Made by a program: the position numbers and the translations under genes. Of a DNA stretch of 33,809 nt, positions 1-33,809 are shown one piece after another. The stretch is from positions 1-33,809 of the forward strand of contig SUXX01000027.1 of the NCBI GenBank assembly GCA_015060735.1, read 5' to 3'. Position 1 is the first letter of the stretch. Every line of letters begins with the position of its first letter. The DNA comes from Bacteroides sp. Its GTDB lineage: Bacteria; Bacteroidota; Bacteroidia; Bacteroidales; Bacteroidaceae. The notes beneath the pieces were generated by a model. That model was not told where the DNA came from and did no database searches. It was given only the letters and a program-made list of their open reading frames with translations.

Positions 1-2
1 AA

Positions 3-329
3 GAAAAACTTAATGGTGAAATGGCAGATCCTAAAAAATGCACAGTCAAATTGAATGAAACACTTGAGGTTAGCATAACCTCAAAGGGAAATGGATATGT
101 AGGAATTCGCCATTTTAGTTATAAAGGACAATGTAAATATTCTGCATATCCATATTCAAACACCCAAGAGTATAGAGAGATCCTTAAGAAATATCAGTAT
201 GACACATCTCAAGATGCGTGGATTGGGCAAAAATCATTCAATTGTTATACTGGAGAAAATGTGGAAAAAGTAGTTAATTCGATAGTGGAAGAAGTAGCGA
301 AAATCAAAAAAGAAATAGAGATGATTTGA
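3..329 (+). CDS. Hypothetical protein, 3' part of a gene cut by the window edge
   Basis: The reading frame is open from the first bases of the window to a TGA at 327-329, so the first ATG (position 21) is probably internal and the true start lies upstream. The visible part is about 108 residues, rich in Lys, Tyr and Ser. It has a beta-rich first half (VEL/ISITSKG, YVGIRHFSY) and an amphipathic C-terminal helix (roughly the last 25 residues, many Glu, Lys and Val). I do not recognise the family. Nothing suggests a signal peptide or membrane segment. It precedes the HAD gene by 20 bases on the same strand and shares its AT-rich composition, so it probably belongs to the same accessory block. 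Coding status is likely but function is unknown. Confidence 0.55.
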   Translation, partial: EKLNGEMADPKKCTVKLNETLEVSITSKGNGYVGIRHFSYKGQCKYSAYPYSNTQEYREILKKYQYDTSQDAWIGQKSFNCYTGENVEKVVNSIVEEVAKIKKEIEMI

Positions 330-349
330 GGTCACACCCCCAAATAACT

Positions 350-859
350 ATGAATAAAATCATCTTCCTTGATTTCGATGGTGTATTAAACACTGAGTAT
401 TACCAAGGCTTACTTCAATATCAGGGTAAGCCTTGGCAAGATGAGTATGGGGCATTCTTCGACCCCAAATCTGTAAAACAATTAAAGAAAATCATTGATG
501 CTACAGATGCTGACATCGTAGTGGAATCATCCTGGAAATATCTTGGACTTGATGCTATGAAGAAATTATGGGATGTTCGAAATTTGCCAGGAAGAGTAAT
601 TGATATTACTCCTTCGTCAGTTAGCGATGAACATCTAATTAATATAAATCTTGATTATCTAGACACATCAATACTCCATTGTAAAGGGATAGAGATAGCC
701 TCATGGTTGACTGAACAGACTGAAGATATAAGCTATGTAATCATAGACGATGAATATGTAATACTCGAATCACAATTACCACATTTCATATTAACGAATC
801 CATACGAAGGAATAACGGAAGAACAAGCTAATAGGACTATTTCAATCCTAAATGGATAA
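350..859 (+). CDS. HAD-superfamily phosphatase/phosphotransferase, HAD_SAK type
   Basis: This is a 169-residue single-domain HAD protein. The N-terminal motif FLDFDGVLNT supplies the nucleophile Asp8 and general-acid Asp10. A later SSW motif is motif II-like, and a C-terminal IIDDE stretch is the metal-binding acidic loop. The overall pattern (FDP..V..L..I, SSW, DIDD, LTxPxxGITEEQA) matches the HAD domain described in Swiss-Army-Knife RNA repair proteins, a family often encoded singly in phages and mobile DNA; that assignment is from memory of the family. The ORF can be extended to a TTG at 326, but the ATG at 350 gives the normal HAD N-terminus. A strong terminator follows the stop by 27 bases, so this gene ends a transcript. 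The substrate cannot be told from sequence; a 5' or 3' nucleic-acid phosphate end is a family-based guess. Confidence 0.82.
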   Translation: MNKIIFLDFDGVLNTEYYQGLLQYQGKPWQDEYGAFFDPKSVKQLKKIIDATDADIVVESSWKYLGLDAMKKLWDVRNLPGRVIDITPSSVSDEHLININLDYLDTSILHCKGIEIASWLTEQTEDISYVIIDDEYVILESQLPHFILTNPYEGITEEQANRTISILNG

Positions 860-886
860 CAATAGTTTTATTTGTGATACATTTTT

Positions 887-922
887 GCAACCTCTGCCCT
901 ATTTCGGCAGAGGTTGCTTTTT
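887..922 (+). terminator. Rho-independent terminator after the HAD gene
   Basis: A perfect 12-bp inverted repeat (GCAACCTCTGCC at 887-898, GGCAGAGGTTGC at 906-917) with a 7-base loop is followed by TTTTTA. It lies 27 bases after the HAD stop. It also sits inside the longest possible frame of the next gene (open from an ATG at 852), which shows that the ATG at 852 is not the real start of the polymerase-like gene. Confidence 0.9.
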
Positions 923-965
923 ACTTTGCAGTGATTATAGTAATAAACTATTGAAATCACATCAT

Positions 966-2297
966 ATGAGAGCTTGTAGTTTAGCACATTTGAATGTTCC
1001 GGCTATTGATATTATTAAAGGAATGGGGAACGAAAAGAAAAATAATGAAGACAATTATTTGGAATATCTATCTTTTGTCAAAGCAAAACAAATATACGGA
1101 GATTTGCTTCCAAAAGAAGTTTTAGACAGACTTAAGTATGAATTACAAATCATCAAACATAGAGGTGCCTCGGGATATTTCTTATTTATACATGATGTAG
1201 TTAATACAGCTCAATCAGAACTTGGCGTTTGGATTGGCCCTGGACGAGGAACTGCTGCAAGTAGTCTTCTATGCTATTGTTTGGGTATTACAAAGATTGA
1301 CCCTTTGAAACACGATTTATTGTTTGAGCGATTCCTAAATCCAGACGGAATAACGTTTCCAGACATTGATATAGACACCGATAATGAAGGAAAAGAGCGT
1401 ATCATATTATGGCTTCAAAAAAAATACGGAAAAGAATGTTGTGCTCATATTGCCACTGGAAAAGATTTACATCAATGTGGTTTTGTTGTAGCTGATAAAC
1501 CTATCACAAATTGGGCATCCATTTCAATACTTGATATTGAAGACTCTTCTGGCAAACAGAAAAGAATAAATTGTGTTCAATATAATGATATTAAATCATT
1601 AGGTCTTATCAAGTATGATTTTATAAATCTTGAAACATTAACACAATTGAAAGAGATTTGTGGGTTAGTCAAAATGAAAAAAGGCAAAGATTTAGATGTT
1701 GAGAAAATTCCAATAAATGATAATAAAACGATGGATTTATTCCAAAGAGGTCATACAGATGATATATTTCTGTTTAGCTCTAATGATATGAAAAAGTATT
1801 TGCAAGAGTTTAAACCAACAAGTTTCGAGGATTTAGTGATATTAAATTGTCTATATCGTCCAGGTTCAATGGATGATATTGCAGCAGTTATTAAACAGAA
1901 ATATTCCACGAAGCCAATTGAATACATAATCCCTTGTATGAAAAGTGTTCTTCACAATACTTATGGTATTATTGTTTATCAAGAACAAATAATGATGCTT
2001 TCACGTTTGATTGCGGACTTTAACAAGAGCGAAAGTGCCTTACTGAGAATGGCCATAGGGATGTTTAAAAAAGAAATACTTCCTGCTTTGAGAAATCAAT
2101 TCATAAGAGGTGGAATAAAGAACGGATATAAAAAAACAGCATTGGAAAAACTATGGAATGAAATAGAAAGTAAAGGGAGGTACATATTTAATAAATCACA
2201 CTCAGTTTGCTACACTTGGCTAGCCTATCAAATGGCTTACTTAAAAGCTAACTACCCAAAAGAATTTGTACAAGTAATGGAGAAATATCATTCATAA
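966..2297 (+). CDS. Minimal DNA polymerase III alpha-like protein (no PHP, thumb or C-terminal domains)
   Basis: The C family polymerase palm is clear: GYFLFIHDVVN, then GPGRGTAAS, LLFERFLNP and PDIDID. A second palm part follows with KYDFINLETLT, and then the fingers (LFQRGHTDDIF, LYRPGSMD, VYQEQIMML, FNKSHSVCY, AYLKANYPKEF). The three catalytic aspartates equivalent to E. coli DnaE D401, D403 and D555 appear present (codons near 1368, 1374 and 1617). Only 81 residues separate the last two, against 152 in E. coli, so a thumb-sized segment is missing. There is no N-terminal PHP domain, and the protein stops where the fingers end, without HhH, OB or tau-binding parts. From the ATG at 966 it is 443 residues; 1023 is another start. 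The frame is open from 852, but a terminator at 887-922 rules that start out. TTACTTTG at 921-928, one mismatch from the -7 consensus, could drive it. It may be a functional miniature enzyme or a decaying remnant; the intact frame favours the former. Confidence 0.8.
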   Translation: MRACSLAHLNVPAIDIIKGMGNEKKNNEDNYLEYLSFVKAKQIYGDLLPKEVLDRLKYELQIIKHRGASGYFLFIHDVVNTAQSELGVWIGPGRGTAASSLLCYCLGITKIDPLKHDLLFERFLNPDGITFPDIDIDTDNEGKERIILWLQKKYGKECCAHIATGKDLHQCGFVVADKPITNWASISILDIEDSSGKQKRINCVQYNDIKSLGLIKYDFINLETLTQLKEICGLVKMKKGKDLDVEKIPINDNKTMDLFQRGHTDDIFLFSSNDMKKYLQEFKPTSFEDLVILNCLYRPGSMDDIAAVIKQKYSTKPIEYIIPCMKSVLHNTYGIIVYQEQIMMLSRLIADFNKSESALLRMAIGMFKKEILPALRNQFIRGGIKNGYKKTALEKLWNEIESKGRYIFNKSHSVCYTWLAYQMAYLKANYPKEFVQVMEKYHS

Positions 2298-2310
2298 TAT
2301 TGAGGATAGT

Positions 2311-2655
2311 ATGAGTAAGAAAAAGTATAAACATTGGGAAAAAGAGACATCCAATGATGAAATGCCTTTAAATTGGAGTCACAAACACGACTTTCCAATA
2401 GATGAAATATGGGGTACCTATCATACGTTGGCACGTCTTATAGTACCACGCTTACAAGCATTTAAGGCATTAGACAAGCATGGATATGCACCAGATTTCA
2501 ATAATATGCAAGAATGGAACAAGGCTATTCAAAAAATGATAGATGCGTTCGAGTTGTTGAAATATTCAGGTTCTGTACAATCTAAACAAGATCAAGAAAC
2601 AATCAAAGAAGGTCTTAACTTATTTTGCAAGAACTTCTGTAATATTCGGGACTAA
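2311..2655 (+). CDS. Hypothetical 114-residue protein, phage-like
   Basis: The gene starts 13 bases after the polymerase-like gene, with a purine-rich stretch (TTGAGGATAG) just before the ATG. It encodes a soluble, charged protein with a basic N-terminus (MSKKKYKHWEK), a central helix around LARLIVPRLQAFKALDKHGYAP, and then W-x(5)-KMIDAFELLKY and a C-terminal LFCKNF. The spacing of 'PRLxxFK...GYP...W...M..AFE...GL.LF..NF' resembles a small protein family I associate with tailed gut phages, where it lies near structural genes. This is recall, not a search, and no function is known to me. Co-orientation and close spacing suggest co-transcription with the polymerase-like gene. Confidence 0.6.
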   Translation: MSKKKYKHWEKETSNDEMPLNWSHKHDFPIDEIWGTYHTLARLIVPRLQAFKALDKHGYAPDFNNMQEWNKAIQKMIDAFELLKYSGSVQSKQDQETIKEGLNLFCKNFCNIRD

Positions 2656-2701
2656 GATTTATGAATATGATAGAAGAGCAGAATAATTAACAAGAGTATA
2701 T

Positions 2702-3135
2702 ATGGAAAATTCTGAAATGAAAGAATCTTATTTGAGCGAAAAATACCTTAATGGTTACCAAGAAGCATGTAAGGTTATTATTGCAGGAGGACGTGATTTT
2801 GATGACTATAAGTACATGTCTTCAGAGTTGACTGAATTATTTGAGAATTCGGCCTATTTCAAAGGGATAACAATTAAAATAATTTCAGGTATGGCAAAAG
2901 GAGCAGATTCCCTTGCCTCCGTTATGCAGATGAACATAAATTGACGAAAATTCTTTTCCCTGCAAATTGGAAAGCATATCCTCGTATAGCTGGTTTCCTA
3001 CGGAATAATGATATGCTAAGTATTGCAACTCATCTAATCGCATTCTGGGATGGAAAATCAAGTGGAACCAAACACATGATTGATATAACACAAGAAAAAG
3101 GTATTCCAACATGGATTTCTAAATATAAAAAATGA
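2702..3135 (+). pseudogene. YspA-like SLOG-family protein (DUF2493), frameshifted
   Basis: Two adjacent frames together make one SLOG protein. The first (2702-2944) holds KVIIAGGRDFDDY and IISGMAKGADSLASV, the nucleotide-binding Rossmann-like signatures of YspA/DUF2493. The second (from about 2924 to 3135) holds ILFPANWKAYPRIAGFLRN and AFWDGKSSGTKHMID, the second half of the same family. The break is at GTT/ATG, 2921-2926. Inserting one T after 2923 would give SVYADEHKLTKILFP, which is what family members have, so one base appears to be missing. Repaired length would be about 144 residues, normal for the family. No slippery heptamer is visible, so a real deletion or a sequencing error is likelier than programmed frameshifting. 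SLOG domains bind nucleotide-derived ligands. The second-half stop overlaps the next start (ATGA at 3132-3135). Confidence 0.8.
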
Positions 3136-4139
3136 AGTTCCAAGAATTACTACAATCAGTTGATTTTAAGAAAGTGGCATTAGCTTTCGAAAGAATGTAT
3201 CCAGATGACAAGCACATGCTTCCCTTTCTTAAATGTCATTATGACATATTGTGTCATATCACACCTATTTATGATGAAAATGCTAATGCACAAGAATGTA
3301 GGATTTCATATATTTATGATGAAATAGTCAACAAGTCATATCTTAGTGCATTTCCTTTAGAAGGTGATAAATGGAGTGCAAGCCTATGCAAAGAAATTAT
3401 AATTGACTGTGATGTAAATGCTACCAAGGAGGAAATTGTAGCATGTTGTTTATGGCATACTTCCTTTTGGGGCTATACAGAAGAACAATTATCAGAAACC
3501 GCAAAAGACTTTAATATCTATAGTGATAAAGCCGATATAGAGATTAGTTTAATTGAATTAACTGGAAATTTACAGGAACTTGAAAAACTAGGTTGTAAAA
3601 TAGATTCTTTGCCTACATATACTGATGTCAAAAGTATAGTTAAAATGAGAGCAAATCTCAAATACTCAAGATGGAAACAAAAATATATAAAGAAACACAT
3701 AAGAAATCGTATGTTTAGACGAGATTTTCTTAGAACAGAACATTATAATTATATAAATAGTATAGCGTGTTTTATATTGGATATTTGCAAATATAGTTCC
3801 AATAGAGATAACCATCTGTTACTGGATTTTTGCAAATTGTTTCAATCAAAAAGATTTGCTGCTTATTCATATCAATCACGTACATATGGTAAAAGCGATA
3901 GTGCAGAGTATCTCATAGAACTAATAACCCGGTATAATGCTTTTGACAAAGAATACATATTTTCAAATCTTATTTTATGTATTGAAAAAGCATCCATTGA
4001 TTTGACATTGACAACATGTGAGCAAAATTTATGTGACTGTATTTGGACATTATGTCCAAATGGGACTAATAGAACAATAATTACTGTAAATCCATCGCTG
4101 AAAAGTGAACTTAAAATTATTGTTGCTTTTTATGAATAA
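3132..4139 (+). CDS. Hypothetical 335-residue protein, coupled to the SLOG gene
   Basis: The start codon overlaps the stop of the SLOG reading frame as ATGA, typical of translational coupling. The protein begins MKFQELLQSVDFKKVALAFE and has YPDDKHMLPFLKCHYDILCHITP, a Cys/Trp-rich CCLWHTSFWGYTEEQ motif around residues 105-120, and a very basic helix (KYSRWKQKYIKKHIRNRMFRRDF) near residues 180-205. A C-terminal half has scattered cysteines. No signal peptide or transmembrane segment is visible. It resembles an uncharacterised Bacteroidales family that begins the same way; DUF6557 is my recollection and unverified. The basic stretch could bind nucleic acid, but that is inference. Composition is AT-rich (28% G+C at 3781-3840), like the rest of the block. 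Confidence 0.7.
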   Translation: MKFQELLQSVDFKKVALAFERMYPDDKHMLPFLKCHYDILCHITPIYDENANAQECRISYIYDEIVNKSYLSAFPLEGDKWSASLCKEIIIDCDVNATKEEIVACCLWHTSFWGYTEEQLSETAKDFNIYSDKADIEISLIELTGNLQELEKLGCKIDSLPTYTDVKSIVKMRANLKYSRWKQKYIKKHIRNRMFRRDFLRTEHYNYINSIACFILDICKYSSNRDNHLLLDFCKLFQSKRFAAYSYQSRTYGKSDSAEYLIELITRYNAFDKEYIFSNLILCIEKASIDLTLTTCEQNLCDCIWTLCPNGTNRTIITVNPSLKSELKIIVAFYE

Positions 4140-4168
4140 CAGTAAGGTCAAGTTTTTTTATTCTTTCT

Positions 4169-4202
4169 GCCTCATAATGGCTAGAATTTAATTAGATGAG
4201 GC
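4169..4202. other. Small inverted repeat downstream of the accessory block
   Basis: GCCTCAT (4169-4175) and ATGAGGC (4196-4202) form a 7-bp stem, extendable by AAT/ATT with a two-base bulge. It lies 30 bases after the last accessory gene. The T-tract (TTTTTTTATTCTTTCT) precedes rather than follows the stem on the plus strand, so it is not a textbook terminator. A processing or protection hairpin is possible. Confidence 0.4.
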
Positions 4203-4267
4203 ATATTAATTGATGAATTATATGTAAATGTAACGTCTCTTATAAAAATGGTGGAACGAACCCTTAT

Positions 4268-4358
4268 CGAATACAAAGCTTCTGTTAAAGAACGGAGGCT
4301 ACTATCTCAAGGAATAGAGGTTTGAATAATCCAATGATAGCAGCTCCGTCAGTATTCG
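4268..4358. other. Nested inverted repeat in the 252-base gap 4140-4391
   Basis: Outer arms CGAATAC (4268-4274) and GTATTCG (4352-4358) enclose inner arms ACGGAGGCTACTATC (4292-4306) and GATAGCAGCTCCGT (4336-4349), which pair with one G-T pair and one bulged base. The 29-base apical loop contains GAGGTTTGAATAATCC. Read on the minus strand, the inner hairpin follows the symporter gene and is trailed by TTCTTT, so it may serve as that gene's terminator. Alternatively it is a structured RNA or a recombination end at the island boundary. No ORF or tRNA is seen in the rest of this gap. Confidence 0.5.
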
Positions 4359-4391
4359 TTTTCCCTTTATGCAAATGATGTGTATAAATGT

Positions 4392-5558
4392 TTAGCTCTT
4401 AGCAATCTTTTGTTCGTAAGTATCGGTAATGAGTGTTAAGGCACCATCGCCGGTGACGTTACAGGCAGTGCCGAAGCTGTCTTGCAGGGCAAAGATGGTC
4501 AATAAGAGGGCAGTACCTGCTTCATCGAATTGCAAAACAGAGAGGATGAGGCCCAATGAGGCCAATACTGTACCTCCGGGAACTCCCGGTGCTCCGATGG
4601 CAAACAACCCGAGCAAGAGGATGAACAAAGCCAACGTGAAAAAGTCGGGCATGCTGCCGTATAACAGTTGGGATACGGTCATGACAAACACCGTTTCGGT
4701 CAAGATAGAGCCGCAAAGGTGGATATTGGCAAACAAAGGTACGGTGACATCGCTGATTTCTTTGCGAAGAATCGGACTCTTATGGGCACATTCCAAAGCA
4801 ACTCCTAAGGTAGCTGCCGAAGACATGGTTCCCAATGCGGTGAGATAGGCTGGACCGTAGAACTTCAACACTTGAAGGCTGTTTTTGCGTGAATAGAGTG
4901 CAGCTATGCCGTATAGCAAAGCCAACCAAATATAATGGCAGACGATGACTACAACCAGGATGGACAAGAATACCGGTAATTGCTTAGTTACGGCCCCTTG
5001 ATAACTAAGGATGCAGAAATTAGTGGCAATGAAGATTGGCAATACAGGTAACAGCACTTTTTTGACCAACTCCAATACCATTTTCTGAAAAATGTCGAGC
5101 AATCGGGAAAATTCGTCGGACTTCACCCAAGCAGTCGCCAAACCGATGAGGGCCGCCAGTACCAAGGCGGTCATCACATTCATGACAGGTGGAATGTCTA
5201 TTTTCAACATGTTCTCGGGAAGGGCTTTCAATGCATTGGCGTCGGAGGCTATATGTAGATGGGGAATCACTTGATAGCCTACACCGGCTCCGAAAAAGGA
5301 AGCACCGATGGAAGATAGATAGGCGATTCCGAAGGCAAACAGCAACATCTTAGAGGCATTGCTCCGCAAGTGGGCAATGGAAGGGGCAATGAATCCCAAA
5401 ATGATGAGAGGTACCAGAAAAAATATAATCTGTCCACTCAGATGCTTGATGCTGACGATGGCACTCAATACTGAGCCTTCTACAAAAAAGCCGGCTATAA
5501 TACCGAAAATAACTGCTACAAGTAGCTGAACAATGGTATTGTTGAAAAACTTTTTCAT
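4392..5558 (-). CDS. SDF-family (DAACS) cation:dicarboxylate/amino-acid symporter, divergent binding site
   Basis: The protein has 388 residues, is highly hydrophobic, and has the elevator-transporter fold signatures of the glutamate/dicarboxylate symporter family. These are the hairpin-1 motif SSAATLG (246-252), GAPGVPGG (322-329, hairpin 2) and the TM8 motif DSFGTACNVTGD (360-371). Compared with the archaeal homologue GltPh, the Asp394, Asn401 and Asp405 equivalents are kept (360, 367, 371). The substrate-carboxylate Arg397 is a Gly (363), and the NMDGT sodium/substrate motif reads HLCGS (280-284). Known family logic makes acidic amino acids an unlikely substrate; a neutral amino acid or other small organic acid is my inference. 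It is transcribed divergently from the TlpA-like gene, with promoters interleaved in the 67-base gap. Confidence 0.88.
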   Translation of the reverse strand: MKKFFNNTIVQLLVAVIFGIIAGFFVEGSVLSAIVSIKHLSGQIIFFLVPLIILGFIAPSIAHLRSNASKMLLFAFGIAYLSSIGASFFGAGVGYQVIPHLHIASDANALKALPENMLKIDIPPVMNVMTALVLAALIGLATAWVKSDEFSRLLDIFQKMVLELVKKVLLPVLPIFIATNFCILSYQGAVTKQLPVFLSILVVVIVCHYIWLALLYGIAALYSRKNSLQVLKFYGPAYLTALGTMSSAATLGVALECAHKSPILRKEISDVTVPLFANIHLCGSILTETVFVMTVSQLLYGSMPDFFTLALFILLLGLFAIGAPGVPGGTVLASLGLILSVLQFDEAGTALLLTIFALQDSFGTACNVTGDGALTLITDTYEQKIAKS

Positions 5559-5574
5559 CTTCTTTCATTTTAAA

Positions 5575-5605
5575 TTGGTTGGTGCAAATATAATGATTAA
5601 TTTTG
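5575..5605 (+). promoter_or_regulatory. Promoter of the TlpA-like lipoprotein gene
   Basis: TTG at 5575-5577 and TAATTTTG at 5598-5605 with a 20-base spacer fit the Bacteroidota promoter pattern. The ATG at 5626 is 20 bases beyond the -7 box. This supports that start over the frame-opening ATG at 5533, which lies inside the divergent symporter gene. Confidence 0.5.
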
Positions 5606-5613
5606 ACGCCAAA
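5585..5613 (-). promoter_or_regulatory. Promoter of the symporter gene
   Basis: On the minus strand there is TATATTTG (5592-5585) with TTTG (5613-5610) 17 bases upstream, matching the Bacteroidota -7 (TAnnTTTG) and -33 (TTTG/TTG) elements. The start codon at 5558 lies 26 bases beyond the -7 box. It overlaps the opposite promoter of the TlpA-like gene, so the two may compete. Confidence 0.55.
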
Positions 5614-5625
5614 ATCATTAATAAT

Positions 5626-6627
5626 ATGAAACAGATGGTAAAAGTGTTTTTTGCAGGTGTTTTAGCTGTATTAGCTATGACTTCCTGTTCGTCGGAAGAA
5701 AAGAAAGGTTATGTAGTAGAAGGTCAGGTATCGGATGTAAAAGAAGGCATGATGTACCTGAAGAAGGCTGTAGGCAAAGAATTCGTGGATGTGGATTCGG
5801 CTCTGATTACAGATGGTAAATTTAAGTTTGAAGGAGTGGCCGAAGAGGCTTTGGCTCATGGATTGACTACAAGAAAGGATAGTCGTCGTCCGATGGTCTT
5901 CTTCCTGGATAATGACCACATGAAGGTGGAAATGAATGAGTCGGATAAGTTCTTTAAAGTAACCAACTCGGCTGCAAATGATATATTTTTCCAAAATGTA
6001 GGCCTTGTACGTACCAAAGGGTATAGTTTGGACAGCTTGTTGACTGCTCATCCAGCGTCTCCGGTCAGTGCTTATTTCTTGGTTACTAACTTTGCCTATA
6101 AATACGATTATGAAGGTATGAAGGCTGTTCGTGCGAAGTTTGATGCTTCGTTGGATGGCACTTCGTATATTCGCCAAATCGAGGATATGATTGCTCGCAT
6201 GGAAAAGGTACAGGTCGGTTCGGTAGCTCCCGATTTTACATTGCCTGATGCTGAAGGTAACTCGGTGAGTCTGTCATCATTCCGTGGTAAATATGTGTTG
6301 ATTGACTTTTGGGCTTCCTGGTGTCCGGATTGCCGTAAGGAAAATCCGAATATTGTGGCTGCTTGGGAGAAGTACAAGAACAAGAACTTTGCTATTTTGG
6401 GTGTGTCATTGGATAGAAATAAAGACCAATGGTTGGCTGCGATTGAAAAGGATAAGTTGACATGGACACATGTGTCTGATTTGAAGTATTGGAACTCGGA
6501 TGCTGCCGTGCTGTATTGTGTCCGTTGGATTCCTACCTGCTTCTTGTTGGACCCGGAAGGAAAGATTCTGGCTATTGGTTTGGAAGGTGAAGCTTTGCAT
6601 AATAAATTGGAAGAATTGTTGAAGTAA
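5626..6627 (+). CDS. TlpA-like thiol-disulfide lipoprotein with DUF4369 domain
   Basis: The protein has 333 residues. The N-terminus MKQMVKVFFAGVLAVLAMTSC is a lipoprotein signal with the modified Cys at 21. Residues 30-130 match DUF4369, a beta-rich domain frequent in Bacteroidota (GYVVEGQVSDVKEG, VDVDSALITDGKFKFEG). The C-terminal 135 residues form a TlpA/ResA thioredoxin domain: VGSVAPDFTLPD, then FWASWCPDCRKENP with the redox pair Cys233-Cys236, then ILGVSLD and the cis-Pro region WIPTCFLLDPEG. It should act in the periplasm, membrane-anchored, reducing or isomerising disulfides, or reducing haem/cytochrome apoproteins as ResA-like proteins do. The start at 5626 is chosen because upstream Met codons precede the signal peptide and overlap the promoter. 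Confidence 0.9.
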   Translation: MKQMVKVFFAGVLAVLAMTSCSSEEKKGYVVEGQVSDVKEGMMYLKKAVGKEFVDVDSALITDGKFKFEGVAEEALAHGLTTRKDSRRPMVFFLDNDHMKVEMNESDKFFKVTNSAANDIFFQNVGLVRTKGYSLDSLLTAHPASPVSAYFLVTNFAYKYDYEGMKAVRAKFDASLDGTSYIRQIEDMIARMEKVQVGSVAPDFTLPDAEGNSVSLSSFRGKYVLIDFWASWCPDCRKENPNIVAAWEKYKNKNFAILGVSLDRNKDQWLAAIEKDKLTWTHVSDLKYWNSDAAVLYCVRWIPTCFLLDPEGKILAIGLEGEALHNKLEELLK

Positions 6628-6647
6628 CATAATTTTTTGTAATTTTG
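6619..6647 (+). promoter_or_regulatory. Promoter of the porin-like gene
   Basis: TTG at 6619-6621 and TAATTTTG at 6640-6647 are spaced by 18 bases, and the box is extended as TTTTGCA. It starts within the last codons of the TlpA-like gene, so the porin-like gene need not depend on upstream transcription. The ATG at 6675 is 27 bases downstream. Confidence 0.55.
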
Positions 6648-6674
6648 CACCGCGTTTTAAATAACAGAAGAGTG

Positions 6675-7928
6675 ATGAAGAAAATTACAATGTCTTTATT
6701 GGCCATGTTGGTTGCCGTAAGTGGCATGGCACAAATTAATTTGGGAAAAGATATGAGTCTCAAAATTTACGGCCAGGTTCGTGCGGATATTTACTACAAC
6801 AGTCGCGACAATGTTCAGTCGGTAGACGGATTGTTTTATATGTACCCGAAGGATGAAGTGTTCGATGCCAATGGCAAGGATATCAACAGTGGGGATAATA
6901 GTAATATGTATACGGCCTATTCACGTTTAGGGTTGGATTTTGTCGGTCCGATGTTGGGCAAAGCCAAGACTTCGGCTAAGGTAGAACTGGACTATCGTGG
7001 AAATGGGAATGATAATCTCCATACATTCCGCTTGCGTCAAGCTTATTTTAACTTGGATTGGGGAAAGTCCAAGTTGTTGGTTGGTCAGACATGGCATCCG
7101 TTCTTTGGCGAAGTATCTCCCCAAATCTTGAACTTGAATACTGGTGCCCCGTTCCAGGCATTTAGCCGTGCACCGCAGATTCGTTATCGTTACAACAACG
7201 CTGCTCTTCAGTTGACAGTTTCTGCTTTGTGGCAGTCTCAATACAAATCGTATGGTCCGACAGCTAACGACGGTAGTGGCAATAGCCGTATTCAGGCCCC
7301 TCATAAGAATTCAAACATTCCGGAATTGGCTTTAGGTATCGATTATAAGGCTAACGGATGGATTGCGGGTGTAGGCATGGATGTGCTTTCCATAACCCCT
7401 CGTACACAAGCTATTGGAGAAGATGGAAAGACATATAAGGTAGACGAACGTCTGACAACAGTTTCTTATGAAGCTCATGTAAAATATACCGGAAATAACA
7501 TTTTCTTTGCAGCCAAGAGTACTTTGGGAGCTAACTTCTCGCATGTATCTATGCTGGGTGGATATGCCGTGAAGGCACAGGATGCCAAGACCGGCGAAAG
7601 AGAATATACGGCTTTCCGTAATTCCAGTAACTGGATTAACTTGGTATATGGTAAGAAATGGAAACCGGGTATCTTTATAGGTTATATGAAAAACTTGGGA
7701 ACTTCAGACGACATGTTAGGTTCTACTGTTTATGGTACAGGAACGAATTTGGATCAGTTGTTGAGCACAACATTCGAATTGACCTACAATGTACCTCATT
7801 GGAAGATTGGAGCAGAATATAACTTGTCTACTGCATGGTATGGAAAGAACCAGAAGGATGGTAAGGTAAAGGATACTCATTCGATAGCGAACAATCGTTT
7901 GGTATTGACTGCTATTTATTCGTTCTAA
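6675..7928 (+). CDS. Outer-membrane beta-barrel, porin-like protein
   Basis: The protein has 417 residues with a signal peptide MKKITMSLLAMLVAVSGMAQ and probable cleavage after AQ. The mature part has alternating polar/aromatic strands throughout (SLKIYGQVRADIYYN, YSRLGLDFVGP, TFRLRQAYFNLDW, KLLVGQTWHPFF). It ends ...LVLTAIYSF, a C-terminal aromatic beta-signal recognised by the BAM machinery. The 'GQTWHPFFGE' segment and overall length recall the DcaP/porin-like outer membrane proteins. No TonB box or plug domain is seen, so passive diffusion of small solutes is the likely role, by inference. An upstream in-frame Met at 6645 falls in the promoter and is rejected. A bidirectional terminator separates it from convergent dnaX. 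Confidence 0.82.
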   Translation: MKKITMSLLAMLVAVSGMAQINLGKDMSLKIYGQVRADIYYNSRDNVQSVDGLFYMYPKDEVFDANGKDINSGDNSNMYTAYSRLGLDFVGPMLGKAKTSAKVELDYRGNGNDNLHTFRLRQAYFNLDWGKSKLLVGQTWHPFFGEVSPQILNLNTGAPFQAFSRAPQIRYRYNNAALQLTVSALWQSQYKSYGPTANDGSGNSRIQAPHKNSNIPELALGIDYKANGWIAGVGMDVLSITPRTQAIGEDGKTYKVDERLTTVSYEAHVKYTGNNIFFAAKSTLGANFSHVSMLGGYAVKAQDAKTGEREYTAFRNSSNWINLVYGKKWKPGIFIGYMKNLGTSDDMLGSTVYGTGTNLDQLLSTTFELTYNVPHWKIGAEYNLSTAWYGKNQKDGKVKDTHSIANNRLVLTAIYSF

Positions 7929-7943
7929 TAGAATTATTATCAT

Positions 7944-7974
7944 AAAAAAAACCTCCCCATCGGGAGGTTTTTTT
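7944..7974. terminator. Bidirectional terminator between porin-like gene and dnaX
   Basis: AAAAAAACCTCCC (7944-7956/7) pairs with GGGAGGTTTTTTT (7962-7974) around a short CCATC-type loop, giving a T-tract on both strands. It serves the porin-like gene on plus and dnaX on minus; the dnaX stop codon lies right at its edge. Confidence 0.9.
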
Positions 7975-9755
7975 TATGATAGTTCCAATTTCAGTATTTC
8001 TCTTAATTTCTGAAGTTTCGGATTCTTTTGGCTCATCAGTTGGAAGCGTTCCACTTGACTAAAGGCACGAACGACTTCTTTTTCTTCGAGTACCCGTACA
8101 GTCATGGTTATTCGTCGGTTATGCAATTTTTCACGCATATAGGTTTGTATGGTCGGAATCATTTGTGTCATGTACTTGGCTGCCATGTCATTGTCTACTC
8201 CAATTTCGAAAACCGTATCGTTCAGCAGTTTGGGTGATGTGTTTTTCATTCGGGCTGCGTTGGCTTTCTCTTCAGGGGGAAGATTTACGGCATATTCCAA
8301 CCAGTAATGTTTCAAATCCCTTTCGTTGAATATGTGATCTTTATATTCAGCTTCCTTCTTTATGATAGGTTGCGGTTGGCCGGATGGCGTACTCTTTATG
8401 TCTCCTTGTGTCGTTTGTGGGTGACGGATGGATATACCAATCTGGCTCGCCTTGAGGACCGGAATCTTTCGCTCTTCTTTTCGGTCGGGCAGCGGGCTTT
8501 TTCGTCCCATGTATCCATTGTTGGCTGTTGGTTGAGCCGGTGCAGCAGCAACAGTAGCCTGAGGCTGCGGTTGCGGAGCGGCTATTTGTGCCACTTGCTG
8601 CTTGAATAGGGGTTTTAATCTTTTCCTAGGGCTACGCCCACCAACCAAGTCGTCACTGTCGGGAAGGGTTAGTTGGGCACATTGTATCAAGGTCAACTCC
8701 ACGAGCAGACGTTTGTTCTTGCTGGTGCGGTAATTCAAATCACAGTCGTTGCATAATTTCATGGCCTTGTACAAGAATTTTTGATCGCATCGTTGGGCTT
8801 GAGCCTGATAGCGTTCGCGAATGCTGGCACCTACCTCCAACAAAGGCAGGGTGATAGGATCTTTGCTGACCAGTAAGTCACGGAAATGTGAGGCCAGTCC
8901 AGTCATGAAATGATGTCCATCGAATCCTTTTTTCAGTATGTCATTCAGTAGCAAGATGGCTTCCAGCACTTGGTTGCTCAAGAAGTGGTCTGTCAATTTG
9001 AAGTAATATTCATAATCCAGTACGTTCAAGTTTTCAATCACTCCTTGATAGGTGATATTGCCATTCGTGAAACTGGCCACTTGATCGAAGATGGAAAGGG
9101 CATCACGCATACCACCGTCTGCCTTCTGAGCAATCACGTTCAAGGCTTCGGCTTCAGCCTGAATACCTTCCTTGTTTGCTACATGTTGCAAATGGGTTAC
9201 TGTATCCTGTACGTTGATGCGGTTAAAATCATAAATTTGGCATCGGCTCAAAATGGTTGGCAGAATCTTATGCTTTTCCGTTGTTGCCAAAATGAAGATA
9301 GCATGATGAGGCGGCTCTTCCAGTGTCTTCAGGAAAGCATTGAACGCTGACTGCGAAAGCATATGTACCTCATCAATGATGTAAACCTTGTACTTACCGA
9401 TTTGGGGTGGGATACGTACTTGGTCTATTAGCGTGCGGATATCGTCCACCGAGTTGTTCGAGGCAGCATCCAATTCATGGATGTTGTATGAACGCTGTTC
9501 GTTGAATGCCTGACACGATTCGCATTGGTTGCAAGCTTCTCCTTCGGCGTTGGGCGAGAGACAGTTGATTGTCTTGGCGAAGATACGAGCACAGGTAGTT
9601 TTGCCGACTCCTCTTGGTCCGCAAAACAAGTAGGCGTGAGCCAGTTTACCTGTAGCAATGGCATTTTTTAGGGTAGTGGTCAATGCACGTTGTCCTACCA
9701 CCGAATCGAAGGTCGATGGGCGATATTTTCGTGCCGATACAATATAGTTTTCCAT
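7974..9755 (-). CDS. dnaX: DNA polymerase III subunit gamma/tau (clamp loader ATPase)
   Basis: The protein has 593 residues and is the AAA+ clamp-loader subunit. It starts MENYIVSARKYRPSTFDSVVGQ, the conserved DnaX N-terminus. Walker A is GPRGVGKT (46-53), the zinc module has Cys65, Cys75, Cys78 and Cys81, and Walker B is YIIDEVHML (DEVH at 128-131). The sensor-1 region is FILATTEKHKI, with TILSRCQ as the SRC arginine-finger motif. Clamp-loader domain III continues to about residue 370. The rest is a Pro/Gln/Ala-rich linker and a tau-like C-terminal region that should contact the polymerase and helicase. Met codons up to 9797 are in frame but lie at or upstream of the probable transcription start near 9780, so 9755 is chosen. 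I see no convincing frameshift signal for a separate gamma form. Confidence 0.95.
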   Translation of the reverse strand: MENYIVSARKYRPSTFDSVVGQRALTTTLKNAIATGKLAHAYLFCGPRGVGKTTCARIFAKTINCLSPNAEGEACNQCESCQAFNEQRSYNIHELDAASNNSVDDIRTLIDQVRIPPQIGKYKVYIIDEVHMLSQSAFNAFLKTLEEPPHHAIFILATTEKHKILPTILSRCQIYDFNRINVQDTVTHLQHVANKEGIQAEAEALNVIAQKADGGMRDALSIFDQVASFTNGNITYQGVIENLNVLDYEYYFKLTDHFLSNQVLEAILLLNDILKKGFDGHHFMTGLASHFRDLLVSKDPITLPLLEVGASIRERYQAQAQRCDQKFLYKAMKLCNDCDLNYRTSKNKRLLVELTLIQCAQLTLPDSDDLVGGRSPRKRLKPLFKQQVAQIAAPQPQPQATVAAAPAQPTANNGYMGRKSPLPDRKEERKIPVLKASQIGISIRHPQTTQGDIKSTPSGQPQPIIKKEAEYKDHIFNERDLKHYWLEYAVNLPPEEKANAARMKNTSPKLLNDTVFEIGVDNDMAAKYMTQMIPTIQTYMREKLHNRRITMTVRVLEEKEVVRAFSQVERFQLMSQKNPKLQKLREILKLELS

Positions 9756-9786
9756 AAGTGGATGCATTGGTTTCATGATATTGATG

Positions 9787-9794
9787 CAAATGTA
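9787..9794 (-). promoter_or_regulatory. -7 element of the dnaX promoter
   Basis: TACATTTG on the minus strand, extended as TTTGCA, lies 31 bases upstream of the chosen dnaX ATG (9755). No clear TTG is present at -33. It is divergent from the ftsB promoter. Confidence 0.45.
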
Positions 9795-9838
9795 CATAAT
9801 TAATTGAGTTTTTTCGGTAGGAATGGTAGAAATATTTC

Positions 9839-9846
9839 TATCTTTG
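9839..9846 (+). promoter_or_regulatory. -7 element of the ftsB promoter
   Basis: TATCTTTG extended as TTTGCA lies 22 bases before the ATG at 9869. A -33 TTG is not evident at the usual distance. Confidence 0.45.
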
Positions 9847-9868
9847 CAACAAAAGCAAATTAAGATTT

Positions 9869-10165
9869 ATGAGTAGATTAATGACTGTTTGGGGATATGT
9901 TCGTCGGCACAAATATCTGATTACGATATTGGCTTTTCTGGTTATTATTGTTTTTTTGGACGATAACAGCCTGATACAGCGTGCTAAACATCGGGAGGAA
10001 ATCGAGAATCTGAATGCCGAAATCGCAAAGTATCGCAAGCAGTTTGATGAAGATACCCAGAAGTTGAAGGAGTTGATGAGTAATCCGGAAGCGATGGAAA
10101 AGGTTGCTCGTGAAAAATACCTGATGAAGAAACCCAACGAAGACGTTTTTATATTTGAAGAATGA
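9869..10165 (+). CDS. ftsB: FtsB/DivIC-family septum formation protein
   Basis: This is a 98-residue bitopic membrane protein. It has a short basic cytoplasmic start (MSRLMTVWGYVRRHK), one transmembrane helix at about residues 14-32 (YLITILAFLVIIVFL), then a periplasmic coiled coil at 37-75 (RAKHREEIENLNAEIAKYRKQ). It ends with the family signature NPEAMEKVAREKYLMKKPNEDVFIFEE. The architecture and the 'EKxAREKYxMKKPxEDVF' ending are those of FtsB/DivIC, which bridges FtsL and FtsQ in the divisome. The stop overlaps the next gene by four bases (ATGA). Confidence 0.88.
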   Translation: MSRLMTVWGYVRRHKYLITILAFLVIIVFLDDNSLIQRAKHREEIENLNAEIAKYRKQFDEDTQKLKELMSNPEAMEKVAREKYLMKKPNEDVFIFEE

Positions 10166-10503
10166 AAAAGAGCTATACATATATGCAGATGGTCGGTGCC
10201 GTCTTGTTGTTGATAGGAGCCATGTTGCAAATTACCCGTTGGGAGTTTGCTCCTTATTTATATACGTTAGGTGCCATCCTGTTTGCTTATGTGCAGGTGA
10301 TGGACGGTTATGATGGAAAGAATCTGATTATCCGTCGGCTGCGTCGTCAGCAGATATTGGGAGCTGTGTTGTTGGTTTTTGCCGGTGTGCTGATGTTTGT
10401 TACTCGTCATAACGAATGGATTCTCTGTCTCACCGTAGCAGCCGTCCTCGAATTGTATACAGCTTTTCGTATTCCTTCTGAATTGGAGAAGGAGAAGAAA
10501 TGA
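10162..10503 (+). CDS. Small four-helix inner-membrane protein
   Basis: The 113-residue protein is translationally coupled to ftsB by an ATGA overlap. Four hydrophobic helices can be drawn, at about 8-22, 29-46, 62-80 and 84-101, with a basic loop (KNLIIRRLRRQQ) between helices 2 and 3 and a charged tail ELEKEKK. I do not recognise a named family; the position directly after ftsB recurs in Bacteroidales by my recollection. Coupling to ftsB hints at an envelope or division-related role, but nothing in the sequence shows it. Confidence 0.75.
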   Translation: MKKSYTYMQMVGAVLLLIGAMLQITRWEFAPYLYTLGAILFAYVQVMDGYDGKNLIIRRLRRQQILGAVLLVFAGVLMFVTRHNEWILCLTVAAVLELYTAFRIPSELEKEKK

Positions 10504-10560
10504 ATCGTTATTTAATGTTCAATTCCGTGGCCTAGAAATATATATATTAAACAAATACTT

Positions 10561-12582
10561 ATGAAAAAATTAATCTTATTTTTCGCTTTACTTGTGGCGG
10601 GAGCATCTACTACATTGCGTGCAGATGAAGGTATGTGGCTTCCTTCCGAGATTCTAAAGAAAATCAAGGATATCCAGAGCAAAGGGTTCAAACTTTCTGC
10701 CGAAGATATCTATAGTGTAAACAAATCATCGTTGAAAGATGCGGTTGTTCGCTTCGGTGGCGGATGTACTGGTGAACTGATTTCATCGCAAGGGCTGCTG
10801 ATTACCAATCACCATTGTGGTTTCGGACAAATTCAATCACACAGTTCAGTAGAACATGATTACTTGACCGATGGCTTCTGGGCCATGTCCAGAGCAGAGG
10901 AATTGCCGAATCCGGGATTGAGTGTTTCGTTCCTCGAATACATGATCGATGTGACGGATGACGTAATGAAGGGTTATAAGCCAAACATGACGGAAGAAAA
11001 GAGAACTGAATTGGTGAATAAGAATTCCAAGAAGATTGAAGAAAAGGCCGTGAAGGGTAACAAGTATTTGAGAGCTAATGTGCGTCCAATCTATTACGGC
11101 AACCAATATTTCTTGTTTGTATATAAGGTGTATACCGATGTTCGTTTGGTGGGTGCTCCTCCTAGCTCTATCGGTAAATTCGGTGGTGATACCGACAACT
11201 GGATGTGGCCGCGTCATACCGGTGACTTTAGCTTGTTCCGTGTATATGCTGGTGTCGATAATGAACCGGCTGAATACAATCCGAATAATGTACCTTTCCA
11301 ACCGAAGAGATTTTTCAAGGTGAATGCTGCTGGTATATCAGAAGGTGACTTTACCATGGTGTATGGTTTTCCAGGTCGTACTAACGAATACCTGTTCTCG
11401 GATGCAGTGAAGTACACAGCATTGATATCCAATCCGCACAAGATTGCTTTGAGAACTCTCCGTTTGGATATCCAAAAGGAAGAAATGAACAAGGATAGAG
11501 CTGTCAGAATTCAGTATGCATCGAAGAATGCCGGTGTGGCCAATGCCTGGAAGAAGTGGCAAGGTGAAGCTAAAGGTATTCTGAAGATGAAGGCGATAGA
11601 AAACAAGCAAGATTTTGAAGCTAAGTTCGATAAGTGGGCAGAGGGTAAGCCGGAATATGAAAATTTGGTGGAACGATTCAAGGAACTATATGCTTCGATT
11701 GAAGAACTTTCGTTGGTACAAGATTATCAAAACGAAGCTCTGAATGCAGTCGAAATAATAGGTTTTGCTGGACGTGGTCAACGTGGAGCCGAAAGATTCT
11801 ATAAGGATTACTACATGCCGATAGACAAGGCATCGTTTGTTGCCCTTTACAATGCATACAACAAAAACATTGTCGACAAGTACAAGTCACCTTATTTTAA
11901 GGAACAGTTGCAGAAATACGGCTCGATAGAAGCATGGGGAAATGCACTCTTTGCCGAACAGCCGAATTTGGAAATGGCTGCTGAAATCTATCAGCAGACC
12001 AATGAGTATTTCAAGGCCAACATTGCACCAACTTTGGATGCTGTGAATAAGGAATTGGCTATTTTGTATCGTGCATATATGCGGGGCCAAATGGAATACA
12101 ATGAGGCAACCAATGGTGGAAAGATTTTCTACCCGGATGCAAACTCTACCTTGCGTGTGGCTTATGGTCAGGTGAAAGGTTACAAACCGGCTGATGCTAT
12201 TTATTATACTCCGGTATCTTCGCTGGATGGTGTGATTGAAAAGGATAATCCTGAAATTTATGACTACAACATTCCGCAGAAGCTGAGAGATCTCCATGCT
12301 GCCAAGGATTATGGTCAGTGGGAGGTGAATGGTTCGGTACCAGTGGCATTCATTGCGACTAATCATACCAGTGGCGGTAACTCGGGTAGTCCGGTATTGG
12401 ATGCGAACGGTAACTTGATTGGTGTGAACTTTGACCGTGTATGGGAAGGCACCATGAGTGATGTGGTTTACGACCCGGAAATTTGTCGAAATATAGCACT
12501 CGATATTCGTTTTGCTTTGTTTGTGATTGACAAGTTGGCCGGAGCCAATCACTTACTGAATGAGATGGAGATATTGAAATAA
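10561..12582 (+). CDS. S46 dipeptidyl-peptidase, DPP11-like (acidic P1)
   Basis: The protein has 673 residues. The signal peptide MKKLILFFALLVAGASTTLRA targets it to the periplasm or outer membrane. The chymotrypsin-like S46 triad is visible: His85 in LLITNHHCG, Asp222 in WPRHTGDFS and Ser608 in [10 protein letters not shown]. The mature N-terminus DEGMWLPSEI is the S46 start. In Porphyromonas gingivalis the residue 18 after the catalytic Ser is Arg673 in DPP11 (Asp/Glu at P1) and Gly in DPP7. Here it is Arg626 (GVNFDRVWEG), predicting DPP11-type specificity. It is somewhat shorter than the 720-residue P. gingivalis enzyme. It would release N-terminal dipeptides from oligopeptides. It converges on the DPP7-like paralogue with a shared terminator. 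I do not see a -7 box in the 57 bases upstream. Confidence 0.9.
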   Translation: MKKLILFFALLVAGASTTLRADEGMWLPSEILKKIKDIQSKGFKLSAEDIYSVNKSSLKDAVVRFGGGCTGELISSQGLLITNHHCGFGQIQSHSSVEHDYLTDGFWAMSRAEELPNPGLSVSFLEYMIDVTDDVMKGYKPNMTEEKRTELVNKNSKKIEEKAVKGNKYLRANVRPIYYGNQYFLFVYKVYTDVRLVGAPPSSIGKFGGDTDNWMWPRHTGDFSLFRVYAGVDNEPAEYNPNNVPFQPKRFFKVNAAGISEGDFTMVYGFPGRTNEYLFSDAVKYTALISNPHKIALRTLRLDIQKEEMNKDRAVRIQYASKNAGVANAWKKWQGEAKGILKMKAIENKQDFEAKFDKWAEGKPEYENLVERFKELYASIEELSLVQDYQNEALNAVEIIGFAGRGQRGAERFYKDYYMPIDKASFVALYNAYNKNIVDKYKSPYFKEQLQKYGSIEAWGNALFAEQPNLEMAAEIYQQTNEYFKANIAPTLDAVNKELAILYRAYMRGQMEYNEATNGGKIFYPDANSTLRVAYGQVKGYKPADAIYYTPVSSLDGVIEKDNPEIYDYNIPQKLRDLHAAKDYGQWEVNGSVPVAFIATNHTSGGNSGSPVLDANGNLIGVNFDRVWEGTMSDVVYDPEICRNIALDIRFALFVIDKLAGANHLLNEMEILK

Positions 12583-12583
12583 T

Positions 12584-12621
12584 AAAAAATACGGGGGCTG
12601 GTTTAAGCCCCCGTATTTTTT
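12584..12621. terminator. Bidirectional terminator between the two S46 genes
   Basis: A perfect 15-bp inverted repeat (AAAAAATACGGGGGC at 12584-12598, GCCCCCGTATTTTTT at 12607-12621) with an 8-base loop has T-tracts on both strands. It starts two bases after the DPP11-like stop and touches the DPP7-like stop. Confidence 0.95.
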
Positions 12622-14785
12622 ATTCTACGATTGTCATTTCGTCTACCAAATGACCGCAGTTTCCTAATTTGTCGAGGATAAAGAGAACGTAGCGGATATC
12701 TACCGCGATACAACGCTGCAAGTTGTTGTCGAAGTTGATGTCACCACTCAATGATTCCCAGTTACCATCAAAAGCACAACCAATCAATTCTCCCTTACCA
12801 TTGATGACAGGAGAACCAGAGTTACCGCCAGTGATGTCGTTGGTTGTCAGGAAGCAAGCAGGCATTTCACCATTAGCCATGGCATAACGACCGAAGTCTT
12901 TTGCTTCATACAATTCCTTCAATTTGGCAGGAACCACGAATTCCGGATTGGTTGGGTCTTCTTTTTCCATCACACCCTTCAAGGTTGTGTAGAACTTGTA
13001 ATGAACACCGTCTTTCGGGTCGTATGGCTTTACGTTACCGTAAGTGAAGCGGATGGTGAAGTTGGCATCCGGTGATTTTGGTTCTGGTGCATACATTTCG
13101 CACAAACCGCGAACATATGTCTTATGCAGAATGTCAATACCTTCCATCGATACTGCACGTTCCTTCATTAACTTGTCACCTAAAGCGAACTTAGCTTCAA
13201 CAAACTGCTTCATTAAGTCTTCGTCGATAGCCTTTACAGAAGGCTTGCTGATGAATTTGTTGAAGTTGGCTTCGTTAGCGAAGATGGTATTATTGTACAA
13301 ATGGTCTACATATGCATTGTAGTCACCTTTGAACTGGCCGTTGATGGTAGCATAGAATGCCGGCAAGTTAGCAGCTTCTACCATTTCGGCATAAAGTGGG
13401 AGCAATACCTTAGCTACTTTGCGATCTACTTCGTGGTCGTAGTTCTTGTTGTGGATGCGTTCGTATTGCTTCTTCAGTTGTTCGGTGAACTTGCTGATGG
13501 CAGCCTTGTCTTTGTTCTGAATGGCAGTCTTCAAGCTATCCAATACTACATTCGGAGTGTTGTATTCGATACCGCTACGCAAGATTTCGCTGTAGCAAGT
13601 AAATTGGTACAGAATCGGATTGCTCTTTTCGATGACGGCATCGATTTGGCTTACTACCTTGGCATAATCTGCATTTCCCTTCTCCTGAGCAAATTTGGCG
13701 AAGCGAGCTTCTTGTTCGGCTTTGGTTTCCAATACTTTGTTGTCTACGATGGCTTTGTTCATGCCGATAGAGTTCTTCCAATAGTTGCTACTACCTGCAT
13801 ACTTGCTGGCGTATTGGATACGGATTTTATCGCTAGCATACATTTCTTCTTTTAAAACATCCTGACGAACACCACGGATGCGAATTCGTGGTTCGTTGGT
13901 AGCTGTCATTCGTTGCTTTACTTCGCTCTGAGTAAGGTAGCGGCTAGTGCTGCCAGGGAAGCCCATAATCATAGCATAATCGCCTTCTTCGATACCTTTC
14001 AATGAAATGGCCAAGTGCTTCTTGGCTTTTAAAGGTACGTTGTTCGGGCTGTATTCAGCTGGTTCACCGTTAGCATCGGCGTAAATACGGAAAATAGAGA
14101 AGTCGCAAGTATGACGTGGCCACATCCAGTTGTCGGTTTCACCACCAAACTTACCGATAGAGCTGGGAGGAGCGGCAACCATACGCACGTCTCTGTATGT
14201 CTTCAAGTAAATACAATAGTATTTGTTACCGGCAAAGAAGGGAAGGGCCTGTGTGCGAATACCCGGTTTGCCTTTCAAGTCGCTGGCTTCCAATTCTTCG
14301 TTAGCCAGTTGACGCAAGAACGGTTGACCGAAAGAATCTTCTTCCTTAATTTTACCGGACTTGATTTGGCTCATCACCTTGTCGGTTACATCGTCAATGC
14401 GTTCTACAAATGTAAAGGCCAATCCCGGAGTAGCCAATTCTTCTTGACGATTCTTAGCCCAGAATCCATACTGCAAATAATCGTGTTCTACTGAACTATG
14501 CTGTTGGATAGCACCGTAACCGCAGTGATGATTTGTCAGAATCAAACCGTCTGGAGAGATGATTTCACCAGTACAACCGCCACCGAAGATGCCGACTGCA
14601 TCTTTCAATGAAATTTTGTTTGGGCTGTAGATTTCATCAGCTTCCATCATCAGGCCCTGAGCCTTCATGCGGTCAATGAGATGTTTTTCCTGCATCATCT
14701 GCAGCAACCACATGCCTTCGTCGGCTTTTGAAGGCAGGGAAATTGCACATATCAGTGCAAGCATTAATAATTTGATTGTCTTCAT
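12620..14785 (-). CDS. S46 dipeptidyl-peptidase, DPP7-like (hydrophobic P1)
   Basis: The protein has 721 residues, the normal S46 length. The signal peptide [21 protein letters not shown] is followed by the S46 N-terminus [10 protein letters not shown]. The catalytic triad is His87 (LTNHHCGYG), Asp228 (WPRHTCDFS) and Ser656 (TGGNSGSPV). The specificity residue 18 after Ser656 is Gly674 ([10 protein letters not shown]), matching Gly673 of P. gingivalis DPP7, which prefers bulky hydrophobic residues at P1. A long helical domain (about 330-560) covers the active site and binds the substrate N-terminus in known structures. It pairs with the DPP11-like gene to give complementary dipeptide release. 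The ATG at 14785 is preceded by a -7 box 39 bases upstream. Confidence 0.92.
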
Positions 14786-14824
14786 TTTATAGTTATTTAA
14801 TAGTTAATAGTTTTATTTCGGGTG

Positions 14825-14832
14825 CAAATGTA
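14825..14832 (-). promoter_or_regulatory. -7 element of the DPP7-like gene promoter
   Basis: TACATTTG on the minus strand, extended as TTTGCACC, lies 39 bases upstream of the start at 14785. No convincing -33 TTG is present at the usual distance; the upstream region is A/T-rich. Confidence 0.45.
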
Positions 14833-14914
14833 AAAAAAAACCAAGGAAATTCCATAATTTTAAGCTATAACTGATAATAAACTTCTATTTAGTTTTAAAT
14901 AATGATAAAAAGTT

Positions 14915-14944
14915 TTTGCGGAAAGATTATACATTGTATTTTTG
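14915..14944 (+). promoter_or_regulatory. Promoter of the DUF4369 lipoprotein gene
   Basis: TTTG at 14915-14918 and TATTTTTG at 14937-14944 are spaced by 18 bases, one of the best -33/-7 pairs in the window. The box lies 29 bases before the ATG at 14974 and downstream of the frame-opening ATG at 14902, which it therefore excludes. Confidence 0.6.
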
Positions 14945-14973
14945 TCTGCGTGAAACAAAAAAGAGAACCTCGA

Positions 14974-15678
14974 ATGAACCTACTACGAATATTAATTTCT
15001 GCCGCTTGTCTTTTGGCCTTCGTTTCTTGTGCCAGCGAGTATCAGATTGAAGGAACTTCTTCGGTTGCAAGGCTGGATGGGAAGATGCTATTTGTGAAGG
15101 TTCCTGTCGATGGTCAGTTGATTAACGTCGATTCCGCAGAAGTAATTCATGGATTCTTTGAAATGCAGGGGGGAATTGATTCGGCTCAAATAGCTTCTTT
15201 GTATATGGACGATCAAAGTATTATGCCGTTGGTACTCGAAGACGGGAACATAAAGATTGTCATAGACAATGCACGTAGTTATGTGAAGGGGACACCCTTG
15301 AATGACAAACTATATGAGTTTGTGGCTAAGAAAACATCTTTGGACGATCGTGCTTATGAATTGGATCGTTCGGAGAGTCGGATGATTATGGACGGTAAGT
15401 CAAGCGATGAAATCGAAAGGGAGATGGAAAAGGCACGTGAAAGCCTTTCTCGCGAGATGGATGCTTTGGCTAAAGGATTCATCAGCGACAATTATGAAAA
15501 TGTATTGGGCCCGGGCGTATTCATGATGCTATGCAACAGCTTTCCATATCCGGTTCTGACTCCGATTATCGAGGAAATAGTCGAACAGTCGCCTGACTGT
15601 TTCAAAAATCATTCCTTTGTGAAGGAATACATGCGGATTGCACGTAGCAATATGGAGAAAATAAATGGGGTAGAGTAA
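14974..15678 (+). CDS. DUF4369 lipoprotein without thioredoxin domain
   Basis: The 234-residue protein starts MNLLRILISAACLLAFVSC, a lipoprotein signal with the Cys at 19 (lipobox FVSC). The next 100 residues are a DUF4369 domain: GKMLFVKVPVDGQLINVDSAEVIHGFFEM aligns by eye with the same region of the TlpA-like lipoprotein at 5626-6627. This protein then has a helical, charged region (DEIEREMEKARESLSREMDALAKG) and ends at residue 234 with no CxxC or thioredoxin fold. It is probably anchored to a periplasm-facing membrane; the function is unknown. The stop is 11 bases from the convergent PlsC stop, and no strong terminator lies between. The upstream ATG at 14902 is rejected because the promoter lies after it. 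Confidence 0.8.
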   Translation: MNLLRILISAACLLAFVSCASEYQIEGTSSVARLDGKMLFVKVPVDGQLINVDSAEVIHGFFEMQGGIDSAQIASLYMDDQSIMPLVLEDGNIKIVIDNARSYVKGTPLNDKLYEFVAKKTSLDDRAYELDRSESRMIMDGKSSDEIEREMEKARESLSREMDALAKGFISDNYENVLGPGVFMMLCNSFPYPVLTPIIEEIVEQSPDCFKNHSFVKEYMRIARSNMEKINGVE

Positions 15679-15689
15679 AATTGACCATT

Positions 15690-16442
15690 TTATTGATCCG
15701 GATTCTCCACCATTCCCTGATATTTTTCCGGTAATCCGTTCATGATGGCTTTGTAAGATTCTTCCATTAGGCGGTTTACATTTTCTTCTCCTTTCGTTTG
15801 TGGATAGATAGGGTCGTGGATAGTCATGGTCAGTGGATGCCATTTCGGCCATTTAGCGGTGCGAGAAAGCACATCGAACGGGCCGTTCAAGGTGATGGGA
15901 ACAATGGGTAACTGTAGCTGGTCGGCCAGTTGGAATGCACCGCGTTTAAAATGTCCCATGTGTCCGGTAAAACTTCTTGAACCTTCGGCAAAAATAACGA
16001 GTGAAGTCCCTCCGGTAAGAACTCGTTTGGCATTCATGATGGTGGCATAAATCTTTCGGGGGCCTGATTTGTCTACAAAAATATGTCCTGCCGCTTCACT
16101 GGCTTTGCCTACAAAAGGTATCTTACGAATTCCTTTTTTCATCATCCATTTGAAATCATGTCCAAGGAAACCATATATTAAGAAGATGTCGAAAGCTCCT
16201 TGATGATTAGCGACAAACACATAGGAGGTGTCTTTTCGTACATTGGGGTTACGCTTTACCCGAACCGGTAATAGCAGTACGTAACAGAAAAGGATAGACC
16301 ATATTTTACCAGGCCAATAACTCCAGAAGTGAGCATTGCCGATGCTAGTACCAATGATGATGGTGGCACTGGTCAAGATGGTAGCTACTATCAGAATAGG
16401 CAGTGCGATGAATAGTTGATAGAAGAAGTATATGATTTTCAT
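15690..16442 (-). CDS. plsC: 1-acyl-sn-glycerol-3-phosphate acyltransferase (PlsC family)
   Basis: The 250-residue membrane-associated enzyme should add the second acyl chain to lysophosphatidic acid in phospholipid synthesis. There is a hydrophobic N-terminal segment (residues 3-30 and 47-60). The acyltransferase motifs follow in order: I NHQGAFD (His80 and Asp85, the HX4D pair), III FAEGSR (151-156) and IV PIVPITLNG (179-187). Lys/Arg-rich tracts lie between (MMKKGIRKIP). Paralogues with other acceptors exist in Bacteroidota, so the exact substrate is not certain. It appears to be the last gene of a minus-strand operon starting at 22007, 60 bases after the metallophosphoesterase. Confidence 0.88.
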   Translation of the reverse strand: MKIIYFFYQLFIALPILIVATILTSATIIIGTSIGNAHFWSYWPGKIWSILFCYVLLLPVRVKRNPNVRKDTSYVFVANHQGAFDIFLIYGFLGHDFKWMMKKGIRKIPFVGKASEAAGHIFVDKSGPRKIYATIMNAKRVLTGGTSLVIFAEGSRSFTGHMGHFKRGAFQLADQLQLPIVPITLNGPFDVLSRTAKWPKWHPLTMTIHDPIYPQTKGEENVNRLMEESYKAIMNGLPEKYQGMVENPDQ

Positions 16443-16502
16443 AGCATTATTTTTTATACAAAGTTAATAATAAATTGGGTTATCAGGATAGGAGAAGAAA
16501 AA

Positions 16503-17681
16503 TTAATTGTATGATTCCGTAGAATGGAACAGTGTTAGTAAGGTAATTTCTGGCCATGCTCCTAATCGCATGGGATAGAGTAGATGTCCCAATCCTATGT
16601 TTACATAAAGCATCTGGTTGCCTTCACGGTATAGTCCGCTATGTTCAGGATAAACGAAAGCGGCAGGTGACATGCCGAAAATCCGTGTCTGCATATCGTG
16701 GGTATGTCCGGAAAGAGTCAGTTGGATGTCGGTTTTCGGCAGTACTTCACGTCGCCAATGGCTTGGATCATGACTTAATAAGATTTTGAACATTCCTTCT
16801 GTTCCCATCATAGCCTCTTTCAGTTGGGCATGGTTAGGGAACGGTGGTCTTCCGCTATTTTCTACCCCTATCAGTGCCAAACTGTCTTTTCCGTTGTGAA
16901 GTATTACGTGTTGATTGTTCAGCAGTGACCACCCCATTTGTGCCTGCTTGGCCTTGATGCTGTCCAGCTGAGCCTGTTGCTGTTGAGGATTATCCCATTG
17001 GATGTAAGTGGAATAGTCGTGGTTCCCCAGTACGGAATAAATGCCATCTATGGCCTTCAGTTGGGAAAGAATTGGTATAAAGGCATTTAGTTCTGAAGCC
17101 AAATTATTAACTAAATCACCTGTAAAAACGATGAGGTGAGGCTGTAGGGAGTTAATGATTTTTACAGCCTTTTGCAGGGGATCAGTATCGGTACCCCAAC
17201 TGCCAGCATGGATGTCCGAGATTTGTACGATGCGATAACCGTCGAATCCTGTGGGAATATCCTTTGACTTAATGGTTGCCTTTCTTACTTGAAAATGTTG
17301 TTTCCCCTCAGTCGCTCCAAAGATGAGAAATCCCATGGAGCATAAGGCAATGGCTAATGCCAGATGGCTTTCGTAAAAGTGATGGTGTATCTTTCCGGCT
17401 AATGCCTTGAATAGCAGAATGCAAAGCGTAAAAAGTGCTTTGGGAACATTGATGCATAAAAAAATGATGAGCAGCAAGCTTAAGCGATTCATGGCTTCGG
17501 GACGAGGCTCATAGGTGCTGAATGTGAAAATCATACCTATAAAAAGTAGCATACTAGGTAACCAATAGGTCCATCTTATCCATGCTTTTTTCAAGGAACG
17601 GATGTAGGTGCGGTAGATGTACCAATCGGGTAATACCATCAGTACAGTGAAGAACAAGAAAAGTTCGAATAGATGTCTCAT
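16503..17681 (-). CDS. Membrane-bound metallophosphoesterase (YkuE/calcineurin-like)
   Basis: The protein has 392 residues. The first 125 contain four hydrophobic helices (about 5-20, 38-55, 66-92, 106-122), so the enzyme is membrane-anchored. The catalytic domain follows with the dinuclear metal motifs of calcineurin-like phosphoesterases: SDIHAG (Asp156, His158), GDLVNN (from 188), GNHD (219-222), SHDPSHW and SGHTHDMQ. The helical N-terminus plus this domain matches the YkuE-type family, some members of which act on lipid-linked phosphates or phosphodiesters; the substrate here is unknown. It lies 25 bases after the MetH-domain gene in the same operon and before the acyltransferase, so an envelope-lipid role would fit. 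Confidence 0.85.
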   Translation of the reverse strand: MRHLFELFLFFTVLMVLPDWYIYRTYIRSLKKAWIRWTYWLPSMLLFIGMIFTFSTYEPRPEAMNRLSLLLIIFLCINVPKALFTLCILLFKALAGKIHHHFYESHLALAIALCSMGFLIFGATEGKQHFQVRKATIKSKDIPTGFDGYRIVQISDIHAGSWGTDTDPLQKAVKIINSLQPHLIVFTGDLVNNLASELNAFIPILSQLKAIDGIYSVLGNHDYSTYIQWDNPQQQQAQLDSIKAKQAQMGWSLLNNQHVILHNGKDSLALIGVENSGRPPFPNHAQLKEAMMGTEGMFKILLSHDPSHWRREVLPKTDIQLTLSGHTHDMQTRIFGMSPAAFVYPEHSGLYREGNQMLYVNIGLGHLLYPMRLGAWPEITLLTLFHSTESYN

Positions 17682-17706
17682 AGGCTTATATGTATTAATG
17701 CTACTA

Positions 17707-18507
17707 TTATTGTAGATTTACTCCTAAAAATTTTCGTATCACCTCTATCGATATTCCTCGACGGGTGGCATAGTCCTTTACTTGCTCTTCATTTATCGGA
17801 CCTACACTGAAGTAGTGGCTGGCCGGATGGGCTATCATCAGACCGCTAACGGAAGCATGTGGTTGCATCATTCCGTTCTCTGTTAGGTGGATGCCTATTT
17901 GTTCCATATCCAATAGTTGGTTCAACAAAAAGTTCACCGATAGGTCAGGGAGAGAAGGGTAACCCACTGCCGGACGAGTGCCTTGGAACACTTCTTTATG
18001 CAACTGGTGTATGCTCAAGTTTTCATTGGGGGCATATCCCCAAAAGTCTTTGCGTACTTGTTCATGTAGTCGTTCTGCGGTAGCTTCGGCCAAGCGGTCA
18101 GCCAATGTTTTCATTAGCAAGCTCCGGTAATTGTCATCAGAATAGTTTGACTCCATGTCTGAATCTACGGTTGTGGCAAAGATGCCCACTTTGTCAGGAA
18201 TGCCGGAGGAAAGTGGCCGAATGAAATCACTTATACACAGATAAGAACTGCCTTCTTTGGCTGTTTGTTGACGAAGGCAAGGAAAGCGAGTGCCTTCCAA
18301 CCAGATATCATTCCCTTCGCTATTAGCTTCCATTAACCGGAAAACGGCGTGTGTACCGAAATCCCCATCCAATATGGACAACATCCGGTCGGCATCTTCC
18401 TGAAGTTGTTTGGCTTCATTGCTTTCACCTCGTACACCCCATGTGTGGAAAAAATACTCCCAGTTGATGTACTTGCTCACTTCGTGTATGCGGTAGTGGA
18501 GTATCAT
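17707..18507 (-). CDS. Stand-alone methionine synthase (MetH) reactivation domain
   Basis: The 266-residue protein consists of the C-terminal 'activation' domain of B12-dependent methionine synthase and nothing else. Recognisable pieces are IHEVSKYINWEYFFHTWGVRG, the SAM-binding GTRPAVGYPSLPD (E. coli MetH RPAPGYPACP), LTENGMMQPHASVSG, HPASHYFSVG, and the ending QVKDYATRRGISIEVIRKFL. In E. coli this domain binds S-adenosylmethionine and, with flavodoxin, re-methylates inactive cob(II)alamin. The main MetH must be encoded elsewhere, so the synthase is split in this organism. The start overlaps the pyrC stop as ATGA (18504-18507), showing coupling to dihydroorotase. The start MILHYRIHEV is the natural domain beginning. 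Confidence 0.88.
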   Translation of the reverse strand: MILHYRIHEVSKYINWEYFFHTWGVRGESNEAKQLQEDADRMLSILDGDFGTHAVFRLMEANSEGNDIWLEGTRFPCLRQQTAKEGSSYLCISDFIRPLSSGIPDKVGIFATTVDSDMESNYSDDNYRSLLMKTLADRLAEATAERLHEQVRKDFWGYAPNENLSIHQLHKEVFQGTRPAVGYPSLPDLSVNFLLNQLLDMEQIGIHLTENGMMQPHASVSGLMIAHPASHYFSVGPINEEQVKDYATRRGISIEVIRKFLGVNLQ

Positions 18508-19856
18508 CGGCAGAATCGCAAAGCCTGTCCGCGATGGTCAGTATTCACTTTGTTGTCGCTATACGTCAGTTTGCCATTGACAAATGTCTTTTCTACCTTG
18601 GCATGGAAGGTTTGCCCTTCCATCGGACTCCAACCACATTTGCTCAAGATGCAATCGGCAGTAACAGTCCATTCTTTCGATGGGTTAACTAAAACCAAAT
18701 CGGCTTGGTATCCCGGACGGATGAATCCTCGATTGGCTATTTGGTAAAGAGTAGCTGGGGCATGACACATTTTCTGTACCAGTTGTTCGATTCCGAGCAA
18801 ACCTTCGTGTACCAATTCCATCATGGCCGTCAGTGAGAATTGCAGAGTAGGCATACCTGATACAGCTTTCAGAGCACCGCCTTTTTTCTCTTCCGGTAAG
18901 TGTGGAGCATGGTCGGTGCCCACAATATCAATGAGGTTGTTTGTCAAGGCTATCCGTAAGGCATCGCGATCGGTCTCTGTTTTGATGGCTGGGTTACATT
19001 TGATGCGTGCTCCCAAACGGTCGTAGTCCTTATCGCAGAAGAAAAGGTGCGATACGCAGGCCTCTGCCGTGATATGTTTTTCGGCAATTGGTTTATCTTC
19101 CAGTAAGGTCAATTCTCTGGCCGTACTGATATGGAGTATATGTAGGCGAGCACCAGTTTCTTTGGCTAGTTGCACAGCCAAAGCCGATGACTGATAACAA
19201 GCTTCCTCGCTACGGATAAGTGGATGATATTTCACGTCGGGATCGTCTCCATATTTTTCTCGATAGGCATTTCCATTGGCTGAGATGATGGATTGGTCTT
19301 CGCAGTGGGTAGCGATAAGCATACCAGCATGGGCAAAGATATTCTTTAAGGTTTCCATACGATCTACTAGCATGTTTCCGGTACTGGCTCCCATAAATAA
19401 TTTTACGCCGCACACCCGGGTCTTGTCCAATAGGGGTAATAGGTGGGCATTGTTATTGGTGGCTCCGAAATAGAACGAATAGTTCACGAGACTTTTCATG
19501 GCAGCCTTCTCAAACTTATCTTCCAACGCTTCTAAAGTGGTGGTTTGCGGATTGGTGTTAGGCATGTCCATGTAGCTGGTTACTCCACCGGCTGCGGCTG
19601 CCATACTTTCAGTGTGTATGTCGGCTTTGTGGGTTAGTCCCGGGTCACGGAAGTGTACGTGGTCATCGATGATGCCAGGTAACAGGTAGCATCCTTGTGC
19701 ATCAATGGTTTCGTTGCAAAGAGTTGTAGGTTCTTCACCTGCTTTCAGCACTTCAGCTATCACTTCGTTTTCTATCACGATAGCACCCTCGAAGGTTTGC
19801 CCTTCGTTCACGATGCGTGCATTCTTTATATAGGTTCTTTTCATGGCTTGAATCAT
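18504..19856 (-). CDS. pyrC: Dihydroorotase (class I)
   Basis: The 450-residue zinc amidohydrolase catalyses carbamoyl-aspartate to dihydroorotate in pyrimidine synthesis. Metal and catalytic residues are visible: HVH (His66, His68) in DDHVHFRDPGLTHK, carboxylated-lysine candidate Lys152 (GVKLFMGASTGNM), His184 (ATHCED), His242 (LHILHIST) and Asp315 (GTDHAPH). Length and motifs are those of the long, monofunctional class I enzymes like that of Bacillus, not the short E. coli type. The first ATG (19856) overlaps the glycosyltransferase stop by four bases; the second, at 19844, is nearly as good. Downstream, it overlaps the MetH-domain gene by four bases. Confidence 0.93.
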   Translation of the reverse strand: MIQAMKRTYIKNARIVNEGQTFEGAIVIENEVIAEVLKAGEEPTTLCNETIDAQGCYLLPGIIDDHVHFRDPGLTHKADIHTESMAAAAGGVTSYMDMPNTNPQTTTLEALEDKFEKAAMKSLVNYSFYFGATNNNAHLLPLLDKTRVCGVKLFMGASTGNMLVDRMETLKNIFAHAGMLIATHCEDQSIISANGNAYREKYGDDPDVKYHPLIRSEEACYQSSALAVQLAKETGARLHILHISTARELTLLEDKPIAEKHITAEACVSHLFFCDKDYDRLGARIKCNPAIKTETDRDALRIALTNNLIDIVGTDHAPHLPEEKKGGALKAVSGMPTLQFSLTAMMELVHEGLLGIEQLVQKMCHAPATLYQIANRGFIRPGYQADLVLVNPSKEWTVTADCILSKCGWSPMEGQTFHAKVEKTFVNGKLTYSDNKVNTDHRGQALRFCR

Positions 19857-20593
19857 TTCTTTTGTGGATACTTGCGGAACCAGCTGTTTACTTTCAGTTG
19901 GATGACGCCCATTACTGCTTCACCGAAAATGCTGCTGTTCATCTTGGATGTTCCCAATTCACGGTTTACAAAGATGACCGGTACTTCAGCAATTTGAAAA
20001 CCACATTGGTGGGCTGTAAACTTCATCTCTATTTGGAAGGCATATCCCTTGAACTTGATTTTATCCAGTTCGATGGTTTCCAATACTTTCCGACGGTAGC
20101 ACTTGAATCCGGCAGTGGTGTCATGTATGGGAAGTCCCGTAATGAAGCGTACATATTTTGAAGCAAAATACGACATCAGCACGCGTCCCATCGGCCAGTT
20201 CACTACATTTACACCGCTGACATACCGCGAACCGATAGCTACATCATAACCTTCGTCTGCACATTGGTTGTAGAGCCGAGGTAAGTCGGCCGGGGCATGG
20301 CTGAAGTCTGCATCCATTTCGAAGATGTAATCATATTCTCGTTCTAACGCCCATTTGAATCCAGCAATATAAGCTGTTCCTAGCCCAAGTTTTCCTTTGC
20401 GTTTCAGCATGAACAATTGGTCTGGGAATTCTAGTTGCAATTTTCTTACGATGTCGGCCGTTCCATCGGGTGAGTTGTCTTCCACCACTAGGATATGAAA
20501 CGTCTTTTCCAGACTAAATATGGCCCGGGTAATGTTTTCGATATTTTCTTTTTCGTTATAAGTTGGTATGATGATGATGCTATCTGATTTCAT
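19853..20593 (-). CDS. GT2 polyprenol-phosphate mannosyltransferase (DPM1-like)
   Basis: The 246-residue cytoplasmic family-2 glycosyltransferase resembles dolichol/polyprenyl-phosphate mannose synthase. Motifs in order are IIPTYNEKENI (nucleotide binding), VVEDNSPDGTADIV, the metal-binding EMDADFSH (DAD, 94-96), GSRYVSGVNVVNWP and the acceptor-loop HDTTAGFKCYRRKVLETI. There is no C-terminal membrane anchor, as in single-domain DPM1. It would transfer a sugar from GDP-mannose to a lipid carrier for use outside the membrane; sugar identity is inferred. It lies 13 bases after the S41 protease gene and overlaps pyrC by ATGA. Confidence 0.9.
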   Translation of the reverse strand: MKSDSIIIIPTYNEKENIENITRAIFSLEKTFHILVVEDNSPDGTADIVRKLQLEFPDQLFMLKRKGKLGLGTAYIAGFKWALEREYDYIFEMDADFSHAPADLPRLYNQCADEGYDVAIGSRYVSGVNVVNWPMGRVLMSYFASKYVRFITGLPIHDTTAGFKCYRRKVLETIELDKIKFKGYAFQIEMKFTAHQCGFQIAEVPVIFVNRELGTSKMNSSIFGEAVMGVIQLKVNSWFRKYPQKK

Positions 20594-20606
20594 GGCTTTG
20601 TTTCGA

Positions 20607-22007
20607 TTAAGGGTTGAGGGTGTTTGTCTGGTGAATCATGCCTTTGGCTTTGATAGATGTACGCAGTACGCTCACTTCTTCAGTTTCATCCGTTGGTAGG
20701 TCGGGCATAATTCCTGTTGTTATCAGCGATAGGGTATTCTTCAGGTAAAATTCTTCCGTGTTGCCAAGTGGGTACCAATTCAGTAATGTGTTTTCATTCA
20801 GCGGAAAATCTGGAGTGAATCCGTTGGCATAATCTCCTTCGTGGTTGGCATTCGATACATAGGCTACTACCGGCCAAAGGGTTAGTCCGTAAGTTTCGTT
20901 TTCGAAAGCCGACATGGCTACTGGCTTACCGGCGGTTTTCTCGCCAATCAACACTACATTTTCTGCTCCCAAATATGGAATAAGGCCGTTGATGACCGCT
21001 TCGGACGATGAGGCCGTCATATTACCTGTCAGAACATAGATCTTGCTCAGATTAAGATTGGCATCGGCATATTGCGAGTCTAACGGATAACTTATTGTTT
21101 GTGGGTCGGTCAGTGCATTGCGAGTTAGGTTGATGAATTCTTTTCCCATAGCCGTTTCAGGAACTAATAGGCTTCCTAACGCTTGGGCACACGTCAAAAA
21201 ACCACCGTTGTTATAACGAAGGTCCAACACAAATGCATCAGGCGACTGACTCTTGAATTGGGCAAACAATTGTTTCATCTGTTCCATATAAACGGTTTCG
21301 GTACCATCATTGTTGGGACCGGTTGAGAATTCGTTATAAACTAGATAGGCAATCTTCTGTCCTTCAATCTGATAGAGCGTATCCACGAGGAAAGGATTGA
21401 TTTCCATTGAGATGGATGCACCTACTTGCACGGTGTCACGAGGAATCCAAAAGGCTCCGTTTTCATTGATAGCAATACGGTCACGTGTCCAAAGGGTTTG
21501 TCCGCCGTTCATTAGTAGGGTGTAGTTGTCTGTGGTGATATTGGCTTGATCAATAGCTGTAATCCAGTCTCCACGTTGGATGCCTGCTTGCTCGGCCGGG
21601 GAGTTAGGTAATACGTAGAGTACCCTTGCCACGGTATGTGTGGTGGTTCCGGTTGGGTCGTTGGTCAGTGCAAACTCCATGCCATATGTTGATGTACGAT
21701 CCAGCATCAGACTACGGGTTTCTTCTTCTTCGCCTTGTGTTTCTTCCATGTACGAATAGATGTCGCCTTTTCCGTTCAGAGCCTCTTTATAGAGCATGTT
21801 TCTAAAAAAGGTAGCCGGAGTTTGGAAATAGTCGTTTTCGTCCTCGATGGGAGGGATTTCTTCATACCACAAATAGTTCTTCCGCATGGTTTCTTCTATC
21901 CACATGCGGTCTTCAATCAATGCGTAGAATTCTTCACTACGGTCTTCTCCGCACGAGAATGTCGTAAAAATAGTCAGTATAATTCCTATATATTGAATGT
22001 GTTTCAT
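20607..22007 (-). CDS. S41-family PDZ peptidase, lipoprotein
   Basis: The 466-residue protein starts with a lipoprotein signal, MKHIQYIGIILTIFTTFSC (Cys19). An N-terminal helical region (25-110) is followed by a PDZ domain (about 120-205, LPNSPAEQAGIQRGDWITAID), then a C-terminal-processing-type peptidase domain (215-420) with AFVLDLRYNNGG, LTGNMTASSSEA and GEKTAGKPV. By family alignment Ser335 (TASSSEA) and Lys361 are the likely Ser-Lys dyad. The family cleaves near C-termini of envelope proteins. It is first in the six-gene operon, with a -7 box 22 bases before the ATG. Confidence 0.88.
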   Translation of the reverse strand: MKHIQYIGIILTIFTTFSCGEDRSEEFYALIEDRMWIEETMRKNYLWYEEIPPIEDENDYFQTPATFFRNMLYKEALNGKGDIYSYMEETQGEEEETRSLMLDRTSTYGMEFALTNDPTGTTTHTVARVLYVLPNSPAEQAGIQRGDWITAIDQANITTDNYTLLMNGGQTLWTRDRIAINENGAFWIPRDTVQVGASISMEINPFLVDTLYQIEGQKIAYLVYNEFSTGPNNDGTETVYMEQMKQLFAQFKSQSPDAFVLDLRYNNGGFLTCAQALGSLLVPETAMGKEFINLTRNALTDPQTISYPLDSQYADANLNLSKIYVLTGNMTASSSEAVINGLIPYLGAENVVLIGEKTAGKPVAMSAFENETYGLTLWPVVAYVSNANHEGDYANGFTPDFPLNENTLLNWYPLGNTEEFYLKNTLSLITTGIMPDLPTDETEEVSVLRTSIKAKGMIHQTNTLNP

Positions 22008-22029
22008 ATCGTTTTATCTGTTTCAGTTG

Positions 22030-22037
22030 CAAATCTA
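22030..22037 (-). promoter_or_regulatory. -7 element of the 22007-15690 operon promoter
   Basis: TAGATTTG on the minus strand, extended as TTTGCA, lies 22 bases upstream of the S41 protease start. The close spacing of the six downstream genes makes this the probable main promoter of the operon; no TTG is seen at the expected -33 position. Confidence 0.5.
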
Positions 22038-22130
22038 GGGAATTTGAATAAAAAAATCGCATTTTCCTCGAACAATTTTCAAATGCTAGTTGTTTACTGG
22101 TTTAGTTTAATTATTACATGATAACTAACA

Positions 22131-22940
22131 ATGAAAACAGATGTCTTTTGTAGGCTGCTCGGTCTTGTCCTTGTGCTGAGTGGCTGTATGCAGACATCCA
22201 ATGTCCCCAGGGTGTCTAAAATCGAGGATTTGAAGCGGTCCAATGCGACCGTTTGGCCTTTGCAATATGATTACAAGGGTCGGTTAATAATGTATGGTCA
22301 CACCTCCATTGAATATGGGGAAAACGAAATTCGAATAGGTCGGATGGATTGGGATTACCGAGGCGAACAATTGCTCTCGGCTGCTTATTTCTTTTCCGAA
22401 GGTGAAGTTTTTAGGAGCGAAGCCCATTGTTTGTTGTTTACAGACACGGTAAGAACCGAGGTATGGAAAGAAGTGGACTATCAGCTTTGTGGTGATACAG
22501 TCAAGATGGAGTCTACCTATTTGTCCATTCCTGACCGTCATCTTCTGAAGCAGATTTATGCACAATATGTTTATGATAAGGATGGAAATCTAGGAGAAAT
22601 CATCAGCCGTTATGTAGGAACCAATCATGAAACAACAGCTTGTCATAGTTATTATTTCTATGACCATCATATATCTTGTCGGTCGAACTTGAACATGCAG
22701 TCTTTCTTTATAGATGTCGAAGGTCCCGATGCCTTTTTCTTTTTCTTGTTGGACATGGATCGTAAATCCAAAGGGCATAAATTGCCTAACCGTATCCGTT
22801 ATTGTGTGAATCATGGAAAGGCTGTCTACACAGCCGATGGCCTGTATCAAATGGATGGAGATGAAATGATTCGTGGTGAAATCATCAGTGATGAAGTTAG
22901 GGTTAGAGTCCGCATGGGATTCGAGTACTTTACGAACTAA
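22131..22940 (+). CDS. Hypothetical lipoprotein
   Basis: The 269-residue protein starts MKTDVFCRLLGLVLVLSGC, a lipoprotein signal (lipobox LSGC, Cys19). The mature part is beta-rich with aromatic and charged residues (YDYKGRLIMYGHTSIEYGENEIRIGRMDWDYRG, YAQYVYDKDGNLGEIISRYVG), like the repeat-poor beta-structures of Bacteroidota surface lipoproteins. I do not recognise a named family. The stop codon abuts the stop of the convergent TPR gene (22940 and 22941), with no terminator between. A -7 box could not be identified upstream. Confidence 0.7.
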   Translation: MKTDVFCRLLGLVLVLSGCMQTSNVPRVSKIEDLKRSNATVWPLQYDYKGRLIMYGHTSIEYGENEIRIGRMDWDYRGEQLLSAAYFFSEGEVFRSEAHCLLFTDTVRTEVWKEVDYQLCGDTVKMESTYLSIPDRHLLKQIYAQYVYDKDGNLGEIISRYVGTNHETTACHSYYFYDHHISCRSNLNMQSFFIDVEGPDAFFFFLLDMDRKSKGHKLPNRIRYCVNHGKAVYTADGLYQMDGDEMIRGEIISDEVRVRVRMGFEYFTN

Positions 22941-25136
22941 TTAAATCAGCAAGTCCAAAACAATGCGGATTTCTTCGTCCGACAATCCCCGTTCTTGCAG
23001 TACTCTTCGGTCGTTATCAAAGGCTTGTATGAATGCCGTGTGGCTATCGAAGTGTTCGTGTGCCTCTTGGTAATTCCTACAGGCTTCAGGCAAGTTTCCT
23101 TGTATTAAATATATATGTCCAGTGTTTATCCAGTCTTCTGCTTTGACTGAAGGTTCAGCAGTAAGCAAGGCATAATATTTCAGGGCTTCTTTATATTTGC
23201 CGGTCAGTAGTGAGCACCAGGCAATGGCTCGGCGGGCATTGTCGGGATTCTTCTCCAAGTATTCTACCTTATAGAAATACGATAGGGCTTCAGCGTAATT
23301 CTCTTGTCTTATTAGGCATTGGCCTATTTGCAGGGCGATGTTTAGGTTTTCGGGTTGCACGGTTTCCACCTTGCGATAGTACTCCAAGGCAGTGGTTATA
23401 TCACCTTTCAGTTTGTGGCATTGTGCCAAATGCTTGTTGGTCCACAAATTGTCAGTTGCTAGCAGGTCTGCGTGTTTATACAGATGGATGGCATCGGCAT
23501 ATTTCTTTTGTTTCTGTCGGATGTAACCTGCTTTTTGATAGATTTCTGCCTGTGGTGGCTCGTTCCTCATCAGTATGCTGAATAGGGTATAAGCTTCTTC
23601 CAAATAGCCTTTCTGTAATAGGTAGTTGGCCATTTCATTGGTTTGTTCTCTTCGTAACAAGGCGTGTGCCAATAGAGGGTTTTCCCATAGAGCGAAGTTC
23701 CAGTGGAAGATGTCTTCTTCCTCTTTATGGTTTGACCATAGTTTGAAGAAGCGGTAAAGGTCTTGGATGTATTGTCGGCTGATACCTTTGGCCTCTTTTT
23801 TCTTTTGCATCAGTTGTTCTAATCTGTCACGATGTTCCTCGTTCATCCGCACTTGTTCTTCCATCTGTTGCATGGAATGTTCTTTCATGGGTTGGGGCAT
23901 GCTCAGTATGGCTAGGGCGAAGGAATATTTGTCCGAGTTGCAGAAGAAGTCGGAGGCCGTAATGAGTCTGAGGGGTGAGAAGGCCGATTGGTCGAAATTC
24001 TTCTTAAGCGGAGCTAACATGGGAAGGTTGATGTCGAAGGGATAGAACCAATGAGCTGCCTGACGGAAGAATGGGTAGTGTTTCAATTGGGCAAACGAAC
24101 TCATGTAGACATCTGCTCCGGCCATCTGCCATTCGCCCATTTCCTTAATTTTGTCGGCCATGCCGCTCTTGTCCATCCATTCTTCCCATTCGGGGTTACG
24201 ATCTTCGGGGTCTTCAGTTTCGTCGAAATGGAACTTAGGGTCGTTCAGCTGTTTGGCATTTTTTATCATTTCGGGGATAATTTCTTCCCGCATCTTCTTG
24301 TCTATCTTGGTAGTTTCGCGGGTGATGAGTAGTTGCATTTGGATGGTGTACAGATTGTTGCAGAAACCTTCATCTTCAGTTAATAACGAAAGCCGCGAGC
24401 GGATTTCAGGGTAGAGTGCAAGGCGGGCAGTATGTTTCAGTAAAGTGATAACAATCCCCACGATGGCTCGTTGGTTTACTTGCAATTCTTCGTGGGTATA
24501 AGCTTCAAACAGAAAATTCAGTTTGCGAGCATCGAATAAACGGAGAAGAGCCAGAGTGACGGCACTCACCATCACGGCTAAATCATTGGCAGGTACTAGC
24601 ATAGAGCCTAGAAGGGCGTTGGCTTCAGCAGCTTCGGCTTCCGTCCATAGGGCGGAGGTCCATGTTTTGTCGAACAATTCGGTTACGGTTTGTTCGTGGA
24701 TTTGGTGTATGCGTTCGGTTTCGGCCTTCAGACGTGTCGGCTCATGATAAAGCAAAGGTGCGGTTCCGATGTCTTCGGTGAAGGATTCGAGAATCATTTG
24801 TAGTTCAGCATACGCTTTGGGTGGATGGAGCTTAAAGGTGCGGATGAGATCGAAGTACACACCGGTTGTCTTTTGTGCCATCAGAGCGATGTTCACAATG
24901 TCGGTCAGTTCGTAGGCGGTGCGGAGTGTTTTCTGGAAGAATTTTCCACGACTGGGGTCTTCCATGCCTTGTGCGGCATATTGAAGTAGGTAGTCATAAG
25001 CCGTGGTAGTAGCCTCGATACGATTCTGCAACTCCCATGAGGGAACTTGTGTTGCGATAGCCTGCAATTGTGTTAAGGCTTCTTTTAGCCGGCCGGCATC
25101 CAGCAAGCGGTTGATGTCTTCGATTCCTTCGTACAT
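22941..25136 (-). CDS. Large tetratricopeptide-repeat protein
   Basis: The 731-residue soluble protein has no signal peptide or membrane segment, so it is probably cytoplasmic. The first 400 residues are helical and without a recognised domain. TPR-like units run from about residue 525 to 710: YQKAGYIRQKQKKYADAIHLYKHA, NKHLAQCHKLKGDITTALEYY, ALQIGQCLIRQENYAEALSYF, and WINTGHIYLIQGNLPEACRNYQ. Such repeats normally mediate protein-protein contacts; no enzyme motif is present. The ATG at 25136 is 29 bases from a -7 box on the minus strand, divergent from mfd. Confidence 0.85.
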   Translation of the reverse strand: MYEGIEDINRLLDAGRLKEALTQLQAIATQVPSWELQNRIEATTTAYDYLLQYAAQGMEDPSRGKFFQKTLRTAYELTDIVNIALMAQKTTGVYFDLIRTFKLHPPKAYAELQMILESFTEDIGTAPLLYHEPTRLKAETERIHQIHEQTVTELFDKTWTSALWTEAEAAEANALLGSMLVPANDLAVMVSAVTLALLRLFDARKLNFLFEAYTHEELQVNQRAIVGIVITLLKHTARLALYPEIRSRLSLLTEDEGFCNNLYTIQMQLLITRETTKIDKKMREEIIPEMIKNAKQLNDPKFHFDETEDPEDRNPEWEEWMDKSGMADKIKEMGEWQMAGADVYMSSFAQLKHYPFFRQAAHWFYPFDINLPMLAPLKKNFDQSAFSPLRLITASDFFCNSDKYSFALAILSMPQPMKEHSMQQMEEQVRMNEEHRDRLEQLMQKKKEAKGISRQYIQDLYRFFKLWSNHKEEEDIFHWNFALWENPLLAHALLRREQTNEMANYLLQKGYLEEAYTLFSILMRNEPPQAEIYQKAGYIRQKQKKYADAIHLYKHADLLATDNLWTNKHLAQCHKLKGDITTALEYYRKVETVQPENLNIALQIGQCLIRQENYAEALSYFYKVEYLEKNPDNARRAIAWCSLLTGKYKEALKYYALLTAEPSVKAEDWINTGHIYLIQGNLPEACRNYQEAHEHFDSHTAFIQAFDNDRRVLQERGLSDEEIRIVLDLLI

Positions 25137-25165
25137 GATAAAATGATAGTTATAAAATCAAAAGA

Positions 25166-25173
25166 CAAAGATA
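25166..25173 (-). promoter_or_regulatory. -7 element of the TPR gene promoter
   Basis: TATCTTTG on the minus strand lies 29 bases upstream of the ATG at 25136; the extension is GTC rather than GCA. Confidence 0.45.
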
Positions 25174-25214
25174 ATAATCTTTCATGAAAAGTGATTCATT
25201 TAAGTTATAATTGT

Positions 25215-25222
25215 TATATTTG
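25215..25222 (+). promoter_or_regulatory. -7 element of the mfd promoter
   Basis: TATATTTG extended as TTTGCA ends only 7 bases before the mfd ATG at 25230, whereas other genes in the window have about 19-39 bases. Transcription would begin at or within a few bases of the start codon. Confidence 0.5.
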
Positions 25223-25229
25223 CACGTTT

Positions 25230-28200
25230 ATGAACATCAACGAACTACAACATATCTACGTCGCACACGCCCACACCAAGGCACTAACGGCACAGCTGGA
25301 AGGCAAGGACGTGCAGACCCTCTTCCTAGCGGGGCTGTACGTATCCGCCGCACCCCTTTTCTTCTCCGCCCACCTGAAGGAGGCGAAGCAAACCACCGTG
25401 TTCATCCTGAACGACCTAGAGGAGGCGGGCTACTTCTATCACGACCTCACGCAAATATGCGGCGAGGAGCAGGTGCTGTTCTTCCCCTCGTCATACAGAC
25501 GTGCCATCAAGTACGGACAGAAGGATACCGCCAACGAAATCCTCCGCACCGAGGTGTTGAGCCGCCTGCAGAAGGGCGACCCTTTGGCCATTGTAACTTA
25601 TCCCGATGCCATCGCCGAAAAGGTGATGTCGCACGGCGAACTGACCGCCCGCACGCTGAAGGTATCAGTGGGCGAGCATACTGAGGTGGACACCATTATG
25701 GATATCTTGGTGGACCTGGGCTTCGAGCGGGTGGACTATGTGTATGAGCCGGGGCAATATGCTCTCCGGGGCAGCATCGTCGATGTGTTCTCGTTCTCCA
25801 GCGAATACCCGTACCGCATCGACTTCTTCGGCGATGAGGTGGACAGTATCCGTACCTTCGAGGTGGAGACGCAGCTCAGCCGTGAACGCAAGCAGAGCAT
25901 CGCCATCGTGCCCGAGCTGAACGTGTCGAGCAGCGGCGATTTCGTGCCGTTCCTGGAGTTCATCCCGAAGGACAGTGTCTTGGCGATGAAGGATTTCCTG
26001 TGGATACGTGACCGTATTGATGTCATTCACGAAGAGGCCGTCTCGCCCTTGGCTTTGGCGGCTGATGAGGAACATAAGAAGGAACTGATGAACATTGTCC
26101 GCCACTTGACGGACGGCACCGACTTCACCATGAATGCTCTGAACTTTCGTCGCATCGAGTTCGGCCACAAGCCTACGGGAACCCCGCAGGCCACGCTTAC
26201 TTTCAATACCGAGGCGCAGCCCATCTTCCACAAGAATTTCGGGCTGGTGGCATCGTGCTTCACCGACTTCTTGGAGAAAGGCTACACCCTCTACATCTGT
26301 ACCGATAGCGAGAAGCAGGCCAAGCGACTGAAGGACATCTTCGAGGAAAGGGGAGACCGAATCACCTTTACTTATGTAAACAAAACCTTACACGAGGGCT
26401 TCACCGACCACGCCCTGCGGAGTTGTTTCTTCACCGATCATCAGATATTCGACCGCTTCCACAAATATAGCCTCCGGAGCGACCGGGCACGAAGCGGAAA
26501 GGTGGCCCTTACGCTGAAGGAACTCAGCCAGTTCGAGCCGGGAGACTATGTAGTACACATCGACCATGGCATCGGCAAGTTTGCGGGTTTGGTGCGTCTG
26601 CCCAACGGGGATTCGACACAGGAAGTCATTAAGCTCATTTATCAGAACGACGATGTGGTGTTCGTGTCCATCCACTCGTTGCACAAGATTTCGAAATACA
26701 AAGGCAAGGAGGGCGAACCTCCCCGTATCAACAAGCTAGGCACCGGTGCCTGGGAGCGGATGAAGGAGAAAACGAAGACCAAAATCAAGGACATCGCCCG
26801 CGACCTCATCAAGCTCTACTCGCAACGCAAGCAGGAGAAGGGCTTTGCCTATACGCCCGACAGCTTCCTACAACACGAGCTGGAGGCAAGCTTCCTCTAC
26901 GAAGATACGCCCGACCAGCTGAAGGCTACGAACGACGTGAAGGCGGATATGGAAAGCACCCGTCCGATGGACCGACTGGTGTGTGGCGACGTTGGATTCG
27001 GAAAGACCGAGGTGGCCGTACGTGCCGCCTTTAAGGCTGTGACGGACAACAAGCAGGTGGCGGTGCTCGTGCCTACCACCGTGTTGGCCTACCAGCATTT
27101 CCAGACCTTCCGCGACCGCTTGAAGGAGTTCCCTTGCAAGGTGGAATACCTGAGCCGTGCCCGTACCGCCAAGGATACCACACGCATCCTCAAGGAATTG
27201 GCCAATGGCGAGGTGAACATTCTGATTGGTACGCACAAGCTCATCGGCAAGAGTGTAAAGTTCAAGGATTTGGGATTGCTCATCATCGACGAGGAACAGA
27301 AGTTCGGTGTAAGTGTCAAGGAAAAACTTCGCCAACTGAAGGTGAACGTCGATACCCTCACCATGACGGCTACCCCGATTCCGCGTACTTTGCAGTTCTC
27401 GCTCATGGGAGCCCGTGACTTGTCGGTCATCCAGACACCTCCGCCCAACCGATACCCTATCCAGACGGAAGTACATACGTTCAATGAGGAAATCATCACC
27501 GAGGCCATCAACTTCGAGATGAGCCGCAACGGTCAGGTATTCTTCGTGAACAACCGCATACAGAACCTCCAGGAGCTGAAGGCACTCATCCTTCGCCACA
27601 TCCCCGATTGCCGCGTGTGCATCGGTCACGGACAGATGAAGCCCGAGGAGCTGGAAAAGATTATCTACGACTTCGTGAACTACGACTATGATGTGCTCTT
27701 GGCGACCACCATCATCGAGAGCGGCATCGACATCCCGAACGCCAACACCATCATCATCAACGCCGCCCAGAACTTCGGCTTGAGCGACCTTCATCAGATG
27801 CGTGGTCGTGTGGGACGAAGCAACCGCAAGGCCTTCTGTTACCTCCTGGCACCGCCTCTCAGTGCCCTCACTCCCGAGGCACGGCGTCGCCTCCAGGCCA
27901 TCGAGAACTTCAGTGGGCTGGGTAGCGGTATCCACATCGCTATGCAAGACCTCGACATCCGTGGGGCGGGAAATATGTTAGGTGCCGAGCAGAGTGGCTT
28001 CATCGCCGACTTGGGTTACGAGACCTATCAGAAGATTCTCGCCGAGGCCGTGAAGGAACTGAAGGAAGACGAGTTTGCCGATGTCTATGCAGAAGAGTTG
28101 CAAGCAGCCGGTGAGGAGAAAATCAGCGGTGAGGACTTCGTGAGTGAATGTCAGGTGGAGAGCGACCTCGAACTGCTCTTCCCGAACGAATACATCCCGA

Positions 28201-28601
28201 GCTCCAGCGAACGTATGCTTCTCTATCGCGAACTCGACGGATTGGAACTCGACAAGGATGTACTGGAATTCAAGCTACGGTTGGAAGACCGCTTCGGCAA
28301 GGTACCGCACGAAGGTCAGGAGTTACTCCGCATCGTGCCTCTCCGTCGATTGGCCAAGCGATTGGGTGCCGAGAAAATCTTCCTGAAAGCTGGACGAATG
28401 ACGTTGTTCTTTGTGAGCAATCCGGATAGCCCTTACTATCAGAGTACTGCTTTTGGCAAGGTTATTAGTTACATGGGCATGAATCCCCGTTATTGCAACC
28501 TCCGCGAACAAAACGGCAAGCGAAGCATGGTAGTGAAGAATGTGGAAAATGTGGAGACGGCGGTAAGCATTCTTCAGGAGATTGTGAGTATGGGAAAATA
28601 A
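25230..28601 (+). CDS. mfd: Transcription-repair coupling factor Mfd
   Basis: The 1123-residue protein removes RNA polymerase stalled at lesions and recruits UvrA. The order is the Mfd one: an N-terminal UvrB-like region (LVDLGFERVDYVYEPGQYALRGSIVDVFSF), the RNA-polymerase-interacting domain (FEPGDYVVHIDHGIGKFAGL, QNDDVVFVSIHSLHKISKY), and a RecG-like SF2 translocase. Translocase motifs are Walker A GDVGFGKTEV (near residue 586), DEEQKFGV (near 686), TATPIPRTL and the end motif MRGRVGRSNRKAF, followed by the TRG motif and the C-terminal D7 domain. The start is MNINELQ at 25230; the frame opens at 25191, but that part lies upstream of the -7 box. Most of the gene is richer in G+C than its neighbours (57% over five sampled lines) with many GCC, CAC and CTG codons. 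Confidence 0.96.
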   Translation: MNINELQHIYVAHAHTKALTAQLEGKDVQTLFLAGLYVSAAPLFFSAHLKEAKQTTVFILNDLEEAGYFYHDLTQICGEEQVLFFPSSYRRAIKYGQKDTANEILRTEVLSRLQKGDPLAIVTYPDAIAEKVMSHGELTARTLKVSVGEHTEVDTIMDILVDLGFERVDYVYEPGQYALRGSIVDVFSFSSEYPYRIDFFGDEVDSIRTFEVETQLSRERKQSIAIVPELNVSSSGDFVPFLEFIPKDSVLAMKDFLWIRDRIDVIHEEAVSPLALAADEEHKKELMNIVRHLTDGTDFTMNALNFRRIEFGHKPTGTPQATLTFNTEAQPIFHKNFGLVASCFTDFLEKGYTLYICTDSEKQAKRLKDIFEERGDRITFTYVNKTLHEGFTDHALRSCFFTDHQIFDRFHKYSLRSDRARSGKVALTLKELSQFEPGDYVVHIDHGIGKFAGLVRLPNGDSTQEVIKLIYQNDDVVFVSIHSLHKISKYKGKEGEPPRINKLGTGAWERMKEKTKTKIKDIARDLIKLYSQRKQEKGFAYTPDSFLQHELEASFLYEDTPDQLKATNDVKADMESTRPMDRLVCGDVGFGKTEVAVRAAFKAVTDNKQVAVLVPTTVLAYQHFQTFRDRLKEFPCKVEYLSRARTAKDTTRILKELANGEVNILIGTHKLIGKSVKFKDLGLLIIDEEQKFGVSVKEKLRQLKVNVDTLTMTATPIPRTLQFSLMGARDLSVIQTPPPNRYPIQTEVHTFNEEIITEAINFEMSRNGQVFFVNNRIQNLQELKALILRHIPDCRVCIGHGQMKPEELEKIIYDFVNYDYDVLLATTIIESGIDIPNANTIIINAAQNFGLSDLHQMRGRVGRSNRKAFCYLLAPPLSALTPEARRRLQAIENFSGLGSGIHIAMQDLDIRGAGNMLGAEQSGFIADLGYETYQKILAEAVKELKEDEFADVYAEELQAAGEEKISGEDFVSECQVESDLELLFPNEYIPSSSERMLLYRELDGLELDKDVLEFKLRLEDRFGKVPHEGQELLRIVPLRRLAKRLGAEKIFLKAGRMTLFFVSNPDSPYYQSTAFGKVISYMGMNPRYCNLREQNGKRSMVVKNVENVETAVSILQEIVSMGK

Positions 28602-28635
28602 TAATGAGGCGATTTTATCGCCCCATTATTATTTA
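28595..28635. terminator. Bidirectional terminator between mfd and the esterase gene
   Basis: AAAATAATAATGaGGCGA (28595-28612) pairs with TCGCCcCATTATTATTT (28618-28635) with one A-C mismatch and a 5-base loop. The stem includes the mfd stop. A/T-rich flanks act on both strands. Confidence 0.75.
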
Positions 28636-30366
28636 TTTATTAAATTCCTTTGCAGTAAGGAATTCCCAAATTCTATCCAAGTGTGTATAGCTTCCGGTGC
28701 CGGGTGAGGCTGTGTTCTGGAAACAATGGTTTCGAGTAGCTAACGTGTGAAGGTCGGATTGGATACCCATTTGGATCATTTTTTCCCAGACCTTGACTGA
28801 ATTCATGGCGGCCCAACCGTCGGCATCTCCATGGATAAACACCATGGGGGCGGTGTCAAGGTCGAATGAGAACTCGGGAACCAGTATAGCACTATCTTCG
28901 TTTCCTCCACTTGTGTTGTGGGCTTCTGCACCATCAGTTAGAGCATAAGCAGGATAAATGCCTACTCCCCATTGTACATTGCAAGAAGTCTTGTCCACTT
29001 CGTCAATTGGTAAATAAGACTGGTGTCGGGATGAAGTGACACCCATGAGAGTAAGGTGACCTCCGGCGGAACTGCCCATAATGCCAATCCGATTAGGGTC
29101 GAGTCCACGGGAGGCTGCTTCTTTTCGAACAAGCTTGATGGTTCTTTGCAGGTCTTGCCAAGCGGTGGTGTGTTTGGATAGTCCGGTTGTAGGACGAGGA
29201 GTGCGATACTTCAAGGTCACTACGGTCATACCTTTTTCGTTCAGATAACGACGGGCCGGAGCCACTTCAAATCCGTCAGGGTCATTTCCTTCGTAACTTC
29301 CACCTGAATAGATTATCTGAATAGCTTTGGTCTTTAATTCTTTTGGCATATGCCATTCCATGTAAGGTGTACATTGATTGGGCTGAACATCGGGCATCTT
29401 ACCTTCTGGCCATATAGGAGATTTCGTGTAAGAGGCACGATGTTCATCGCTAGCGTATCTATCCATGATTTTTACTTCTGGCTTCAATGGGGTAATGAAG
29501 CCCATCTGTTGCATGAACTCGATGCCACGTTCTAAACCGAATGCTCCATGTCCTTTATCAGCATATAGATGTAATTCTGCAGGGATTCCCATTTTGCGTA
29601 ATTGCCTGTAAACCAACGTGGACGTTTGGGGAGCATAAATGTCTTTTCCACCGTGATGAAGGCTCATGGGGCAGGTTTTTGTGTCGAACTTGAATACGTT
29701 GCTCAGCTTTACGTCGGTGCCATATCCTTGGCGAATGGAAGGAGTTCCGTTTTCGGCATCGGTGGTACCATAAGCAGGTGCGTTGACAATGGCCCAATTG
29801 ATGTGACAAGGAAGAGTATCCAGTTTATCTATAGGTTCATATGCGGGAGTTTGTGATGAGGTTCCCAATAGTAAAGCTAAATGAGAACCAGCAGACATAG
29901 AGATGACTCCAATCTTTTCGGGGTCGAATCCTCTTTTCTGGGCTTCGCTTCTTACTTTTCGAACGGCTCGTTGTCCGTCTTCCCAAGCCGTTTGATAGAT
30001 GGGAAGTCCTACTGGTCGCGGAGTTCTATATACAAAATTCACGCATTGGAATCCGAGCTTGGTGAATTCCTCATTCCATTTCTTAATGAGGTCTACATCG
30101 CAACAAACTTCATAGCTCCCACCGGAGATAAGTATCATACATCCACCGTTGCGTGTTTCTTTGGATGGGGCATCGAACCATTCCAAATAAGCGATGCGGT
30201 GTTTGTCGGGATTGAAATCTTTGGAAACAGCTTCATCAGTCATGGCCGCTATCTGGTGTGCCTGTTGGTTGGGCATCTTATCCTTGGGCCATAGCTGTTC
30301 TCTTTCTTGAGCTACAAGGGCTAAAGTGAAGATTAATGCGTATAATAATAAACCTATCTTTTTCAT
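28633..30366 (-). CDS. Secreted tandem-domain alpha/beta-hydrolase (esterase)
   Basis: The 577-residue protein has a signal peptide MKKIGLLLYALIFTLALVAQ and two homologous esterase domains (about 24-290 and 316-575). Each begins with LWPK/IWPE...KMP, then ISGGSYE/YSGGSYE, a VYRTPRP/KYRTPRP strand and TAWxDxQR, followed by the nucleophile elbow. Domain 1 candidates are Ser158 (SMSAG, first Gly replaced), Asp242 and His273. Domain 2 has canonical GSSAG (Ser433), Asp514 or Asp516 (HGDADGW) and His547 (TRNHCFQ). Both triads seem complete, so both may be active. The type is COG0657-like carbohydrate or xylan acetyl-esterase, inferred. It lies 12 bases after the DUF362 gene, as an operon. Confidence 0.85.
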   Translation of the reverse strand: MKKIGLLLYALIFTLALVAQEREQLWPKDKMPNQQAHQIAAMTDEAVSKDFNPDKHRIAYLEWFDAPSKETRNGGCMILISGGSYEVCCDVDLIKKWNEEFTKLGFQCVNFVYRTPRPVGLPIYQTAWEDGQRAVRKVRSEAQKRGFDPEKIGVISMSAGSHLALLLGTSSQTPAYEPIDKLDTLPCHINWAIVNAPAYGTTDAENGTPSIRQGYGTDVKLSNVFKFDTKTCPMSLHHGGKDIYAPQTSTLVYRQLRKMGIPAELHLYADKGHGAFGLERGIEFMQQMGFITPLKPEVKIMDRYASDEHRASYTKSPIWPEGKMPDVQPNQCTPYMEWHMPKELKTKAIQIIYSGGSYEGNDPDGFEVAPARRYLNEKGMTVVTLKYRTPRPTTGLSKHTTAWQDLQRTIKLVRKEAASRGLDPNRIGIMGSSAGGHLTLMGVTSSRHQSYLPIDEVDKTSCNVQWGVGIYPAYALTDGAEAHNTSGGNEDSAILVPEFSFDLDTAPMVFIHGDADGWAAMNSVKVWEKMIQMGIQSDLHTLATRNHCFQNTASPGTGSYTHLDRIWEFLTAKEFNK

Positions 30367-30378
30367 GGTATATGATAT

Positions 30379-31506
30379 TTATTTAATCAATTCATATTCT
30401 CGTGTACCGATGCCTATTTTTTCGGCATGTTCTAGACACGATTTCCATTCACTCTCTGGTGTGGAGTTCTTGAAATGGTCATGGTGGTCATGGAAGTCTG
30501 GACGCTGCATGCGGTCATAAAGTTGGCTACCTGGCATCGGAGTGGCAGCCATACAAGCATCTACGCACGCTTGGTCGAGAGCCAACGGATCCTTTGATAC
30601 GAACATGCCGATGTTTGGTAAAATTGGTGCATCATTTTCGGGATGACAATCGCAATTCGGTGAGATGTCGAGTACGAGGGAAATATGGAAATGTGGGCGT
30701 CCATCGATTACCGCCTTGGCATATTCTGCCATCTTATAGTTTAGAAGTTGTGGGGCATGATAATCAGATGAGGCAATGGCATCGAAATTACAAGCAGCAA
30801 TGCATCGGCCACAACCTACACAGTTCTCTGTATTAACAGACATTTTCATAGTTTCTGGATTGAATATGAGTGCATTGTTGGCACATTGGAATTGACAACG
30901 CTTGCAACCACGACATAATTCAGGGTCAATCTCTGTCTTTCCACTAATGTGCTGTTCGCACTTGCCGGCACGTGATCCGCATCCCATACCAATGTTCTTG
31001 ATGGCACCACCAAAACCTGCCATTTCGTGGCCTTTAAAATGATTGAGGCTGATGAATACATCGGCATCCATTACAGCTCGGCCAATTTTTGCTTTTTCTA
31101 CGTACTCACCACCTATAACAGGAACTTCTACATCATCTGTTCCTTTCAATCCATCTCCAATAAGAATCGGACAACCTACGGTAAGGGGGGTGAAACCATT
31201 TTCCCACGCACAATATAGGTGTTCGAGAGCGTTCTTCCGGCTTCCTGGATAAAGAGTGTTGCAATCTGTTAGGAAAGGTTTCCCGCCTAACTCTTTTATT
31301 ACGTCCACGACAGCACGGGCATAGTTGGGGCGGAGATAGGAAATGTTCCCTAATTCGCCAAAGTGCATTTTGATGGCTACGAACTTGCCTTCAATATCGA
31401 GGTCGGCGATACCTGCCTTCTTGATGAGTTTCTTAAGTTTGGTCGGAAGACCGTCACCGTTGGCCTTCGTACGGAAGTCGGTGAAATATACTTTTGCTTT
31501 TTCCAT
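30379..31506 (-). CDS. DUF362 protein with two 4Fe-4S clusters
   Basis: The 375-residue protein has a DUF362 domain (residues 5-185 and 240-345: AIKMHFGELGNISYLRP, DCNTLYPGSRKNALEH, SLNHFKGHEMAGFGGAIKNIGMGCGS). A bacterial ferredoxin insert carries CRGCKRCQFQC (Cys198, 201, 204, 208) and CVGCGRCIAAC (Cys229, 232, 235, 239), giving two 4Fe-4S clusters. There is no signal peptide, so it is cytoplasmic. DUF362 enzymes are uncharacterised or poorly characterised redox proteins; a substrate cannot be named. It is the first gene of the pair with the esterase. The upstream -7-like TTTCTTTG (31537-31530) has one mismatch, so its promoter is uncertain. Confidence 0.88.
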   Translation of the reverse strand: MEKAKVYFTDFRTKANGDGLPTKLKKLIKKAGIADLDIEGKFVAIKMHFGELGNISYLRPNYARAVVDVIKELGGKPFLTDCNTLYPGSRKNALEHLYCAWENGFTPLTVGCPILIGDGLKGTDDVEVPVIGGEYVEKAKIGRAVMDADVFISLNHFKGHEMAGFGGAIKNIGMGCGSRAGKCEQHISGKTEIDPELCRGCKRCQFQCANNALIFNPETMKMSVNTENCVGCGRCIAACNFDAIASSDYHAPQLLNYKMAEYAKAVIDGRPHFHISLVLDISPNCDCHPENDAPILPNIGMFVSKDPLALDQACVDACMAATPMPGSQLYDRMQRPDFHDHHDHFKNSTPESEWKSCLEHAEKIGIGTREYELIK

Positions 31507-31579
31507 TGTTGTTTGTTATTAGTTTACTGCAAAGAAAGCGAAAAAAATGGATAATAAGTAAGAAATTGCAGATAATTAC

Positions 31580-31587
31580 TATCTTTG
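31580..31587 (+). promoter_or_regulatory. -7 element of the nitrilase-iorA promoter
   Basis: TATCTTTG followed by CG lies 19 bases before the ATG at 31607; no good TTG is seen at -33. Confidence 0.45.
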
Positions 31588-31606
31588 CGTTTTTAATTAA
31601 GGTAAA

Positions 31607-32374
31607 ATGATGATGAAAATAACGATTCTTCAACGAAATATCGAGTGGGCGAACCCAACTCTGAATGTGCAAAGAGCCGATGAAGCTATCAATCGCAATC
31701 CGGGAGCTGACCTCTACGTGCTTCCTGAAATGTTTTCGACTGGCTTTTGTACAATTCCCGAAGGCGTAGCTGAAAGTTGCGAAGGCGAAAGTCTGCAATG
31801 GATGAAGCGAAAAGCTTCGGAAATTGGTGCGGCCATTGCCGGAAGCATCGCTGTGACCCAAGATGGTAAGTATTACAATCGCTTCTATTTCGTGAAGCCC
31901 GATGGCGAGGTGACTTGGTACGACAAGAAACACCTCTTCACGTATGGTGGAGAGCACAAGCGTTTCACCGCAGGTAGCGAAAGAGTGGTGGTGGAATGGC
32001 GAGGCGTTCGTATCTTGCTCGAAGTGTGCTACGACCTCCGTTTCCCGGTATGGGCACGCAATCGGGGCGACTATGACATGATTCTTTACGTGGCCAGTTG
32101 GCCTACCCCCCGTGTGAGTGCTTGGAGTGCCTTGCTCGTGGCCCGTGCCATCGAGAACCAATGCTATGTGGCGGGTGTGAATCGGGTAGGTACCGACCCT
32201 GCTTGCGAGTATTGCGGTGGAAGTGTCATCATCGACCCGTATGGAAAGACGATAGCCGCTTGTGCGATGAACGAAGAATGTGAGGCATCGGCCGAGGTCG
32301 ATATGGAGAAGCTGAATGCGTTTAGAGAGAAATTTCCGGTGTTAAGTGATGCAGACAATTTTGAAAGAAAATAA
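31607..32374 (+). CDS. Nitrilase-superfamily omega-amidase
   Basis: The 255-residue protein has the nitrilase Glu-Lys-Cys triad: Glu41 (VLPEMFSTGF), Lys107 (WYDKKHLFTYGGEH) and Cys141 (LEVCYDLRFPVWARN). The set of motifs matches the YafV/Nit2 branch, whose members hydrolyse alpha-ketoglutaramate or alpha-ketosuccinamate, the toxic amides made when glutamine or asparagine transaminates aryl-pyruvates. It starts with three Met codons (31607, 31610, 31613); the first is used here but any could be right. It is 6 bases from iorA, so the two are almost certainly co-transcribed, which fits handling of aromatic keto acids. Confidence 0.88.
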   Translation: MMMKITILQRNIEWANPTLNVQRADEAINRNPGADLYVLPEMFSTGFCTIPEGVAESCEGESLQWMKRKASEIGAAIAGSIAVTQDGKYYNRFYFVKPDGEVTWYDKKHLFTYGGEHKRFTAGSERVVVEWRGVRILLEVCYDLRFPVWARNRGDYDMILYVASWPTPRVSAWSALLVARAIENQCYVAGVNRVGTDPACEYCGGSVIIDPYGKTIAACAMNEECEASAEVDMEKLNAFREKFPVLSDADNFERK

Positions 32375-32380
32375 AAAACA

Positions 32381-33809
32381 ATGATAGAAAGAAAACTACT
32401 ATTGGGCGATGAAGCGATAGCTTTGGGAGCCATTCATGCCGGTATCAGCGGTGTGTATGCTTATCCCGGTACGCCCTCAACCGAAATAACCGAATTTATC
32501 CAAGGTCATGCACCGGAGGTGCGTAGCCGTTGGTGTACGAATGAAAAGACCGCTATGGAGGCCGCTCTCGGTATGGCTTATGCGGGAAAGCGCGCGTTGG
32601 TATGTATGAAGCACGTGGGTATGAACGTAGCTGCGGATGCCTTTGTGAACTCCGCCATTACGGGTGTGAATGGTGGCTTGGTGGTATTGGCCGCGGATGA
32701 CCCCTCGATGCACTCGTCGCAAAACGAGCAGGACTCGCGCTTCTATGGCAAGTTCGCGATGATTCCTATCCTCGAACCTTCTACCCAACAAGAAGCTTAC
32801 GATATGATGGCGTATGCCTATCACTTGTCCGAGGAAACCAAGCTCCCCGTGTTGATGCGTGTTGTGACCCGTTTGGCACACTCCCGTGCCGGTGTGGTGG
32901 TGTGTGAGCCGTTGGCACAAAATGCCTTGAATCCGGAAACAGACCGTACTCATTGGGTATTGCTCCCTGCCAATGCACGTCGTCAGTATGCATCGTTGGT
33001 TGGCAAGCAAGGTGACCTCCTCACATCGTCAGAAGCATCCCCCTATAATCACTCAGAACTCATCACTCATCACTCAAAACTCGGAGTAATCGCTTGTGGC
33101 ATTGCCTACAACTATGTGATGGAAAACCGTCCGCAAGAGTTGGACATCCCCGTGTTGAAGGTATCGCAATATCCGTTGCCCGAAAATGCCATCAAGGCGT
33201 TGGCTTCTCAATGCGATGCTTTGCTCATAGCCGAAGACGGTCAGCCATTGGTGGAAGAACAAGTGAAGTCCCTCTTGGGTGCCGACTATCCGTTGAAGGG
33301 CCGCTTGACGGGCGATTTGCCCCGCATGGGTGAGTTGACTCCCGATAGTGTAGGAGCTGCCCTTGGTGTGAACATCGAACAACCGTATGTAGCGGCTCAA
33401 AATGTGATGCCTCGTCCGCCGGCTTTGTGTCAGGGATGTGGTCATCGCGATGTATACGATGCATTGAACAAGGTAGCTGCTGAGTATGAAGGTGCACGTA
33501 TCTTTGGCGACATCGGATGCTATACGCTCGGTGCCTTGCCTCCATTCCGTGCCATCGATAGTTGTGTGGATATGGGTGCCTCCATCACCATGGCGAAAGG
33601 TGCGGCCGATGCCGGTGTATTCCCCGCCATTGCCGTGATTGGCGACTCTACTTTCACCCATTCGGGTATGACCGGTTTGCTCGATGCCATCAACGACAAT
33701 GCCAACATCACCGTAGTGATTTCGGATAACCTCACTACCGCTATGACGGGTGGTCAGGATTCAGCCGGTACCAACAAGTTCGAAGCCATCTGCCTCGGCT
33801 TGGGATTGG
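32381..33809 (+). CDS. iorA: Indolepyruvate:ferredoxin oxidoreductase alpha subunit, 3' truncated by window
   Basis: The frame starts at ATG 32381 and runs open to the window end (476 codons, no stop). It has the pyrimidine/transketolase-type N-domain (LLGDEAIALGAIHAGISGVYAYPGTPSTE; WCTNEKTAMEAALGMAYAGKRALV; HVGMNVAADAF). A domain II follows, then CQGCGHRDVYDAL and the TPP-binding GDIGCYTLG...GDSTFTHSGMTGLLDAINDN. The last part, normally a ferredoxin-like domain with two 4Fe-4S motifs, lies beyond the window. With IorB it oxidatively decarboxylates indole-, phenyl- or hydroxyphenyl-pyruvate to the aryl-acetyl-CoA, reducing ferredoxin. It sits 6 bases after the omega-amidase. A short CACTCA-repeat insertion is inside it. 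Confidence 0.95.
   Translation, partial: MIERKLLLGDEAIALGAIHAGISGVYAYPGTPSTEITEFIQGHAPEVRSRWCTNEKTAMEAALGMAYAGKRALVCMKHVGMNVAADAFVNSAITGVNGGLVVLAADDPSMHSSQNEQDSRFYGKFAMIPILEPSTQQEAYDMMAYAYHLSEETKLPVLMRVVTRLAHSRAGVVVCEPLAQNALNPETDRTHWVLLPANARRQYASLVGKQGDLLTSSEASPYNHSELITHHSKLGVIACGIAYNYVMENRPQELDIPVLKVSQYPLPENAIKALASQCDALLIAEDGQPLVEEQVKSLLGADYPLKGRLTGDLPRMGELTPDSVGAALGVNIEQPYVAAQNVMPRPPALCQGCGHRDVYDALNKVAAEYEGARIFGDIGCYTLGALPPFRAIDSCVDMGASITMAKGAADAGVFPAIAVIGDSTFTHSGMTGLLDAINDNANITVVISDNLTTAMTGGQDSAGTNKFEAICLGLGL
33047..33082 (+). repeat. CACTCA-type short tandem repeat inside iorA
   Basis: AATCACTCAGAACTCATCAC continues with CTCATCACTCAAAACTC: three copies of ATCACTCA with interspersed AACTC. 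It encodes NHSELITHHSKL in the linker before GVIACGIAYNYV. It is low-complexity and in frame. Confidence 0.6.

Follow-up and report, generated by a model that had tools for sequence, protein, structure and literature searches.

What job is left for the core of a replicative DNA polymerase that has lost its PHP domain, its thumb and its tail, and yet is kept intact by selection? The window (the whole stretch of DNA that we analyzed, 33,809 nucleotides from a Bacteroides sp.) raises this question with one gene near its beginning:

966..2297, + strand: DnaE-type palm-plus-fingers protein of 443 amino acids (unbroken open reading frame, Pfam, alignment to Taq Pol III alpha, predicted model)

A previous reading of the letters alone (the sequence-only reading) had placed the palm and fingers of DnaE in one unbroken frame of about 443 residues, and we agree: the open reading spans 852 to the stop at 2297 with no break; the motifs GPGRG, PDIDID and KYDFINLETLT are all in the 443-residue protein; and its only Pfam matches (E up to 0.1) are PF07733 (E = 1e-48) and PF17657, the Pol III alpha finger domain (E = 2e-44). 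The protein likely starts at 966, because the ATG codons of a close relative (L038) and of the full-length family described below align there. A start at 852 was dismissed because the stem-loop at 887-917 would then be translated. A full DnaE is encoded at another place in the same genome (open frame, 1275 codons).

The PHP, HhH, OB and tau-binding domains had been reported as absent, and indeed no PHP, HhH or OB model matched the 443-residue protein at E up to 0.1. In a phmmer comparison, Taq Pol III alpha aligned in two blocks (residues 381-496 and 573-842). Because the alignment leaps from residue 496 to 573, we conclude that the thumb is absent, which agrees with the earlier identification of the missing piece. 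Beyond the fingers, the protein has no HhH, clamp-binding or OB regions, and its C-terminal end is that of a family of about 820 residues. The predicted model (pLDDT 89) recovers the palm and fingers fold of the C-family, and the overlay suggested by the sequence-only reading came out well: the predicted backbone superposes on 424 residues of Taq Pol III alpha at 2.1 Å.

In the passages available to us, C-family polymerases are described as having the domain order PHP-palm-thumb-fingers (PMC3666897), with the PHP domain universally present (PMC12926913); in the window protein, the PHP domain and the thumb are missing from this order. Thumbs that are reduced, not absent, are described for PolC, Thermotogae DnaE3 and Bacteroidetes DnaE2 in part of PMC3919608, whereas the window protein is thumbless. 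Relative to the replicative DnaE1 (Taq, 2hpi and 3e0d; M. tuberculosis, 5lew; E. coli, 2hnh), it lacks the PHP, thumb, HhH, OB and C-terminal domains, and its basic residues in the fingers are changed. In short, this is a C-family relative without thumb, PHP domain or tail that is kept intact by selection, and for that reason the core of a replicative polymerase seems to have been reassigned to a different job.

An assembly error, or chance, is excluded as the origin of the deletions, because two separate genomes carry the same deletions in proteins that are 79% identical. The second copy, L038, is from a roe deer colon MAG (Bacteroidaceae; genome G814) of a genus other than that of the window's genome (G000). 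It lacks both the PHP domain and the thumb, with the same two gaps, so the search for homologues of the same short architecture had one success. We found only these two thumbless proteins. We took the best 80 from a set of 138 relatives (192 pattern matches), and in 74 of them the thumb region was in view; L038 alone was thumbless, L039 had about half a thumb, and the other 72 had 48 or more extra residues there. We also searched overlapping sets of 149, 61, 399, 393, 139 and 399 genomes (E limits from 1e-10 to 1e-95). Such searches would be expected to put a thumbless copy at the head of the list, and among the matches listed, only G000 and G814 carry one. Among these matches, there was no second thumbless copy in the window's genus (61 genomes), and only G814 was thumbless in L038's genus (139 genomes). 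No thumbless polymerase was found in viral_contigs, and no record among phages and plasmids had 60% identity to the query. (BFVD contains other short models that resemble phage Pol III alpha, such as those of 374 and 536 residues, at 15-19% identity.)

The nearest longer relatives make up a family. Twelve of its copies are complete and distinct, at 809-822 residues (L037/L052, L040, L042-L045, L047, L049-L051, L053 and L033/L118); L041 was read as 792 residues, and contig ends truncate L046, L048 and L079. We found no name for this family of short DnaE proteins from Bacteroidales in the literature that we searched. Its members have PHP, palm, thumb and fingers, and they resemble the window protein in the palm, the fingers, the C-terminal end and the start region. 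Because the family stops at the same place, the absence of the HhH, OB and tau-binding regions is a family trait. The sequence-only reading had listed the missing tail together with the other losses; what is special here is the loss of the PHP domain and thumb, which the longer members keep in full (L039 keeps its PHP domain and about half of its thumb). In a FastTree phylogeny, L038 is the sister of the window protein (support 1.0), and the two group with 15 longer members (17 tips, support 0.79). With L063 added, the group has support of 1.0, and it adjoins the five Bacteroidales host DnaE1 sequences that were included.

The gene and its leader bear the marks of this descent:

887..917, + strand: stem-loop in the leader, past the HAD gene and ahead of the polymerase start, common to several full-length family genes
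921..930, + strand: conserved CTTTG element, 3' of the stem-loop, similar to the -7 element of Bacteroidales promoters
996..1001, + strand: PHP-loss point, where the first ten family codons (..HLN) abut the palm start (VPAID)
1455..1460, + strand: thumb-loss point, in a predicted turn between two palm strands

The stem-loop and the CTTTG element, which we liken to what we take to be the Bacteroidales -7 promoter consensus, are shared with the full-length genes L041, L043, L118 and L050 (with an imperfect stem in L041 and L043); the upstream sequence is different in L040, L047 and L042. The first ten residues of the two thumbless proteins (MRACSLAHLN and MKTCQITYLN) align with MK..RFVHLN of the family, and the next residues align with the palm start. 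The stretch around CATTTGAATGTTC is also common to the window gene and the full-length start. From the shared leader, first ten residues and start-region sequence, we conclude that the PHP domain was removed in frame behind the original start. In several relatives, the string TGTTC is found at both the PHP start and the palm start. A PHP domain encoded out of frame upstream was ruled out, because only 106 bases lie between the HAD stop and the polymerase start, and they match the family's leader. The thumb junction can be placed less exactly, since the sequence on either side of it has diverged and L038 is longer by one residue. Compared with the family, about 295 residues of PHP domain and about 76-80 residues of thumb are missing, both in frame. 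So the leader, the start, the end point and the sequence are those of the family, and the two domains are gone.

Other family members have also been altered. L039 (61-2385) retains its PHP domain and an open frame, with about half of the thumb missing; the thumb has been reduced at least twice in the family. Another copy of the polymerase is interrupted within the thumb, and its two halves, on opposite strands, are separated by about 13 kb (L129:6446-8183, + strand, and L130:1500-3305, - strand). Each half is joined to WG-repeat-like coding sequence, and the first half shifts frame near 6661. In Parabacteroides distasonis An897 (L064, about 7818-8844), only the C-terminal part of the polymerase is left, with a largest frame of 216 amino acids; the exonuclease, the WYL gene and the downstream genes are still present.

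Is the window gene itself decaying? The sequence-only reading had argued against plain decay, and had pointed to dN/dS as the way to decide. Between the two thumbless genes, dN/dS is 0.235 with a bootstrap interval of 0.176-0.321 (dS 0.48, dN 0.11), far from 1; a second estimate, over 431 shared codons, is 0.229, and dS is 0.47-0.48 across the two. Between the same two genomes, the ratio is 0.165 for the adjacent HAD gene and 0.35 for ORF114. For 17 relatives (136 pairs), the 79 pairs with dS < 0.9 had a median of 0.162 and a maximum of 0.232, which puts the thumbless pair at the top of the range. Drift was simulated at three divergences, with 4000 runs for each, and no run left both frames open. 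We therefore rejected decay, based on dN/dS, the second genome and the simulation of stop codons; judging from these codon comparisons, the thumbless product is kept by purifying selection in two genera. Descent from the family of about 820 residues, with two losses and continuing selection, is well supported, and we consider it very probable.

Selection does not appear to be uniform along the protein. By Nei-Gojobori estimates, which are rough because they come from one pair of sequences, dN/dS is 0.16 in the N-terminal half of the palm and 0.70 in its C-terminal half, versus medians of 0.13 and 0.12 in relatives (38 pairs at dS 0.3-0.7), and 0.20, 0.20 and 0.08 in three segments of the fingers (medians 0.23, 0.14 and 0.14). 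By this measure, the half of the palm that has the third catalytic aspartate is under relaxed selection. The active site can be examined residue by residue:

1362..1370, + strand: catalytic Asp 1 and 2 (E. coli D401 and D403), from alignment
1617..1619, + strand: catalytic Asp 3 (E. coli D555), in the palm half with apparently relaxed selection, from alignment and segment dN/dS
2043..2066, + strand: fingers helix LRMAIGMF; the counterpart of Taq R766 is still Arg, and those of R767, K771 and K772 are Met, Met and Phe
2181..2204, + strand: Y..FNKSHS segment, with residues matching E. coli Y754, S759 and the steric gate H760, from alignment

The catalytic aspartates are kept, as the sequence-only reading had claimed: residues matching D401, D403 and D555 are at 171, 173 and 256 of P0001, or 133, 135 and 218 of the 443-residue protein. 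The distance from the second to the third aspartate is thus 83, and not 81 as first stated. The corresponding distance is 83-84 in the two thumbless copies, 120 in L039 (an intermediate value) and 160-166 among the longer relatives (15 sequences); for E. coli, the residue numbers give 152. In both thumbless copies, the counterparts of D401, D403, D405, D555, K553, R709, Y754, S759 and H760 are preserved; here we assume the E. coli Pol III numbering for D405, K553, R709 and Y754. A passage in PMC3919608 describes D401, D403 and D555 as absolutely conserved in the C-family, and the window protein has all three. The steric gate role of H760, and its neighbor S759, are described in part of PMC8485763, and both have counterparts in the window protein.

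The fingers are another matter. In both thumbless copies, the counterparts of Taq R767, K771 and K772 have become Met, Met and Phe, and a nearby Asp has become Ala. Of the 14 columns with a basic residue in 90% or more of the 46 other sequences, only the three that match R767, K771 and K772 have lost it, and they lie in a helix that presumably holds the triphosphate of the incoming dNTP. Across 76 strongly conserved columns, each thumbless copy has 10 substitutions and one gap, versus 0-7 substitutions in the 46 others (leave-one-out). The GPGRGSAAGS loop is altered differently in each thumbless copy. The GPGRG loop is SPGRG in the longer copies L037 and L048, hinting that some of the longer copies might be inactive too.

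The neighbors of the gene suggest a setting for it:

3..329, + strand: incomplete open reading frame at the contig end, grouping with open reading frames of L038 and L042
350..859, + strand: HAD_SAK_2 family protein, directly upstream also in L038 and in full-length L041
2311..2655, + strand: ORF114, 13 bases past the polymerase stop, a recurrent neighbor of the short DnaE family
2702..3135, + strand: YspA/SLOG-type gene spread over two frames; its L038 counterpart (3210-3638) is intact
3132..4139, + strand: DUF6557 protein, with relatives near family members L053, L101 and L118

Both genomes have HAD_SAK_2, the thumbless polymerase, ORF114 (13 bases after it) and then SLOG, with one extra gene ahead of SLOG in L038 and the DUF6557 gene beyond SLOG in the window. 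ORF114 is probably co-transcribed with the polymerase. Relatives of ORF114 are near the full-length L040, L041, L042 and L053; its predicted model is poor (pLDDT 60) and its sole PHROG match is an entry of unknown function. Because the SLOG gene of the window lies in two frames, part of the island may be decaying, or the contig may contain an error.

The sequence-only reading had left a choice between a minimal polymerase that works with a partner and a remnant conserved for some other purpose. The evidence leans towards the latter, because neither copy retains the three basic residues of the fingers helix and selection appears relaxed in the half of the palm that contains the third aspartate. 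We tentatively propose, at a little short of an even chance, that the thumbless protein is a non-replicating, nucleotide-binding accessory of a mobile island. As shown above, the PHP domain and the entire thumb of a short DnaE of about 820 residues were deleted in frame, with the leader, the start codon and the fingers left in place. What remains, palm plus fingers, would still bind a nucleotide, aided by the metal aspartates and the steric-gate helix, and would no longer hold or extend primer-template DNA. The role might be, for instance, to sense or sequester a nucleotide or a DNA end during phage or plasmid replication. Nucleotide binding or chemistry is suggested by the retained aspartates and steric gate; extension of a duplex is argued against by the loss of the thumb, the PHP domain and the basic patch, and by the relaxed palm half. 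A precedent for a polymerase relative as a non-catalytic partner is ImuB of the DnaE2 mutasome, as described in part of PMC12926913, although ImuB is an inactive member of another polymerase family (Y) and the window protein keeps its aspartates. Indeed, an active enzyme would require the catalytic aspartates and the steric gate, and the window protein still has every one of them, which would count against an accessory; other caveats are the poor model and higher dN/dS of ORF114 and the broken frame of SLOG.

Those same residues would suit the main alternative, an active minimal nucleotidyltransferase. Without having to grip a duplex, it would add one or a few nucleotides to a protein, to a small molecule or to the end of a single strand. 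We consider this unlikely, because both copies have Met, Met and Phe in place of basic residues that presumably bind the triphosphate, selection seems relaxed in the palm half that carries the third aspartate, and the GPGRGSAAGS loop has changed in different ways. A broader view takes in binding as well as transfer: by losing its PHP domain and thumb, a replicative C-family polymerase would have become a stand-alone, DNA-independent enzyme in an anti-phage island. We find this rather doubtful. If true, it would be the first such member, as we know of no other C-family protein without PHP domain and thumb, and among the literature matches listed there was no description of a PHP-less or thumbless DnaE or of DnaE in defense islands. 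In any case, a natural protein under selection without these domains is a ready test of what palm and fingers can achieve alone, and bears on how the bacterial replicase is related to small nucleotidyltransferases.

Quite unlikely is a templated gap-filling polymerase whose thumb has been replaced by ORF114 or another protein. ORF114 does start 13 bases past the polymerase stop in both genomes and has relatives close to some full-length members, the size of the thumb is described as variable in the C-family (in part of PMC3919608, with the reduced cases given above), and about half of the thumb is gone in L039. However, ORF114 is hardly a substitute for the thumb, because its relatives are also beside L040 and L041, which have intact thumbs. 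Also, the PHP domain is described as supporting the stability and activity of E. coli Pol III (in a passage of PMC3666897), and the basic residues of the fingers helix are changed. Finally, a remnant that is heading for loss and still coding by inertia would explain the 10 substituted columns, the broken SLOG next door, and the broken family copies L064 and L129, but it is very unlikely, given the upper bound of 0.32 on dN/dS, two frames still open at dS of 0.47-0.48 (an outcome that drift never gave), and 96% protein identity over the last 68 codons of the pair.

The parent family also has a characteristic setting. We surveyed 13 family loci with at least 6 kb upstream (including L064, whose polymerase is broken, and L079, which is cut at its end). 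An exonuclease (RNase_T in Pfam, DEDDh in PADLOC) is upstream on the same strand in 12 of the 13, and 11 have a WYL gene as well; the exception is L050, with neither gene within 7 kb and no exonuclease match in its genome. The L049 stretch ends at an exonuclease, and in L043 the exonuclease is 28 kb from the polymerase, with another split polymerase copy in between. Between exonuclease and polymerase, the 12 loci have matches to GmrSD-like proteins (6 loci), to an AAA_5 protein with a McrBC-family partner (4 loci), which from their Pfam matches may be McrB and McrC, and to a PLD protein (8 loci); L079 has no match to any of these there. In G000 (about 81% complete) and G814, where the contigs end within 1 kb upstream of the polymerase, no exonuclease was matched; as G000 is incomplete, one may still be present.

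Thus WYL, a DEDDh exonuclease, variable restriction-type genes (GmrSD-like, McrBC-like, PLD) and an 820-residue DnaE without a clamp-binding region recur together (L040, L041/L136, L043 with L129 and L130, L044/L131, L045/L132, L047/L135, L049/L133, L051/L134, L053, L064, L079 and L118). WYL regulators of the BrxR family are described as co-localized with known defense systems in 48% of cases (in part of PMC9122601). From its gene content, this module may be an undescribed defense locus of Bacteroidales, which would make the parent family a possible unrecognized part of phage defense in these bacteria. In PADLOC-DB 2.0 (E 0.001), neither P0001 nor the L040 polymerase matched a model, and 7 of 8 neighbor proteins matched at least one, some of them weakly.
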